From: an uncultured Clostridia bacterium
GTDB taxonomy: Bacteria > Bacillota > Clostridia > Oscillospirales > Acutalibacteraceae
Direction of reading: 5' to 3'
Length of the DNA: 58,541 nucleotides
Assembly (NCBI GenBank): GCA_947364045.1
Contig: CANARN010000007.1
Span: 1-58,541 of the forward strand
Shown here: positions 1 through 58,541 of the stretch, piece after piece
How positions within the stretch are numbered: the stretch's first letter is position 1
Layout of the letters: every line of letters starts with the position of its first letter
Notes under the pieces: model-generated
The model's database searches: none
What the model was told of the DNA's origin: nothing
What the model saw: only the letters and a program-made list of their open reading frames with translations
Program-made: the position numbers and the translations under genes

Positions 1-778
1 CCACAATCTTGTCATATTCCGCCGTAAAAAGCCGTCTGTTAATTTCCTTATGCTTTGCGGCATTGGCAAAGGGTGTGTACTGACTCATAAGGCTTACGAA
101 GGTATCATCACCCAGATTGTTCTTTATCCACATTAGTATTTTTTTACTGTCGTTCACGTTTGACGGCAAAACAAGATGTCTTACAAGAAGCCCTTTTTTC
201 ATAAGTCCGTTTTGAAATTCGCACTCTCCCGTTTGGCGTTTCATTTCGAGAATAGCCGCTGAAGCTTTTTCGAAATAGTCGGGACAGGCGGCGTACTTTG
301 ACGACACCTCTTTATCAAAATACTTAATATCTGGTAAGTAAATATCAATAAGACCGTCAAATTTTTTCAGAGTTTCAACGCTGTCATAGCCTGAGCTGTT
401 ATATACAACGGGAACAGAGGGCTTAAAAATTTTAAGAGCCGATATTATGCTGTCGGAAAAATGTGTGGGGTTTACAAGGTCAATGCACGAACATCCGCCG
501 GCTTCCAGCTCCTCGAAAATTTCTGCAAGACGTGAAGCCGTTATTTTTTTACCCTTATTCAAATGGCTTATCTCAAAGTTTTGGCAAAAACAGCATTTAA
601 GATTACAGCCTGAAAAAAAGACAGCTCCTGCGCCGCCCTCTCCTGCAATGCACGGCTCTTCCCAAATGTGCTTTGCGGCGCGGGCAAGCACAGGTGAAGA
701 AGGCATTCTGCAAAAGCCCGAGCTTTCATTTTCATTTCGCTGAGCGCCGCACTGCCTTGGGCAAAGATTACAAATCAT
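1..778 (-). CDS. Radical SAM protein, PflA-like (COG1313 type), 3' end missing
   Basis: Reads leftward from ATG at 778-776, with a GAGGTG ribosome site about 6 bases upstream, and runs off the window edge, so the C-terminus is missing. The visible 259 residues hold the radical SAM cluster motif C58-x3-C62-x2-C65 (GCNLKCCFCQN). Before it lies a cysteine-rich N-terminus (C3, C6, C10, C23), a pattern known in putative pyruvate-formate-lyase-activating-enzyme relatives. The family reductively cleaves S-adenosylmethionine at a [4Fe-4S] cluster; the substrate here is unknown. It is transcribed divergently from coaX. Family assignment is firm; the exact role is not. Confidence 0.85.
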   Translation of the reverse strand, partial: MICNLCPRQCGAQRNENESSGFCRMPSSPVLARAAKHIWEEPCIAGEGGAGAVFFSGCNLKCCFCQNFEISHLNKGKKITASRLAEIFEELEAGGCSCIDLVNPTHFSDSIISALKIFKPSVPVVYNSSGYDSVETLKKFDGLIDIYLPDIKYFDKEVSSKYAACPDYFEKASAAILEMKRQTGECEFQNGLMKKGLLVRHLVLPSNVNDSKKILMWIKNNLGDDTFVSLMSQYTPFANAAKHKEINRRLFTAEYDKIV

Positions 779-819
779 ACATATCACCTCAATCTAAGCA
801 CAATATATATTTGTTAAAC

Positions 820-848
820 AGTATAACATTTACATAAAACAAAAACAA
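820..848 (-). promoter_or_regulatory. Promoter of the radical SAM gene
   Basis: On the minus strand, -35 TTGTTT and -10 TATACT are separated by 17 bases, about 40 bases ahead of the ATG at 778. It lies back-to-back with the coaX promoter. The -35 is imperfect. Confidence 0.5.
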
Positions 849-860
849 GTGCGTTTACTC

Positions 861-889
861 TTGCAAAAATGCGCTTTCAAGTGTATAAT
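861..889 (+). promoter_or_regulatory. Promoter of coaX
   Basis: TTGCAA, 17 bases, TATAAT. The predicted transcript starts near 896, leaving only about 16 bases of leader that contain the GAGGTG ribosome site. Confidence 0.75.
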
Positions 890-911
890 ACATTTTCAAC
901 GAGGTGATTTT

Positions 912-1676
912 ATGCTTCTCACAATTGATATAGGCAATACAAATATTTCCATAGGTATTTTCTCGGATGAAGAGCTTGTTTTAAACTGCCGTTTTGCAAC
1001 AGAAAGGCAGAAAACAGAAGACCAATACGCAATTCAGTTTACTGATATTTTCACGCTGTATAAAATCGACCCGTCAAAAATTACGGGTGCGGTTATCAGC
1101 TCTGTTGTGCCTGAAATTACAAATGCTGTAAAAGGTGCGCTAAAAAAACTGATTGACGGTAAGGTGCTGATTCTTGCGCCGGGCGTTAAAACAGGTCTTA
1201 ATATTTTAATTGACAACCCTGCGCAATTAGGCGGGGATTTAGCCGCAGGTGCAGTTGGAGCCGCATCGCAGTACCCACTGCCTGCCTTCATTGTGGACTT
1301 GGGAACCGCCACAAAAATATGCGTTATTGACGAAAAGAAAAATTTCCGCGGATGTCTTATTGCCCCGGGAGTTGCAATTTCTCTGAAGGCGCTTACGGAC
1401 ACAAGCTCCCTTCTTCAGACAATCAGCCTCGAAGCGCCGAAAAAGGTTTGCGGAACAAACACCGCAGACAGTATGCAAAGCGGTGTAATTCTCGGCACTG
1501 CGTCAATGATTGACGGTCTTATTGACAGACTTGCAGAAGAAATCGGCGAGCCTGAATCCGTTATTGCAACAGGCGGTCTTTCTTACTTTCTTCCAAATGT
1601 GTGTAAGCACAAAATGATTCACGACAAAAATTTAGTTCTTAAAGGACTTAAAAGGATATACGAAAAAAACATATAA
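912..1676 (+). CDS. coaX: Type III pantothenate kinase CoaX
   Basis: Cytosolic enzyme that phosphorylates pantothenate with ATP, the first step of coenzyme A synthesis. The 254-residue protein has the expected family length. It shows the ASKHA N-terminal phosphate motif DIGNTN (residues 4-9), the LGGDLAAG segment near residue 105 and the VDLGTATK motif near 125. The start at 912 follows GAGGTG by 5 bases. An upstream in-frame ATG at 849 lies ahead of the predicted promoter and is rejected. The next gene on the same strand is an ECF S component, which suggests uptake of pantothenate coupled to its phosphorylation. Confidence 0.93.
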   Translation: MLLTIDIGNTNISIGIFSDEELVLNCRFATERQKTEDQYAIQFTDIFTLYKIDPSKITGAVISSVVPEITNAVKGALKKLIDGKVLILAPGVKTGLNILIDNPAQLGGDLAAGAVGAASQYPLPAFIVDLGTATKICVIDEKKNFRGCLIAPGVAISLKALTDTSSLLQTISLEAPKKVCGTNTADSMQSGVILGTASMIDGLIDRLAEEIGEPESVIATGGLSYFLPNVCKHKMIHDKNLVLKGLKRIYEKNI

Positions 1677-1780
1677 AATTATTTTGCATAAAGCAAATTT
1701 TCTGCGTGAGCTGTAGCTTTTTGCACAGTATCGCAAATGCGGAGATTTGTTTTAAATATTTTTTAAAGCGCGCTGTACTT

Positions 1781-1803
1781 TAGGATTTTTCCTATGCCAT
1801 AGG
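1781..1803 (+). promoter_or_regulatory. Two mutually exclusive hairpins before the ECF gene
   Basis: TAGGA-TTTT-TCCTA (1781-1794) and the perfect palindrome CCTATG-C-CATAGG (1791-1803) share the bases CCTA, so only one can form at a time. They end 7 bases before the AAAGGAG ribosome site at 1814-1820. The structure is seen directly; a regulatory role is inference. Confidence 0.35.
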
Positions 1804-1826
1804 GACAGCAGCGAAAGGAGTAAATT

Positions 1827-2414
1827 ATGGCAAACAAAAAAATACTGAGTAAAGATCAGATGGTCAAACTCGCAATCACAGGTGTTCTCACCGCAGTAGT
1901 TATTGTGTTGCAGGCGCTCGGCTCATTCATTAAGCTTGGCACGGCATCGGTTACACTGGTTCTTGTCCCGATAATTGTCGGTGCGGCTATTGCAGGACCT
2001 TATGTCAGCACTTGGCTCGGCTTTGTATTCAGCGTTGTAGTTCTTATGCAGCCTGACACTGCCGTATTTATGGCTTTGAGTGTTCCCGGCACTGTTATCA
2101 CCGTTCTTCTTAAAGGCACACTGTGCGGTCTTATGTCCGGTCTGGTGTTCAAGGTATTCAAGAAAAAGAATACTTATTTAGCGGTTGCTTTAGCCGCCGT
2201 TATCTGCCCGATTGTTAACACGGGAATCTTCCTTTTAGGAGGCAGACTGTTTTTCTACGATGCGATAAGCGAATGGGGAGCCGCCGCAGGATTTACAAAT
2301 ACAGCCGCTTATATGTTTGTCGGTTTTGTAGGTCTTAATTTCGTTTTCGAGCTTCTTTTCGACATAATCCTCTCTCCTGCGATTGTAAGGGTTGTAAACG
2401 CTCTGAAAAAATAA
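1827..2414 (+). CDS. ECF transporter S component, probable pantothenate transporter
   Basis: Small integral membrane protein (195 residues, about six hydrophobic segments) of the ECF-transporter substrate-binding class. It resembles the PF12822 group: basic N-terminus, then a first helix with repeated Val/Ala/Leu and a GAAIAGP turn near residue 52. Such S components capture a vitamin and work with a shared EcfA-A'-T energising module, which is not in this window. Position 150 bases after coaX on the same strand suggests pantothenate (PanT-like) as substrate; that is inferred from context only. AAAGGAG lies 6 bases before the ATG, and a strong terminator follows. Confidence 0.8.
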   Translation: MANKKILSKDQMVKLAITGVLTAVVIVLQALGSFIKLGTASVTLVLVPIIVGAAIAGPYVSTWLGFVFSVVVLMQPDTAVFMALSVPGTVITVLLKGTLCGLMSGLVFKVFKKKNTYLAVALAAVICPIVNTGIFLLGGRLFFYDAISEWGAAAGFTNTAAYMFVGFVGLNFVFELLFDIILSPAIVRVVNALKK

Positions 2415-2436
2415 AAACAGATTTGTTCTGCTCATA

Positions 2437-2466
2437 AAAAAATCCGCTCACTCGGGCGGATTTTTT
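2437..2466. terminator. Bidirectional terminator
   Basis: An 11-bp stem, AAAAAATCCGC with GCGGATTTTTT, and an 8-base loop give an A-run on one side and a T-run on the other. It ends the ECF gene and can also stop leftward transcription from the DUF4091 gene. Confidence 0.9.
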
Positions 2467-2504
2467 GTTTTGCATAATTTGCAGAAGTTGCATCCTAAAA
2501 ATTC

Positions 2505-2524
2505 GGACGATGCGGGCATCGTCC
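2505..2524 (-). terminator. Terminator abutting the DUF4091 stop codon
   Basis: A perfect 9-bp inverted repeat, GGACGATGC / GCATCGTCC, begins 1 base after the minus-strand TAG stop. It is followed on that strand by GAATTTTTAGG, a modest U-run. It forms a tandem pair with the hairpin at 2437-2466. Confidence 0.6.
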
Positions 2525-2525
2525 A

Positions 2526-4157
2526 CTACGAGTTAAGTTTTGCCTTTATGCGCTCGTTAACCTGTTCACGAGTGCTTAAAAGCCAATCCTCGCTGTGCGG
2601 ATAATCCGTAAATGAAATATCGTATTTTCCGTTTTCTTCGATTATATCAAGAACCGTTTTTTTGTCAGTCAGAGCTTCAAGCGTATTAAAAGCTGCCATA
2701 TCCTGCAATGCGTCATAAAACACTTTAAGTCTTATGGACTGTAACGGCGTGCCGTCCTCAGCAGGATAAACCACATAGCTGTCGCCTGACGGAAAATCTC
2801 CGCCCGCATCGGACACCTCAAACGGATTGACTGACGCCTTTGAATATTGTGTGTAATAAAAATTATAGCCCCAGTGCAAAAAGCCTTTTATATTAAATTT
2901 ATACATCTGACAGCCTAAAACCCTGTTACGCAGAGAGCTGTTGCAGAAAAAGCGGTTTGAAACGAAACGGTTTTTCTGTGAACTGCAATAGTAAGTCCAT
3001 AAATTTTCCGTTTTGCCTATAAACTTATGTACGGCGTCATTTGACGGAATGGGATTCGAAACTATTTTCAGCCTGTAAAACCAAATATCCGACAGCGCGT
3101 CAATAATTTTATATCCTTTGAAAAGCTTATGAATATATCTTGAAGCTTTTGAATATGACGTAAGCATTGAAAAATTCGGTTCATCGCTTACGTGAATAAA
3201 CACCTTTTCTTTTAAATTGCTGTCTTCGATGTATTTTTTCAGCTCATCTGAAAATGCTTTCAGAAAGTTTTTATATTCCGTAGAAGTTGCCTTTGTTTCC
3301 CACCCGAAAATTCTTTTGTATTCGCCGTTATCATAAGCCATTATCTTCGGCGCAGACTTTGCCCCCCATTGAGTATAAAAATGAGAAAGCTCAAAATACT
3401 CAATTCCGCACCTGCGCGACATCTCAATCCAGCGGGTAAGCTTATCAAAATTAAAAGAATATTCACTGCCGCTGACAGTTACGTCAACAAGCTGAACAGT
3501 GGGTCTTTCGCCGTTCACCTCAGTGTCAAGAGGCGGAGTAAACAGCGGAGTCAGCACACAGTTCATACCGTATTCACGCGCCGTTTTAAGAAAATTTTCC
3601 GTAACGCGCCAATATTCGTCTGAAAATGCCTCAAATCCGTAATAGGACATTAGGCAGTCGGTGTGAAACCAACAGGTATAGACAAAATCGCGGAAATCAA
3701 GCTCAGCATCTATAATTTCAATTTCAAGCTCAGCGCTCTTTTCGCCTGCTTCAATTTTGATTTTGTGTTTGCCTGTGTCGTTTCCGCTGCCGTCAAGCTC
3801 AGCCCAAATTACTGTTATTCCCTTTGAAAGCTTTATTTTTCCGTTCTTCAACGGCAACAGTAAATCGGGATAATAACCGCTTGCGGAAAAACGGTAATAG
3901 CTGTCTGCATTCGTTTTACTCATCGGTAAATCGGATTTAATATGCCTTACCTCATACAGCGATATATTTTTCAGCGAGCTGACTGCGAACACATCGCAAT
4001 CACATTCACAGTCTGCATTTATTGCTATCTGAAAGGATTTCTTTTCATTCTTTAAAAGAGAAATATTAGTTATTTTTTTCTGCGGGAAACTGTCTTCATC
4101 ATATATTTTTTCAAGTGATGAAATAATTTTAATATCGGTTATTCCGTTCAAGTGCAT
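2526..4157 (-). CDS. DUF4091-domain protein, GH123-like glycoside hydrolase fold
   Basis: A 543-residue protein with an N-terminal beta-rich region (about 1-155), a TIM-barrel-like middle and a C-terminal DUF4091-type segment (MAAFNTLEALTDKK). DUF4091 proteins are related to GH123 beta-N-acetylgalactosaminidases, whose catalytic Asp-Glu pair would correspond to D325-E326 in HVSDEPN. The start at 4157 has GGGAG a few bases upstream. The longer reading to 4232 would overlap the preceding gene by 47 bases and has no ribosome site. No signal peptide is visible, so it is probably cytosolic. Last gene of the GH16 / DUF4874 / DUF4091 operon, 28 bases after its neighbour. Substrate unknown. Confidence 0.75.
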   Translation of the reverse strand: MHLNGITDIKIISSLEKIYDEDSFPQKKITNISLLKNEKKSFQIAINADCECDCDVFAVSSLKNISLYEVRHIKSDLPMSKTNADSYYRFSASGYYPDLLLPLKNGKIKLSKGITVIWAELDGSGNDTGKHKIKIEAGEKSAELEIEIIDAELDFRDFVYTCWFHTDCLMSYYGFEAFSDEYWRVTENFLKTAREYGMNCVLTPLFTPPLDTEVNGERPTVQLVDVTVSGSEYSFNFDKLTRWIEMSRRCGIEYFELSHFYTQWGAKSAPKIMAYDNGEYKRIFGWETKATSTEYKNFLKAFSDELKKYIEDSNLKEKVFIHVSDEPNFSMLTSYSKASRYIHKLFKGYKIIDALSDIWFYRLKIVSNPIPSNDAVHKFIGKTENLWTYYCSSQKNRFVSNRFFCNSSLRNRVLGCQMYKFNIKGFLHWGYNFYYTQYSKASVNPFEVSDAGGDFPSGDSYVVYPAEDGTPLQSIRLKVFYDALQDMAAFNTLEALTDKKTVLDIIEENGKYDISFTDYPHSEDWLLSTREQVNERIKAKLNS

Positions 4158-4185
4158 CGCTCCCGTAATAAATATAGTTTTGTAT

Positions 4186-5547
4186 TTATTTAAAATACTG
4201 AATACCGTCAACAAACGGAGAGCTGTTTGCAAATCGCGGGTTTATTCCGCCGTTCTTGAACGTATCCATTTTAACTCCTATAGGAATTAAATCTTTATTT
4301 AACTTGACTGTATATTTCACGCTTTTGCCAGACAAAAGCTTACGTTTATCATAATCCTCAATTGCTTTTTCGGAAATCTGTCCGCTGTCGGCATTTTTAA
4401 CCGCAACTGCAAAATAGTTAAAATTAAGCGGCGCGGCAAAGCCGTAATTGGTGACGGTAAAGCTTAGCGTATCGTTTTGATATTCGTAATCGGATAAGAC
4501 TAAATTGTACCCGAGATGATACCTTAAAATGTCATAAACCGATAATTTCACAGCCTCATTTTTACTGTTTTTAAACAAATACGGATTTACGGAAATTCCA
4601 AGGGCTGCAGTTTCACCGCAATCCAAATATTCATTTTTCCATTTTTCAAGGCTGTAGCTGTTTCCGTCCTCTATGTAATTATGCTCAAGGGAAAGAGATG
4701 TAAGACTGAAAGCCGACAGCTGCTTCAGAATTTTTTTACCGTCAAGACTGCCTAATGACATTGCGCCCTGTTTGTCGTCAAGCGTTGCTCTGCCCCAAGG
4801 CATTTCGCCGTCATTTACAGTGAATTTCGCATGCTCTGTCGTTTCTTTGAGCTTCTCTGCTTCCGACTGCGGAATAAATGACCACTTGTGATTCATATCT
4901 CCTATAATATAATCATCGTGAAGCCCGACCTTTTGTTTATATTCAGCCGGCGTCTTTTTCAGCATATCATAGGTTCTTACCTGTACGTAAATTCCTTCAG
5001 GCGCAATCTCACATACATTTCGGATTACCTTTTTTATATGCCGATTTTTAAGACGTTTATTGGAATGTCCCTCGCCCCAAAAGCCTATAATACCTGTTTG
5101 CAGACAGTAAACGGTGTCAGACACAAGCTGTCTGTTCTCCCGAAACCAAGAGTCTATTTGGCTGAGATGCTTTTTGACAGTCCTGTAAGGTGCGTCAGGC
5201 ACTGCCTCTGTCGAATAAGCAAATCTTAAAAGCAGTCTGATATGATTCTTTCTGTAAAGCTCAAAAATCTTTTTCAGCTGTTCAAACGCAATTGCGTCTA
5301 AAGCTTTATCACAGTAATTTGACAGATATACATAAAGCTGGCACAAAACAGGTGAGTCGTCTTTATATTTCTCTATCATACTCTGAGCCTTTTGAAAAGG
5401 GTCTTTCCTGTCAAGCGGATAAGAGCAAAGAGGATTTCCGAGCGTAATATAATGCTCCATTCGCAGACCGCGGTCCGCATTGCTCAGCAAAGCACCGCAG
5501 TTTTCCGAATTCATCGACAAAAGGCTTTCATCTGTTTTTCTGTTCAT
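4186..5547 (-). CDS. DUF4874/DUF4832 domain protein
   Basis: A 453-residue protein. The N-terminus carries the NADRGLRMEHY segment typical of DUF4874 (about residues 20-180). A DUF4832-like middle and C-terminus follow, with HNYIEDG near 300 and a beta-sandwich-like end. The domain pair recurs in bacterial carbohydrate loci, has a barrel-like fold with conserved aromatic and acidic residues (FWGEGH near 155), and has no established activity that I know of. No signal peptide is seen. AAAGGA precedes the ATG. It lies 11 bases after the GH16 gene and 28 bases before the DUF4091 gene, so the three are very likely cotranscribed. Confidence 0.75.
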   Translation of the reverse strand: MNRKTDESLLSMNSENCGALLSNADRGLRMEHYITLGNPLCSYPLDRKDPFQKAQSMIEKYKDDSPVLCQLYVYLSNYCDKALDAIAFEQLKKIFELYRKNHIRLLLRFAYSTEAVPDAPYRTVKKHLSQIDSWFRENRQLVSDTVYCLQTGIIGFWGEGHSNKRLKNRHIKKVIRNVCEIAPEGIYVQVRTYDMLKKTPAEYKQKVGLHDDYIIGDMNHKWSFIPQSEAEKLKETTEHAKFTVNDGEMPWGRATLDDKQGAMSLGSLDGKKILKQLSAFSLTSLSLEHNYIEDGNSYSLEKWKNEYLDCGETAALGISVNPYLFKNSKNEAVKLSVYDILRYHLGYNLVLSDYEYQNDTLSFTVTNYGFAAPLNFNYFAVAVKNADSGQISEKAIEDYDKRKLLSGKSVKYTVKLNKDLIPIGVKMDTFKNGGINPRFANSSPFVDGIQYFK

Positions 5548-5558
5548 ATAGTTTTCCT

Positions 5559-6620
5559 TTATGACAAGTCGAAGCTTCCGGTAAATTCGCTGTCATCCTG
5601 AATGAATTTTTCGTAATTTTCGTTCTGCCAAACCTTAACGTAATCTATTTCAAAATCATCATTATCTGCATTATTGTGGCTGAACTGACCGATTTTCTTA
5701 CCGTGAGGACCCCAGCCGTCGCCTGCGTCTATTTCAACGGTAAGGCGCAAAAACTCTTTAACTCTTGAAACATCGCCTGCATCGCTTGCCCAAGTTGCAA
5801 CTCCGTCAATGTAAAACACATAATACTCGGGAGTCCATTTAAGCGCGAAGGTATGAAAGCCGTCATATAAATCCTGTTCCAATTCGCCTATATAGCCCTG
5901 AACCTTTGCATTTTTTCCGTAGCCGTCCCAAAGAAGCGCATGACCCATTTCCGAATGCTTGCTGTTTATAAATGCGCTTTCGTAAACGTCTATTTCCGTG
6001 CCGTCTCTTCCGTCATTTCCGACCTGTCTCATATTTGAGGACTGAAGCCAAAAAGCAGACCAAAGACCTTGAGATTTCGGCAATTTTACTCTGCATTCAA
6101 AATAGCCGAATGCCTGTGAAAACAGAAGAGTATCTGCCGTGCCTTTATTGCTGTTATTGTCACCGGAAATAAGACGGGTTTCAATTCCGCTTGTAAACCG
6201 TCCCTTTGCGGGGCAGTCGCCGTCACAGGTGTGGTTCTCTTCATATCTTGAATGAATTATCGCTTTTGAGTCCCTGACTTCAAGCATTTCGGGACACCAC
6301 CAGCATGCCTGCTCAGGCTTATTTTCATCATCGCTCTTCCAACGTATTGCATGGGGAGATGTTGTCCAAATTTCCTTATTACCTGTATATTTTTCGCCGA
6401 AAGTTATGCCCTCATTAAGCTTTGTGCCGTTAAAATCGTCCTCAAAGACCATATACCAGCCGTTTTCGTTAAGCGTGGGAACAGATAAATCCCACCCGTT
6501 GTTTTTCCACTGGATTGCCTGTTTTTTATTATACTGCTTTACTGCAAAAAATGCAACCAAAGCAACAACTGTCGCTGCGACAAGTATTATCGCCGCTGCT
6601 TTTAAAATCTCTTTTAACAT
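5559..6620 (-). CDS. Membrane-anchored GH16 family beta-glucanase-like protein
   Basis: A 353-residue protein with an N-terminal transmembrane anchor (residues 8-27, no obvious cleavage site or lipobox) and an extracellular GH16 jelly-roll domain (about 55-335). The signature E209-x-D211-x-x-E214 (TEIDVYES) supplies the GH16 nucleophile and acid/base. The family cleaves beta-1,3/1,4-glucans, galactans or related polymers; the exact substrate cannot be read. Two cysteine pairs (C106/C109 and C132/C136) sit in a loop before the active-site strand and may bind a metal or form disulfides. First gene of a three-gene operon, divergent from the AraC regulator. Confidence 0.85.
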   Translation of the reverse strand: MLKEILKAAAIILVAATVVALVAFFAVKQYNKKQAIQWKNNGWDLSVPTLNENGWYMVFEDDFNGTKLNEGITFGEKYTGNKEIWTTSPHAIRWKSDDENKPEQACWWCPEMLEVRDSKAIIHSRYEENHTCDGDCPAKGRFTSGIETRLISGDNNSNKGTADTLLFSQAFGYFECRVKLPKSQGLWSAFWLQSSNMRQVGNDGRDGTEIDVYESAFINSKHSEMGHALLWDGYGKNAKVQGYIGELEQDLYDGFHTFALKWTPEYYVFYIDGVATWASDAGDVSRVKEFLRLTVEIDAGDGWGPHGKKIGQFSHNNADNDDFEIDYVKVWQNENYEKFIQDDSEFTGSFDLS

Positions 6621-6678
6621 ATCTCTTTCTCCCTTACATTTAATCTCAGGCTTAATTTTATAATAAACCTTATATTAA

Positions 6679-6706
6679 ATTATATAATACAACATATTGA
6701 AATCAA
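6679..6706 (-). promoter_or_regulatory. Promoter of the GH16 operon
   Basis: Minus-strand TTGATT, 16 bases, TATAAT. Its -35 (6701-6706) overlaps the -35 of the divergent araC-type promoter (6697-6702), so one bound regulator could affect both. Confidence 0.65.
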
Positions 6707-6725
6707 ATACAAAAAACAGTATAAT
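6697..6725 (+). promoter_or_regulatory. Promoter of the AraC-family regulator
   Basis: TTGAAA, 17 bases, TATAAT, followed by the AAAGGAG ribosome site at 6744-6750. It overlaps the divergent GH16 promoter. Confidence 0.75.
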
Positions 6726-6757
6726 TGATATATATTTCAGAAAAAAGGAGTTTTTTT

Positions 6758-7591
6758 ATGTATCAAAGCGACTCATTTTACCTGAGCTGGCAAAAACAGG
6801 AGAATGTTTTTTTTCCTAACGTTATCACTGCTTTCAACATTTTTGCCGATGAAAATTATTATCATTATATTGAGGACGAAGAGCATGGCTATTATCCCGA
6901 AAACACATTTTCTTTTATACGGTGCTTTGCCGGCGAGGGTGAAATAAGCCTTCATGACAAAGTGTTCCGCTTGCGCGAAAACGAATGTCTTTTTCTTCGC
7001 TTTCACACTATAAAAAAATACACAAGCATTACAAAAATGTGGGGGTATAAGTGGGTAAATTTCACCGCTAAAAACGCTTCATCTCTTTTTGAAACCGAAA
7101 CGGTCTATTCAAAATGCGTATTTGACGGTGAAGAACAGCTTTTTTCAAAATTTTTGCAGACAGGTCAGTCCGAAAATGTTAACGTGGGCTATGTAAACAC
7201 GGTTTTCAATCACTATTTATATTCCGTTATGCTTCAGGAAGGATTTTCACGAAGCGAAGAGAAAAAATCCGTTACTACAATTGATGAAATCTGCGGATAC
7301 ATAAGGCAGAAAATCTATTCCAAAATTTCAATAGGCGAAATTTCTTCCTTTTTCCAAATGTCCCCCCGGCGTATGCATCAGATTTTTACACAGAAGCTGG
7401 GAATTTCTCCGAAAAGATATATATTGAATAAGAAGCTTGAAGAAGGCTATAAGCTGCTCGTTCAAACGACTATTCCCATAAATGAAATTTCTGCTATGCT
7501 GTGCTTCAGTTCGCCCTACCATTTCTCCGCGGAATTTAAAAAGACTTTTAACGGAACGCCTACTGAAGTCAGAAAAATGGAAAATATATAG
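6758..7591 (+). CDS. AraC/XylS-family transcriptional regulator
   Basis: A 277-residue protein with an N-terminal cupin-like sensing domain (about 1-150) and a C-terminal double helix-turn-helix AraC domain (about 175-275). The latter includes ISIGEISSFFQMSPRRMHQIF and the second-helix signature INEISAMLCFSSPYHFSAEFK, here split only for description. Such regulators usually activate nearby sugar genes when a ligand binds the cupin. ATG 6758 follows AAAGGAG by 7 bases; the in-frame ATG at 6725 overlaps the -10 and is rejected. It sits between the divergent GH16 operon and the metallophosphoesterase/GH18 pair, so it is the likely local regulator. The ligand is unknown. Confidence 0.9.
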   Translation: MYQSDSFYLSWQKQENVFFPNVITAFNIFADENYYHYIEDEEHGYYPENTFSFIRCFAGEGEISLHDKVFRLRENECLFLRFHTIKKYTSITKMWGYKWVNFTAKNASSLFETETVYSKCVFDGEEQLFSKFLQTGQSENVNVGYVNTVFNHYLYSVMLQEGFSRSEEKKSVTTIDEICGYIRQKIYSKISIGEISSFFQMSPRRMHQIFTQKLGISPKRYILNKKLEEGYKLLVQTTIPINEISAMLCFSSPYHFSAEFKKTFNGTPTEVRKMENI

Positions 7592-7652
7592 CAAATTATT
7601 TTAAGCCGATTGAATATTTCCGATTTTTATATCTTTATTTCTCATTAAAATA

Positions 7653-7681
7653 TTGAAGTAACGAAGTTATTATCATAAAAT
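7653..7681 (+). promoter_or_regulatory. Promoter of the metallophosphoesterase gene
   Basis: TTGAAG, 17 bases, TAAAAT, 30 bases before the ATG at 7712. The gene therefore need not rely on read-through from the AraC gene. Confidence 0.6.
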
Positions 7682-7711
7682 TATTTATATAATAAATCAG
7701 AGGTTTTAATT

Positions 7712-9814
7712 ATGAAAAAGAGAAAAATTATAATCGGTGTTGTTTGCGCAGTTGCGGCTGTCGGAGTAATAACCGCCGTTGCACTAAAAAAAGGTCCGTT
7801 TAAGGGAACGGTAAAGGACATTGACGGCAAGCCTGTTGCAAATGTTTTGGTAACAGACGGAAGAAATGTAGTTAAAACTGACGAAAGCGGCAATTTTAAG
7901 CTTTCGGGCTGGGTGAAAAGTCATTTTGTTACGATAACCGTACCGTCCGGCTACAAAACCGAAGAGTTTTACAAGACCGTTAACAGAAAAACAGACTCCT
8001 ACGATTTTACTCTGGAAAAATCAGAGCTTACGGCTAACAGCAAACACTCTTTTATTCAGATTTCAGATACGGAAATAAATGAAAAAGGCACGGGCGAGTG
8101 GCTTGACGGCATTAAATCGATTGTCAAAGAAACCAATCCCGCATTTTTAATACATACCGGCGACATCTGCTATGAGAACGGCTTAAAACAGCACATTAAA
8201 GATATGAACACCGAAACTATGGGCTGTACCGTTAAATACGTTATAGGAAATCACGACTATATTAAGGGAGCATACGGTGAAAAGCTTTTTGAGAGTATTT
8301 ACGGTCCCGTTTGGTATTCATTTGATGTGGGGAATATTCATTATGTTATTACGCCTTTCCAAAAAGGCGCAGACTACCGGTCATGTTACTCGGCAAACGA
8401 CCGGTGGAGATGGCTCCAAAACGACCTTGAAAATGTCAGCGACGATATGAAGGTTGTTATTTTTAATCACGATGCGCCAATCTCAGACGATTATGTAATT
8501 TCATTTGACAGAAAAACTCTTGATTTGAAAAAGCATAATCTTGCCGCATGGATTTTCGGTCACTATCACTACAATTACACGTATGAGTCAAACGGAGTGA
8601 TTAACATATCCGCTCCAAGACCCGACTGCGGAGGCATTGATTCTTCGCCCGCAGGCACAAGAATTATAAATATGAATTCTGACGGCGTTGTTTCTGCCGA
8701 TACGGTATATTATGACCTTAATTCTTCATCCGAACCGAAAAATACTTTATGGAATACTGAATTAGACGGAAGCTCACTGTTTTGCGACACAATTTCAGAC
8801 GGAGGGTACATTTACACTGCCACATCTGATGACGATTTCCCGAGAAGCTGCGGAATTTATTGCCTTGACAAAGAAAACGGAGATACCGTTTGGTTCTTCA
8901 AAACCGAAAACTCCGTTAAAAACAATGTAAAAATTCAGGATAATAAAATTGTTGCGGCTGACGCGCAGGGAAATGTGTACTGTCTGGAAAAGCAAAGCGG
9001 AAAGCTTTTATGGGAAAAGAAGCTGAATTTGGGCAATTCCTTAGGTACAAGCAGCGGTATTTGCATAGACAATGATACGGTTTTTGCGGGAACGTCAAGA
9101 GTAATTACCGCATTAAATCTTCAGAACGGCGAACAAAAGTGGGTAACCGAAAGAGATAAGGGAGAGAACTCTCCTGCTGAATTTGTTGTAACAAACGGAA
9201 AATTGCTTGTAAGCTCGCACTGGGATTCACTTACTGCACTTAATACCGAAAACGGTAAAGAGCTTTGGAGCAACAATGACGAAAATCTTCGCTTCAGAAG
9301 CTCTACCCCGCTTGTTATCAATGAAAATCAGTTGCTTGTTGCCGACGATAACGCAATTATGCTTATCGATTCGGGAAACGGAAAAATATTAAGCAAATCC
9401 ACATATGACGAATATAAATTTTCTTCAAGCGGACGCCCTGCTTTCCGTGACGGCATAGCTTATATTCCCACTGCTAACGAGGGAATTGTCGCATTTGACA
9501 TTAACAGCAAAAAAATAATTTGGAATTTCAAAACAGAGGAAAACATACTCTTTACTGCGCCTTATGTAAGCAAGGGCGAAAAAACTGTTGAAGCGTCACC
9601 TGTTCTCAGCGGAGACTCACTGATATTCGGCGCAAACGACGGATACATTTATTTAATTGATATTAAATCCGGAGAAATAATCAACAAATATTTTGCAGGC
9701 TCGGCTGTTCTCGGCTCACCCGTGTCAGACGGAGAAAGGCTGTATGCCGCTGCATTTAACGGCTACGCTGTCTGCTATTCGATTTCAGGAGAAAGTGATG
9801 AGAAAAATATTTAA
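7712..9814 (+). CDS. Calcineurin-like metallophosphoesterase fused to a PQQ-like beta-propeller
   Basis: A 700-residue exported or membrane-anchored protein. It has a hydrophobic N-terminal segment (residues 6-24), a carboxypeptidase-regulatory-like beta domain (about 30-100), a metallophosphoesterase domain (about 112-345) and a C-terminal PQQ/WD-like propeller (about 350-695) with repeated GxxxW blades such as NGEQKWV. Metal motifs seen are GD at 150-151, GNHD at 179-182, H253 (FNHDAP) and GHYH at 283-286. The first motif, normally D-x-H, reads D119-T-E121. The family hydrolyses phosphomono- or diesters on two metal ions; the substrate is unknown. The 3' end overlaps the GH18 gene by 17 bases, indicating coupling. 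Confidence 0.85.
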   Translation: MKKRKIIIGVVCAVAAVGVITAVALKKGPFKGTVKDIDGKPVANVLVTDGRNVVKTDESGNFKLSGWVKSHFVTITVPSGYKTEEFYKTVNRKTDSYDFTLEKSELTANSKHSFIQISDTEINEKGTGEWLDGIKSIVKETNPAFLIHTGDICYENGLKQHIKDMNTETMGCTVKYVIGNHDYIKGAYGEKLFESIYGPVWYSFDVGNIHYVITPFQKGADYRSCYSANDRWRWLQNDLENVSDDMKVVIFNHDAPISDDYVISFDRKTLDLKKHNLAAWIFGHYHYNYTYESNGVINISAPRPDCGGIDSSPAGTRIINMNSDGVVSADTVYYDLNSSSEPKNTLWNTELDGSSLFCDTISDGGYIYTATSDDDFPRSCGIYCLDKENGDTVWFFKTENSVKNNVKIQDNKIVAADAQGNVYCLEKQSGKLLWEKKLNLGNSLGTSSGICIDNDTVFAGTSRVITALNLQNGEQKWVTERDKGENSPAEFVVTNGKLLVSSHWDSLTALNTENGKELWSNNDENLRFRSSTPLVINENQLLVADDNAIMLIDSGNGKILSKSTYDEYKFSSSGRPAFRDGIAYIPTANEGIVAFDINSKKIIWNFKTEENILFTAPYVSKGEKTVEASPVLSGDSLIFGANDGYIYLIDIKSGEIINKYFAGSAVLGSPVSDGERLYAAAFNGYAVCYSISGESDEKNI

Positions 9815-11222
9815 AAGCCCTTGTAAGACTTTTTTAACCGCTGTTCCCGTCGGTGCGGATTATATTGCATTTTCGGACTTTCGGCAAATGCTTAATAAAA
9901 CAAATTCCTGTATTCCGTACAAAACGGGTAATAGCAGTTTTGATTCAACACTCAGCAGTTTTAAATTTTCCGGAACAGTAAAGCTTTCAAAAGGTCAGTT
10001 TTTGGAGTTGGATTTCGGCAAGTCCGCCTCCTTTGACACGGTGTCTCTTTGGGAAAGCGGAGATAACTGTGCTTCATTTAAACTATCCGCTTATCTTGAC
10101 GGAGAATGGAAAACAGTTTACCGTCAAGACAGAATATTATGCTTTCACACCTGTTATCTCGGCAAAATTACAGCTAAAAAGCTGAGATTGGAAATTATTG
10201 ACTGTAAAAACGATGTAGCTCTTCGGGGGTTATACATTTACAAAAGCGAACAAGGAAAAGACGACTTTAAGGTTTCACAGTATTTAAGATTAGACCAGCA
10301 AAACTTTAATGAACTGATAAACGATGAAGGTTTTTCGGGCTATTATGACACCGTTACGGACGTTATACTGTTTGAGGAAGCGTTTATTGACGAAAATGCA
10401 GAAATAGCCTTTAACCATTCAGAAGAGCTTTTTGCCAGTCAGCTTGAAACACTGCGCGAAATAATCGGTGAAAGAAAAGTAAAAATTTGGTGCTGTCTTT
10501 TCTTTGACCGAAAGAACAAAGACGGTCAGCGTGACCATAATCTTACAAAGAACTTTGTTAATGAAAATATCGTCAAAATTTCACACAGCATAAAAAGCTT
10601 TACCGAAAAATACAGCTTATACGGCATAGACTACGACTGGGAATTTCCCCGTACTCTTTCTCAGTGGAAGGCATATTCGCTTATTGTTGAAAGAACATCA
10701 AAATTCACTAAGGTTTCTGTTGCTCTTCCGCCGTGGGGAATAATGTTCGACAGTCACACAGTTAATTCAATTGAACACGTAAATTTAATGGCTTATGATT
10801 TATTTGACATGGCGGGGGACCACTCAAACAGCTTTATCTGCGGCTATAACGCTATTTGCAAGGTTTTGAATGCGGGCTTTAAAAAGGAACAGATATTGCT
10901 CGGAATACCCACCTACGGACGAACTGTTGACCGCTCGGAATACGCTTGGCCCTCAGTCAGAGATGACTGCAAAGACAACGGAATGTGGAATAATACTATA
11001 CAGTTTGAGTATAAAGATTTAAAAACAGGAAAAACGAAAACGTCAAAGGCTTATCTTAACAGCTATGCTCAGGTAAGAGACAAAACCGCGCTTTCCTTTG
11101 ACATCGGAATTGGCGGAGTAATGCTTTTCAGAGCCTTTTGCGACGCGCCGTACACTAATCCCTTCTGCCTGCACAAAGCAGTGAATGAGGTTATTCTAAG
11201 CAAAAGCAAAAATAATAAATAA
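9798..11222 (+). CDS. GH18-family (chitinase / endo-N-acetylglucosaminidase-like) protein
   Basis: A 474-residue protein. The N-terminal part (about 45-155) looks like a discoidin/F5-8C carbohydrate-binding sandwich. The rest is a GH18 barrel with the catalytic signature D278-x-D280-x-E282 in YGIDYDWEFP, and the family's VNLMAYD strand and W near the barrel end. GH18 enzymes cleave beta-1,4 GlcNAc linkages in chitin, peptidoglycan-like or N-glycan substrates by substrate-assisted catalysis. The ATG at 9798 lies inside the preceding gene with AGGAG 5 bases ahead; a longer reading to 9693 is unlikely. No convincing signal peptide is seen. Cotranscribed with the metallophosphoesterase. Confidence 0.82.
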   Translation: MRKIFKSPCKTFLTAVPVGADYIAFSDFRQMLNKTNSCIPYKTGNSSFDSTLSSFKFSGTVKLSKGQFLELDFGKSASFDTVSLWESGDNCASFKLSAYLDGEWKTVYRQDRILCFHTCYLGKITAKKLRLEIIDCKNDVALRGLYIYKSEQGKDDFKVSQYLRLDQQNFNELINDEGFSGYYDTVTDVILFEEAFIDENAEIAFNHSEELFASQLETLREIIGERKVKIWCCLFFDRKNKDGQRDHNLTKNFVNENIVKISHSIKSFTEKYSLYGIDYDWEFPRTLSQWKAYSLIVERTSKFTKVSVALPPWGIMFDSHTVNSIEHVNLMAYDLFDMAGDHSNSFICGYNAICKVLNAGFKKEQILLGIPTYGRTVDRSEYAWPSVRDDCKDNGMWNNTIQFEYKDLKTGKTKTSKAYLNSYAQVRDKTALSFDIGIGGVMLFRAFCDAPYTNPFCLHKAVNEVILSKSKNNK

Positions 11223-11257
11223 CCTGTTAAAAACTCCTTTTTTCTATATAAATATGC

Positions 11258-11302
11258 AAAAAGCAAAGAGCGGCTTCAAGCTCTAAGCCGCTCTTTGCTT
11301 TT
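11258..11302. terminator. Bidirectional terminator between GH18 and the sensor kinase
   Basis: A long near-perfect stem (AAAAGCAAAGAGCGGCTT with its complement) and an 8-base loop lie between two convergent genes, with A- and T-runs on either side. It serves both. Confidence 0.92.
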
Positions 11303-11326
11303 ATAACTGTTTATCCTAAAAATCGG

Positions 11327-13873
11327 TTAGCAGTACTTTGACAGCATAGAAAGAAGCATATCAATATCAATCGGCTTTGCAATATGCGCATTCATTCCGC
11401 ATGCCTTAGCTTTTGCAACGTCATCGGCAAAGGCGTCTGCTGTTGCTGCAATTATCGGGATATCGGCGTCGGGTCTGCTCAGCGCGCGGATTGCAGTTGC
11501 CGCTTCATAGCCGTTCATTACAGGCATACGAATATCCATTACAATCGCTTTGTATTCTCCGATTTCGGATTTAAGGAATTTTTCCACACACTCCTGACCG
11601 TTCTTTACCCAAGTCACGTCAAGTCCTGCCGCTGTGAGCATTTCAACTGCAATTTCGCCGTTCAGCTCATTGTCTTCTGCCAAAAGAACCTTTTGATTAA
11701 GCAAATAACCGCCTTTTGCGCCGTCAGAAGCTTCCTCTCCGTGCGGTTTATCAAGATGCGACGTTATTCCGTAGTAAAGCGTGGATTTAAACAACGGCTT
11801 TGACAAAAATCCGTTAATCCCCGCCTCTCTCATTCCGGATTCAAATTCAGAGCAATCATAAGCCGAAACCAGAATAATAGGCGTGTCATTGCCTGTGTAT
11901 TCTCTGATTTTCTTTGATGTTTCAATACCGTCAATTCTCGGCATCTGCCAGTCTATAAGTATAAATTCATACTCTCTCGGATTATTTTTAATCTTTTCGA
12001 TTGCGCTTTCACCGTCAACAAAGTATTCCGCTGACGCGCCCAATTCTTTAAGCATCTCAATTGCCGCAATACACTGATCCTCATCGTCATCTATTATTAA
12101 GACGTTAAGATTGTCCAAATGCATTTCTCTGTCAGCCGGCGAGTTTTTTTCAAAGTCAACCGTAAAATGAAATTCACTGCCTTCATTAAGCTTGCTTTTT
12201 ACCTCAATAGTACCGCCCATAGCGTCAACTAAATATTTTGTAATAGCAAGGCCAAGACCAGTTCCTTCCTCTTTGGTTGTGCGTTTACGGTCCTCGCGCT
12301 CAAAGCTGTCAAAAACAACCTTTACAAATTCCTCACTCATTCCTATACCGTTATCTTTTACTATGAAATGAGTGCGGACAAAGCTTTCGCCCTTAGGCGA
12401 TTTTTCCTGATTTACGGTAAGTGAAATCTCTCCGTTATCGGGAGTATATTTTACCGCGTTTGAAACTAAATTTATAAGGATTTGATTAAGCCTGAGATTG
12501 TCACAGTTAATGTACTCGGAAATAATATTTTTAACATAAATGTCAAACTTATGCTGCTTGTTTTTAACCTGCGGCTTCATAATCATTACGATATTTTCTA
12601 TACTTTCCCGCAAGGTTGTCTGAGTAAGAGAAAGCGTCATTTTACCGTTTTCAATTTTTGACATATCCAAAACATCATTTATAAGTAAAATTAAGTGGCG
12701 GCTCGACAGAGATATTTTATTAAGACAGTCCTCAATCCGCTCTTTGTCCTCAATATGCGAACGCGCCAATTCTGTCATTCCGACAATAGCATTCATGGGC
12801 GTGCGTATATCATGACTCATATTAGCAAGAAAATCCGTTTTTGCCTTACTCGCCTTAATCGCCTTTTGCTCACTCTTCTTCATTTTTTGAATTTGCTTAT
12901 ATGAAAGAATAACAAAACAAATAAAAAATGATAAAATTACCGCAACAAGAACTCCTGTATTTTTTATAAAAATATTGTCGCTGTTATCTCTTCTGTCCGA
13001 AAAAACCTGATTTATTTCATCATATCGAATAAAGGTAATTAAATACCAATCAGAATAATGAAGCGGAATTGCATAAAACATTCTGATTCCGTCTTCCATC
13101 ATAAAAGAATCTGTATAAATCTCGCCTTTATTCATCGCATTTTTAAAGCCTTCAATATAATCGTCCGCTGTCTTACCGTCGAAATCCTGATACATTGAAC
13201 GTACGCGGTCAAAATATGTAGCGCGGAAAGAACCCTCATTGCGCACAACAAAGGCAGAGTCTTTTTTACGGATTATAAAAGAATATGTTAAATTATCCTG
13301 ACCGTAAGCCAAATTGAAAACAGAGTTCATTGTATCTGTCGGAAATCCGCACAAAATACCTCTGTAATTTTTACCGTCCAAAGCAAATGCACTGTTGGCA
13401 ACCATACCGATAGCCTTTTTATTCTTGCTGTTTTCAATAAGCAATACTCTGTTTTTTTCTTTATTTATAACCTCGTTATAGCTTTCCGTATCATAAATAT
13501 GAAACGTAGCGTCTCCGCAAATGGTTTCCAAAGAGCCGTCGCTGTTAATCAGGGCAATGTAATTAACTCCTTCAGACATTTCTGTATTTATATGCGCTAC
13601 CGCCTTTTCCTTATCATTTAAAGAAATTGCGCTGTTCAAAACCTGGTCAATAAGCGCAAAACGGTTTTCAAAATATGTCTTTTCATGCGAAACAGTCTGA
13701 TTTCCGACGTTAGATATATACATACTGCTTACATCGTGTAACATCTGCTCGTTCTCTTTAGTTACCTGCCTGTCTACACTTATAAAAGTAAAAATAGTCA
13801 GGGGGATTATAACTAAAATTCCAAGGAAAGTACAAATCAACATAAAATGCTCTTTAAACCATTTTTTTGCCAT
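11327..13873 (-). CDS. Hybrid sensor histidine kinase with two receiver domains
   Basis: An 848-residue membrane protein. It has TM1 (about 11-32), an extracellular Cache-like sensor (about 40-300) and TM2 (about 306-325). The kinase core has H354 in NMSHDIRTP and the ATPase N-box ILINLVSNAV near 470. The G boxes are DNGIGM near 507 and EGTGLGLA near 537. REC1 has phospho-Asp D641 (LIDWQMP) and REC2 has D780 (VMDIRMP). It lacks an HPt domain, so phosphate probably leaves through a separate HPt protein; one such gene lies at 39748. The start at 13873 has AGGAG 8 bases upstream. The 36-residue longer reading overlaps the promoter and is rejected. Confidence 0.9.
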   Translation of the reverse strand: MAKKWFKEHFMLICTFLGILVIIPLTIFTFISVDRQVTKENEQMLHDVSSMYISNVGNQTVSHEKTYFENRFALIDQVLNSAISLNDKEKAVAHINTEMSEGVNYIALINSDGSLETICGDATFHIYDTESYNEVINKEKNRVLLIENSKNKKAIGMVANSAFALDGKNYRGILCGFPTDTMNSVFNLAYGQDNLTYSFIIRKKDSAFVVRNEGSFRATYFDRVRSMYQDFDGKTADDYIEGFKNAMNKGEIYTDSFMMEDGIRMFYAIPLHYSDWYLITFIRYDEINQVFSDRRDNSDNIFIKNTGVLVAVILSFFICFVILSYKQIQKMKKSEQKAIKASKAKTDFLANMSHDIRTPMNAIVGMTELARSHIEDKERIEDCLNKISLSSRHLILLINDVLDMSKIENGKMTLSLTQTTLRESIENIVMIMKPQVKNKQHKFDIYVKNIISEYINCDNLRLNQILINLVSNAVKYTPDNGEISLTVNQEKSPKGESFVRTHFIVKDNGIGMSEEFVKVVFDSFEREDRKRTTKEEGTGLGLAITKYLVDAMGGTIEVKSKLNEGSEFHFTVDFEKNSPADREMHLDNLNVLIIDDDEDQCIAAIEMLKELGASAEYFVDGESAIEKIKNNPREYEFILIDWQMPRIDGIETSKKIREYTGNDTPIILVSAYDCSEFESGMREAGINGFLSKPLFKSTLYYGITSHLDKPHGEEASDGAKGGYLLNQKVLLAEDNELNGEIAVEMLTAAGLDVTWVKNGQECVEKFLKSEIGEYKAIVMDIRMPVMNGYEAATAIRALSRPDADIPIIAATADAFADDVAKAKACGMNAHIAKPIDIDMLLSMLSKYC

Positions 13874-13942
13874 AACAACATCTCCTGCTGTGAAAAAATA
13901 TGTTACTCTGTTCCTGAGTTTTAAGTTCTGTAAATTGTAAAT

Positions 13943-13971
13943 ATGATAACATATATTGTAATACTTTTCAA
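13943..13971 (-). promoter_or_regulatory. Promoter of the hybrid sensor kinase
   Basis: Minus-strand TTGAAA, 17 bases, TATCAT, about 70 bases ahead of the ATG at 13873. Confidence 0.65.
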
Positions 13972-14006
13972 TCATATACACATTTTTTACGCAATAAAAG
14001 CAAAAA

Positions 14007-14034
14007 GACCCTGCAAGATTTCTCTTGCAAGGTC
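14007..14034 (-). terminator. Terminator, probably the ancestral ppdK terminator
   Basis: A 12-bp stem, GACCTTGCAAGA / TCTTGCAGGGTC on the minus strand with a GAAA loop, followed by TTTTTGCTTTT. No intact gene now feeds it. It lies about 60 bases beyond the ppdK-tail copy at 14096-14116, as if it once ended ppdK before the island arrived. Confidence 0.75.
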
Positions 14035-14095
14035 AATTTTTCTATTGTGGTTTTGCTATCGGGTTTTGCACCGAATCAACATACAAATATGATTA

Positions 14096-14116
14096 CATCT
14101 CAGCGATTGCTGCCTG
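14096..14116 (-). repeat. Left direct repeat: copy of the ppdK 3' end (attachment-site-like)
   Basis: These 21 bases are identical to 17632-17652 inside the end of ppdK. On the minus strand they read in frame as QAAIAEM followed directly by TAA, that is, a correct ppdK tail. A weaker match continues a few codons upstream. Together the two copies bound a 3.5-kb segment holding the restriction-modification genes. Confidence 0.8.
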
Positions 14117-14131
14117 AGCTGCAACGCATAA

Positions 14132-14140
14132 ATGTAGGAG
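14132..14140 (+). repeat. Short direct repeat near the left end of the island
   Basis: ATGTAGGAG lies 15 bases inside the left 21-bp core and recurs at 17581-17589, 42 bases inside the right core, in the same orientation. In a circularised element the two would flank the core like integrase arm sites. Nine bases alone could be chance. Confidence 0.35.
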
Positions 14141-14146
14141 TTTTTA

Positions 14147-14197
14147 TTGACTTTTTTACTATTTTTGGATATCATAATATCAAGATACTATGATATC
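14147..14197 (+). promoter_or_regulatory. Promoter and operator of the restriction-modification operon
   Basis: TTGACT (14147-14152), 17 bases, TATCAT (14170-14175). The -10 lies inside a perfect 9-bp inverted repeat, GATATCATA (14168-14176) and TATGATATC (14189-14197), separated by 12 bases. The palindrome covers -10 to about +15 and is a plausible binding site for the ribbon-helix-helix protein encoded next. Confidence 0.7.
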
Positions 14198-14215
14198 ATT
14201 TTTGGAGGGTTGTAA

Positions 14216-14395
14216 ATGAACAAATCCAAAACTCCAACATCAGAAAAAATAGGTATCCCCTTACGATTGGAACCTGAATTATATGAAAAAATGATGGACA
14301 GAGTTCAAAAAGAAAAAAAGAACCAACGTGGATATAGTGTAAATCAACTTTTAACAGAACTTCTTGAAAAAGAATTAAAGGAGAAAAAAATATGA
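14216..14395 (+). CDS. Small ribbon-helix-helix (CopG/Arc-like) protein
   Basis: A 59-residue basic/acidic protein, shorter than usual gene-calling limits. It starts at ATG 14216 after GGAGGG and ends by an ATGA overlap with the nuclease-methylase gene. The IPLRLEPELYEKMMDRV strand-helix and the GYSVNQLLTELLEKEL helix fit the RHH_1 fold, in which a dimer inserts a beta-ribbon in the DNA major groove. By position it is the regulator of the restriction-modification operon, doing the job of a C protein, and the palindrome over the -10 is its likely operator. The function is inferred. Confidence 0.65.
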   Translation: MNKSKTPTSEKIGIPLRLEPELYEKMMDRVQKEKKNQRGYSVNQLLTELLEKELKEKKI

Positions 14396-16316
14396 CTCGT
14401 ACAGAAATGATTCTTCGTATTGGAAAAGAATATCACACTTCCAACATTGAAGGTGGAGAATATAGTTATGTTCAAGAAGCAGGTTCTAAAGCTAATCTTG
14501 AAAAAGCTCTCGGTCACAATTTTTCACATTTTAAACTTGACATCGGTTTGAGCTTAACGATATAGTTGTTCTTATAGAAACAAAACAATCATTTGTAAAA
14601 AATGATGAATCACAGCTTGCTAAATATGTTGAAGAGGAATTAGCATTACATAACGGAAAGAAAATTATTGCTATTCTTGCTAATACAAATAATGATGAAA
14701 TCAAGGTTTGGAAATCTACTGTAGATGATGAACATATTTTAACCAATGAAACTGTTCTTGATAGAATGGAACATTATGTTAGATTGTTTGACACAAACAA
14801 ACAGAACGACAGGGAAAAAGTATTGAAAAATACTTACGATTTAAATGAGCTACTCCACAAAATGGATATTAAAGAAGATTTGCGTAGTCAATTCGTAGGA
14901 ACAACTCTTCTATACATAAAAGATATAATAAGCAAAACAGGTGCTAATAATATTGATGATGGTTTAGTAAAAAGCCTTAAAGACACTTGGAAAATGATGT
15001 CTGCAGAAACTATTAGAGCGGCAATAAAAAGCACATTGGACGATTTGCTAGATGATTCTGACAATAAACAGAAAAAAATCGAACTACTTCAAAAAAATGT
15101 TCTTAACGACCAAAAAGTAAAAAAACTCAAATTAGAGCACTGGATAAAAATATTAGAAACAATTATTACTGACATCTATAAATACATTGATGCAGATAGT
15201 TCTGAAGGTCAGGACATATTAAACCTATTTTTTATTGCATTTAACAAATATACAGGCAAAGCTGACAAAAATCAGGCTTTTACTCCTGACCATATTACTG
15301 AATTTATGTGCAGATTAACAGATGTTGACCGAAGTAAAAAAGTTCTTGATGCAACATGTGGTAGTGGGTCTTTTTTGGTACAAGCTATGGTGAAAGAACT
15401 TGCAGATTGTCGCCGTGGTAAAACCGAAGAAGAAGCAAAAGAATTGATGGAAATCGTAAAGAAAAAGCATATTTTTGGAATAGAAAACGAAGAAAGAGCT
15501 TACGGTCTATCAACAACAAATATGCTTATTCATGGTGATGGAAACAGCAACATTAAATTTGAAAGTTGTTTCAAATGTAAATCTTTTATTAAAGAGGCTG
15601 ACCCAGATATAATTTTAATGAACCCACCTTACAATGCTAAACCTATTGGTATACCTAAAGAGTATAAGAAAAACTGGAAAAAGGCTGAAGATAAAAAAAC
15701 AGACCCCACAAAAGGTTTTGTTTTCATTCATTTTATTTCTGATGTTATAAATGAAATGAATGAAGAACTAGAACGAAACAACAAACCACGAAAGACTGTT
15801 AAACTTGCCGTTCTTCTTCCCGTTGCGGCGGCTATCGGAAATGGAAAAATTCTTAAAGAAGAAAAGTCTGATATGCTTAAACACAACACTCTTGAAGCTG
15901 TATTTACACTACCTAACGAAATATTTTATCCTGGTGCATCAGCATGTGCTTGTTGTATGCTTTTCACATTAGGACAACCTCATATCAAATCTGACGGAAA
16001 GGCCCACCCGACTTTTTTTGGATATTGTAAGGATGATGGATTTAAGAAAAAGAAAAACCTTGGTCGCATAGAACAATTTGATTCAAACGGCGATTCTATT
16101 TGGAAAAAAATAGAGGAAGAATGGCTCGATTTATATTCATTTAAAAGGATTGAAGACGGAAAATCTTCTATTGCTATTGTTGACGGTGATTCCGAATGGT
16201 TGTGCGAGGCATATATGAAAACCGATTACAGAAAGCTGTCCGAAAAAGATTTCCAACAAACCTTAAACAATTATTTGGCTCATTTAATAAAAGAAGGTGA
16301 AATATATGAAGCTTGA
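14392..16316 (+). pseudogene. BcgI-like nuclease-methylase (A subunit), frameshifted
   Basis: Starting at ATG 14392, the frame reads MTRTEMILRIGKEY and so on, then stops at TAG 14563-14565. From 14541 another frame takes over, giving RFELNDIVVLIETKQS and continuing without a break to 16316. One missing base between 14541 and 14565 explains this. Repaired, the protein would be 641 residues, close to the roughly 640 of BcgI A subunits. It would have an N-terminal PD-(D/E)xK-type nuclease (the IETK element at about 14571-14582) and a C-terminal N6-adenine methylase. There is no homopolymer or slippery heptamer at the site, so programmed shifting is unlikely. Either the nuclease is dead or a base is missing from the assembly. 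Confidence 0.75.
14766..16316 (+). CDS. N6-adenine DNA methylase part of the BcgI-like A subunit
   Basis: Intact 516-residue reading frame from the first in-frame ATG after the frameshift. It contains the SAM-binding motif D195-ATCGSGSF and the catalytic motif NPPY (286-289) of the HsdM-type gamma N6-adenine methylases, but not the N-terminal IETK nuclease element. No good ribosome site precedes 14766, so expression may be weak or depend on restart after the upstream stop. It overlaps the specificity gene by 11 bases. If translated, the pair could methylate DNA without cutting it. Confidence 0.7.
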   Translation: MEHYVRLFDTNKQNDREKVLKNTYDLNELLHKMDIKEDLRSQFVGTTLLYIKDIISKTGANNIDDGLVKSLKDTWKMMSAETIRAAIKSTLDDLLDDSDNKQKKIELLQKNVLNDQKVKKLKLEHWIKILETIITDIYKYIDADSSEGQDILNLFFIAFNKYTGKADKNQAFTPDHITEFMCRLTDVDRSKKVLDATCGSGSFLVQAMVKELADCRRGKTEEEAKELMEIVKKKHIFGIENEERAYGLSTTNMLIHGDGNSNIKFESCFKCKSFIKEADPDIILMNPPYNAKPIGIPKEYKKNWKKAEDKKTDPTKGFVFIHFISDVINEMNEELERNNKPRKTVKLAVLLPVAAAIGNGKILKEEKSDMLKHNTLEAVFTLPNEIFYPGASACACCMLFTLGQPHIKSDGKAHPTFFGYCKDDGFKKKKNLGRIEQFDSNGDSIWKKIEEEWLDLYSFKRIEDGKSSIAIVDGDSEWLCEAYMKTDYRKLSEKDFQQTLNNYLAHLIKEGEIYEA

Positions 16317-17466
16317 TGTTACCAAATGGAAACCATTTTTATTAGGCGATTTATTTTTTGTTAACTATGGTGTAAACTTAGAACTAAACGCCTGTGAAGA
16401 AGCAACAACAAAATCGTCTTCTAATATTAATTTTGTCTCAAGAACTGGTGATAACAACGGCGTATCAGCAAGAGTCGTTATAATAGAAGATATAGTGCCA
16501 CAAAAAGAAGGTCTTATTTCTATTGCGGGCGGTGGAAGTGTATTATCTACTTTTTTGCAAAACGAACCCTTTTATAGCGGAAGAGATTTATACACGCTTG
16601 AGTGCAAAGAAAAAATATCAAATGAAACAAAATTGTTTTTAATTACCGTAATCGAGCAAAATAAATACAAATACAGTTATGGTCGTCAAGCCAATAAAAC
16701 TCTTCCTTATATAGAGCTTCTTCTTCCAATTAAGTATAATAAGGATAACACTGCTGTAATTGATAATACTCATAAATTTTCAAAAGAGGGCTATGTTCCT
16801 GACTGGAATTATATGCAGGAATATATCAAAACATTACATTTCAAACCACTCAAAACCAAAAATCACAAATCAACCAACACACAATTGGACATTGATTCAT
16901 GGGAAGAATTCACATTCGCAGATATTTTTGTTTTAAAAGGTGGTTTTTATAACAAAAAGCCTGAACATTCGCAAGAGGGAAAAGTTGTATTTTTAGGTTC
17001 TACAGAAAACAATAATGGCGTTACAGAATTTTATAGTCTTGAGGATATCAAAAACTGGAATAAAACTGGCGACCCTGATAACACATTAGATAATAAAATT
17101 TATGAAGGAAATTGCATAGCAGTTACTGTTAACGGATCTGTTTGTAATGCTTTTTATCAGGCCGATGAATTCACTTGCAGTCATGATATAACTGCATTTT
17201 ATCTTAAGAAACATACGCTTAATTCTCATTTAGCCTTATTCCTATGCACTGTAATCATGCAAGATAAATATCGTTGGAGTTATGGAAGAAAGCCACATGA
17301 TGTTAAAAAATTTGCAAAATCAAATTTTAAACTCCCAATACTTAAAGACTGTAACGGATTACCTGTTGTAGACAGCGAAAAAACATATTCTGAAAAAGGT
17401 TATATTCCAGATTGGGACTTTATGGAAAATTATATAAAATCTTTGCCGTATGGAGATAGAATATAA
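16306..17466 (+). CDS. BcgI-like specificity (B/S) subunit with two recognition domains
   Basis: A 386-residue protein built as a tandem duplication. Each half begins with a W-x-x-F strand (WKPFLLGDLF, WEEFTFADIF) and ends with a conserved segment (GYVPDWNYMQEYIKTL, GYIPDWDFMENYIKSL). This is the layout of type I/IIB specificity subunits, in which each half reads one part of a bipartite site. ATG 16306 follows GAAGGTG; GTG 16297 is an alternative. The start overlaps the methylase end, indicating translational coupling. A strong terminator follows. Confidence 0.85.
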   Translation: MKLDVTKWKPFLLGDLFFVNYGVNLELNACEEATTKSSSNINFVSRTGDNNGVSARVVIIEDIVPQKEGLISIAGGGSVLSTFLQNEPFYSGRDLYTLECKEKISNETKLFLITVIEQNKYKYSYGRQANKTLPYIELLLPIKYNKDNTAVIDNTHKFSKEGYVPDWNYMQEYIKTLHFKPLKTKNHKSTNTQLDIDSWEEFTFADIFVLKGGFYNKKPEHSQEGKVVFLGSTENNNGVTEFYSLEDIKNWNKTGDPDNTLDNKIYEGNCIAVTVNGSVCNAFYQADEFTCSHDITAFYLKKHTLNSHLALFLCTVIMQDKYRWSYGRKPHDVKKFAKSNFKLPILKDCNGLPVVDSEKTYSEKGYIPDWDFMENYIKSLPYGDRI

Positions 17467-17471
17467 CAATA

Positions 17472-17500
17472 AAATGCGAGGTGGTTTTCACCTCGCATTT
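17472..17500 (+). terminator. Terminator of the restriction-modification operon
   Basis: A perfect 12-bp stem, AAATGCGAGGTG / CACCTCGCATTT, with loop GTTTT, running into TTTAAC just after the specificity gene. Confidence 0.92.
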
Positions 17501-17513
17501 TTTAACACAAAAA

Positions 17514-17541
17514 CTCCCCATATTCTTTCGAATACGGGGAG
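17514..17541 (-). terminator. Present ppdK terminator
   Basis: On the minus strand a 12-bp stem, CTCCCCGTATTC / GAATATGGGGAG (one G-U pair), with a GAAA loop is followed by TTTTTGTG. It lies inside the island, about 85 bases past the ppdK stop, so the island would have brought it. Confidence 0.85.
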
Positions 17542-17580
17542 CTGATTGCACATTTAATAGCTGTTATACAGCTACAACTG

Positions 17581-17589
17581 ATGTAGGAG
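17581..17589 (+). repeat. Short direct repeat near the right end of the island
   Basis: Second copy of ATGTAGGAG, matching 14132-14140. A 7-bp inverted repeat, TAGCTGT-TAT-ACAGCTA (17558-17574), lies beside it. Both sit in otherwise non-coding DNA between the two terminators and the right 21-bp repeat. Confidence 0.35.
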
Positions 17590-17625
17590 AAGTCGCAAAA
17601 CCCTTGATATTACTGGGTCTTCAAC

Positions 17626-20265
17626 TTATTTCATCTCAGCGATTGCTGCCTGTGCTGCTGCAAGACGTGCAATCGGAACACGGAACGGTGAGCAGGAAAC
17701 ATAGTCAAGACCGATTTTGTGGCAGAACTCAACAGATGAGGGATCGCCACCGTGCTCGCCGCAGATACCGCAGTGGAGTGACGGACGTGTTGCCTTACCG
17801 TTTTTAACTGCCATTTCCATAAGCTGGCCAACGCCTGTCTGGTCAAGCTTTGCAAACGGATCGTTCTCGAAAATCTTGTTGTCATAGTAAGCGTTAAGGA
17901 ACTTACCTGCGTCATCACGGCTGAAGCCGAATGTCATCTGAGTAAGGTCGTTAGTACCGAAGCAGAAGAACTCAGCCTGTGTTGCAATTTCACCTGCTGT
18001 AAGAGCAGCACGCGGAATCTCAATCATTGTACCAACTTCATACTTCATATCAACGCCTGCTGCTGCGATTTCAGCGTCAGCAGTAGCAACAACGATATCC
18101 TTAACGAACTTAAGCTCTTTTGTATCGCATGAAAGCGGAATCATAATCTCAGGAGCAACTGTCCAGTCTGCGTGTGCCTTCTGAACATTGATAGCCGCAC
18201 GGATAACAGCCTTAGTCTGCATCTTTGCGATTTCAGGATATGTTACTGCAAGACGAAGTCCGCGGTGACCCATCATGGGGTTGAACTCATGAAGAGAATC
18301 GATGATTGCCTTGATTGTTTCAACGCTCTTGCCCTGTGCGTCAGCAAGCTTCTGAATGTCAGCTTCTTCTGTCGGAACGAACTCGTGAAGAGGCGGGTCA
18401 AGGAAACGGATTGTAACGGGGCAGCCTTCAAGAGCTTCATAAAGCTTCTCAAAGTCTGACTGCTGATAAGGAAGAATCTTCTCAAGAGCTGCTTCTCTCT
18501 CTTCAACAGTGTCTGAGCAAATCATTTCACGGAATGCTGCGATTCTGTCTGCCTCGAAGAACATATGCTCTGTACGGCAAAGACCGATACCCTCAGCGCC
18601 CAATTCTCTTGCCTTCTTAGCGTCAGCAGGAGTATCAGCATTTGTACGAACCTTGAGTTTTCTGTACTTGTCAGCCCAAGCCATAATTCTGCCGAATTCG
18701 CCTGCAATCTGAGCGTCAACAGTCGGGATAATACCGTCATAAATGTTACCTGTTGAACCGTCGATTGAAATATAGTCGCCCTCGTGGAACTCTTTGCCTG
18801 CGAGAGTGAATTTCTTATTTTCTTCATCCATAATGATTTCGCCGCAGCCTGATACACAGCAAGTACCCATACCACGTGCAACAACTGCTGCGTGTGAAGT
18901 CATACCGCCGCGAACTGTAAGGATACCCTGAGCAGCCTTCATACCTGTAATGTCTTCAGGTGATGTTTCAAGACGAACAAGAACTACCTTTTCGCCCTTA
19001 GCATTCCAGCTTTCTGCATCGTCAGCAGTAAATACGATTTTACCGCAAGCAGCACCGGGAGATGCGCCGAGGCCCTTGCCCATAGGAGTTGCAGCCTTAA
19101 GAGCTTTTGCATCGAACTGCGGGTGAAGAAGTGTGTCGAGGTTTCTGGGGTCAATCATAGCAACTGCCTCAGCCTCTGTCTTGTGACCCTCGTCAACAAG
19201 GTCGCAAGCTATTTTAAGAGCAGCCTGTGCTGTTCTCTTACCGTTACGGCACTGGAGCATATAGAGTTTCTTGTTTTCAACAGTGAACTCCATATCCTGC
19301 ATATCGTGGTAGTGATTTTCAAGAATGTCGCATACTTTAATAAATTCAGCGTATGCTTCGGGGAATTCTTTCTCCATCTGAGCTATGGGCATCGGTGTAC
19401 GAACACCTGCAACAACGTCCTCGCCCTGTGCATTGATAAGGAACTCACCCATAAGCTTATTTTCGCCTGTAGCAGGGTCACGTGTGAAGGCAACGCCTGT
19501 ACCTGACTCGTCATTAAGGTTACCGAATACCATAGGCATTACGTTAACAGCAGTACCCCATGAATAAGGAATGTCGTTGTCGCGGCGGTAAACGTTTGCA
19601 CGGGGGTTATCCCATGAACGGAAAACAGCCTCAATAGCAAGCTTTAACTGCTGAACGGGGTCAGACGGGAAGTCTTCGCCGAGCTGCTTTTTGTACTCTG
19701 CCTTGAACTGCTCTGCAAGCTCCTTAAGGTCAGCAGCTGTAAGCTCAACGTCAAACTTAACGCCCTTCTTTTCTTTCATAGCGTCGATAAGCTGTTCAAA
19801 ATACTTCTTACCAACTTCCATAACAACGTCAGAGAACATCTGAATGAAACGTCTGTAAGAGTCATAAACGAATCTCTCAAACTTAGGATCTGAATTGCCT
19901 GCAATCATAGCGGCAACAACCTCATCGTTAAGACCGAGGTTAAGGATTGTGTCCATCATACCGGGCATTGAAGCACGTGCGCCTGAACGAACTGAAACGA
20001 GAAGAGGATTTTTAAGATCGCCGAACTTTTTGCCGTTGATCTCTTCCATCTTTTTAACGCCTTCCATAGCCTGAGCCATGATTTCTTCATTAATCTGTCT
20101 GCCGTCTTCATAGTACTGTGTGCAAGCTTCTGTTGTGATTGTGAAGCCCTGCGGAACGGGAAGACCGATAGCAGTCATCTCAGCAAGGTTAGCACCCTTA
20201 CCGCCGAGAAGGTTACGCATGGTCATGTCGCCTTCGCTGAACATATAAACCCATTTGTTTGCCAT
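17626..20265 (-). CDS. ppdK: Pyruvate, phosphate dikinase
   Basis: Interconverts pyruvate, ATP and phosphate with PEP, AMP and pyrophosphate; in anaerobes it often runs in the glycolytic direction. The 879-residue protein has the full three-part architecture. It shows the N-terminal ATP-grasp domain (GGKGANLAEM at 21-30), the swivelling phosphohistidine domain with H458 in GGMTSHAAVVARG, and the C-terminal PEP/pyruvate barrel with catalytic C835 in GICGEHGGDP. The ATG has GGAGG 8 bases upstream. The last codons (QAAIAEM, then Lys and TAA) lie within the right repeat of the restriction island, so the final Lys codon and stop were probably supplied by it. Single-gene transcript. Confidence 0.97.
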   Translation of the reverse strand: MANKWVYMFSEGDMTMRNLLGGKGANLAEMTAIGLPVPQGFTITTEACTQYYEDGRQINEEIMAQAMEGVKKMEEINGKKFGDLKNPLLVSVRSGARASMPGMMDTILNLGLNDEVVAAMIAGNSDPKFERFVYDSYRRFIQMFSDVVMEVGKKYFEQLIDAMKEKKGVKFDVELTAADLKELAEQFKAEYKKQLGEDFPSDPVQQLKLAIEAVFRSWDNPRANVYRRDNDIPYSWGTAVNVMPMVFGNLNDESGTGVAFTRDPATGENKLMGEFLINAQGEDVVAGVRTPMPIAQMEKEFPEAYAEFIKVCDILENHYHDMQDMEFTVENKKLYMLQCRNGKRTAQAALKIACDLVDEGHKTEAEAVAMIDPRNLDTLLHPQFDAKALKAATPMGKGLGASPGAACGKIVFTADDAESWNAKGEKVVLVRLETSPEDITGMKAAQGILTVRGGMTSHAAVVARGMGTCCVSGCGEIIMDEENKKFTLAGKEFHEGDYISIDGSTGNIYDGIIPTVDAQIAGEFGRIMAWADKYRKLKVRTNADTPADAKKARELGAEGIGLCRTEHMFFEADRIAAFREMICSDTVEEREAALEKILPYQQSDFEKLYEALEGCPVTIRFLDPPLHEFVPTEEADIQKLADAQGKSVETIKAIIDSLHEFNPMMGHRGLRLAVTYPEIAKMQTKAVIRAAINVQKAHADWTVAPEIMIPLSCDTKELKFVKDIVVATADAEIAAAGVDMKYEVGTMIEIPRAALTAGEIATQAEFFCFGTNDLTQMTFGFSRDDAGKFLNAYYDNKIFENDPFAKLDQTGVGQLMEMAVKNGKATRPSLHCGICGEHGGDPSSVEFCHKIGLDYVSCSPFRVPIARLAAAQAAIAEMK
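17632..17652 (-). repeat. Right direct repeat within the ppdK 3' end
   Basis: Exact 21-base match to 14096-14116, encoding QAAIAEM of PpdK. It marks the right boundary of the restriction-modification island. The coding sequence is restored across the junction. Confidence 0.8.
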
Positions 20266-20338
20266 TTTTTATACCTCCAAAATTTTTTTGCAGTTTTTTG
20301 GTTATGCCAAAAATTAACTGACATAGTTAACCTTTTGA

Positions 20339-20367
20339 ATTATAGCAAAATTTTCTAATGATTTCAA
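20339..20367 (-). promoter_or_regulatory. Promoter of ppdK
   Basis: Minus-strand TTGAAA, 17 bases, consensus TATAAT, followed by a roughly 65-base leader ending in GGAGG. Confidence 0.8.
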
Positions 20368-20432
20368 TAGATTTTTTACACTTTAATACCAAATATTATA
20401 TTTTGTTTGAAAATTTGAAAAAATATAAATTC

Positions 20433-20461
20433 TTGCATAGACTTTTGTGAAAAATTATGAT
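20433..20461 (+). promoter_or_regulatory. Promoter of the GH89 gene
   Basis: TTGCAT, 17 bases, TATGAT, 45 bases before the ATG at 20506. The ribosome site there (GCTGGTG) is weak compared with neighbouring genes. Confidence 0.6.
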
Positions 20462-20505
20462 ATATTTTTCTCGCAATTTGATTTTTAAGCTGGTGTTGAC
20501 TTATT

Positions 20506-22995
20506 ATGGAACTGTTAAATTATGAAATTCTTAATGCAAGCGGTAATGCAAATAAAAGCGAAAACCCTATGTTTACTGCGATTACCTACCCCGCATTTAT
20601 TGACATTTCTTTCAATGCGCCGAAAAGCGTTCGCGATGTTATACCCGTTTTTCCCGACGGTGAAGAAAATATTTTTGAGGTCTTTGCAAGCCTTGACGGC
20701 GTGAATTTTTATTCTTTCGGCGAGGGCGGAAGAATTGCAAGATATATCAGAATTTTTATTAAATATTCGAGCGGTAAAAATGTAACCGTTAACAACATTG
20801 AGGTTTTGGGAGAAAGCTGTACATTTCCTCAGAAAAAGGCCAAATTTCAAGAGCCTGAAGTGTTTGAGGGCAGTATTTATGACAAACCCGTAACTGATGA
20901 AGATATTATTGATGACGTTAAGGGTATTATTTCCCGAACAATAGGCGAAACCCGCGTTGACGGCTTCGAGCTTCGCCTTGACAGACGGCTTAAAGACGAT
21001 TATTACATTGTCGAGTCGCTTCGCGGCACTGTCCGTCTTATTTCCAATTCAGGCGTAGGGCTTGCCTCTGCTTTCAACTGCTACCTCAAAGATGTTTGCG
21101 GCTGTCACGTGTCAAGATACGGAAAACGGATTAAGCTGCCTCAGACTCTTCCGCAGGTTAAAGGCAAAATTGAGCGTCATACGGCATTTAAGCACCGCTA
21201 CGCTTACAACTACTGCGCTCATTCATATTCAATGGCGTTCTGGAATGAAGAGGATTGGCAAAAGGAGCTTGACTTCCTTGCAATGAACGGCGTTAATATG
21301 GTTCTTGACATTACGGGTATGGAAGAGGTCTACAGAAGATTTTTAACTAAGCTCGGTTACCGCCTGCGTGAAATCAAGAATTTTCTTACGGGACCTGCAT
21401 ATTTCGCATGGTGCTATATGGCTAATATCTCGGGTGTAGGCGGTCCTCTTCACGATAATTTCTTTTTTGAAGCCTGTGAATTGGCTCGCAAAAACCACCG
21501 CAGAATGCAAGTACTCGGTATGGACGTTGTGCTTGAAGCCTACAACGGAATGGTACCGTCCGATATAACAAAAAAGGTAGGCGATATTCCCACAATTGAG
21601 CAGGGACTTTGGAACGGTCTTCCGAGACCTTTGATGATTGACCCTTCGTCCGTAAGCTATGTTAAATATGCCGCTCTCTTTTACGAGGCTCAGAAAGAGG
21701 TATTCGGCGATATTACAAAATATTTTGCAGGCGACATTTGTCACGAGGGCGGAACGCTTAAAGGCTCCAATAAAAAAGACGCTTACGCCAACTTTGTGGG
21801 AGCGCTTACTCAATTCAAAAACGACGCTGTTCTCATTATGCAGGGCTGGGGAGAAAATCCGACGAAATCCTTCATTAAATATTCCAAGCCTTTCCGTGAC
21901 GAGCATATTTTAATGCTTGACCTTTTTGCAGAAAGCAGACCGAAAAGCGAGGGCAGAAACGCTCCTCTTGCAAAATTCAACTACCTTTACGGAATGCTCA
22001 ATTCCTTCGGCGGACGAATGGGTATTCACGGTAATATTGATATTCTGTCAGACAAAATCCGCGAATCCTCGAAAAATACAAATTTCAAAGGAATTGCACT
22101 GACTGCCGAAAGCAATACGTCAGACCCGATTGTCATTGACCTTTTCTTCTCAACGGTTTGGGAGGACATTAAAGATATAAAAGAATGGATAAATGCTTTT
22201 GCCCAAAGACGCTACGGCGCTAAAAACGAAAACATTGAAAGATCCCTTGAAATTCAGCTCAGAACCGCGCTCTCCGATAAATATTATAATCTCGGCGAGG
22301 GCGCTCCGGAGAATCTTCTCTGCGGCAGACCCGAGGGCAGATATGACAAGGTGTCAAGCTGGGGCAATACAAAATTCGGCTACAATGTAAAGGAATTTGA
22401 AGAAGCGGCGAAGCTTTTCCTTGCTGACTATGACAAATTCAAGGACAATGAATGCTACGTTTACGATGCAGTAAATATTTTAAGACAGGTTCTTTCAAAT
22501 CAGATTTACAGCGTTGTTCTTAAAATGGAACAGGAATACAAGAAAAAGGATTATTTTGCATTTCTTGAAAACGGTGAAAAGCTAATGTCGCTTGCGGATA
22601 TGCTTGATAAGGTGCTTTTAAATCACAAGGATTTCACCCTCGGCGAATATTTGGGCAAGGTAGGCGAATACGCCAATAAGCTTGACGATTTCACAAAAGA
22701 GCTTTACCTTATCAACGCCAAGGCACTCATTACCACGTGGTATTCACGTCCTGCCGCAAACGAGGGCGGACTTCACGATTACTCCAATCGCCAGTGGGGC
22801 GACTTAGTCGGCGGATTTTACAAGGCGCGCTGGGCGAAATTTATTGACTTTGTAAGGGACGAGGCAGACGGCAAAAAGCCGCAGCCGATTGACTGGTTCA
22901 GACTCGAATGGGACTGGGTAATAAGCGATACGAAATGCACCAAAAAGCTTCGTGAGGACTCCCTAAAAGCCCTTTGCAAGCAGATTATTGAATAA
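20506..22995 (+). CDS. Alpha-N-acetylglucosaminidase (GH89)
   Basis: An 829-residue homologue of human NAGLU and clostridial GH89 enzymes, which remove terminal alpha-GlcNAc from heparan sulfate or mucin glycans. The N-terminal 100 residues resemble a CBM32/F5-8C sandwich. Then come a small alpha/beta domain (about 130-215), the catalytic barrel with GPAYFAW (296-302) and GVGGPL (310-315), and a helical C-terminal domain. The two catalytic glutamates fit E414 (CHEGG) and E535 (LTAESN). No signal peptide is seen, so it is probably intracellular and acts on imported oligosaccharides. It stands alone, divergent from ppdK, with its own promoter and terminator. Confidence 0.92.
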   Translation: MELLNYEILNASGNANKSENPMFTAITYPAFIDISFNAPKSVRDVIPVFPDGEENIFEVFASLDGVNFYSFGEGGRIARYIRIFIKYSSGKNVTVNNIEVLGESCTFPQKKAKFQEPEVFEGSIYDKPVTDEDIIDDVKGIISRTIGETRVDGFELRLDRRLKDDYYIVESLRGTVRLISNSGVGLASAFNCYLKDVCGCHVSRYGKRIKLPQTLPQVKGKIERHTAFKHRYAYNYCAHSYSMAFWNEEDWQKELDFLAMNGVNMVLDITGMEEVYRRFLTKLGYRLREIKNFLTGPAYFAWCYMANISGVGGPLHDNFFFEACELARKNHRRMQVLGMDVVLEAYNGMVPSDITKKVGDIPTIEQGLWNGLPRPLMIDPSSVSYVKYAALFYEAQKEVFGDITKYFAGDICHEGGTLKGSNKKDAYANFVGALTQFKNDAVLIMQGWGENPTKSFIKYSKPFRDEHILMLDLFAESRPKSEGRNAPLAKFNYLYGMLNSFGGRMGIHGNIDILSDKIRESSKNTNFKGIALTAESNTSDPIVIDLFFSTVWEDIKDIKEWINAFAQRRYGAKNENIERSLEIQLRTALSDKYYNLGEGAPENLLCGRPEGRYDKVSSWGNTKFGYNVKEFEEAAKLFLADYDKFKDNECYVYDAVNILRQVLSNQIYSVVLKMEQEYKKKDYFAFLENGEKLMSLADMLDKVLLNHKDFTLGEYLGKVGEYANKLDDFTKELYLINAKALITTWYSRPAANEGGLHDYSNRQWGDLVGGFYKARWAKFIDFVRDEADGKKPQPIDWFRLEWDWVISDTKCTKKLREDSLKALCKQIIE

Positions 22996-23026
22996 TAAAA
23001 ATTGCAATAAAATTATTATACAAATT

Positions 23027-23052
23027 CAGGGCGGTTCGTTTGAACCGCCCTG
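23027..23052 (+). terminator. Terminator of the GH89 gene
   Basis: A perfect 11-bp stem, CAGGGCGGTTC / GAACCGCCCTG, with loop GTTT, then TTGGTTTTAT. Confidence 0.88.
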
Positions 23053-23078
23053 TTGGTTTTATAATATTGAATTGTTTT

Positions 23079-23167
23079 TGTAGGGTACGCCGACTCGGCG
23101 TACCACGACGAGAAATGTTTTTAATTAGCATATTTTATTTCGGTCAGCCGGGTCAGCTGTCCCTACA
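23079..23167. repeat. Palindromic intergenic element, 89 bases
   Basis: Bounded by TGTAGGG and its inverted copy CCCTACA. It contains a perfect 10-bp inverted repeat, GGTACGCCGA-C-TCGGCGTACC (23084-23104). The right end, CTGTCCCTAC, recurs twice in the element at 41020-41236, which suggests a dispersed non-coding family (MITE-like). It lies between convergent genes. Confidence 0.55.
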
Positions 23168-23170
23168 ATT

Positions 23171-24025
23171 TTATATATTCAAAAGCTGAATTGCCATTCC
23201 CGAAATTACCGCCGTTACATAAAGCACAAAGGTTATAAACAAATTCTCTTTAAGGTTTCTGTTTTCACGGAAAAGGACTATAAGCCCTGCGCCCGCTCCC
23301 GTGCAAAGACCTGCAATTACCGAGGCAAAGGTTATTGCACCCTCTAAATAAAGCTGTGTCAGAATTATTGACGAGGCACAGCTTGGAATTAGTCCTATCA
23401 GCGCCGCTAACATCGGCTGAAAAATGGAATTGCTTAAAAGAATTGATGACAAGCGTTCAGTCCCGAGCAATTCTACGCAAAGATTTATAAGGAAAATAAT
23501 TACCGTTAAAAAAGCAAGAATTTTTAATGTGTGGTGAAGAGCCGGCTTTAAAATTCCGTCCTCCTCATCACAGCCGCATTCCTTGCACAAGTCCTCGACA
23601 TGCTTTTTCGGTGCAGGCTTGATTTTTTCGAGAAGTGTTATTATGTAGCCGAAAATCACGGCGACAACCACTTTTACCGCAATCAGCTTTAAAATCTCCG
23701 TCTTTTTGTCTGGATTGGAAAGCATAATTATAATCGCTTCGTCAGATGTGCTTAAAAAAACGGCAAGAAGCGTACCTGCGCCGATAACTCCGCCTGAATA
23801 AAGGTTTGCGCTGAATACGGAAAAACCGCACTGTGGAACGCAACCCAAAAGCGCTCCTATGACAGGACCCGCTTTGCCCGAAGACGCCAATGCTTTATTG
23901 ATTTTTTCGCCTGCGCGGTGTTCGAGCGCTTCCATAAACAAAAACGCAAGAAAAAGGAACGGCAAAAGCTTAACGCTGTCTAAAAGAGAATCAAGACACA
24001 CATCCCCAAAAAGTTCAAATGTCAC
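23171..24025 (-). CDS. Putative heavy-metal (manganese/arsenic) exporter, ArsP_2-type permease
   Basis: A 284-residue integral membrane protein with about eight to ten hydrophobic segments in two similar halves. Each half carries a GLIPSCASS or GCVPQCGFS motif (P-x-C in a helix). A cytoplasmic loop contains C-K-E-C-G-C-D-E-E-D near residue 150, a likely metal-binding patch. This matches the putative 10TM heavy-metal exporter family (PF11449), also annotated as manganese transporter. The ion is not decided by the sequence. The start is GTG at 24025 with AAGGAGGTG just upstream; no ATG fits. No yybP-type riboswitch was recognised in the short leader. Confidence 0.75.
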   Translation of the reverse strand: MTFELFGDVCLDSLLDSVKLLPFLFLAFLFMEALEHRAGEKINKALASSGKAGPVIGALLGCVPQCGFSVFSANLYSGGVIGAGTLLAVFLSTSDEAIIIMLSNPDKKTEILKLIAVKVVVAVIFGYIITLLEKIKPAPKKHVEDLCKECGCDEEDGILKPALHHTLKILAFLTVIIFLINLCVELLGTERLSSILLSNSIFQPMLAALIGLIPSCASSIILTQLYLEGAITFASVIAGLCTGAGAGLIVLFRENRNLKENLFITFVLYVTAVISGMAIQLLNI

Positions 24026-24055
24026 AAAAGCACCTCCTTACAAAATGTAAATTTA

Positions 24056-24084
24056 ATTATATACCGAATACGCTTTTTAGTCAA
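24056..24084 (-). promoter_or_regulatory. Promoter of the metal exporter
   Basis: Minus-strand TTGACT, 17 bases, consensus TATAAT, 31 bases before the GTG start. It is back-to-back with the methyltransferase promoter, with 8 bases between the -35 boxes. Confidence 0.8.
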
Positions 24085-24092
24085 ATACTATA

Positions 24093-24121
24093 TTTACAGA
24101 AACCGTGCCTTGTGATAAAAT
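24093..24121 (+). promoter_or_regulatory. Promoter of the methyltransferase-hslO operon
   Basis: TTTACA, 17 bases, TAAAAT, 34 bases before the ATG at 24155. Confidence 0.65.
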
Positions 24122-24154
24122 ATTTTAACAATAAAAAGACAGGAGCGAAACGAA

Positions 24155-24922
24155 ATGAGCTACGGAATTTTTGCGAGTGTTTACGACGTTCTTACGCAAA
24201 ATGTTGACTACGAAAAAATTGCAGACAGAATTGACGTCCTTTTCGGCGAAGAGATAAAAAAACAAGGCTCGCTTCTTGATTTGGGCTGCGGCACAGGCAC
24301 GCTCTCGTTTCTGCTTGAAGAAAAAGGCTATGAAGTAATCGGCATTGACAAAAGCGAGGATATGCTTTCGGAAGCCTTTGAAAAGAAATATGAATTAAAT
24401 TCAGACGTTTTATTTCTTTGTCAGGATTTAACGGAGCTTGACCTGTTCGGCACTGCCGCCTCGGCAGTCTGTGTTCTTGATATTGTAAACCATATTGAAA
24501 GCATCGGCAAAATATGCGAATTTTTCAGACGTGTTTCGCTTTTTCTTGAAATGGGCGGATTATTTCTGCTGGATATGAACACGCCGTACAAGCACTCTGA
24601 AATTTTGGCAAACAATACCTTTGTTTACGATACCGACGATGTATACTGCGTTTGGCAGAATTCGTACGATAAAAATTCTCACAAAACTGACATTGACCTT
24701 GATTTTTTCATCAATGACGGCGAAAAATATTTCAGAGAAAGCGAGAGCTTTTCCGAATATGAGTATAAAACAAAAGATATTATTTCAATTTTAGAACAAA
24801 ACGGATTTACTGTACTTAAACAGTTTGACGGTTACGAAGGCGGTACTCCGAACGAAAAAACGGAACGGCTTTTAATTTTAGCGCAAAAAACAAATTTAAT
24901 TTTCGAAGGTGAAATAAAATGA
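24155..24922 (+). CDS. Class I SAM-dependent methyltransferase
   Basis: A 255-residue protein with the Rossmann SAM-binding motif LLDLGCGTGTLS (about 40-51) and an acidic motif II, VIGID, about 20 residues later. The N-terminal SYGIFASVYDVLTQ is typical of the small YqeM/CmoA-like group of Firmicutes; the substrate is unknown. The ribosome site AGGAG lies 10 bases before ATG 24155. The stop overlaps hslO by ATGA, so the two are translationally coupled, although no functional link between them is established. Confidence 0.85.
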   Translation: MSYGIFASVYDVLTQNVDYEKIADRIDVLFGEEIKKQGSLLDLGCGTGTLSFLLEEKGYEVIGIDKSEDMLSEAFEKKYELNSDVLFLCQDLTELDLFGTAASAVCVLDIVNHIESIGKICEFFRRVSLFLEMGGLFLLDMNTPYKHSEILANNTFVYDTDDVYCVWQNSYDKNSHKTDIDLDFFINDGEKYFRESESFSEYEYKTKDIISILEQNGFTVLKQFDGYEGGTPNEKTERLLILAQKTNLIFEGEIK

Positions 24923-25788
24923 ACGAACTTGTAAGAATGATTTCAGATGATGGCACGCTTTACGTGCTTTGCGTAAACTCAACCGAAATGGTACGGGAGG
25001 CTCAGCAAATACATTCTCTGTCAAAGGTTTGCTCTGCGGCGCTTGGCAGACTTATTACGGGAGCTTCAATGATGGGTATTCTGTTAAAGGGAAAGGACGA
25101 TACTCTTACTCTTAAAATGAGCGGCAGCGGTCCTGCCTCGCCCATTGTTGCGGTTGCAAACTCTGACGGCTATGTAAAGGGATATGTCGGCGACGCACAC
25201 GTAAAACTCCCTCTTAACAGCGTCGGCAAGCTTGATGTTTCGGGCGCAATAGGCAAAGACGGCAATTTAACCGTCATAAAAGATTTAGGACTTAAAGAGC
25301 CTTATATGGCGCAGATTCCCCTTGTTTCAGGCGAGGTTGCAGAGGATATTACCGCATACTACTTTGTAAGCGAGCAAACGCCCACTGTTTGCGGACTGGG
25401 CGTGCTTGTAAACCCCGATGATGAGCAGGTTTTACTTGCAGGCGGATTTTTAATTCAGCTTTTGCCCACTGCGGATGACGAAACAATAACCAAAGTCGAA
25501 AACGGACTTAAAGGTATTAAATCCGTAACCGCAATGCTCTCTGACGGTCTTACGCCCGAGGAAATCTGTAAAAAGGTTTTACCTGAATTTAATATGGAGC
25601 TTCTTGACCGTTCAAATGTTGAATACAGATGCGATTGCAGTCTTGAAAGAGTTACCAATGCTCTTATCGCCGCAGGAAAAGACGGACTTCGCGAAATGGC
25701 AGAAGACCCGAAAACAGAAGTTGTGTGCCATTTCTGCAATAAAAAATATATTTTCACAAGCGACCAAATATTAAAGCTCTTAGATTAA
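24919..25788 (+). CDS. hslO: Redox-regulated chaperone Hsp33
   Basis: A 289-residue cytosolic holdase that becomes active when oxidants release zinc from its C-terminal cysteines. The N-terminal domain has the family segments GRLITGASMMG (near 45) and GSGPASPIV. The redox switch C-x-C (CDCSLERV, about 233) and C-x2-C (VCHFCNKKY, about 266) is complete, so zinc binding should be intact. The ATG overlaps the stop of the methyltransferase. The shared terminator downstream also serves the convergent ferredoxin gene. Confidence 0.95.
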   Translation: MNELVRMISDDGTLYVLCVNSTEMVREAQQIHSLSKVCSAALGRLITGASMMGILLKGKDDTLTLKMSGSGPASPIVAVANSDGYVKGYVGDAHVKLPLNSVGKLDVSGAIGKDGNLTVIKDLGLKEPYMAQIPLVSGEVAEDITAYYFVSEQTPTVCGLGVLVNPDDEQVLLAGGFLIQLLPTADDETITKVENGLKGIKSVTAMLSDGLTPEEICKKVLPEFNMELLDRSNVEYRCDCSLERVTNALIAAGKDGLREMAEDPKTEVVCHFCNKKYIFTSDQILKLLD

Positions 25789-25814
25789 ATAAAATACAAA
25801 AAAGACATAAAAAA

Positions 25815-25837
25815 ACGCTGTCCTTTTCGGACAGCGT
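25815..25837. terminator. Bidirectional terminator between hslO and ferredoxin
   Basis: A perfect 9-bp stem, ACGCTGTCC / GGACAGCGT, with loop TTTTC, AAAAA on the left and ATTTTTTTA on the right. Confidence 0.9.
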
Positions 25838-25852
25838 AATTTTTTTACCTGA

Positions 25853-26023
25853 TTACTCAGCCTGAGGTGCCGCAACAGGGCAAGTGTCTGCACAAGCGCC
25901 GCAATCGATGCAAGTATCAGCGTCGATAACGTATTTGCCGTCGCCCTCTGAAATAGCTTCAACGGGGCAGCCCTCTGCACATGCTCCGCACATAATGCAA
26001 TCATCGTTGATTACGTATGCCAT
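25853..26023 (-). CDS. 2[4Fe-4S] ferredoxin
   Basis: A 56-residue clostridial-type electron carrier with two cluster motifs, CIMCGACAEGCP and CIDCGACADTCP (C-x2-C-x2-C-x3-C-P). It likely carries low-potential electrons for pyruvate oxidation or hydrogenase. ATG 26023 (MAYVINDD) has GGGAGG 9 bases upstream. A 7-residue longer reading would begin at the ribosome site and is rejected. Monocistronic. Confidence 0.95.
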   Translation of the reverse strand: MAYVINDDCIMCGACAEGCPVEAISEGDGKYVIDADTCIDCGACADTCPVAAPQAE

Positions 26024-26059
26024 TGGTATGTACCTCCCTTTCACAAGTTTACAATCCCC

Positions 26060-26087
26060 ATTTTAACATATAATACGAAAAAATCAA
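26060..26087 (-). promoter_or_regulatory. Promoter of the ferredoxin gene
   Basis: Minus-strand TTGATT, 16 bases, TAAAAT, about 37 bases upstream of the ATG. Confidence 0.6.
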
Positions 26088-26137
26088 GAGGAATTTTATT
26101 CTTTGTCTTTCCGTAAATTTATTTGAGGTGAAAAATC

Positions 26138-26164
26138 AACGGACAGCTGACTTGGCTGTCCGTT
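26138..26164 (-). terminator. Terminator of the gltA-to-ricT operon
   Basis: A 10-bp perfect stem, AACGGACAGC / GCTGTCCGTT, with a 7-base loop, followed on the minus strand by GATTTTTCACC. It lies 74 bases past the ricT stop. Confidence 0.85.
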
Positions 26165-26237
26165 ACGAAAGTTAATTTTTAAACTCATTTTTCACGGTAT
26201 GCCTCAAGTGAATGCAAACCCGTCACCTGTCTTTTTG

Positions 26238-27101
26238 TTATTCTATACCCTTTAATGCTTCAAGCTCTTCTCTGTCAATTCTGATTTGAGCGTCTTTAAT
26301 CAGCTTTACGTCATGCCTGTGAACGCTTATGGGCGCGGCGTCCGGATTTCTGTCAAGAGAAACCTTGAGCATTCCCGAAAACAAATTGTTGTCAACAACT
26401 CTTCCTCTGCCCTTCTGCGTTTCAACAATAGCACCCACCTTTGGTGTGTGGCGAAGCAAATGTTCATAGCTGTCCTGCTCATACTTCAAACAGCACATAA
26501 GTCTTCCGCAGGTTCCGCTGATTTTAACAGGATTTAAAGACAGCCCCTGTTCCTTAGCCATTTTTATTGAAACAGGCTGAAAATCGCTTAAAAAGGTGTT
26601 ACAGCAAAATGGTCTGCCGCATATTCCGAAGCCGCCTAACATTCTTGATTCGTCACGGACGCCAATCTGACGGAGTTCAATCCGTGTGTGGAACACAAAA
26701 GCCAAATCCTTTACCAATTCTCTGAAATCCACTCTGCCGTCCGCCGTAAAATAGAAAAGAATTTTACTGCCGTCAAAGGTGTATTCCACATCTACAAGAT
26801 TCATTTTCAGCCCATGCTCTTCAATTTTTTCTTCGCATATTTTAAAGGCTTCCTTTTCTTTATCCTTATTCTCCTCCAATCTTTTAATATCGTCGGAAGA
26901 TGCCGGACGGATAACCTTTTTCAGCGGTTTTACAATACTGTCTTCGGATATTCTGCGGTTTTCCTTGGCAACAATTCCGCATTCAACGCCGCGTACTGTT
27001 TCAACAACGGCATAATCACCCTTACTGAAGATATTACCGTCAGCGTCAAAGTCATAAACCTTGCCGCCTTTTTTAAATCTTATACCAATGGTTTCTATCA
27101 T
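26238..27101 (-). CDS. ricT: RicT / PSP1-domain protein (YaaT)
   Basis: A 287-residue protein of the YaaT/RicT family. In Bacillus it forms the Ric (Y) complex with RicA and RicF, carries Fe-S clusters and affects RNase Y-dependent mRNA maturation and development. The PSP1 core and its cysteines are visible: GICGRPFCCNTFL and GTCGRLMCCLKYE. The ATG at 27101 (MIETIGIRFKKGG) matches the start of known homologues. No strong ribosome site is seen, and upstream in-frame starts at 27113 and 27131 are possible. It sits directly after holB, as in many Firmicutes. Confidence 0.9.
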   Translation of the reverse strand: MIETIGIRFKKGGKVYDFDADGNIFSKGDYAVVETVRGVECGIVAKENRRISEDSIVKPLKKVIRPASSDDIKRLEENKDKEKEAFKICEEKIEEHGLKMNLVDVEYTFDGSKILFYFTADGRVDFRELVKDLAFVFHTRIELRQIGVRDESRMLGGFGICGRPFCCNTFLSDFQPVSIKMAKEQGLSLNPVKISGTCGRLMCCLKYEQDSYEHLLRHTPKVGAIVETQKGRGRVVDNNLFSGMLKVSLDRNPDAAPISVHRHDVKLIKDAQIRIDREELEALKGIE

Positions 27102-27197
27102 ATTTATCGCCATGCGATACAGCATTTGCACAAAAGTCCGTATAAAAACAGCCTTCTGGACGCAGTACCAATCCTTTCATTGTATTTTCACATTATT

Positions 27198-28064
27198 CTA
27201 TCTGCCAATTGCGCGTTTAAGCTCATAGCACATCCGCACAGTCAGCAGGTTGTTATTTATATTACGTTTAACAGACAGTCCCAGATCATTGCAAACCTCT
27301 ACAAGCCTCATAAGTGATTTTGCGGTAAGCGACCCGCAAAGCGCCGAAACCTCCTGCGGAAAAAGAAAATCACCTGAAAATCCGCTTTTCTGCACCAAAG
27401 CGTCACGGCATACAGTGCTGAAAAGCTCTAAAATTTTACCTGCCAAACGGTTATTTTTAATATATTTCGAGGTATGCTCCATAAGCTTTAATTCATTGGG
27501 GCTGAGAATTGCCGCGGTCAATTCCCTTACACACTCTTTTTCTTCGTCTGTAATATTTTGATTGGACACAGCAAGCGAATAAACGCTCACTCTTGAAAGC
27601 ACCGTTTCAAGCATTTTGCTCTTTTGCGATGTCAGAATAATAAAATAGACATAAGACGGCGGCTCCTCCAAAATTTTCAAAATTGCATTCTGAGCCTGCT
27701 CATTCATATTCTGACCGTTTTTCAAAATATAAACCTTTACATTTGCCTCATTCGGAACAATAAATGCATTTCCTCGTATTTCACGCACGCTGTCAACGGT
27801 AAACGCGTCCGATTTCTTAGTTCTGCCGTCTGTTTCGCAAATATCAGGATGATTGTTTCCCATCGCCTTTCGGCATGCCGCGCACTCACCGCAGGGCTTG
27901 TTTTTGCCTGTGCAGACAAGCGCATTGGCGATTAAACGGGCAAGCCTTAAAGACTGCTCTTCATCCTCACATTCCAAAAGAGTGCCGTGAGAAAATGCGC
28001 CTTCATTTACCGTTTTTAAAACAGACTCGCAAAGAACTTCAAATTTATTTTCTGTTTCAGACAT
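27198..28064 (-). CDS. holB: DNA polymerase III, delta' subunit
   Basis: A 288-residue clamp-loader subunit. The zinc-binding cluster CGECAACRKAMGNNHPD (about 58-74), NAILKILEEPP (about 125) and the SRV segment (the SRC arginine-finger region) identify it. The P-loop is degenerate (SHGTLLECEDEEQS), in line with delta' not hydrolysing ATP. GAGGTG precedes the ATG. It is 9 bases after the AEC permease gene and 96 bases before ricT. Confidence 0.92.
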   Translation of the reverse strand: MSETENKFEVLCESVLKTVNEGAFSHGTLLECEDEEQSLRLARLIANALVCTGKNKPCGECAACRKAMGNNHPDICETDGRTKKSDAFTVDSVREIRGNAFIVPNEANVKVYILKNGQNMNEQAQNAILKILEEPPSYVYFIILTSQKSKMLETVLSRVSVYSLAVSNQNITDEEKECVRELTAAILSPNELKLMEHTSKYIKNNRLAGKILELFSTVCRDALVQKSGFSGDFLFPQEVSALCGSLTAKSLMRLVEVCNDLGLSVKRNINNNLLTVRMCYELKRAIGR

Positions 28065-28073
28065 TTTCTCACC

Positions 28074-29009
28074 TCAAGCACTGCGCGCAATCGCCACCAT
28101 AAGCGGCATTGTAATAATTGAAACTATACTGATAAACGCCGTAACCGCAGAAGCCAAAGCCGTATCCTTATCAAATTTTGCAGCAAACAAAACCGTGTTG
28201 TTTGCCGTGGGAGCAGAGGCTGAAAGAACGCAGGCTACAAGCAACATTCCCGAAAAGCCTAAAAGCTTTAATATCAGCACCGTTAAAAGCGGCATTGCAA
28301 AAAGCTTTACTGCCAGACAAGCAAACACTCTGTAATCGGAAAATACTTTTTTTATATCCGCTGAAGCAATATAAGTGCCGAACATCAGCATTGCCAGCGG
28401 AGTCTGCAAATCTGCAATATAAGAAAGAGGCATATAAAAAATCTGAGGTAAGTTAATCTTTAAAAGGAACAGCGGAAGTCCTATTGCTATTCCTATAAAG
28501 CCAGGATTTACTATCAGCGATTTAAGCGAAATTTTACTTTCCTTTTCGCCCTTTGTCATAACACGTATACCGTGTGTAAACGCAAGTATATTAAACGGAA
28601 TGACAATTGCCGAGCAATAAAAAACTCCTTCATTGCCGAGCAAGCCCTCCGCCAATGGCAGAACCATATAACCTACATTGCCGTAAACTGCGGCGAATTT
28701 ATAAATACACGCCTTTTCCTGCTCCGTTTTGCAAAAAACAAGCTCTGAAAGTAAAATGCCTGCAATATGAAAAATTACTGCCGCCAAAAACGAAAGAGCC
28801 AAGCTTGTTAGCGTTTCACGGCTGAACGGTATTGCCGTAAAGGAACGGATAATCATTGCCGGCGTGACAATGTAAAAAAGCAAATCGGTTGTGAGCCTTG
28901 AGGCTTTTTCGGTATAAATACCTGTTTTGTGACACACAAAGCCGAGAGCTACGATAATATACAGTATGACGACCTGATTAAGCGCCGTCATCATATTAGA
29001 AAAGAACAT
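28074..29009 (-). CDS. AEC-family (auxin efflux carrier-like) permease
   Basis: A 311-residue membrane protein with about ten helices in two inverted halves. The family segments TDLLFYIVTPAMIIRSF (near 41) and SAPTANNTVLFAAKF (near 263) are present. AEC transporters move organic acids, malonate or malate; the substrate here is unknown. Proximity to citrate synthase two genes upstream makes a carboxylate plausible (inference). AAGGAG lies 5 bases before the ATG; the gene is packed 9 bases from both neighbours. Confidence 0.85.
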   Translation of the reverse strand: MFFSNMMTALNQVVILYIIVALGFVCHKTGIYTEKASRLTTDLLFYIVTPAMIIRSFTAIPFSRETLTSLALSFLAAVIFHIAGILLSELVFCKTEQEKACIYKFAAVYGNVGYMVLPLAEGLLGNEGVFYCSAIVIPFNILAFTHGIRVMTKGEKESKISLKSLIVNPGFIGIAIGLPLFLLKINLPQIFYMPLSYIADLQTPLAMLMFGTYIASADIKKVFSDYRVFACLAVKLFAMPLLTVLILKLLGFSGMLLVACVLSASAPTANNTVLFAAKFDKDTALASAVTAFISIVSIITMPLMVAIARSA

Positions 29010-29018
29010 ACTTTCTCC

Positions 29019-29972
29019 TTATTCGCTGAGGAAATTGTCGTCGGTTTCCATATCTGTTTCCTGTATTTCTTCTTCATCTGTAAGCTCTTTTCCGTCATTT
29101 TCCTTAGCGCATTTATAAGCGTTGATAATGTATGACGCCGCAAAAAATACAAATGCCAGATCACAAAGCGACAATCCGTAGCCGTCTGTAATTTTTCCGC
29201 CGTTTCCGCTGATTAACAGCAGGACTCTCGGAATGTTTGCCGTTCCGAGCAAAAATGCTGCGACAGCTCCCGAGGCGAATACGCTTCTCATAGCTTTTTT
29301 ATTGGAAAGACCTGACGAAATTCTTGCAAATGACATAAAGAAAATCATCATAAAGGCTATTCCGAAAATTTCAAGCATTAAGTCAGACACATTAACGTAA
29401 GCTATCTTGCTTATAAGCCTTGTAACAAGTCTTGAAATTGACCAAAAGAACGGAGTTATTGCAAGAAATTTGTACTGAGAATATGTCGTTCTGCCGTCAA
29501 TATACGAAATGCCGAATACCAAAAGATAAATTGCGGCAAAAACGCCCAATACCGCTTCAAATAAAATCGGAATCTGACCCTGGTCCGCCGTGCCTAAAAA
29601 AGAAATTCCCGCAGACATAAAGCTTCTCGCTTTAATAATAAAGGTTGACGCCGCCGAAACAACATCAAGAACAACTCCAATTCCGAGAATTATTGACGTT
29701 ACCGCAAGAAATTTATTTTTACGGTAGGGAGATTTAGACGCGGGTACATTTTTAGCAAGCGTAGCAACAGCGTAGGAGCAGATTACAGCTAATGCCGCTA
29801 AAGCATACATAACGTAAACCGAGCGGTCAACGGCTTTGTAAAAGCCTGTATCATGCTCAATAATTGTTAAAAGCTGATAAAGCCTTACGGGAATTGCGGC
29901 TATAAGCAAGCCTGCCGCAATGTAAAGACTCAAAAGCGGATTTAGTTTTTCATTTTTGCCTGTAATTTTCAT
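29019..29972 (-). CDS. Uncharacterised polytopic membrane protein
   Basis: A 317-residue protein that I do not recognise. It has about eight hydrophobic segments, several basic loops (SPYRKNK, SNKKAMR) and an acidic C-terminal tail rich in Glu and Asp that would lie in the cytoplasm. AAGGG precedes the ATG. It is 8 bases after gltA and 9 bases before the AEC permease, so it is cotranscribed with both. No catalytic motif is visible; a role in membrane transport or sensing would be a guess. Confidence 0.7.
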   Translation of the reverse strand: MKITGKNEKLNPLLSLYIAAGLLIAAIPVRLYQLLTIIEHDTGFYKAVDRSVYVMYALAALAVICSYAVATLAKNVPASKSPYRKNKFLAVTSIILGIGVVLDVVSAASTFIIKARSFMSAGISFLGTADQGQIPILFEAVLGVFAAIYLLVFGISYIDGRTTYSQYKFLAITPFFWSISRLVTRLISKIAYVNVSDLMLEIFGIAFMMIFFMSFARISSGLSNKKAMRSVFASGAVAAFLLGTANIPRVLLLISGNGGKITDGYGLSLCDLAFVFFAASYIINAYKCAKENDGKELTDEEEIQETDMETDDNFLSE

Positions 29973-29980
29973 TTTGACCC

Positions 29981-31393
29981 TTACCTTTCCTCTATGGATA
30001 TGTACTCATTAGGCATTCCGAAATTCTCTTCACGTTCTGCAATCGGAACATAGGGTCTCGGAACATTAACATTTTTGTAAGCGGGGCGTACAATTTTGCC
30101 GTTGGATGTTATTTCCTCAATTCTGTGCGCACACCACCCGGCAACACGGGCGCTCATAAAGAGCGGAGTAAATAAATCCCGCGGTATGCCCAGCATTTCA
30201 TAAAGGAATCCCGAATACAAGTCAACATTTGCGCACACCTTTTTGTTGCTTCCTCTATGCTCTGCCAAAAGTGAGGGAGTCAGCTTTTCAATGAGCGAAA
30301 GCAGTTCAAAATGCTCCTCTCTGCCCTTTTCCTTTGCAAACTTTTCTGCATAGCGTTTAAGTATTTTAGCGCGCGGGTCGGAAAGTGTGTAAACCGCGTG
30401 ACCCATTCCGTAAATAAGCCCGGAGCCGTCGCCTGCCTGTTTATTCAGAATCTTTTTAAGGTATTCGCGAAGCTTTTCTTCATTTGTGTAATCGGGAAGA
30501 TTTTCTTTAATATCGTCAACCATTTTTACAACCCGAATATTAGCCCCGCCGTGCTTAGGACCTTTAAGCGAGCCTATACCCGCAGCAATCGCTGAATATG
30601 TATCGGTTCCGCTTGAGGTTATACACCTTGTCGTAAAGGTGGAGTTATTTCCTCCGCCGTGGTCTGCGTGAAGAATAAGGCAAATGTCCAAAAGCTTTGC
30701 CTCTTCGTCCGTAAACTGCTTGTCAAATCTTATTGACCGCAAAATTGACTCCGCAAAGCCAAGCTTTGGATTATTCTGATGGAAGAACATACTCTTTTTA
30801 TCGTAAATTCTGCGCTTCACCTGATAAGAGCCTGCCATAATAACGGGAATCTGCGCTATTAACTGAATACTTTGGCGAAGCACATTTGCAGGGTCGGTAC
30901 TGTCAGCGTCATCATCATAAGAATAAAGAGCCAGCACACAGCGCGCCACCTTATTCATAATATCCTTCGACGGCACCTTCATAATCATATCTTCCACAAA
31001 ATCCTCAGGAAGCTCGCGAAGATTTGCAAGAAGCTGTTTAAAGCCGACAAGCTGCGCCTCCGTAGGAAGAATACCGAAAAGGAGCAGGTAAATTACCTCC
31101 TCATAGCCAAATCGGTTCTCCTTTTCACAGTTAGAAATTATATTCTCAATATTAATTCCTCTGTAAGTCAGCTTACCGTCCTTGGGAACACGCTCGCCGT
31201 CTTCAATGTAATATCCTTCAACCGAACAAATTTTTGTAAGGCCTGCCAGCACACCTGTTGAGTCAGCGTTACGAAGTCCCCGCTTTACGTCAAATCTTCT
31301 GTAATATTCGGGATTAATATAGTTATTTTTACGCTGCTCCTCGAATAAATTATTAAGAGCCTCTTTTGAAATTATATCAAATACCTCTGACAT
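29981..31393 (-). CDS. gltA: Citrate synthase
   Basis: A 470-residue cytosolic enzyme that condenses acetyl-CoA and oxaloacetate, the entry to 2-oxoglutarate and glutamate synthesis. The catalytic triad is readable as H281 (GPKHGGAN), H332 (GMGHAVYTLSDP) and D391 (CANVDLYSG), with CoA-binding LHADHGGG at 241-248. The N-terminus is somewhat longer than in the short archaeal type, as in other clostridial enzymes. AAAGGAGGT lies 6 bases before the ATG. First gene of a five-gene leftward operon. Confidence 0.95.
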   Translation of the reverse strand: MSEVFDIISKEALNNLFEEQRKNNYINPEYYRRFDVKRGLRNADSTGVLAGLTKICSVEGYYIEDGERVPKDGKLTYRGINIENIISNCEKENRFGYEEVIYLLLFGILPTEAQLVGFKQLLANLRELPEDFVEDMIMKVPSKDIMNKVARCVLALYSYDDDADSTDPANVLRQSIQLIAQIPVIMAGSYQVKRRIYDKKSMFFHQNNPKLGFAESILRSIRFDKQFTDEEAKLLDICLILHADHGGGNNSTFTTRCITSSGTDTYSAIAAGIGSLKGPKHGGANIRVVKMVDDIKENLPDYTNEEKLREYLKKILNKQAGDGSGLIYGMGHAVYTLSDPRAKILKRYAEKFAKEKGREEHFELLSLIEKLTPSLLAEHRGSNKKVCANVDLYSGFLYEMLGIPRDLFTPLFMSARVAGWCAHRIEEITSNGKIVRPAYKNVNVPRPYVPIAEREENFGMPNEYISIEER

Positions 31394-31439
31394 CAGCCTA
31401 CCTCCTTTAAAATATTTTTAATTATAAATAATCTATTAT

Positions 31440-31468
31440 ATTGTATAACAAACCGTCACCAAAGTCAA
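31440..31468 (-). promoter_or_regulatory. Promoter of gltA operon
   Basis: Minus-strand TTGACT, 17 bases, TACAAT, about 47 bases upstream of the ATG. It lies between the divergent gltA and SpoIID-like genes; no matching forward sigma-A promoter is obvious. Confidence 0.7.
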
Positions 31469-31488
31469 CAAAAAGGGAGTGATAAAAA

Positions 31489-32484
31489 TTGAAAAGCTAT
31501 ACTGCCATATGTTTTTTTCTTGCCGTGGCGCTCATTCTTTTTCCTTTGGTTTCAGTACCCAAGGCCAAAGACACTTTTTCCGCAAATATTTCCGGAGAAT
31601 CGGCGGAGGAAGAGGAAAACTATGAAGTCATAGAAAAAAACAAAACGGAAAACACCGCTGAAAATGTAAAGGTGCTTTCAGCTGCCAGCGGACAAGTGAC
31701 CGAATTGCCGATACGGGAATATCTTATTAACTCTGTCGCCGCCGAAATCGGAGGTTCTGCCGAAGCGGAAGCAATAAAGGCGCAGGCAATTGCCTGCCAC
31801 ACGCTTTTGCTGTATAAAAGGACGCATAAGGACGCTTCACTCGGCGATGCAGATATTTCCGACACCAGTCAAAAGCTGTTAAACAGCGAAGAGCAAAAGA
31901 AAAAATGGGGAGAGAATTACAATAACTTCCGCGAGAAAATAGAAAAATGCGTTTCTGAGGTAGAAAACAAAATACTGTGCTTTGACGGTGAGCCTATTAT
32001 GGCAACATTTTTTTCTTTAAGCAACGGTAAAACAGAAAATGCGGAAAATGTTTGGGGTAAGACTCTGCCGTATCTTGTTTCGGTAGAAAGCCCCGATGAT
32101 AAGCTGTCGCCGAATTTTACATCTACCGTTTCGCTTTCGGCAGATGAGTTCAAAAAAATCCTCACTGAAAAGGGTGCAAAGCCCGAGGGAAAAGCAAAGG
32201 ATTGGATAGGCAAAAGCGAGCCTAATTCCACGGGAACGGTAAAAAGCATTTCTCTATGCGAAAAAAATTTCAGCGGTACGCAGATTCGCAGTATGTTCTC
32301 TCTGAAAAGTGCAACTTTTTCGGTGAAATATGAGGACGGAAAGTTCATATTTACTGTTTCAGGCTATGGGCATGGCGTAGGTATGAGCCAATACGGCGCA
32401 AACGAAATGGCAAAAAAGGGAAATACCTATGACGAGATACTTTTGCATTATTACAAAAATGCTGTTATTTCCACAATCACATAA
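31489..32484 (+). CDS. SpoIID/LytB-domain protein
   Basis: A 331-residue protein with an N-terminal signal/anchor (residues 5-24) and a SpoIID domain covering the rest. SpoIID proteins are lytic transglycosylases that cut denuded glycan strands during engulfment. The catalytic Glu corresponds to E86 in SVAAEIGG, and EAIKAQAIACHT and the C-terminal GHGVGMSQYGA motif are intact. The start is TTG at 31489 with GGGAG 9 bases upstream; the nearer GTG is out of frame. It stands alone, away from any spoIIM/P cluster, so it could be spoIID itself or a vegetative paralogue. Confidence 0.85.
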   Translation: MKSYTAICFFLAVALILFPLVSVPKAKDTFSANISGESAEEEENYEVIEKNKTENTAENVKVLSAASGQVTELPIREYLINSVAAEIGGSAEAEAIKAQAIACHTLLLYKRTHKDASLGDADISDTSQKLLNSEEQKKKWGENYNNFREKIEKCVSEVENKILCFDGEPIMATFFSLSNGKTENAENVWGKTLPYLVSVESPDDKLSPNFTSTVSLSADEFKKILTEKGAKPEGKAKDWIGKSEPNSTGTVKSISLCEKNFSGTQIRSMFSLKSATFSVKYEDGKFIFTVSGYGHGVGMSQYGANEMAKKGNTYDEILLHYYKNAVISTIT

Positions 32485-32530
32485 TATAAACATAAAGATG
32501 CTGTAAAAAAATGATGCAGAATAGCTTTTC

Positions 32531-32570
32531 TTCGCCCCGAAGGTGTACACCGGTACATTGAGTGGGCGAA
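32531..32570 (+). terminator. Hairpin after the SpoIID-like gene
   Basis: TTCGCCC (32531-32537) pairs with GGGCGAA (32564-32570), followed by AAAAAGTCC. The loop contains the perfect palindrome GGTGTACACC. Possibly a terminator; the A-run rather than T-run on this strand makes that uncertain. Confidence 0.4.
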
Positions 32571-32591
32571 AAAAGTCCTAAAAAGCAAAAT

Positions 32592-32628
32592 ATGGAGCTT
32601 TAAGCCAAATCTCAGCTTAAAGCTCCAT
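32592..32628. terminator. Terminator shared by the SpoIID-like gene and rpmA
   Basis: A perfect 14-bp stem, ATGGAGCTTTAAGC / GCTTAAAGCTCCAT, with a 9-base loop. TATCTTTTATTTTG follows on the plus strand and ATTTTGCTTTTT on the minus strand. Confidence 0.9.
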
Positions 32629-32675
32629 TATCTTTTATTTTGCTTTTGTTCTGCCCGATTTTTTCCAGCAGATAA

Positions 32676-32960
32676 TTACTGCTCAACAGGGTAAACGCTT
32701 ACTTTTTTGCGGTCTTTGCCCATTCTCTCAAACTTAACCTTGCCGTCAACAAGAGCGAAAAGTGTGTCGTCTGAACCGCGGCCTACGTTGTTGCCGGGGT
32801 GAATGTGAGTTCCGCGCTGTTTAACAATAATGTTGCCTGCAAGAACTGTCTGACCGTCGGCTCTCTTTACGCCGAGTCTTTTTGATTCTGAGTCTCTGCC
32901 GTTCTTGGTAGAACCCATACCTTTTTTATGAGCAAATAACTGAATGTTAATCTTAAGCAT
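32676..32960 (-). CDS. rpmA: Ribosomal protein L27 (bL27), precursor
   Basis: A 94-residue large-subunit protein whose N-terminus reaches the peptidyl transferase centre. It begins [14 protein letters not shown], so it carries the Firmicute extension that Prp removes between F9 and A10 to expose AHKKG. The core motif [16 protein letters not shown] is normal. The start overlaps the prp stop by one base. Last gene of rplU-prp-rpmA. Confidence 0.97.
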
Positions 32961-33277
32961 TAGATTGCACCTCTTTCAATTTTTATGTGTTGCGGATACT
33001 GACGCGAAAGCTCGGTTAAATGTAAAACCAAACCGTCTGTCAGAACCTTTGTTTCGGATAAATTCGCTTTAGGAATCACGAATTTCATATATCCGTCACG
33101 GACAACTGCGTCTGCCTCAATTCCGAGAACCTCAAGCACTGTGTTTGCAACTAAATAAACCGCAGATGAAACTGCGCTGCAAACAATGTCCGTTCCCTCT
33201 TCCCCTGCGCCTGAATGACCGTTCAGCTCAAAGCCCTCAACCGTGTCACCCGACAGGAAGAATTTTACATTTGTCAT
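32960..33277 (-). CDS. prp: Ribosomal-processing cysteine protease Prp
   Basis: A 105-residue protease that trims the L27 precursor. The catalytic dyad is visible as H21 (NGHSG) and C33 (DIVCSAVSS), at the usual spacing. It overlaps rplU and rpmA by single bases, the standard arrangement. Confidence 0.95.
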
Positions 33278-33588
33278 TATGCGTTAATTGCGGTAATCTC
33301 AACCTTTGTGTAAGGCTGACGGTGACCCATTTTACGCTTTTCGTTTTTCTTTGACTTGTAAGTGAAAACGGTAACCTTCTTTGACTTGCCGTTTTTGATA
33401 ACCTTAGCAGCAACAGTTGCGCCCTCAACATAAGGAGCACCCGTCTTGATGCCGTCGTCTGAACCTACTGCGAGAACCTTGTCAAAGGTAATCTCTGCGT
33501 TTTCTTCTGCGTCAAGCTTCTCTACGAAAACAACATCGCCGTCTGTAACCTTGTACTGCTTGCCGCCGGTAACAATAATTGCGTACAT
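33277..33588 (-). CDS. rplU: Ribosomal protein L21 (bL21)
   Basis: A 103-residue 50S protein, recognised by [14 protein letters not shown] at the N-terminus and the C-terminal [16 protein letters not shown]-binding segment. A roughly 90-base leader precedes it, suggesting feedback control. First gene of the rplU-prp-rpmA transcript. Confidence 0.97.
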
Positions 33589-33678
33589 TTTTTTACCTAC
33601 CTTAAATATAGACTCGCTATTGAGGGCGGGAAAAACCTCTTAACAGCCTGAAAGACAGACTGCCCCCTAATAAGCGGC
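33589..33678 (-). promoter_or_regulatory. Leader of rplU (candidate L21 leader)
   Basis: The transcript from the promoter at 33685-33713 has about 90 untranslated bases. They include a 7-bp hairpin, CAGTCTG / CAGGCTG (33644-33662), and a GGGCGGG / CCGCCC-rich stretch nearer the start codon. L21 leaders are known cis-regulators in Firmicutes; membership needs a covariance-model check. Confidence 0.4.
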
Positions 33679-33684
33679 TTAAAA

Positions 33685-33713
33685 ATAATAACAGAAAAAC
33701 ACATATATGTCAA
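33685..33713 (-). promoter_or_regulatory. Promoter of rplU-prp-rpmA
   Basis: Minus-strand consensus TTGACA, 17 bases, TATTAT. One of the strongest promoters in the window, as expected for ribosomal proteins. Confidence 0.85.
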
Positions 33714-33795
33714 GATATAAATTCAAATCTTTTACTGTTCACATTATCTTTTTTACAGTTACTTTCAAATACCGATTTATTTCCATCATAAAAAG

Positions 33796-34872
33796 CTATT
33801 CGCATATAGTATCAATCAAAGACATATAATAGTCCTTGATTTTCTCAATCGAATAGTTCTGCTGTGCAAACTCACGAGCCGAATTTATAATATCCCTTTT
33901 TTCTTTTTCGTCCATTGAAAAATATTTTCTTATTGCCATGGCAACGGCAGTCTCGGTTCCTTCAACAAATGACGCAATTTGCTCTGTTGCACATTTTCTG
34001 CTGTCTCCTACATCGGTAACAATGGAATAACATCCGCATGCAACAGCCTCCGCGAGACTTTGCGACGGATAATTTTCATTTTTTTGAAGAGAAAAGAAAA
34101 CTCGTGCGGCGGGAAGAAATTCACTTGTTTTTTGATAAGAACACATAATAACAATATCGTTCAAATCATTTTCCCTTATGTACGAATCAATATATTCTTT
34201 ATACTCCCCGTCTCCGAGAATTATAACACGGTATCCGTTTTTTCTAATCTCATCACAGCACAAATTAACGGCCCTGACCAGCAGTGTCGGATTTTTATTG
34301 TCCTCCAGTCTTGCCGCAGCATAAACCATTATTTTCTCTTTATTTTCGGGTTTAAATATACTTAAATCAGTAAATGTTCCCGGAGTAACAAATACTTTTC
34401 CTTTTGTATTTTCGCTGACAAATTCTTCTGCTGCCGGATAGAGCAAATCAATGTATTCTGCATTGTGAAAAAGCCTTTTTATCCTCTTCATTACTGTTTC
34501 GTCAAATAATCCGTAACCTGCTCTGTAATCGCAAACCGTATATAAAGTTTTCTGCTTCTTTATACGCAAAATTCTCTGAAGCATTTCAGAAAATCTACTG
34601 TTTCCCCAGAAATGCACCAACGAATACCGATTTGTAAACAATAAAAAGAGCAGACATTCAATTGGCTTCAGTTTTATTATTCTGAGATTATCGGTTGAAC
34701 AGTCTATTTTGTTAAACATTGTCTCCGGCTTCTCTTTTTTACTGCCTCCGACCAACAAAATGTCACAGGATAAATTTTCATTTTGACTGCAAAGAAGACT
34801 GTAAACTCTGCTGATTCTCCTGAGTAAACCGCCGGGATAATTCGTCCAAAAGCCAATAAATGCAATCTTCAT
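33796..34872 (-). CDS. Glycosyltransferase family 4 type
   Basis: A 358-residue GT-B glycosyltransferase. The N-terminal Rossmann half starts KIAFIGFWTNYPGGL. The C-terminal half carries the nucleotide-sugar elements of GT4: LEDNKNP (near 190), VIILGDGEY (near 220) and a SLAEAVACGC segment (near 292) equivalent to the E-x7-E region. ATG 34872 is chosen over GTG 34875. Last gene of a four-gene leftward operon making an amino-sugar nucleotide, so it probably transfers that sugar or a partner to a surface glycan. Confidence 0.82.
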   Translation of the reverse strand: MKIAFIGFWTNYPGGLLRRISRVYSLLCSQNENLSCDILLVGGSKKEKPETMFNKIDCSTDNLRIIKLKPIECLLFLLFTNRYSLVHFWGNSRFSEMLQRILRIKKQKTLYTVCDYRAGYGLFDETVMKRIKRLFHNAEYIDLLYPAAEEFVSENTKGKVFVTPGTFTDLSIFKPENKEKIMVYAAARLEDNKNPTLLVRAVNLCCDEIRKNGYRVIILGDGEYKEYIDSYIRENDLNDIVIMCSYQKTSEFLPAARVFFSLQKNENYPSQSLAEAVACGCYSIVTDVGDSRKCATEQIASFVEGTETAVAMAIRKYFSMDEKEKRDIINSAREFAQQNYSIEKIKDYYMSLIDTICE

Positions 34873-34911
34873 CACATAAATTACCTTTCTTTTCCAATAT
34901 TTTTACAATCA

Positions 34912-36045
34912 TTATACACTTTCCGCAATAATTTCCGAAACTTTGTCCGCATCCGCTTCCGATAAATACGGATGTATCGGCAAGCTGAGAACTGTTTGGG
35001 TTGCCTTTACCGTGTTCGGATACAACAAACTGCTCCGATTCATTTTTTCATACGCTTTCTGCTGATGTATACCGCGCGGATAATATATATTAGTCGGAAT
35101 TTCTTTTTCAGCCAAAGCTTTCCGCACTCTGTTTCTTGTGTTTTCATCCTTAAATCTGACAGTGTACTGACTTTGGCAGGAACGGTAACCGTCAGGCACA
35201 TAAGGAACAGTAATATTTCCGACTTTTGACAGTCTGTCCGTATAGACATCGGCAATGTAATTAACAGCGTCAAGCTCATATTCTTTAAATGCCTTAAATT
35301 TAGGCAAAAGAACCGCCGCCTGAATTGTGTCCAGTCTTGAATTTATTCCTATTTCAATATTATCATATTTATCGTCAGCGGACCGTCCTTGCGCTCTTAA
35401 GGAAATTAAGCGTGATTTCAACTCATCATTATCAACAAACACCGCTCCACCGTCGCCGTAACAGCCCAAGGGTTTTGCAGGAAAAAAGGATGTTACGGAA
35501 ATATCTCCGAAAGAACAAGCCTTTTTACAACCGATGCTTCCCCCAAATCCCTGTGCGCTGTCTTCAAGTATTTTTAAGCCGTATTTGCACGCAATACGAC
35601 CGATTTCCATATAATCAGCCGGCAAACCGAATAAATTTACCGGCAGGATTACTTTGGGCGTCAAATTACCGTCTTTAATCACTCTTTTAATTTGTGTATC
35701 CAACGCTTCAGGCGAAATATTAAATGTAGTTTCGTCTATATCTACCGGTATAACCGATGCTCCAAGCAAAGAAGCCGCACCGGCAGAAGCAATATAAGTA
35801 AAATCGGGTACAAACACAGCGTCACCTGTGCCGACGTTCAACGCCATTAAAGAAAGCTGAAGGGCATCCGTTCCGCTGGCACAGGATATACAATACTTGC
35901 GTCCTACATATTCGGCAAGCTGTTCTTCCAATTCAAAAACAGGCTTGCCCATTATAAAGTGTGAACTTTCAATAACCGATTGAATTGCTGCGTCTATTTC
36001 CGGCTTAAGCCTTCGGTACTGAGCTTCTAAGTCTTTGAATTGCAA
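34912..36045 (-). CDS. DegT/DnrJ/EryC1-family sugar aminotransferase, WbpE/WlbC-like
   Basis: A 377-residue PLP enzyme that aminates a keto-sugar nucleotide using glutamate. The PLP lysine is K191 in FFPAKPLGCYGDGG; SCASGTDALQLSL (54-66) and EDSAQGFGG (161-169) are family hallmarks. It most resembles enzymes acting on UDP-3-keto-GlcNAc-uronate, which fits its neighbours. The start is TTG at 36045 with GGAGG 7 bases ahead, inside the end of the acetyltransferase gene (19-base overlap). Confidence 0.88.
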   Translation of the reverse strand: MQFKDLEAQYRRLKPEIDAAIQSVIESSHFIMGKPVFELEEQLAEYVGRKYCISCASGTDALQLSLMALNVGTGDAVFVPDFTYIASAGAASLLGASVIPVDIDETTFNISPEALDTQIKRVIKDGNLTPKVILPVNLFGLPADYMEIGRIACKYGLKILEDSAQGFGGSIGCKKACSFGDISVTSFFPAKPLGCYGDGGAVFVDNDELKSRLISLRAQGRSADDKYDNIEIGINSRLDTIQAAVLLPKFKAFKEYELDAVNYIADVYTDRLSKVGNITVPYVPDGYRSCQSQYTVRFKDENTRNRVRKALAEKEIPTNIYYPRGIHQQKAYEKMNRSSLLYPNTVKATQTVLSLPIHPYLSEADADKVSEIIAESV

Positions 36046-36608
36046 GTTCCTTCCTCCAATCCGTTCGGCGTTCTAACATACCTGCGACCGCATTCGCAGC
36101 GGAAATTATCGTCCAGCCTTTTTCCGCATTCGCATACATAACCCGTAATCTCAGCAGGAACACCCGTCACCAATGCATAATCGGGAACATCCGATACCAC
36201 AACCGCTCCCGCTCCTATCAACGACCATTTTCCTATAGTAATACCGCACAGCACAGTAGCGTTTGCACCCACACTCGCCCCTGTTTTCACAAGCGTTCTT
36301 ATGTACTCTGACGGCTGTTTCGGATATTTTGACCTAGGCGAAATATCATTTGTAAAGACGCAGGACGGACCGCAGAAAACATAATCCTCCAGTTCAACCC
36401 CTTCATAAACGGACACATTATTTTGTATTTTTACAAAATTTCCGATTTTAACATTATTTGATATATTAACATTCTGTCCGAGAGAACAGCCTTTTCCTAT
36501 AACAGCTCCGCTTTGTACATGGCAGAAATGCCATATTTTCGTACCCTTGCCTACAACAGCACCGTCATCTATAAAACTGCTTGAATGAACAAAATAATCA
36601 ATACTCAC
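36027..36608 (-). CDS. Left-handed beta-helix N-acetyltransferase, WbpD/WlbB-like
   Basis: A 193-residue hexapeptide-repeat acyltransferase that, in the known pathway, acetylates the 3-amino group of a UDP-diamino-uronate with acetyl-CoA. The N-terminal repeats (IDDGAVVGKGTKIWHFCHV) and CGPSCVFTNDISPRSKYP are typical of this group. The C-terminus has a cysteine-rich tail (VCECGKRLDDNFRCECG) that may bind zinc, an extra feature. The start is GTG at 36608, with GGGG about 10 bases upstream. Middle of the nucleotide-sugar operon. Confidence 0.85.
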   Translation of the reverse strand: MSIDYFVHSSSFIDDGAVVGKGTKIWHFCHVQSGAVIGKGCSLGQNVNISNNVKIGNFVKIQNNVSVYEGVELEDYVFCGPSCVFTNDISPRSKYPKQPSEYIRTLVKTGASVGANATVLCGITIGKWSLIGAGAVVVSDVPDYALVTGVPAEITGYVCECGKRLDDNFRCECGRRYVRTPNGLEEGTCNSKT

Positions 36609-36649
36609 CGATTATATTCCCCTAACTGAAACATTCATTTTAAACACTT

Positions 36650-37720
36650 CTAAAACTCACGCCTGAAATCAACTGTTGAGCCGTATTTCAGCGGCAGCTT
36701 GACAGGCTGACCCAATTGAGCGGATTTATACATAGCAAGCACAATTTCCATAGCTCTTTTACCTTCATCGGCAGTCACATACGCCTGTCTTCCCGTTTTT
36801 ACGGCATCAATCATATCTGCATACAATAAGGTATGTCCGTTACCGTACACATTACGCATTTCTTCATAACACTGAAGTTTCACATCTTCCAAGTTATCAA
36901 ATCCGTCCTGAAAATTCCATTCTTCTATTTCATTAACGGATTGACCGCCGAGCTTTACTGTACCCTTCTCCCCGAATATACACAATGTTTCCTCTAAGTT
37001 TTTGGGAAATACATTAACAGTACCCTCAATAACACCGTATGAACCGTTCTTAAATCTTATCAAAGCAACGCTTAAGTCCTCTGCTTCAATATAATTATGG
37101 TTCAAATTATCTGTATACGCAAAGACCTCATCAACTTCATAACCCATCATCCAGCAAAGTAAATCAACATCGTGAATACATTGATTCATCAATGCTCCGC
37201 CGTCATATTTCCAAGTACCTCTCCAATGCGACTGCAAATAATAATCTTCATTTCTGTTCCAACGGATATTGGCAGATGCATGAAAAAGTTTTCCAAAACG
37301 GTTCTCTTCAACAGCTTTTCTCACCTTCTGTACAACTTTGTTAAATCTGTTTTGATGGCAAACGCAAACCGTCACTCCGTTTTCTTTTGCCGAATCAATA
37401 ATACGCTCAGCATCGTAAACAGACAGCGCAATCGGTTTTTCAATTATAACATTACACCCTGCTTTTACAGCAGTAATTGCAATAACCGTATGCGACCCGC
37501 TGTCTGTAGCAACAGCCACAATATCAGGATGTTCTTTCTTAATAAGTTCATCATAATCCGTATAAAAATTTACACTGTCCGATAAATTAAAATTCTTTGC
37601 CAAATTTTCCATACTATAAGGATTTTTGTCACATATTGCAACAATTTCAACACCGTTATTCATTGCCGCTTCAATGTGTTTGTGAGAAATTCTACCGCAT
37701 CCTATCAACGCATATTTCAT
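36650..37720 (-). CDS. Gfo/Idh/MocA oxidoreductase, WbpB/WlbA-like
   Basis: A 356-residue NAD-dependent dehydrogenase with the N-terminal Rossmann motif ALIGCGRISHKH, the catalytic-lysine signature VIIEKPIAL (near 98) and HDVDLLCWMMG (near 180). In the WbpBED pathway this enzyme oxidises C3 of UDP-GlcNAc-uronate, producing the ketone the aminotransferase uses. ATG 37720 matches homologue starts. The ribosome site is poor, and an upstream GTG (37750) has none. First gene of the operon; a UDP-GlcNAc 6-dehydrogenase is not nearby. Confidence 0.82.
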   Translation of the reverse strand: MKYALIGCGRISHKHIEAAMNNGVEIVAICDKNPYSMENLAKNFNLSDSVNFYTDYDELIKKEHPDIVAVATDSGSHTVIAITAVKAGCNVIIEKPIALSVYDAERIIDSAKENGVTVCVCHQNRFNKVVQKVRKAVEENRFGKLFHASANIRWNRNEDYYLQSHWRGTWKYDGGALMNQCIHDVDLLCWMMGYEVDEVFAYTDNLNHNYIEAEDLSVALIRFKNGSYGVIEGTVNVFPKNLEETLCIFGEKGTVKLGGQSVNEIEEWNFQDGFDNLEDVKLQCYEEMRNVYGNGHTLLYADMIDAVKTGRQAYVTADEGKRAMEIVLAMYKSAQLGQPVKLPLKYGSTVDFRREF

Positions 37721-37995
37721 AAAAAAAGCACCGTGCAATACAGTATTCACATAAAAGTGAGTGAGAAAACAACTTCATATACACGGTATCATTCCTTTCT
37801 TTTAATATTTCTCATACTAAAATTTTTCCGAAAAAGAACCTTTAGAATTTAATAATACATTTTCTTAAAACAGTGCCGCCGATACAATGTTTATATCTAA
37901 TTTGATATAATTTTAAATTATTATATATTAAAATACAATGTGTGTCAAACATATATAATTTAAAATTTCGGCAAGCAAATCAGTTTTAAAACGGC
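37721..37995. other. AT-rich intergenic region between divergent operons
   Basis: No gene of normal size. It must hold the promoter of the nucleotide-sugar operon, but no convincing -35/-10 pair was found on the minus strand. A possible 30-codon minus-strand ORF starts with GTG near 37784 behind AAAGGAAT and overlaps the first codons of the dehydrogenase in another frame. It may be chance. Confidence 0.4.
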
Positions 37996-38024
37996 TTTAC
38001 ATAAAACAAATTATCTGTTATAAT
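37996..38024 (+). promoter_or_regulatory. Promoter of the REC-EAL / HPt operon
   Basis: TTTACA, 17 bases, consensus TATAAT, about 42 bases before the ATG at 38066. Confidence 0.78.
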
Positions 38025-38065
38025 CGTTTCGGTTCATAATAAATCGATAATTCGGGGTAAATGCT

Positions 38066-39751
38066 ATGAAAGAGATAACAAATACCAAAAAACGAACTGT
38101 TCTTATAGTTGAAGACGACCTTATAAACAGAGAAATCCTTTCCGCCATTCTTTCTGACGAATATAATATTTTACAGGCAGAGAACGGAAAAGCAGGTCTT
38201 GAAATCTTAGAATCGAGTAAAAAAGAAATTTCTCTTATTTTACTTGATATTCAGATGCCCGTAATGAACGGCTATGAATTTCTTGACAAGGTTAAGCTGA
38301 TACCGTCTTTCAGAAGTATTCCCATAATTATTACTACCTCCAGCAATGCCACGGACGATGAAATTAAATGTCTTGAAAACGGTGCGTCGGATTTTGTTTC
38401 AAAGCCATATAACCCTGATATTATTTTAAGACGTGTAGGCAGTATGATACGTCTTCGCGAAGCCTCCTCAGTTATTGACCGAGTTGAGCACGACAGCATT
38501 ACAGGTCTTTACAGCAGAGATTTCTTCTTTATAAATTCAGAAAAGGTTCTTTCTGAAAGCGCCGAAGAAAAGTTCGATATTTTCTGCTGTGAAATTATGT
38601 CGCTTAAAATGCTTCAGGACAGGCACAGCAAAGCAAAAACCGAAAAGCTGCTTATCGGTATCGCAAAATTTCTTACGGACACCTTCGGTTCAAACTCAGT
38701 TTACGGAAAGCTCAGCGAAAGCACTTTTTCGGTATTGACATTACATAATTCTGAGGAAAAATACGGGGACATTTCGGAAGCCTTGAGAAATGCCGTAAAA
38801 AGTATGTCAATCCCCGACGCTGTTTTGCACTTCTCCGCATATCCGTGCGTTGACGCAGATACTCCCGCCCATTCGCTTTGCAACAGAGTTCTTACTGCTC
38901 TTGACGAGGCCAAATTTCAGTTCGGCAGACAGTTTGCGGAATTCAACGATGAATTTAAAGACAAATACTCACGCCGCCATGCCATTTTAGGTTATATGGA
39001 AACGGCAATTAAGGAAAATCAGTTTGAAGTTTACTACCAGCCTAAGCATTCGCTGAAAAGCAATACCACAGGCGGTGCTGAAGCGCTTGTCCGCTGGACT
39101 CACCCTGAGCTTGGCTTCATTAGTCCCGGCGAATTCATTCCTCTTTTTGAAAGCAGCGGGTTTATTACAGAGCTTGACTTTTATGTTGCGGAAAGAACCT
39201 GCAAGGACCTTAGAGAACAGATAGACAAAGGACTGCCGTCAGTTCCTGTTTCCTGTAATATTTCACGCGCGGATTTCAGCCACCCTGCCCTTGCGGAAAC
39301 AATTGTAAAGATTGCAGACAAATATTCAATCCCTCACAAAATGCTTCACATTGAGGTTACGGAATCGGCTTATACCGACAATACGGAAGTGTTCCTTGAT
39401 ACTGTTCAAAAGCTTCACAGCGCAGGCTTTTGTATTGAGCTTGACGATTTCGGCGCAGGCTACTCGTCGCTTACCGTTTTAAGCGATTTGGATATTGACA
39501 TTTTAAAGCTTGATATGTACTTTGCGCGCAATATGGGGTCACCCAAGCAGGCTTTGATTTTGAAGCATATTTTCTCAATTGCTCAAAGTCTTAATATGGA
39601 AATAGTGGCTGAGGGCGTTGAAACAAAAGAGCAGTCAGACGCATTCCGCAGTATGGGCTGTGACTACATTCAGGGCTATTATTATTCAAAGCCACTGCCC
39701 AAAGCACAATTTGAAGAATATCTCAATAAACAAACAGGAGAAACGCTATGA
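38066..39751 (+). CDS. Response regulator with degenerate GGDEF and active-type EAL domain
   Basis: A 561-residue cytosolic protein: REC (phospho-Asp D61, LLDIQMPVMNG), a GGDEF-like linker domain (about 135-290) and EAL (about 305-555). The GGDEF loop reads KLSES (215-219), so no cyclase activity is expected. The EAL domain keeps all residues used for c-di-GMP hydrolysis: E339-A-L, N398, E433, D460-D461 (ELDDFGAGYSS), K481, E516 (VAEGVET) and Q536. It should therefore be a phosphorylation-controlled c-di-GMP phosphodiesterase. It overlaps the HPt gene by ATGA. Confidence 0.92.
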   Translation: MKEITNTKKRTVLIVEDDLINREILSAILSDEYNILQAENGKAGLEILESSKKEISLILLDIQMPVMNGYEFLDKVKLIPSFRSIPIIITTSSNATDDEIKCLENGASDFVSKPYNPDIILRRVGSMIRLREASSVIDRVEHDSITGLYSRDFFFINSEKVLSESAEEKFDIFCCEIMSLKMLQDRHSKAKTEKLLIGIAKFLTDTFGSNSVYGKLSESTFSVLTLHNSEEKYGDISEALRNAVKSMSIPDAVLHFSAYPCVDADTPAHSLCNRVLTALDEAKFQFGRQFAEFNDEFKDKYSRRHAILGYMETAIKENQFEVYYQPKHSLKSNTTGGAEALVRWTHPELGFISPGEFIPLFESSGFITELDFYVAERTCKDLREQIDKGLPSVPVSCNISRADFSHPALAETIVKIADKYSIPHKMLHIEVTESAYTDNTEVFLDTVQKLHSAGFCIELDDFGAGYSSLTVLSDLDIDILKLDMYFARNMGSPKQALILKHIFSIAQSLNMEIVAEGVETKEQSDAFRSMGCDYIQGYYYSKPLPKAQFEEYLNKQTGETL

Positions 39752-40107
39752 CAGTTGCAAAATGTTACAGTAAAATAGGCGGAGATTATGAGAACGCCAT
39801 CAGCCGTTTTAGGAGCGAAGCGCTTATTAAACGATTCCTTCCTATGTTTTTGAACGACCCCAGCTTTAACGAGCTGACCGAAGCTTTGGAAAAAGGCGAT
39901 GTACAGCCAGCTTTCCGTGCGGCGCACACATTAAAGGGTGTGAGCGCAAATTTGTCGCTCGCTCGTCTTAATGCGGCGGCTGTGGAAATCACTGAAATGC
40001 TCAGAGCAGAAAATTTAGCAGAGGCAAAGGAATATTTTCCCGCCGTTAAAGAAGCTTATGACATTACGCTTGAAGCAATAGAACAGTTAACACACGAAAT
40101 GCCGTAA
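39748..40107 (+). CDS. HPt (histidine phosphotransfer) domain protein
   Basis: A 119-residue helical bundle protein with the phosphoacceptor H60 in RAAHTLKGVSANL. It passes phosphoryl groups between receiver domains. Its start overlaps the REC-EAL gene by ATGA, so it is probably the direct phosphate partner of that receiver. The hybrid kinase at 11327-13873, which lacks an HPt, is a candidate donor (inference). Confidence 0.9.
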   Translation: MTVAKCYSKIGGDYENAISRFRSEALIKRFLPMFLNDPSFNELTEALEKGDVQPAFRAAHTLKGVSANLSLARLNAAAVEITEMLRAENLAEAKEYFPAVKEAYDITLEAIEQLTHEMP

Positions 40108-40133
40108 CCGTATAAATTGCATAAAAATTAACA

Positions 40134-40158
40134 AAAGCACCGTTTTACGCGGTGCTTT
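40134..40158 (+). terminator. Terminator of the REC-EAL / HPt operon
   Basis: A 9-bp stem, AAAGCACCG / CGGTGCTTT, followed by GTTGTTTTG, 26 bases after the HPt stop. Confidence 0.88.
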
Positions 40159-40195
40159 GTTGTTTTGTCAGTTATATTGTCGGTTGTACTAAATC

Positions 40196-40407
40196 GGCTT
40201 CTCCTCGGGGAGAAGCTGTCACGAGGTACGAGTGACTGATGAGGGGTGTGGGTCTCCGGTGGACACCTTTGAATACGCAGTATTCAAGAGCACCGACCGA
40301 GCCGGCAGGCGAGAAGCGTCTGTCCACAACAAATTTTCATATTTCGGTAGCAAATCTTACACCTCATCCACCGCCAAGGCGGTCCCCCTTCCCCTCAAGG
40401 GGAAGGC
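40196..40407. repeat. Palindrome-rich intergenic element, about 212 bases
   Basis: Non-coding. It begins with the hairpin GCTTCTCC-TCGG-GGAGAAGC and ends with CCTTCCCC-TCAA-GGGGAAGG, so the ends are roughly inverted copies. Inside is a perfect GAATAC-GCA-GTATTC (40271-40285). A TCCGGTGGA...GAGCCGGCAGGCGAG block is shared with the elements at 41046 and 42925. This has the look of a MITE-like dispersed repeat; it explains the gene-free stretch 40159-40459. Confidence 0.65.
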
Positions 40408-40459
40408 AGTAGCATTAAATCACAAAGAATGCTGTTATTCGCCTGTTCCAATCTATTCG

Positions 40460-40954
40460 TCACAATTTCATTTCGTAATAATCAACATCAATAACTGTGC
40501 CGTCGGGATAGGTTTCTTTCCCCGACTTAATAAATTCATTAAAGCCCAAATGCTGATAAATTTTAATATTTTTTGTTTCCGTAGGCTCAACGCCTAAGGT
40601 AAATTTTTCATAACCTCTGTTTTTCAAATCATCAATCATAAACTTAAACAGCTTTGAAAAATAACCTTTACCCTGATATCTCTTATCTGTACTGAAATTG
40701 CACAAATAAACTGTTTTATCATCAACAAGTTTGTCACTGTTTTGAATAATGCTTTCGTCAAACAAAGCGGTGGTTTCACATATGATTTTATTATTTAATT
40801 TACCGTAGTATGTAACAGACTGACCGTTTTTTATGTGTTCAACTGCATCTTTTTTCAATCCCTCTAAAACAGTTTTTCTTTGCTTTCTTATTTCATAATT
40901 CCACTTGCGTTCCATTTCACCAACGGAAGCAATTTTACATATATATTCTTTCAT
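40460..40954 (-). CDS. GNAT-family N-acetyltransferase
   Basis: A 164-residue protein with the GNAT acetyl-CoA loop RYQGKGYFSKLF (motif A, R-x-x-G-x-G/A) and the following YEKFTLGVEP and YQHLGF strands. The acceptor is unknown. ATG 40954 follows GAGTG; an upstream GTG (40963) overlaps it. It sits between two non-coding repeat elements. Confidence 0.82.
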   Translation of the reverse strand: MKEYICKIASVGEMERKWNYEIRKQRKTVLEGLKKDAVEHIKNGQSVTYYGKLNNKIICETTALFDESIIQNSDKLVDDKTVYLCNFSTDKRYQGKGYFSKLFKFMIDDLKNRGYEKFTLGVEPTETKNIKIYQHLGFNEFIKSGKETYPDGTVIDVDYYEMKL

Positions 40955-41019
40955 TTTAATCACTCAATATATTCATTATAAATTTAAATTATATTGCAAG
41001 TTTTCGTCATATTTATTTC

Positions 41020-41236
41020 GGACAGGCGTGGAAACCTGTCCCTACTTGTCGCCCCTGAAAGGGCGTGGGCATCCGGTGGATGCCGAATTAACGCTGTCTG
41101 AGCCGGCAGGCGAGTAATGGAGATGTCAACAAAGTTGACAGAGGGGTTTATTAGTAGTCAATAAAAAACAACCCCTCAGTCTCGCTAACGCTCGACAGCT
41201 CCCCTTACAGGTGAGCCGAGAGTCATCTGTCCCTAC
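41020..41236. repeat. Composite intergenic repeat, about 217 bases
   Basis: It begins with hairpin GGACAGG / CCTGTCC (41020-41041), then holds GGCATCC-GGT-GGATGCC (41068-41084) and TGTCAAC-AAA-GTTGACA (41124-41140). CTGTCCCTAC occurs at both ends (41036-41045 and 41227-41236) as a 10-bp direct repeat, as if one element had inserted in another. The interior closely matches 42925-43146. Confidence 0.7.
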
Positions 41237-41245
41237 TCTAACAGA

Positions 41246-41623
41246 TTATTCATTTACTCCGTTTTTTATAAACTCAATCAGTTTTTGAGTATCGTCAAAA
41301 TCGTCATAGTCGCCGAATATTCCGTTACGGTGATAAACAACGCCTTTTTTCTCATTAGTTTCAAGGCAGTCAAGCAAATATTCTTCACCGTATTTTTTGG
41401 CAAACAGCGTAAATGCATACGGTTTAATTTTGCTTAAAAGCCCCATTTTACAATCTCTGTCACACTCATAGCAATGCTCTATCCCTTTTTCAATTGAACA
41501 TTTTCTGTTTTCGCATAAGTGTTTATCAGGGCAATCACCCGAATTACAGCCTGCGCATTTGTCATTTTCAGAGCACAGACAGCAAGCAAGTCCGCACCTT
41601 GCAATCCCCAAATCTCTTTTCAT
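41246..41623 (-). CDS. Cysteine-rich DUF3795 protein
   Basis: A 125-residue protein with 13 cysteines in its N-terminal 60 residues, in paired motifs such as CGLACCLCSENDKCAGC and HCYECDRDC. This pattern defines DUF3795, and the cysteines probably bind zinc or an Fe-S cluster. Function unknown. It lies 15 bases after the peptidase-like gene, so it is probably cotranscribed. ATG with GGGGAAT upstream. Confidence 0.8.
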   Translation of the reverse strand: MKRDLGIARCGLACCLCSENDKCAGCNSGDCPDKHLCENRKCSIEKGIEHCYECDRDCKMGLLSKIKPYAFTLFAKKYGEEYLLDCLETNEKKGVVYHRNGIFGDYDDFDDTQKLIEFIKNGVNE

Positions 41624-41638
41624 TATTAATTCCCCTAT

Positions 41639-42220
41639 TTATGTATCTCTCTCATAACAAATTGCGTCTTCGTCTGTCAGGGCGAGGACTTTTTTATGAT
41701 GCTTTTTTAATTCTTCAAAATATTCGCGTCTGTCCTCGGTGAAATGGCAGATTAAATAACCTTCAAAAAGGTTCAATCCTTTAAACTCCGTGAGCGAGGT
41801 ATTATTTTCGTCATATTTTGACACGTGTGAAAAATCGGTGCAGGCAATGTGCGCACCTGCGCTTCCGCCGATATAAACCGCTCCGTTTTTTACCATTCTT
41901 ACAATTTCATCGGTGAAATTACATTCTTTTAAGCGTTCAAACGTGCCGAAGGTGTTCCCTCCGCCTATGTAAACTGCATCAAAATTCCGACCGAAAAACG
42001 GCTCGCAGTCATAATAGTTAAACACTGAAATATTTTCTTCCGAAAAGCCTGCTTCAAGCAGTCTCGGAATATATTTTTTATTTTTAATACGCCTAATATT
42101 AGCCTTTTCATTCGGGATAAAAAGTACCTTGCAATCCTCTATGGGCTTGCCTAAATTTTCAAGAATTACCTGCTTGGATTTTTCATTTTTAAAATCGCAG
42201 GATGATAAAATCAGTTTCAT
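41639..42220 (-). CDS. Peptidase E-like (S51 / class I glutamine amidotransferase-like) protein
   Basis: A 193-residue protein of the dipeptidase E group. GGGNTFGTF (87-95) and the nucleophile elbow with S120 in GGSAGAH are present. Known members hydrolyse N-terminal Asp dipeptides, but many relatives are uncharacterised, so the substrate is uncertain. It has its own promoter and a roughly 100-base leader with a long hairpin. Confidence 0.82.
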   Translation of the reverse strand: MKLILSSCDFKNEKSKQVILENLGKPIEDCKVLFIPNEKANIRRIKNKKYIPRLLEAGFSEENISVFNYYDCEPFFGRNFDAVYIGGGNTFGTFERLKECNFTDEIVRMVKNGAVYIGGSAGAHIACTDFSHVSKYDENNTSLTEFKGLNLFEGYLICHFTEDRREYFEELKKHHKKVLALTDEDAICYERDT

Positions 42221-42242
42221 TTGCTGTTCCTCATTTTTTCTC

Positions 42243-42284
42243 TTTACGGCATTTCACTGTCAGGCAGTGTGAAATTTCCGTAAA
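42243..42284 (-). promoter_or_regulatory. Leader hairpin of the peptidase E-like / DUF3795 operon
   Basis: Outer arms TTTACGG (42243-42249) and CCGTAAA (42278-42284) and inner arms ATTTCAC (42251-42257) and GTGAAAT (42269-42275) form a long interrupted stem within the 5' leader. No terminator-like U-run follows. Role unknown. Confidence 0.4.
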
Positions 42285-42326
42285 CAGTTTTCATAACAAA
42301 ACGCCTAAAAAATAAATTCTAATTCA

Positions 42327-42354
42327 ATTATACACTAATTCCTATGAATTTCAA
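42327..42354 (-). promoter_or_regulatory. Promoter of the peptidase E-like operon
   Basis: Minus-strand TTGAAA, 16 bases, TATAAT, giving a leader of about 100 bases before the ATG at 42220. Confidence 0.65.
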
Positions 42355-42406
42355 GAACAGTAATAAAACCGTCTGAAAAGCATATATTTATTTTGAGGTG
42401 GGGAAA

Positions 42407-42880
42407 ATGCGGAAGAAATACAGGACATTCATAATATTAATTTCTGTTTCGCTTGCAATCGGGGGATTTTCAGCGCTTCTTACAAGTGGGAATATGCAGC
42501 TTTTTGACGAGATAAGCAAGCCTCCGCTCTCTCCGCCCGCATTTCTGTTCCCTGTGGTGTGGACAATTCTTTACATTCTTATGGGGTTTTCAAGCGCAGT
42601 AGTATTTGAGCACCGAAAATTCAAAAAAAGAGAAGCCGAAACAGGTCTTATTTTGTATGGCGTTAACCTGTTTCTAAACTTCTTTTGGAGTATAATATTC
42701 TTCAATTTCAGAGCATACACATTTGCATTTGTCTGGCTGCTGATTTTGTGGTCGGTAATCCTCGCTATGATTGCGCAGTTTTATAAGGTCAACAGGCTCT
42801 CAGCATATTTGCAGATTCCGTATTTTATTTGGGTAACATTTGCAGGATATTTAATTCTCGGAATAAGCATATTAAATTGA
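42407..42880 (+). CDS. TspO/MBR-family protein
   Basis: A 157-residue membrane protein with five predicted helices. The family hallmarks are PPLSPPAFLFPVVWTILYI (near 42) and the tryptophan/asparagine-rich helix LFLNFFWSIIFF. TspO binds tetrapyrroles and is linked to stress and porphyrin handling; the role in this organism is not known. GAGGTGG lies 5 bases before ATG 42407; the GTG at 42398 falls in the ribosome site. Confidence 0.9.
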   Translation: MRKKYRTFIILISVSLAIGGFSALLTSGNMQLFDEISKPPLSPPAFLFPVVWTILYILMGFSSAVVFEHRKFKKREAETGLILYGVNLFLNFFWSIIFFNFRAYTFAFVWLLILWSVILAMIAQFYKVNRLSAYLQIPYFIWVTFAGYLILGISILN

Positions 42881-42924
42881 AATAGCAGTAAACACGGGTT
42901 TTGGAGGACGTTCCTTACAAAATT

Positions 42925-43146
42925 CTTGTCGCCCCTGAAAGGGCGTGGACATCCGGTAGATGCCGAATTAACGCTGTCTGAGCCGGCAGGTGAGTAATGG
43001 AGACGGGGCAGAGTTTACAGAGGGATCTTGTCGCCCCTGAAAGGGGAGATGTCAACAAAGTTGACAGAGGGGTTTATTAGTAGTCAATAAAAAATAACCC
43101 CTCAGTCTCGCTAACGCTCGACAGCTCCCCTTTCAGGGGAGCCGAG
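42925..43146. repeat. Composite intergenic repeat with 15-bp inverted ends, about 222 bases
   Basis: Part A (42925-43003) matches 41046-41122, including the CATCCGGT...GATG and GAGCCGGCAGG blocks. Part B (43034-43139) is a clean 106-bp unit with perfect 15-bp inverted ends, CCCCTGAAAGGGGAG and CTCCCCTTTCAGGGG. It encloses TGTCAAC-AAA-GTTGACA and no ORF. CTTGTCGCCCCTGAAAGG starts both parts. MITE-like; it fills the gap between tspO and argF. Confidence 0.7.
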
Positions 43147-43183
43147 GGTCAACACACTCTACAAAAATACCAATAAAAAGTAA

Positions 43184-43205
43184 GGGCTGCCGATTCCGAC
43201 AGCCC
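43184..43205 (-). terminator. Terminator of the histidine-arginine operon
   Basis: Minus-strand GGGCTGTCG-GAAT-CGGCAGCCC followed by TTACTTTTTATT, 58 bases past the argF stop. Confidence 0.88.
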
Positions 43206-43263
43206 GAAATAAAATATGTAAAATTATATTATTTTTTTGCCACGGTATGCCCTACAAATAATT

Positions 43264-44247
43264 TTACAGCGTTGCCGCCATAACGGCTTTTATTGTGTGC
43301 ATACGGTTTTCAGCCTCGTCAAATACTATTGAGCGGTCGCTCTCAATTACCTCGTCGGTAACCTCCATACAAGTCAAGCCGAATTTTTCGTAAATTTTCT
43401 TGCCGATTTCGGTGTTAAGGTCGTGAAAAGCAGGCAAACAGTGCATAAAGCGGCAGTTTTCACCTGCATTATTAAGCAAATCCATTGTAACTCTGTAAGG
43501 AGTTAAATCACGGATACGCTCTTCCCAGACCTCGTCAGCCTCGCCCATTGAAACCCAAACATCCGTATAAATTACATCGGCATTTTTTGTTGCAATCAAG
43601 GGGTCTTCGCAAAATTCAATAACCGCGCCCGTTTCCTCCGCGATTTTCATACATTCATTTACAAGCTCTCCGTCGGGAAAATACTTTTTCGGAGCGCAGG
43701 CAACAAAATGCATACCCATTTTTGCCGCGCCGACCATTAAGGAATTGCCCATATTGTACCTTGCGTCGCCCATATAGACAAGCCTTTTGCCCGAAAGAGT
43801 GCCGAAATGCTCACGGATTGTCAGAAAATCAGCCAAAATCTGCGTCGGGTGAAACTCATTTGTAAGTCCGTTCCAAACGGGTACGCCTGCATATTTTGCT
43901 AAATTTTCAACGATTTCCTGCCCGAATCCGCGGTATTCAATTCCGTCAAACATTCGGCCTAAGACCCTTGCAGTGTCCGCAATGCTCTCTTTTTTGCCTA
44001 TCTGCGAGCCTTGCGGGTCGAGGTACACAGGGTGCATACCGAGATCTGCCGCCGCAACCTCAAATGCACAGCGTGTACGGGTGCTTGTTTTTTCAAAAAT
44101 AAGCGCAATGTTTTTGCCCTCGCAAGTTCTGTGGGGTATTCCGTTTTTCTTTTTATTTTTAAGCTCTGCCGACAAATCGAGCAAATAATTTATTTCCTCG
44201 GGAGTAAAATCGAGCAACTTTAAAAAATGCCTACCTTTTAAATTCAT
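43264..44247 (-). CDS. argF: Ornithine carbamoyltransferase
   Basis: A 327-residue cytosolic enzyme forming citrulline from ornithine and carbamoyl phosphate. The carbamoyl-phosphate motif STRTRCAFE (STRT), the HPTQILADF segment and the ornithine-binding HCLPAFHD are intact. ATG 44247 follows AAGGGTG by 5 bases and lies 10 bases past the argD stop; the ten-residue longer reading overlaps argD and is less likely. Last gene of the his-arg operon; argG and argH are not in the window. Confidence 0.96.
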
Positions 44248-44257
44248 ACCGTCACCC

Positions 44258-45424
44258 TTACACATTTGCACACGCATTCTTTATTATTTCAACAGCTTTT
44301 AAAAGCGTTTCTTTCGGAATATTCAGCGCCGGAAGCAAGCGGACTTTGTCTTTAGCAGTAAGGCAAAGAACGCCTTTTTCCATTACTTCCTTAACTATTT
44401 CCGCGGCAGGCCTTACGGGCTTAATACCAATCATAAGTCCCATTCCACTGACGCTTTCAACGCCATTTGCGCCGTCTAAAGCCTCAAAAACAGCCTTGCT
44501 TTTCTCTTTAACATCCGCAAGTAAATTACTGTCAATTCGCTTTACAATGCTTACAGCCGCCGCACAGCAAACGGGGTTTCCGCCGAAGGTTGAACCGTGG
44601 TCGCCGAATCCGAGAACATTCTGCGCCTTTTCGCCGATAAGCGTAGCCCCAAGCGGCAAGCCGCCTGCAAGCCCTTTTGCGGTAGAAACAACATCCGGTG
44701 TTACGCCGTAATTCATATAAGCGTAAAGTTCACCTGTTCTGCCGTTGCCTGTCTGAACCTCGTCAACCATAAATAAAACATCGTTTTCATTGCACCAAGC
44801 GTTTAAGTTCTTAATAAAATCAGCGTCTATTGGCAGAACTCCGCCCTCACCCTGAATACATTCAATAAGTACGCCTGCAACGGGAGTTTCGCTGTGGATT
44901 TTGTTCAAGGCATCTAAATTGCCCATGTCAACACTTGTAAAACCGGGGGTTAAGGGATTAAACAGCTCGTGGTAATGCTCCTGCCCTGTTGCGGACAGAG
45001 TAGTAAGCGTTCTGCCGTGAAAGCTGTTATTTAATGTTACTATTGTATAACGGTCTTTACCGTATTTGTCACTCGCATATTTTCTTGCAAGTTTTATTGC
45101 ACATTCATTTGCTTCAGCGCCCGAATTTGAGAAAAACACCTTTTTCATTCCCGTTTTTTCGCAAAGCAACTCTGCAAGGCGAACGCAAGGCTCGGTATAA
45201 TAAAGATTTGACATATGCTGAACCTTAGAAATCTGCTCTGTCACTGCCGTCTGCCAAATTTCATCGGCAATGCCGAATGACGTGACGCCAATCCCCGAGC
45301 CGAGGTCGATATATTCCTTGCCGTTTTCGTCCTTTACAACCGAGCCTTTTCCGCTGACAATGCTTACGGGAAAGCGGTTGTATGTATTTGCTATATATTT
45401 TTTATCTGTTTCTTGTAAGCTCAT
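44258..45424 (-). CDS. argD: Acetylornithine aminotransferase
   Basis: A 388-residue class III PLP aminotransferase converting N-acetylglutamate semialdehyde to N-acetylornithine. [26 protein letters not shown] and the PLP-lysine segment [14 protein letters not shown] are complete. The start overlaps the argB stop by 4 bases. Succinyl-diaminopimelate side activity is known in the family. Confidence 0.96.
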
Positions 45425-46287
45425 TTTTTATCTCCTGTGACCATTGTACCTGCACCCTCGGCAGTAAGAAGCTCCATAAGAATTGAATGGGGTATTCTGC
45501 CGTCCATTATCGTTACGTTTTCAACGCCTTTATTTATTGCCTCAACACAGCAGTCAACCTTCGGTATCATTCCGCCTGCAATTATGCCCTCTTCTTTAAG
45601 CGACTGTGCTTCGGTAACGGTAAGCTCAGGAATAAGCGTTGAGGGGTCGTCCTTATCTCGGAGTACGCCTGCAATATCGGTCATCATTATAAGCCTTTCC
45701 GCCTTGAGTGCCCCTGCAATAAATGCCGCCGCAGTATCGCCGTTAATGTTGTAGGTATTACCTTTTTTGTCGCAGGCAACCGTTGAAATTACGGGGATAT
45801 AACCGTATTCAAGGATACCCTCAACAGGTTCAATATTTATCTTTGTTATTTCGCCTACGTAACCTAATTTTTCATTTTTAAACCTTGCTTCAATAAGCTT
45901 GCCGTCAATGCCGGAAACGCCCATTACATTGGCGCCCTGCACTTGAAGAAGATTTACAAGAGACTTGTTAACCTTTCCTGCCAAGACCATTTCGACAATA
46001 TCCACGGTTTCCTTATCGGTAACACGAAGTCCGTCAACAAACTCAGCTTTTTTGCCGAGCTTATTCATAAGGTCGTTAATTTCAGGACCGCCGCCGTGAA
46101 CGAGAACCACCTTAACGCCGATAAGCCACAAGAGAACTATGTCCTCCATAACCTGCTTTTTAAGGCTTTCGTTTATCATTGCGTTGCCACCGTATTTAAT
46201 AACTACGACCTTGCCCACATAACGCTTAATGTAGGGAAGAGCCTGTGTTAAGACCTCTGCACGCTCTGCGTTTGAAAAATTTTCCAT
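45421..46287 (-). CDS. argB: Acetylglutamate kinase
   Basis: A 288-residue amino-acid kinase phosphorylating N-acetylglutamate. The glycine-rich KYGGNAMIN near 30 and VLVHGGGPEIN near 60 bind substrate and ATP. The N-terminal helix before the kinase core is the element that allows arginine-sensitive hexamers, so feedback inhibition is plausible. ATG 46287 has GGGGGT about 11 bases upstream; a TTG at 46314 is the alternative. It lies 23 bases after argJ. Confidence 0.95.
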   Translation of the reverse strand: MENFSNAERAEVLTQALPYIKRYVGKVVVIKYGGNAMINESLKKQVMEDIVLLWLIGVKVVLVHGGGPEINDLMNKLGKKAEFVDGLRVTDKETVDIVEMVLAGKVNKSLVNLLQVQGANVMGVSGIDGKLIEARFKNEKLGYVGEITKINIEPVEGILEYGYIPVISTVACDKKGNTYNINGDTAAAFIAGALKAERLIMMTDIAGVLRDKDDPSTLIPELTVTEAQSLKEEGIIAGGMIPKVDCCVEAINKGVENVTIMDGRIPHSILMELLTAEGAGTMVTGDKK

Positions 46288-46310
46288 AAGGATTTTTACC
46301 CCCAAATTTA

Positions 46311-47564
46311 TCAAGTACGGTAATCGCCGTTTATTTTAACATAATCATAGGTTAAATCGCAACCCCAAGCAGTCGCTTTTTCACTGCCTTCGTGTAATTC
46401 AACCAGAATCTGAATTTCATCGGAAGAGAGAACCTCGCTCGCCTTTTCCTCGCTGAACTCAATTCCCGAACCGTTTCGGCATACGGACACTGTGCCTTTA
46501 TCGCTCTTCAAATCAACATCTACCTTGTTTATATCAAACTCGGCGTCTGCATAGCCTATGGCGCAAAGAACACGCCCCCAGTTTGCGTCCTCGCCGAACA
46601 TTGCCGCCTTGAAAAGAGATGAGCAGACAACACTTTTGGCAACGGTAATTGCCGTGTCTTTATCTTCAGCGCCGCTTACGGTACATTCAAGAAGCTTTGT
46701 CGCACCCTCGCCGTCTTTGGCAAGCATACGGGTAAGGTTTGCCATTACCTCGTAAAGTGCAGATTTGAATATTTCAAAATCTTCGCCCTCAGCGGTAATT
46801 TCTTCATTAAAGGCAAGACCGTTTGCCATAAGGCATACCATATCATTGGTTGAGGTATCGCCGTCAATTGAAAGACAGTTGTAAGTAACCTTAACAATTT
46901 CGCTCAGCGCTTTCTGCAAAATGTCTGAACTTATTGCGCAGTCGGTTGTAATAAAATTAAGCGTTGTTGCCATATTGGGGTGAATCATTCCGCTTCCCTT
47001 TGCCATACCGCCTATTTTGCAAATTTTTCCGTCTATAATAAATTCAACCGCATACTCTTTTTTAACTGTATCTGTGGTCATAATTGCAGTTGCGGCTTCA
47101 AGGTTTTTGCCGTAATCAAGTTCTTTCGCAAGAATCGGGACAGCTCTTTCAATAGGCTCTATCGGGAGAATTTGACCGATAACACCCGTACTTGCAACAA
47201 TTACCTGCTCTTTAGGAATGTTAAGTTCAGTTGCTACAAGCTCGCACATTCTGTTTGCCTTTTCCTCGCCGTCTGCGTTGCAGGTGTTGGCATTTTTGGA
47301 ATTGGCAATAACCGCCTTGGCTTTATTTCCGCTTGCGGCTAAATTCGCCTTTGTTACGAGTATGGGCGCACCCTTAACCTTATTTTGTGTGTAAACAGCC
47401 GCCGCATTGCACACGACATCGCTCACATAAAGACAAATATCGTTTTTATGCTTTATATCGGGATTAAGATTTTCAACATTCGGCTTTTTTATTCCGCAGT
47501 AAGTGCCGCTTGCCCGAAATCCCTTTGCGGCGCAAATTCCGCCGTCAATCAATTTAAATTCCAT
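46311..47564 (-). CDS. argJ: Glutamate N-acetyltransferase / amino-acid acetyltransferase
   Basis: A 417-residue enzyme that recycles the acetyl group from acetylornithine to glutamate; bifunctional forms also use acetyl-CoA. The self-cleavage region KGSGMIHPNMATTLNF (about 183-198) provides the catalytic Thr of the beta chain. ATG 47564 is chosen because AGGAG would be only 2 bases from the ATG at 47570. Its start lies 2 bases past the argC stop. No argA is seen, in line with a cyclic pathway. Confidence 0.95.
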   Translation of the reverse strand: MEFKLIDGGICAAKGFRASGTYCGIKKPNVENLNPDIKHKNDICLYVSDVVCNAAAVYTQNKVKGAPILVTKANLAASGNKAKAVIANSKNANTCNADGEEKANRMCELVATELNIPKEQVIVASTGVIGQILPIEPIERAVPILAKELDYGKNLEAATAIMTTDTVKKEYAVEFIIDGKICKIGGMAKGSGMIHPNMATTLNFITTDCAISSDILQKALSEIVKVTYNCLSIDGDTSTNDMVCLMANGLAFNEEITAEGEDFEIFKSALYEVMANLTRMLAKDGEGATKLLECTVSGAEDKDTAITVAKSVVCSSLFKAAMFGEDANWGRVLCAIGYADAEFDINKVDVDLKSDKGTVSVCRNGSGIEFSEEKASEVLSSDEIQILVELHEGSEKATAWGCDLTYDYVKINGDYRT

Positions 47565-47566
47565 TC

Positions 47567-48496
47567 TCATTCTCCTATATTAAGTCCTGTGGCGTCATTA
47601 AGACCCAGAACAATATTCATATTTTGAATTGCCGCACCCGATGCGCCTTTTCCGAGGTTGTCAAATCGGGATACAAGCATTATTCTGTCATCATTTCCGA
47701 ATACGCTTATCTCCATATCATCTCTGCCTGACATTTTTGAGGCTGAAAGGAAACCGCTCTCGTCTGAATTTTCACGGTATTTAACTATTTTACCCATATA
47801 ATAAGACCCGTAAATATTTTTAATATCATCAAGACTGCCGTTTATCTGCTCTTTAGAGAGTGTTATTACAACTTCCATTCCCGAATAGTAGCTTGAAACT
47901 ATGGGCGTGAACATTGGCAGTTTATTAAGCTTGCAGATTTTGCTCATTTCGGGCAGGTGCTTGTGTGTCTGCGAAAGCCCGTAGCTTCTGGGAGCAAGCA
48001 ATGCTTCGCTTAACTCATCTGTTTCGTAATCGGCAATCATTTTTTTGCCGCCGCCTGAATAGCCTGTCAGTGAAAATGCTGAAATAATTGCATCAGAGGG
48101 AATTATTCCGTTTTCTGTAAGCGGTTTTACAAGAGATATAAATCCGCTTGCGTGACAGCCGGGGTTGGCTATGCGCTTTGAGTTTTTAATGATTTCTCTC
48201 TGCCCCGTAAGCTCAGGAAAGCCGTAAGCCCAGCCGCTTGCCGTTCTGTGCGCCGTCGAAGTATCAATAACAACAGTTCTGTCATTCTCTATAAGTGTTA
48301 CCGCTTCTCTTGCCGCATCATCAGGCAAGCACAAAAATGCAATATCCGCTGAATTCAGCGCTTCCGCTCTGGCGGTTAAATCCTTTCTCTTGTCACCTGT
48401 TAAAATTATCAGCTCAAGGTCACGTCGCTCACCGAGGCGCTCGTAAATTCTGAGCCCCGTTGTACCTGCGCTTCCGTCAATAAATACCTTCGTCAT
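47567..48496 (-). CDS. argC: N-acetyl-gamma-glutamyl-phosphate reductase (type 2 short form)
   Basis: A 309-residue NADPH-dependent reductase. The nucleotide motif GSAGTTGLRI lies at 8-17 and the catalytic cysteine is C114 in ANPGCHASGF. The sequence is shorter than the common about 345-residue type and matches the ArgC type 2 class. It follows hisIE after 18 bases with no terminator or promoter visible between, joining the two pathways in one transcript. Confidence 0.95.
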   Translation of the reverse strand: MTKVFIDGSAGTTGLRIYERLGERRDLELIILTGDKRKDLTARAEALNSADIAFLCLPDDAAREAVTLIENDRTVVIDTSTAHRTASGWAYGFPELTGQREIIKNSKRIANPGCHASGFISLVKPLTENGIIPSDAIISAFSLTGYSGGGKKMIADYETDELSEALLAPRSYGLSQTHKHLPEMSKICKLNKLPMFTPIVSSYYSGMEVVITLSKEQINGSLDDIKNIYGSYYMGKIVKYRENSDESGFLSASKMSGRDDMEISVFGNDDRIMLVSRFDNLGKGASGAAIQNMNIVLGLNDATGLNIGE

Positions 48497-48514
48497 ATAT
48501 TTTACCGTTCTCTC

Positions 48515-49165
48515 TTACTTTGTCATTTTTTCCTGTTTAACCTTATGGTCAATAACATGGCGTGATGCAAGCTCCTTGTGAATGTCCGCAAGGTCAATTC
48601 CCGCCTCAATCATCAGCACCATTACGTGATATGCAAGGTCGGCAATCTCATAAATCGTTTCCGCCTTGTCGTTATCCTTTGCGGCGATGATAACCTCTGT
48701 ACTCTCTTCGCCGACTTTTTTAAGAATTTTGTCAAGACCCTTCTCAAAAAGGTATGTTGTGTATGAGCCTTCCTTCTTTTCTGTCTTTCTGCCTTTAATA
48801 AGCTCCATTAAATCCTCATATGAAAAATCGTTTAACTCGTCGCTTTGATAAATTTTATCGTTAAAGCAGGAGAACGTACCCTTATGGCAGGCAGGACCGT
48901 CGGGCATTACGGAAACTACAAGCGCGTCTTTATCGCAGTCGGCGGTAATTGAAACTATATGCTGATAATTTCCGCTGGTTTCGCCCTTGAGCCAAAGCTC
49001 CTGACGTGACCTGCTCCAAAAGCAGGTAAGCCCCTTTTCCATTGAAATTTTAAGGCTCTCTCTATTCATATAGGCAAGAGTTAAAACCTTTTTGCTGACT
49101 GAATCCACAACTATTGCGGGAATAAGCCCTTTTTCATCAAATTTAAGTTCGTCAATATTTATCAT
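48515..49165 (-). CDS. hisI: Bifunctional phosphoribosyl-AMP cyclohydrolase / phosphoribosyl-ATP pyrophosphatase
   Basis: A 216-residue fusion (HisIE). The N-terminal cyclohydrolase has [10 protein letters not shown] and the zinc/catalytic [13 protein letters not shown] (about 89-101). The C-terminal pyrophosphatase is an all-helical MazG-like domain with [13 protein letters not shown]. It catalyses steps 2 and 3 of histidine synthesis. ATG 49165 with TAGGAG 7 bases ahead, 4 bases past the hisF stop; the 40-residue longer reading lies inside hisF. Confidence 0.95.
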
Positions 49166-49169
49166 TTTT

Positions 49170-49928
49170 TTATCTCCTAACGGGAATATTCGCCTTTGCC
49201 ATTTTTTCTTTAAGGTCTTTAATCTTGATTTCACCGAAATGGAATACTGATGCCGCAAGACCTGCGTCAACCTTCGGGATTTCATTAAAAAGCGTAATAA
49301 AATCTTCTGTTTTGCCTGCTCCTCCGGAGGCTATAACAGGAACACTTACTGTGTCGCAAACCTCTTTAAGCAGTTCCAAATCAAAGCCGCCCTTAACGCC
49401 GTCGGTATCCATTGAATTAACAACAACCTCGCCCGCGCCGTTATCAACACATTTTTTTATCCAGCTTATCGCTTCAATGCCTGTATTTTCTCTTCCGCCC
49501 TTGGCGAAAACTCTGAAAACGCCGTCAACACGCTTAACGTCAACTGAAATTACAACGCACTGGTCGCCGTAAAGCTTTGCCGCCTCGGAAATGAGCGACG
49601 GATTTTTGATTGCACCCGAATTTACGCTGACTTTGTCAGCACCGCATTTAAGCACACGGTCAAAATCCTCGACCGTGTTTATTCCGCCGCCGACAGTCAA
49701 CGGAATGAACACCCGTTTTGCCGTTTCCGTTAAAATATCGGTAAAGATTTTACGGCCGTCCGAGGACGCTGTTATATCGTAAAACACCAGCTCGTCTGCT
49801 CCGCTCTTTGAATAAAAGTCAGCCAATTCAACGGGCGAAGAAACATCCCGAAGCCCTGTAAAGTTAACTCCCTTTACAACTCTTCCGTCCCTGACATCAA
49901 GACAGGGAATGATTCTTTTTGTTATCAT
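49170..49928 (-). CDS. hisF: Imidazole glycerol phosphate synthase, cyclase subunit
   Basis: A 252-residue (beta/alpha)8 barrel that, with HisH, makes imidazole glycerol phosphate and AICAR. The catalytic aspartates lie in [13 protein letters not shown] (D11) and VNSMDTDG (near 130). The start overlaps the hisA stop by 4 bases. Confidence 0.97.
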
Positions 49929-50638
49929 TTTGCTGCCTCAACCGCCTTTTTCAAATCTATATCGCCTGTATAATAGGCTTTTCCTATAATCGCCCCGTAA
50001 ATGTTTTTCTCTGCAAGGCGTTCAACGTCATTAAGGCTTGAAACACCGCCCGAAGCTGTAATGTTCATATTAAATTTACTCATAAGCTCACTGTAAAGCG
50101 CGTGGTTTGTGCCGTTCATCGCTCCGTCCTTGGAAATGTCGGTGCAAATAAGGGTTTTAACGCCGTCCGCCTGCATTTTTTCGCAAAATTCAAAGGCGGT
50201 AAGCTCGCTTTTTTCTGTCCAGCCCTTTATTGCGACAAATCCGTCTTTTATATCAATTCCGACAGCAATTTTTTCGCCATATTCCTTAACGGCTTCTTTT
50301 ACAAAGCCTTCGTTTGTAACTGCCGCCGTACCGAGAATAACTCTGTCAATCCCCGCCGAAATGTATCTTTCGATTGTATTCATATCACGGATACCGCCGC
50401 CTATTTCGCAAAAAAGCCCGCTGCGTCTTTTAATCTCAATTACTGTATCAAAATTAGGCGTTGTACCGTCTTTAGCGCCCTCCAAATCCACAATGTGAAT
50501 ATGCGCCGCGCCTTGAGTTTTAAAATCCTCCGCAATTTCAGGCGGATTTTCACTGTAAACCGTCATTTTATTGTAATCGCCTTTGTAAAGGCGAACAGCT
50601 TTACCCTCAAATAAATCTATCGCAGGAAAAATAATCAT
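49925..50638 (-). CDS. hisA: Phosphoribosylformimino-AICAR-phosphate isomerase
   Basis: A 237-residue barrel enzyme related to HisF, catalysing the Amadori rearrangement of ProFAR. D8 in PAIDLFEGKAVRL and the second aspartate in CTDISKDGAM (near 127) are the acid/base pair. Four-base overlaps at both ends. Confidence 0.96.
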   Translation of the reverse strand: MIIFPAIDLFEGKAVRLYKGDYNKMTVYSENPPEIAEDFKTQGAAHIHIVDLEGAKDGTTPNFDTVIEIKRRSGLFCEIGGGIRDMNTIERYISAGIDRVILGTAAVTNEGFVKEAVKEYGEKIAVGIDIKDGFVAIKGWTEKSELTAFEFCEKMQADGVKTLICTDISKDGAMNGTNHALYSELMSKFNMNITASGGVSSLNDVERLAEKNIYGAIIGKAYYTGDIDLKKAVEAAK

Positions 50639-51258
50639 AAAGCTTCCCCCTTTACCTCTGTAAATGCACGGAGAATTTTAAGTCCTGTCTCACCGCTCTT
50701 TTCAGGGTGGAACTGGCATCCGAACACATTTTTATTCTGCACTGTTGCAGTTAAATCTGCTCCGTATTCAGCCGTTGCCACAGTGTATTCATCACAGTCC
50801 GCCGCATAAAACGAATGAACGAAATAGACAAAATCGCCGTTGTTTATGTATTTGTTAATCGGACTGTTCATTTTAAAATCAAGGGAATTCCAACCGATAT
50901 GGGGTATTTTAAGGTCTTTCGGAATAACATCTGCAATCGGTCTTATGCTACCGTGAATAAGCCCTAAGCCCTTATGCTCGCCGTACTCATAGCTTTTATC
51001 AAACAAAAGCTGCATTCCGAGGCAAATACCCATAATCGGCTTGCCCTTTTTAGCTTCATTTATTAAAACGCCGCCGAGTCCCGATTGGAACAGTTTATTT
51101 GCCGCATCGCCGAATGCGCCTACACCGGGGAGTATTATTCTGTCTGCTTTTTCTATTTCAGATATATCGTTTGTAACAACGGCGTCTGCGCCTATTGCCG
51201 AAAACGAGCTTTTCAGTGAAAACAGGTTTCCGACGCCGTAATCTGCAATTGCTATCAT
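50635..51258 (-). CDS. hisH: Imidazole glycerol phosphate synthase, glutaminase subunit
   Basis: A 207-residue class I amidotransferase that feeds ammonia to HisF. The nucleophile is the Cys of GICLGMQLLF (near 78), with His-Glu in CQFHPEKSGE near the C-terminus. Directly precedes hisA; the start abuts the hisB stop. Confidence 0.97.
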   Translation of the reverse strand: MIAIADYGVGNLFSLKSSFSAIGADAVVTNDISEIEKADRIILPGVGAFGDAANKLFQSGLGGVLINEAKKGKPIMGICLGMQLLFDKSYEYGEHKGLGLIHGSIRPIADVIPKDLKIPHIGWNSLDFKMNSPINKYINNGDFVYFVHSFYAADCDEYTVATAEYGADLTATVQNKNVFGCQFHPEKSGETGLKILRAFTEVKGEAL

Positions 51259-51845
51259 CAGAGAACTCCTTTTGTTGACGGAATTTCATCCTTATAATCC
51301 GAATTTATTTTTACTGCCTTTGCGAGCGCCCTTGCCGCTGACTTAAACGCACCCTCGATTATGTGGTGCGAATTTTCGCCTGCAAGCTGTTTGACGTGCA
51401 AGGTACACCCAGCCGTGCGTACAAATCCGAGCCAAAATTCTTTTACAAGCTCCGTGTCAAAATCGCCGACCTTTTCAGTGGGGATTTCCAAATTGAAGCC
51501 GAGGTACGCTCTGCCCGAAAGGTCAACAGCAGTAAGAATCAATGCCTCGTCCATCGGCAAAATTATATCACCGTAACGCTCTATTCCTTTTTTGTCACCG
51601 AGAGCCTCGGAAAACGCAGTTCCAAGCACTATGCCTATATCTTCAACAGTGTGGTGATAATCCACATTCGTGTCACCGTCGCATTTAACCGCCAAATCAA
51701 ATCTGCCGTGCTTTGCGAAAAGAGTTAACATATGGTCAAGAAAGCCGCAGCCGGTATCTATCTCGCTTTTTCCGCTGCCGTCAATATTTAACGAAAGCTT
51801 AATTTTTGTTTCAGCAGTATTTCTCTCAATAGCCGAAGTTCTCAT
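51258..51845 (-). CDS. hisB: Imidazoleglycerol-phosphate dehydratase
   Basis: A 195-residue monofunctional dehydratase without the phosphatase domain of enteric HisB. The metal-binding histidine clusters DYHHTVEDIGI (near 61) and NSHHIIEGAFK (near 160) are intact. Histidinol phosphatase is not encoded in this cluster, so another gene must supply it. Confidence 0.97.
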   Translation of the reverse strand: MRTSAIERNTAETKIKLSLNIDGSGKSEIDTGCGFLDHMLTLFAKHGRFDLAVKCDGDTNVDYHHTVEDIGIVLGTAFSEALGDKKGIERYGDIILPMDEALILTAVDLSGRAYLGFNLEIPTEKVGDFDTELVKEFWLGFVRTAGCTLHVKQLAGENSHHIIEGAFKSAARALAKAVKINSDYKDEIPSTKGVL

Positions 51846-52906
51846 ACTATCTCCTCATTTATATTTTTTATTGCGCCTAAAAGCAAATCCATCTGCTCTT
51901 TAGTGCCTACTGTTATTCTGTTATAATTTTTAATCCGTTCTTTATCAAAATGACGGATTAAAATACCCTTTTCTTTAAGCTTTAAGTAAAGTGTTTCACC
52001 GTCAATGTTCTTTGAAGCCGCAAAAATGAAATTTGCCGAAGAATAAGTTAACTCAAAGCCCATTTTTTGAAGTTCTTCCGACGCATATTCACGCACATTT
52101 TGAATTTCACGGCAATTATTTACAAAATATTCGTTATCCTCTATCGCTCCCACACCTGCCGCCATGGTCATACGGTTTACGTTGTACGGATTTGTTGAAT
52201 ATTTCACCGTATTCAAATCTTTTATCAGCGCTTCATTTGCAATTCCGAAGCCGAGCCTGCCGCCTGCTAAGGACCGTGATTTTGAAAAAGTACCCGTTAC
52301 AAGCAGATTGTCATATTTGTGAATAAGCTTTATTGCGCTTTCAGCTCCGAAATCCACATAAGCCTCGTCAATTACGACTATATTATCGGGATTGCTTTTT
52401 ACAATTTTCTCAATATCGGAAAGTGAAAGCGCTATTCCCGTAGGCGCGTTGGGGTTTGCAATGAACACGGTTTTTTTCACACCGCAAAAATCGTTTACAT
52501 CTACCGTGAAATCGTCTTTAAGCGGTATTTCCTCAAAAGGTATGCCGTTAAGCTCGGCAAAAACAGGGTAAAAACCGTAGGTAATATCCGGAAAAAACGC
52601 ACCGTGCGCATCATCGCAAAATGCCATAAAAGCGAAATTTAAAATTTCGTCACTGCCGTTTGTGAAAAGTATCTCATTCTGCGAAACGCCGAAATAATCT
52701 GCCGCTGTTTTTACAAGGTCGCGGCACTCAGGGTCTGAATAAAGCTGTAATTTTTCCGCTTCTCTTTTTGCAAACTCGATAGCTTTCGGAGACGGCGGAA
52801 AAGGCGATTCATTTGTATTCAGTTTTATTAAATTTAACTCTTTTGGCTGCTCACCCGGGGTGTACGGCACAAGAGAGCGATATTTCTCACTGAAAAATCG
52901 GCTCAT
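51842..52906 (-). CDS. hisC: Histidinol-phosphate aminotransferase
   Basis: A 354-residue class I/II PLP aminotransferase. LKLNTNESPFPPSP-like N-terminus (LIKLNTNESPFPPSPK), ANPNAPTG, VDEAYVDF and the PLP-lysine motif GTFSKSRSLAGGR are all present. Four-base overlap with hisB; one-base contact with hisD. Confidence 0.96.
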   Translation of the reverse strand: MSRFFSEKYRSLVPYTPGEQPKELNLIKLNTNESPFPPSPKAIEFAKREAEKLQLYSDPECRDLVKTAADYFGVSQNEILFTNGSDEILNFAFMAFCDDAHGAFFPDITYGFYPVFAELNGIPFEEIPLKDDFTVDVNDFCGVKKTVFIANPNAPTGIALSLSDIEKIVKSNPDNIVVIDEAYVDFGAESAIKLIHKYDNLLVTGTFSKSRSLAGGRLGFGIANEALIKDLNTVKYSTNPYNVNRMTMAAGVGAIEDNEYFVNNCREIQNVREYASEELQKMGFELTYSSANFIFAASKNIDGETLYLKLKEKGILIRHFDKERIKNYNRITVGTKEQMDLLLGAIKNINEEIV

Positions 52907-54186
52907 TATTTTTCCTCCTCGGTGCGAATTACAGCGCTTCTGGCATGCGCAGTAAGTCCCTCCTGCTTTGCAAAATATGCAACATCCTCCGCAACACGTT
53001 TGAGTGCGTCCTTTGTATAATAAGTATACTGGGTTTTCTTAATAAAATCGTCAACAGAAAGCGGACTTGAAAACTTTGCCGTTCCGCCTGTGGGAAGAGT
53101 GTGGTTAGGTCCTGCAAAATAGTCGCCCAATGCCTCGGGACAGTTCTTGCCCATAAAGATTGAACCTGCATGACGGATTTTGTCAAGACAGTCAAAGGGA
53201 TTTTCAACGCAAAGCTCCAAATGCTCAGGCGCAATTTCATTTGCAATGTCAAACACTCTTTCAATGCTGTCTGCTACAATAATTTTACCGTTCACATCTA
53301 TTGACGCTCTTGCAATTTCCGAACGTTCTAAGAGCGGAATCTGATTTTCAATCTCCTCGGCAACTCTGTTTGCAAGCTCTTCGCTGTCGGTTACCAAAAC
53401 GGCGCTTGCCATTTTGTCGTGTTCTGCCTGCGAAAGCAAATCTGCCGCCAAATGCTTCGGATTATTAGTTTTGTCGGCAACAATTAAAATTTCACTCGGA
53501 CCCGCAATCATATCAATTGAAACTATACCGAAAACCTGCTTTTTAGCCTCTGCAACGAAAGCGTTGCCCGGACCTACTATTTTATCCACCTTCGGAACGG
53601 ATTCAGTTCCAAAGGCAAGTGCGGCAATTGCCTGCGCTCCGCCGACCTTGAAAATCTTATCAACGCCTGCAATTTTAGCCGCCGCCAAAATTACGGGATT
53701 TATTTTGCCGTCTGCACTCGGAGGCGTTACAATTACAACCTCTTTACAGCCTGCAATTTTAGCAGGAATTGAATCCATTAAAACGGTTGACGGATAAGCC
53801 GCCGTGCCGCCCGGTACATAAAGTCCTGCTCGGTCAACGGGAATTATTTTCTGCCCGATTACAATTCCGTCCTCGTCATTTATAATAAAACTGTTTCTAA
53901 CCTGTTTCTCGTGAAAATTACGGATATTTTTTGCCGCTTTTTCAAGTATCTCAATAAATCTCGGCTCAACAAGGCTCATTGCCTCGTTTATTTCTTCTTC
54001 TGTTACAAGAAGCGATGTAAGCTCTGCTTTATCAAATTTCCGGCAATACTCAAACAGCGCTTTATCACCGTTCATTTTAACGTTTTCTATGATTTCCGCA
54101 ACAATATCTGCAACATTTACGGACGGTGTTACACGCGCGAAGATTTCATCGTTCTTAACTTCGCTGTATTTCATTATTTTAATCAT
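52906..54186 (-). CDS. hisD: Histidinol dehydrogenase
   Basis: A 426-residue zinc/NAD enzyme for the last two oxidations of histidine synthesis. DRAGLYVPGGTAAYPS, GPSEILIVAD and the catalytic EIAPEHLEL are seen. ATG 54186 has GGAGG 7 bases upstream, inside the end of hisG (4-base overlap). Confidence 0.97.
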   Translation of the reverse strand: MIKIMKYSEVKNDEIFARVTPSVNVADIVAEIIENVKMNGDKALFEYCRKFDKAELTSLLVTEEEINEAMSLVEPRFIEILEKAAKNIRNFHEKQVRNSFIINDEDGIVIGQKIIPVDRAGLYVPGGTAAYPSTVLMDSIPAKIAGCKEVVIVTPPSADGKINPVILAAAKIAGVDKIFKVGGAQAIAALAFGTESVPKVDKIVGPGNAFVAEAKKQVFGIVSIDMIAGPSEILIVADKTNNPKHLAADLLSQAEHDKMASAVLVTDSEELANRVAEEIENQIPLLERSEIARASIDVNGKIIVADSIERVFDIANEIAPEHLELCVENPFDCLDKIRHAGSIFMGKNCPEALGDYFAGPNHTLPTGGTAKFSSPLSVDDFIKKTQYTYYTKDALKRVAEDVAYFAKQEGLTAHARSAVIRTEEEK

Positions 54187-54821
54187 AACTGTTCCTCCGT
54201 CTGTTCTGATATTTTTTGAGTCAGCCTGTCAATTTCCGCGCTCTTGAACTTATAGCTCGCCTTGTTTGAAATCAGCCTTGCGCTTATCGGCACTACCGTA
54301 TCAAAAACGGTAAGGTCATTTTCCTTAAGGGTTGTCCCCGTTTCTACAATATCGACTATTACGTCTGAAAGCTCTAAAATGGGCGCTATTTCAATTGAAC
54401 CGTTAAGATGAATAATATCAATATCTCTGCCCTTTGAGCGATAGTAATTTCCTGCAATATTAGAAAATTTAGTAGCAACCTTGAGCGTTCTTCCCATATC
54501 GTCACGGAAATCCTTTTTAGCCGCAACCGCCATTCTGCATTTTCCGATTTTAAGGTCTAAAAGCTCATAAATATCAGGCTCATATTCAAGCAGAATATCT
54601 TTGCCTGCTACGCCGATGTCAGCCGCTCCCCTTTCAACATAAATAGCAACGTCTGAGGGCTTTACCCAAAAGTACCGAACGCCTGCTTCCTCGTTTTCAA
54701 AAATGAGCTTTCTGTTATTTTCTTTGATTGACGGGCAAGGGTAACCTGCCTTTTCAAACATAGAATACACCTTTTCGCCGAGCCGCCCTTTCGGAAGAGC
54801 CACATTAAGCATTGTTTGCAA
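54183..54821 (-). CDS. hisG: ATP phosphoribosyltransferase, short form
   Basis: A 212-residue catalytic subunit of the first step of histidine synthesis. It lacks the C-terminal regulatory domain of long HisG and therefore needs HisZ, encoded just upstream. LPKGRLGEKV at the N-terminus and IVDIVETGTTLKEN (PRPP loop, about 153-166) are typical. TTG 54821 is chosen because GAGGTG is 7 bases ahead of it but 16 bases from the ATG at 54812. Overlaps hisZ by 17 bases. Confidence 0.93.
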   Translation of the reverse strand: MQTMLNVALPKGRLGEKVYSMFEKAGYPCPSIKENNRKLIFENEEAGVRYFWVKPSDVAIYVERGAADIGVAGKDILLEYEPDIYELLDLKIGKCRMAVAAKKDFRDDMGRTLKVATKFSNIAGNYYRSKGRDIDIIHLNGSIEIAPILELSDVIVDIVETGTTLKENDLTVFDTVVPISARLISNKASYKFKSAEIDRLTQKISEQTEEQL

Positions 54822-55923
54822 CGCAAATCACCTCTCCTCCTAAGTCCTTCAGCAACCGTTTATATTTAATTCCGTCCGGTATTTCTCTTTGCATTAAAAC
54901 ACTTTCGCCCTTCGCAATTATTTCGTCCACCGTTCTTTTCAGCAGTGAAATATCCGAATTTTCCGAATAAATCAAAAGCGCATCGACATCATAGTCGGAA
55001 ACCTTCGTTGCATTTTCAAAGCAGTCAAGGTAAACCGCGAAGCCTATTGCCCCGGACTTTCTTTTCATATTTTTCATAAGAGCGTCATACTGGCCGCCCG
55101 AAAGCACGCTTTGAGGAACACCCTCAGAGAAGCCCTTAAACACAAAGCCGTTGTAATATCTTATATCGTCAACAGCGGAAAAATCTATTCTTATAATATC
55201 GCCGTTTTCCCCGCCGCTTAAAGCTTTTATTACGGTTTCAAATATATTTATATTATTTTCATCGGCAATTCCCGTAAGCTTTTCTCTTATCCACGGTAAA
55301 ATCTCATCTGCCGTGCCGTAAATTTTAACCGTATCGGCAAGCAAATCCGCCTTCTCTTTCTCAATGCCCAAAGCATTGCAAAATGAAAGCAGCTCGTGAA
55401 TATTCTTTTCTCCGATAAAACGGAATACCTTTCTCATTTCCGCTTTAGGAATACCCGCGTAATTTATTACGTCAGACAGAATACCCAAATGCGATATTTC
55501 CAAAATGCAGTTTTCACCTGTGCAGACAAGACTTTTTACCGCAAGTGAAACAACCTCAAAAATTGTATAACTGTCAATATCTCCTATTGCTTCAAGCCCT
55601 ACCTGAGTAATCTCTTTAAAAGAGTGAGTACCCTTTGAAACACGGTAAACATTTTCATTATAATAGAGCTTTTGAACCGTTTCGCCTGAATCCTTTGTGT
55701 TTTTCACTATTGAAAGAGTAACGTCCGGCTTTAACGCCAGCAGCTTTCCGTTTGTGTCCGTAAATGTGATAACACTGTCCGAAATAAGAAAATCCTTATT
55801 TTTGGCGTATAAATCGTACTCCTCAAACTTATTCATTTTGTAACGGGAATAGCCGTATTTATCGTAAAGTTCCCGAAGCAAAAACACTAAATTTTCGCTT
55901 GGGAGCAATTGTGATGATTTCAT
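54805..55923 (-). CDS. hisZ: ATP phosphoribosyltransferase regulatory subunit
   Basis: A 372-residue catalytically inactive paralogue of histidyl-tRNA synthetase that binds short HisG and mediates histidine feedback. Class II motifs are visible (LALKPDVTLSIVKN near motif 2, GVPQSVLSGGQYDALM motif 3-like). The anticodon-binding domain is short, as expected for HisZ. Its start touches the stop of the yerC-like gene. Confidence 0.93.
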   Translation of the reverse strand: MKSSQLLPSENLVFLLRELYDKYGYSRYKMNKFEEYDLYAKNKDFLISDSVITFTDTNGKLLALKPDVTLSIVKNTKDSGETVQKLYYNENVYRVSKGTHSFKEITQVGLEAIGDIDSYTIFEVVSLAVKSLVCTGENCILEISHLGILSDVINYAGIPKAEMRKVFRFIGEKNIHELLSFCNALGIEKEKADLLADTVKIYGTADEILPWIREKLTGIADENNINIFETVIKALSGGENGDIIRIDFSAVDDIRYYNGFVFKGFSEGVPQSVLSGGQYDALMKNMKRKSGAIGFAVYLDCFENATKVSDYDVDALLIYSENSDISLLKRTVDEIIAKGESVLMQREIPDGIKYKRLLKDLGGEVICVANNA

Positions 55924-56216
55924 TAGATTTTTTCCTCTTTGTTTAATTTTCTGATTGCCTTTTCATAACCGCCGCTGCCGTAATTAAGACATTTGCTGAC
56001 CTTGCCTATTGTTGCGGTGCTTATGTCCAGCGTATCGCTGATTTTCTGATAGCTCATACCGTTTTTAAGAAGAATGGCGGCGTCAAGACGCTGAGCCATA
56101 TCGCGAATTTCCTTAATAGTGCAAAGATCTTCAAAATAAACGTAGCAGTCCTCAATCGTTTCAAGATTTAAAAATGTTTGAAACAGTCTGTCAACCGAGT
56201 CTGAATGAAAATTCAT
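55923..56216 (-). CDS. yerC: YerC/YecD-type TrpR-family regulator (probable HisR)
   Basis: A 97-residue helical protein of the TrpR superfamily: DLCTIKEIRDMAQRLDAA followed by the helix-turn-helix SYQKISDTLDISTATIGKV and CLNYGSGGY. Proteins of this group are predicted repressors of histidine genes in Firmicutes (HisR). Here it leads the his-arg operon, immediately before hisZ. ATG 56216 matches homologue starts. A GTG at 56243 would add nine residues; neither has a strong ribosome site. It would probably bind the palindrome at 56313-56330. Confidence 0.88.
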   Translation of the reverse strand: MNFHSDSVDRLFQTFLNLETIEDCYVYFEDLCTIKEIRDMAQRLDAAILLKNGMSYQKISDTLDISTATIGKVSKCLNYGSGGYEKAIRKLNKEEKI

Positions 56217-56295
56217 AAAACCTGTGTCCGATACGGAGTTCACCGAAATACAGTCAATTATTCAGCAAATCCGTACAGTTCCTTTCTTATTTTTA

Positions 56296-56333
56296 CACTT
56301 TAGTATGTTACCACTTTAGCTCGCTAAAGTCAA
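56296..56333 (-). promoter_or_regulatory. Proximal promoter and candidate HisR operator
   Basis: Minus-strand TTGACT (56328-56333), 17 bases, TAACAT (56305-56310). The spacer consists almost wholly of the 18-bp palindrome ACTTTAGC-GA-GCTAAAGT (56313-56330). A further half-site, ACTTTAGT on the plus strand (56297-56304), covers the start point. A dimeric repressor bound there would block RNA polymerase. Confidence 0.7.
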
Positions 56334-56443
56334 TGCGTATTCAGTCGATTTTAAAGCACAAAACGGTATATATTTTATGAAAAATAAACAAATTTTGTTT
56401 TTAAAAATGTAACGCAGCATAAATCAGCCGACATTTTTGTTAT
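56334..56443 (-). other. AT-rich leader between the two his-operon promoters
   Basis: Non-coding. It contains the palindrome AAACAAA-T-TTTGTTT (56386-56400). No T-box element, histidine-rich leader peptide or terminator/antiterminator pair was recognised. Confidence 0.5.
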
Positions 56444-56472
56444 ATTATACACTATTTATGCATATTTGTAAA
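56444..56472 (-). promoter_or_regulatory. Distal promoter of the his-arg operon
   Basis: Minus-strand TTTACA, 17 bases, consensus TATAAT. The transcript would begin near 56437 with a leader of about 220 bases that runs through the proximal promoter and its palindrome. Confidence 0.7.
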
Positions 56473-56572
56473 GAAAAAACGAATAAAAAGTGTATAAAAT
56501 ATGAATATTTCTCGCTTTTAAATATGTAATTTTGCATAAACCTTCATAAATCTTATATTTTATATGCCGAAA

Positions 56573-56606
56573 AACACCCCCCGAACAAGCAAATACGGAG
56601 AGTGTT
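56573..56606 (-). terminator. Terminator of the AKR-TetR operon
   Basis: Minus-strand AACACTCTCCG pairs with CGGGGGGTGTT (11 bp with two G-U pairs), followed by TTTCGG. It lies 19 bases after the TetR stop. Confidence 0.75.
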
Positions 56607-56625
56607 TAACAGTTGATTTTAAAAA

Positions 56626-57216
56626 CTAATCGCTTAATAAATACCCGTTTAAAAACATAGGCAGCATTTTTGAGCTGTAATCCGAAAGTGAATATTCACC
56701 GTTGCAAAGACACCAGTCATAAAGCATTGCGCGCTCATAAAGTGCATAAGCCTTTACAATGTCATTTGCAGAGTAGTTGTCAGAGATTTCGCCCTTTTTT
56801 TGACCGTCCATAATAATAGAACGCAAAAGCCTGAAATATGTTCTGTTGCGGTCAAGCAGGCTCTTTTCATTTTTAGTAATAAGCTGAGATGACAAAAGCT
56901 GTGTTAAAAGGTCAATTGAAATGCTGTCATCAATCATTCTGAAAAGCTCTTTATTAAGAAAAAACATTTTTTCCGCGCTCGGCATATCCTCGGGCATTAT
57001 TTCCTCTAATTCCTCGTATTTTTCATCAAAAAGATATGCAAGCGACGAAAGCAAATCATCCTTTCCCGCAAAATAATGATAAAACGAGCCTTTCGAGGTT
57101 CCCGATTCATATACAATATCATCTATCGTTGTACCGTTATAGCCCTGCTCATAAAAAAGCTTCCATGCGGCAGACACAATTTTCTTTTTTGTATTCTGCG
57201 TATTTTTCTTTTTCAA
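56626..57216 (-). CDS. TetR/AcrR-family transcriptional regulator
   Basis: A 196-residue repressor. The N-terminal helix-turn-helix (KIVSAAWKLFYEQGYNGT, then SGTSKGSFYHYFAGKDDL) is standard; the C-terminal ligand-binding domain is all-helical with unknown ligand. The start is TTG at 57216 with AAGGAG 8 bases upstream. It follows the aldo/keto reductase by 15 bases and probably autoregulates the pair through a palindrome at the upstream promoter. Confidence 0.9.
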   Translation of the reverse strand: MKKKNTQNTKKKIVSAAWKLFYEQGYNGTTIDDIVYESGTSKGSFYHYFAGKDDLLSSLAYLFDEKYEELEEIMPEDMPSAEKMFFLNKELFRMIDDSISIDLLTQLLSSQLITKNEKSLLDRNRTYFRLLRSIIMDGQKKGEISDNYSANDIVKAYALYERAMLYDWCLCNGEYSLSDYSSKMLPMFLNGYLLSD

Positions 57217-57231
57217 AAATACCGCTCCTTA

Positions 57232-58395
57232 TTAAACTATTCTGTCAAATTCCTTTGATACATCTTTAAGCAAACTGCGTATAGGCAGCTGCTGAGGACA
57301 GATTTCCTCGCACTTACCGCAGCCAATGCAGTCTTTCGCTCTGCCCCCGTTTTTAACATGCGCGTTATAATACTGACGGGAATTCCATTTAACCAAGCCC
57401 TTATCCTGTTTTTTAGCATTAAGACAGGCGAAAAGCTCGGGAATATTTATACTTTTCGGGCATCCCGCTGTGCAATAGCGGCAGGCTGTGCACTGAATAA
57501 TGTCGCTGTTTTTAAGTATTGAAGCCGCCTTATTTACCGCCGTCAATTCTTGTTCGTTAAGAGGCTTGAAATCGGTCATAAATGAGAGATTGTCATTCAT
57601 TTGCTCCATATTACTCATACCGGACAGCACCATACAAATACCGTCAAAGCCTGCGGCATAACGGATTGCATAGGACGCATAGCTTTTATCTGACCCCAAA
57701 GCGTCGAAAGCTTCTTTTGCGCTTTCAGGAAGATTTACAAGCGTTCCGCCCTTTACCGGCTCCATAACAATAACGGGCTTTTTGTGCCTTCGGCAAACCT
57801 CAAGGCACTCACGCCCCTGAACGCCTGCGTCGTCGTAATCACGGTAATTAAACTGAAGCTGAACAACTTCAACCTCGGGATTTTCATTCAATATCATATC
57901 CAGCACGTCGGCTTTATCGTGAAAAGAAAGACCTACATGACGGATTTTTCCCTCTTTTTTAAGCTCCAGTGCCGTATTATACGCATTTGCGGCTTTGTAT
58001 TTCGGATAATTTTCCGCACTCTGAGCGTGCATAAGGTAAAAATCAAAATAATCGACTCCGCAATATTTTAACTGCTTTTCAAAAAACGGGCGAATATCCT
58101 CTTCCGTCTTAAAAAGATTTGACGAGAGCTTGTTTGTAAGCACAAACGCTTCTCTCGGATACCGCTTTGAAAGGCAGTCGCGTATGCTCGTTTCGCTTTG
58201 CGTTGCAACATACCCGTGAGCAGTATCAAAATAATTAAACCCCGCCTCCATAAAGGTGTCAATCATCTTACAAAATTCCTTATAGTCCACCTTAACCTTC
58301 AATTTCATCGGAAGACGCATACAGCCAAATCCGAAATTTTTCTTCACTTCCGGGAAATACGGGTTACTGCCGTCTGCATTAACGAATACTGCCAT
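57232..58395 (-). CDS. Aldo/keto reductase with C-terminal 2[4Fe-4S] ferredoxin domain
   Basis: A 387-residue protein. An AKR barrel (about 15-280) has NYFDTAHGY with the catalytic Tyr near 60, and a C-terminal ferredoxin-like domain has CTACRYCTAGCP and CIGCGKCEEICP cluster motifs. Such fused enzymes are common in anaerobes and may pass electrons between ferredoxin and a carbonyl substrate; the substrate is unknown. ATG 58395 (MAVFVNADG) with a GGTG ribosome site; four extra residues from 58407 are possible. First gene of the AKR-tetR operon. Confidence 0.92.
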   Translation of the reverse strand: MAVFVNADGSNPYFPEVKKNFGFGCMRLPMKLKVKVDYKEFCKMIDTFMEAGFNYFDTAHGYVATQSETSIRDCLSKRYPREAFVLTNKLSSNLFKTEEDIRPFFEKQLKYCGVDYFDFYLMHAQSAENYPKYKAANAYNTALELKKEGKIRHVGLSFHDKADVLDMILNENPEVEVVQLQFNYRDYDDAGVQGRECLEVCRRHKKPVIVMEPVKGGTLVNLPESAKEAFDALGSDKSYASYAIRYAAGFDGICMVLSGMSNMEQMNDNLSFMTDFKPLNEQELTAVNKAASILKNSDIIQCTACRYCTAGCPKSINIPELFACLNAKKQDKGLVKWNSRQYYNAHVKNGGRAKDCIGCGKCEEICPQQLPIRSLLKDVSKEFDRIV

Positions 58396-58427
58396 AAAAA
58401 TCACCAATCCTTCTATACTAATATATA

Positions 58428-58456
58428 ATTATATAATACTTTAAAAATAATAGCAA
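58428..58456 (-). promoter_or_regulatory. Promoter of the AKR-TetR operon with overlapping palindrome
   Basis: Minus-strand TTGCTA, 17 bases, TATAAT. The -10 lies within the 14-bp palindrome TATATAATTATATA (58422-58435), a candidate TetR operator, though low complexity makes it weak evidence. Confidence 0.55.
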
Positions 58457-58493
58457 TACAATTTATAAACAGAGTAAGTTTAAAATCAAAAAC

Positions 58494-58521
58494 GCTCCCC
58501 ACATCTGTTGATATGGGGAGC
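58494..58521 (-). terminator. Terminator of a gene beyond the right edge
   Basis: Minus-strand GCTCCCCATATC-AACA-GATGTGGGGAGC (one mismatch) followed by GTTTTTGATTTT. It resembles the ppdK terminator at 17514-17541, sharing AATCAGCTCCCC. Confidence 0.8.
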
Positions 58522-58541
58522 TGATTTTAACTAAAGATTAA

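Follow-up and report, generated by a model that had tools for sequence, protein, structure and literature searches.

A restriction-modification segment inserted at the 3' end of ppdK in an uncultured Clostridia bacterium, with end pieces that flank other genes in relatives

The window, i.e., the whole stretch of 58,541 nucleotides that was analyzed, carries ppdK, a segment of 3,536 bp (14117-17652) and a sensor kinase gene (Table 1). The segment has been inserted site-specifically into the 3' end of ppdK, to which it provides the present last codons and stop. It lies between two identical 21-mers which, as proposed in the first-pass annotation, form an exact pair of direct repeats and read on the minus strand as the PpdK tail, QAAIAEM-stop in the left copy and QAAIAEMK-stop in the right copy. 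The chance of finding such a pair in 58.5 kb is roughly estimated at 4e-4. Further long repeats lie at 41-43 kb of the window. When the own genome (G000) was searched at the DNA level with the left junction, two places were returned, which are the two core copies; no tRNA target was found with ARAGORN across the window.

Table 1. Features of the ppdK locus (positions in the window).
Feature	Position	Strand	Basis
Hybrid sensor kinase/response regulator	11327..13876	-	Next to ppdK where the site is empty
Original terminator of ppdK, now outside the left core	14007..14034	-	Hairpin scan; conserved in relatives
Left core repeat (attL side)	14096..14116	-	Sequence match to right core
Left arm (TCCTACATTTATGCGTTGCAGCT, minus strand), putative attP half-site	14117..14142	-	Recurs in relatives
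Promoter-like hexamers	14147-14175	+	Promoter scan; within candidate operator region 14147..14197
Inverted repeat, candidate operator	14168-14181/14184-14197	+	Overlaps promoter-like hexamers
Ribbon-helix-helix-like protein of 59 aa, probable regulator	14216..14395	+	Ribbon-helix-helix reading by eye
N-terminal M-gene piece of 57 codons, out of frame with the remainder	14392..14565	+	ORF reading
Open C-terminal part, fused endonuclease-N6 methylase (type IIG-like)	14544..16316	+	Profile matches
Specificity subunit, Methylase_S in two stretches, type II specificity	16306..17466	+	Profile match
Second terminator-like hairpin, S gene 3' end	17471..17501	- (reported strand)	Symmetric stem
Right arm: ppdK tail and stop, conserved spacer, terminator	17505..17652 (~140 bp)	-	Recurs in relatives
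Terminator-like hairpin now 3' of ppdK, in right arm	17512..17543	-	Hairpin scan
Right core repeat (attR side)	17632..17652	-	In frame within ppdK
ppdK, pyruvate phosphate dikinase, target gene	17626..20265	-	ORF; TIGR01828, 1375.8 bits

A ribbon-helix-helix gene, a methylase gene and a specificity (S) gene, but no integrase, had been read between the repeats. The first and last of these genes were retrieved, and no integrase was found among the segment ORFs scanned with Pfam. The methylase is better read as a type IIG-like fusion, since the product of the open M-gene part matched N6_Mtase (3.5e-24) and had its best match in fused type IIG endonuclease-methylase models (REase_MTase_IIG, 4e-40), the S gene matching type II specificity (Specificity_II). 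These matches give a fused endonuclease-methylase and a separate specificity subunit, as in the BcgI-like type IIB/type IIG restriction-modification (R-M) systems with a separate S gene. The putative R-M pair in the window differs in that its enzyme gene is broken. The M gene (14392-16316) is interrupted near 14,540, leaving the 57-codon piece and the piece open from 14544; genome G318 carries an intact homologue of 650 aa with 79% identity. The cargo is described as a predicted type IIG-like R-M pair with a frame-broken enzyme gene. The ribbon-helix-helix-like protein had no Pfam match and a weak YlcI/YnfO match below the cut-off. The promoter scan found 39 promoter-like sites, with 28.6 expected.

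A ppdK match was found in 36 of the 39 genomes of the genus, G021 and G029 matching only a paralogue at 30-37%. In G019, of the same genus, the site is empty: ppdK is followed by the hairpin seen at 14007-14034 in the window and then by the sensor kinase gene, so that there is a single core and the old terminator. This empty site, together with the in-frame tail, supports the earlier proposal of an integration at the ppdK 3' end with restoration of the reading frame. The same hairpin also directly follows ppdK in G018 and lies beyond the left core in G004. Because it is conserved in relatives, its assignment as a terminator is supported, and these three genomes agree with the suggestion that it once ended ppdK. 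The hairpin that is now 3' of ppdK was present in six of six aligned right arms, with changes in G392, and is supported as a terminator because of this conservation. The terminator scan found nine hairpins in 9.7 kb compared to 7.1 expected from shuffles, and single matches are weak evidence. The left copy was also considered as the end of a decayed ppdK paralogue; this was rejected, since the DNA upstream of the left core was found by eye to be without ppdK sequence. The core motif occurred 51 times in 48 chosen sources, 29 times at ppdK's own end, while seven occurrences in five-fold base shuffles correspond to an expectation of about 1.4.

Both arms of the segment recur in relatives, which are draft assemblies. 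A right-arm query of 121 bp matched at 97% in G041, at 95% in G013 and two places of G027, and at 92% in G392. Over the arm, the identity was 94.7-96.7% in G041, G013 and the two G027 places, whereas ppdK DNA was only 79% identical in G041. The homology of the six aligned arms stops after the terminator, and each arm is joined to another cargo. Besides the R-M genes of the window, these are a type II restriction endonuclease and methylase, i.e., a second R-M pair (G027:C5), TIR/HEPN/SPFH genes (G027:C4), a gene of 144 aa (G041), a gene of 180 aa (G013), and a glycosyltransferase with another gene (G392). The first-pass annotation had advised a search of other genomes for the same core beside different cargo, and this is what was found. 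Among the 398 genomes of the family, the right arm was detected in seven, partially in four of them. The left arm was found in three of the 39 genomes of the genus (G000, G027, and G030), and variants of it in G348, G041, G227, and G013. Its exact 20-mer was present in two records among genome contigs, both from uncultured Clostridia MAGs, and in none of the viral contigs; the right arm had no match in phages and plasmids at 1e-5. A half-site pattern matched 10 of the 398 family genomes, with three control matches. Five of the ten have a ppdK site, and G068 and G162 were without a ppdK match in the stretch read. The dyad symmetry of the half-sites peaked at 0.38 for 14 natural junctions, with a shuffle mean of maxima of 0.33 and a highest shuffle of 0.389, and at 0.44, above the natural junctions, for 13 native ppdK ends (attB). 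Beyond the hairpins, the right arm gave no indication of a conserved RNA fold, the pairs being mostly invariant and one of 35 having a double change.

Within the limits of 0.3-8 kb set for the search, 14 att-to-att segments of 0.66-6.8 kb were identified in 12 sources; the loci were picked because they matched, and the counts are not frequencies. In 12 of the 14 segments no large serine recombinase (LSR) was detected, and a Pfam search for a recombinase in all 18 ORFs of at least 100 aa in the LSR-free segments gave none. Tandem cores were found in G013, G027, G041, G183, G326, and G392, with four single-gene segments in tandem in G013.

The recombinases found at the ppdK site in relatives are LSRs distantly related to CcrB/CcrC. 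The core is directly adjoined by an LSR gene or a C-terminal piece of one in G004, G009, G011, G056, G182, G183, G326, G392, and others, with only C-terminal pieces seen in G004 and G009. These LSRs form one clade with a support of 99/99 for 13 rows and 99 for 14 rows including G056, in a tree that carries a long-branch warning. Four of the 14 rows were without a detected core, which in the 14-row tree was sought over a wider distance from the gene end; one lies at a contig end, one is degenerate, and two are unexplained. The clearest full island, from G011 (an assembly of 340 contigs with 9% contamination), has an LSR with best NCBIfam matches to CcrB (127.8 bits) and CcrC (123.9 bits), compared to Ccr cut-offs of 900. 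No LSR was found in the segment of the window. In G000 PF07508 was found only on other contigs, and the two LSRs found in this genome fall outside the ppdK-site clade.

SCC elements at rlmH are LSR islands at a conserved gene end, with repeats in the last codons, tandem composites, and R-M genes in related elements (PMC10061031). The same traits are seen at ppdK, also in comparison with pseudo- and composite SCC. The segment of the window has the insertion at the 3' end of a conserved gene and the gene-end repeats of an SCC-like island, but no ccr-type LSR of its own. It is not an SCC in the strict sense, since the target is ppdK instead of rlmH and the LSR of G011 scores far below the cut-off. 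The ppdK segments further differ in that many have one gene and no recombinase and in being hosted by uncultured Clostridia. In Bacteroidota, PvCTn-like conjugative transposons have their attB motif in the last ppdK codons, with the stop regenerated within three residues, and virtually all carry R-M genes (PMC11005914). They share the ppdK end, the position of the attB motif and the R-M carriage with our segment, but are conjugative and belong to another phylum; the searched text of PMC11005914 states no integrase class and describes no recombinase-free single-gene cassettes. A protein-coding target and a small cargo, regarded as unusual in the first-pass annotation, are less so, since ppdK is a known site in Bacteroidota and segments of 0.7-3.5 kb recur.

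We consider it reasonably likely that the segment is an SCC-like, recombinase-free cassette located at ppdK; LSRs of islands that use this site would probably move it in trans. It would have been inserted by conservative site-specific recombination at the core in the last ppdK codons. The ppdK frame would survive because a complete ppdK end, followed by a terminator, comes with the right arm, the left arm being a half-site. The recombinase would come from the LSRs of autonomous islands, the distant CcrB/CcrC relatives found at this ppdK site in related Clostridia, and these may act on the arms of the window; excision, a circle and transfer of the cassette are putative. Different cargo would travel between near-identical arms, and segments would stack in tandem, much like SCC elements at rlmH. 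The cassette is probably immobile in this genome, given that an LSR of the clade was not found and that the enzyme gene has a broken frame. In relatives, the same end pieces enclose different genes at ends of the ppdK type, which suggests that the segment belongs to a family of small, exchangeable gene cassettes of uncultured Clostridia.

The main rival explains the segment as what decay left of an ordinary LSR island (a CIME): the integration and transfer genes would have been deleted, and attL, attR, and the R-M genes retained. CIMEs of the ICESt1 type are bounded by attL and attR, lack an integrase and lie in tandem with autonomous elements, and their formation by decay followed by accretion is established (PMC5704250). 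The segments at ppdK share the att bounds, the lack of an integrase and the tandem order, and the window retains attL and attR without integration genes. Decay does occur at this site: G027, G030, and G348 have LSR remnants next to the same left arm, that of G348 being an LSR without the catalytic start which, together with a ParA-like gene, lies in a segment of 3.4 kb. None was found in the window. R-M genes are common in full islands too, and the M gene of the window is frame-broken. However, the same arm of about 140 bp beside six cargoes, with homology ending at the terminator, would not readily result from random deletion, nor would four tandem single-gene segments. Near-identical arms with different cargo across genera and a serine-type recombinase also set the ppdK segments apart from CIME arrays. 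We regard decay as a serious possibility, although we would not expect it to be the correct explanation.

The first-pass annotation had favored a tyrosine-recombinase island. Tyrosine integrases typically target gene ends (PMC5704250), and ppdK is used by the Bacteroidota elements of which the integrase class is not given (PMC11005914). A single PF00589 integrase was found near the G027:C4 array (L049:1981-3234), but outside the att-to-att segment. No match to PF00589 was found in the ORFs of the window segment or at 1e-4 in any of the 82 ORFs of at least 150 aa in the island stretches read, for which reason a tyrosine integrase was rejected as the mover, and LSRs were repeatedly found at the core. 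This makes a tyrosine-recombinase island improbable. It is more improbable still that two ppdK-end repeats recombined homologously and so placed the R-M genes here, or that their position is due to misassembly. Contigs of G004, G005, and G009 do break at these repeats, but in the window one contig of 58.5 kb runs through both junctions, the own-genome search gave two core copies, and the same architecture is present in other genomes.

The LSR-moved, SCC-like cassette may be part of a wider arrangement. Integron cassettes are small segments of one or two genes with recombination sites at their ends, arrayed beside a fixed site. The ppdK end might be the docking site of a serine-recombinase counterpart of the integron, with arm-flanked cassettes traded across genera, stacked, and moved in trans, a proposal that could just as well prove wrong as right. 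Small one- or two-gene segments, sites at both ends and arrays are common to both. The ppdK segments differ from integron cassettes in that LSRs are found at the site instead of IntI and in their arms, of which one would supply the gene end and terminator and the other the half-site for recombinase-free cassettes. The mobilizers would be CcrB-like LSRs encoded by islands that are resident or passing through. The LSR gene of some islands appears to run across the att site, and integration would then swap the 3' ends of the host ppdK and the recombinase gene. This overlap of reading frames is a testable switch, as integration should truncate the recombinase. If true, the proposal would extend SCC-like biology beyond staphylococci and provide new natural attB/attP pairs for LSRs. 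It would also give bacteria that are known here from uncultured genomes a non-integron route to exchange defence operons, as well as single genes, in cassette form at one fixed metabolic locus.

The 21-mer pair claimed by the first-pass annotation was confirmed in the window sequence, and the minus-strand reading of both copies as the PpdK tail QAAIAEM also held, the left copy ending M-stop and the right copy M-K-stop. A DNA search of the window's own genome matched two places, both of them these cores. PpdK was matched in 36 of 39 genus genomes, in two of which (G021 and G029) the match was only to a 30-37% paralogue. In the relative G019 the order is ppdK, a hairpin and the same sensor kinase (66% identity) with no restriction-modification (R-M) gene between, which is the empty site that had been predicted. 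The hairpin proposed as the former ppdK terminator aligns with the one following ppdK in G019. This order and alignment make the left side the former downstream region of ppdK, with a new end and terminator carried on the right. Terminator-like hairpins were barely commoner than in shuffled sequences, and weight was placed on their conservation instead. It is almost certain that the window segment represents an insertion at ppdK.

Coordinates and content of features in the window and in relatives (G, genome; C, contig; L, sequence stretch)
Feature	Position	Size	Content
Left core, window	14096-14116	21 bp	PpdK tail
Right core, window	17632-17652	21 bp	PpdK tail
Former ppdK terminator, window	14007-14034		terminator-like hairpin
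Hairpin, window	17512-17543		terminator-like
Hairpin, window	17471-17501		terminator-like
Inverted repeat, window	14168-14197		candidate operator
Direct repeats, window	41045-43070		up to three copies
Window segment		3,536 bp	type IIG-like enzyme and specificity genes
G027:C5 segment		2,010 bp	REase and N6/N4 methylase
G027:C4 segment	L049 5402-11276	5,875 bp	TIR, HEPN, SPFH genes
G027:C4 integrase	L049 1981-3234		tyrosine integrase (PF00589)
G013:C41 tandem segments	L060 8138-12027	721, 1,048, 864, 1,256 bp	single gene apiece
G041 segment		660 bp
G227 segment		791 bp
G392 segments		2,241, 6,753, 913 bp
G214 segment		1,197 bp
G348 segment		3,424 bp
G348 ParA-like gene (by eye)	L134 2572-3243
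G348 LSR	L134 1166-2569		N-terminal catalytic part absent
G326:C1 natural junction	L140 2673, minus strand		615-aa LSR frame
ppdK-adjoining stretches	L059, L075, L069, L144, L137, L162, L163		core seemingly spanned by LSR gene

The RHH-like and specificity genes of the cargo were found as annotated, while the supposed methylase is a fused endonuclease-methylase with a frame break near 14,540; PADLOC models assign it to type IIG REase-MTase and its neighbor to type II specificity. An intact homologue in G318, 79% identical across the open part, is accompanied by a different small regulator and is located close to the beginning of a contig other than that of ppdK. With a promoter-like site on one side and the RHH gene on the other, an inverted repeat is a candidate autoregulatory operator. 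The long direct repeats further along the window have no relation to the insertion.

The segment had been proposed to be a tyrosine-recombinase island, and this was not supported. When 82 ORFs of at least 150 aa from 12 island stretches were scanned together with a tyrosine integrase as control, PF00589 was found in the control alone; the ORFs gave a large number of R-M domains, along with relaxases (4), ParB (5), Resolvase (4) and Recombinase (3). Large serine recombinases (LSRs) were found at the core instead. In G011 an island of ~29 kb stretches from ppdK to a terminal 594-aa LSR with Resolvase and Recombinase domains, the gene of which extends over the core with its 3' end; the best matches of this LSR were CcrB and CcrC, with scores far under the cut-off. 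ppdK, LSR and core are also together on one contig in G182 and G183. Tandem cores occur in G183 and G326, those of G326 on a different contig from its ppdK. A second LSR type, with a CCCC-type half-site, was found in G004, G009 and G056, in the former two visible only as C-terminal pieces. The LSRs at the core form one clade of 13 rows (support 99/99), or of 14 including G056 (support 99) in a 30-row tree made by a quick method and carrying a long-branch warning. No core was detected for four of the 14 rows: G214 (contig end), G260 (degenerate), G111 and G289. The own genome's LSRs, two of the 30 rows, both fall outside this clade. The recombinase is probably of the LSR class, and we infer that this clade acts on the window's arms.

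In all seven ppdK ends examined (G001, G011, G027:C18, G182, G183, G318 and G326:C10), which were picked for this appearance, a second open frame leads from the core into a peptide resembling LSR C-termini, which the contig end cuts short in G318. At the natural junction of G326:C1 the LSR frame runs uninterrupted through the core. In these islands attP therefore seems to lie within the LSR gene, and integration seems to give ppdK and LSR each other's 3' ends. No LSR frame crosses the core in the window segment.

The left arm, searched as a 29-base pattern with at most three mismatches, was found in three of 39 genus genomes (the own genome, G027 and G030) with zero control matches. The right arm (121-bp query) was likewise found in three (the own genome, G013 and, in two copies, G027), and in seven of 398 family genomes at E<=1e-5, with long matches in the own genome, G041 (97%) and G392 (92%) and short ones in G056, G200, G214 and G355. 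G041 belongs to another genus, and its arm is 96.7% identical to that of the window compared to 79% for ppdK DNA. Six right arms are alignable over ~140 bp, the similarity ending past the terminator. The arms are thus part of a mobile entity. The half-site pattern TCCTAC-N16-18-CAGGC matched 10 of 398 family genomes, with three control matches. Follow-up covered seven of the 10 (G226, G270 and G271 left out): five have this ppdK-type site (the own genome, G041, G183, G227 and G348), and G068 and G162 had no ppdK match within the stretch read.

The first-pass annotation had suggested a search for this core beside other cargo, and such cases were found: with spacing limited to 0.3-8 kb, 14 att-to-att segments with differing genes were listed from 12 sources. 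The core, tail and stop motif occurred 51 times in 48 sources chosen for relevance, which is not a frequency; 29 occurrences were at ppdK's own end and 22 elsewhere, two of the latter looking like chance, one of them within ppdK and the other, in G326, on the opposite strand. Seven were found in base-shuffled sequence of five times the length. A radical SAM-SPASM protein is part of the tandem cargo that ppdK-like cores delimit in G013:C41, as is an ICMT/PEMT-like methyltransferase. The TIR-TPR, HEPN and SPFH proteins of the recombinase-free G027:C4 segment, a putative defence system, had zero PADLOC matches (three proteins), and the tyrosine integrase of that contig lies near the ppdK-type array yet outside it.

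The main rival frame is decay and accretion of CIMEs, island remnants keeping attL and attR (discussed in the portion of PMC5704250 available). Partial LSRs lie inside the 6,753-bp G392 and the 3,424-bp G348 segments; in the latter the ParA-like gene stops just ahead of the truncated LSR, resembling a deletion product. No LSR was detected in the remaining 12 of the 14 segments, and a Pfam scan of all their 18 ORFs of at least 100 aa gave no recombinase. We lean toward the window segment being a trans-mobilised cassette, while a decayed remnant is a possible but less likely origin.

According to the accessible part of PMC11005914, 19 PvCTn-like conjugative transposons of Bacteroidota use the ppdK 3' end as their attB; they regenerate a stop within three residues, and virtually all carry R-M. 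Besides that paper, the titles and abstracts retrieved from open-licence literature gave no ppdK islands with serine recombinases or serine-recombinase cassette arrays. The closest mechanism to the ppdK cassettes is that of the staphylococcal cassette chromosome (SCC) and composite SCC at rlmH, as far as the available text of PMC10061031 describes it. The context of the insertion is richer than first supposed, namely a cassette family, though no tyrosine island.
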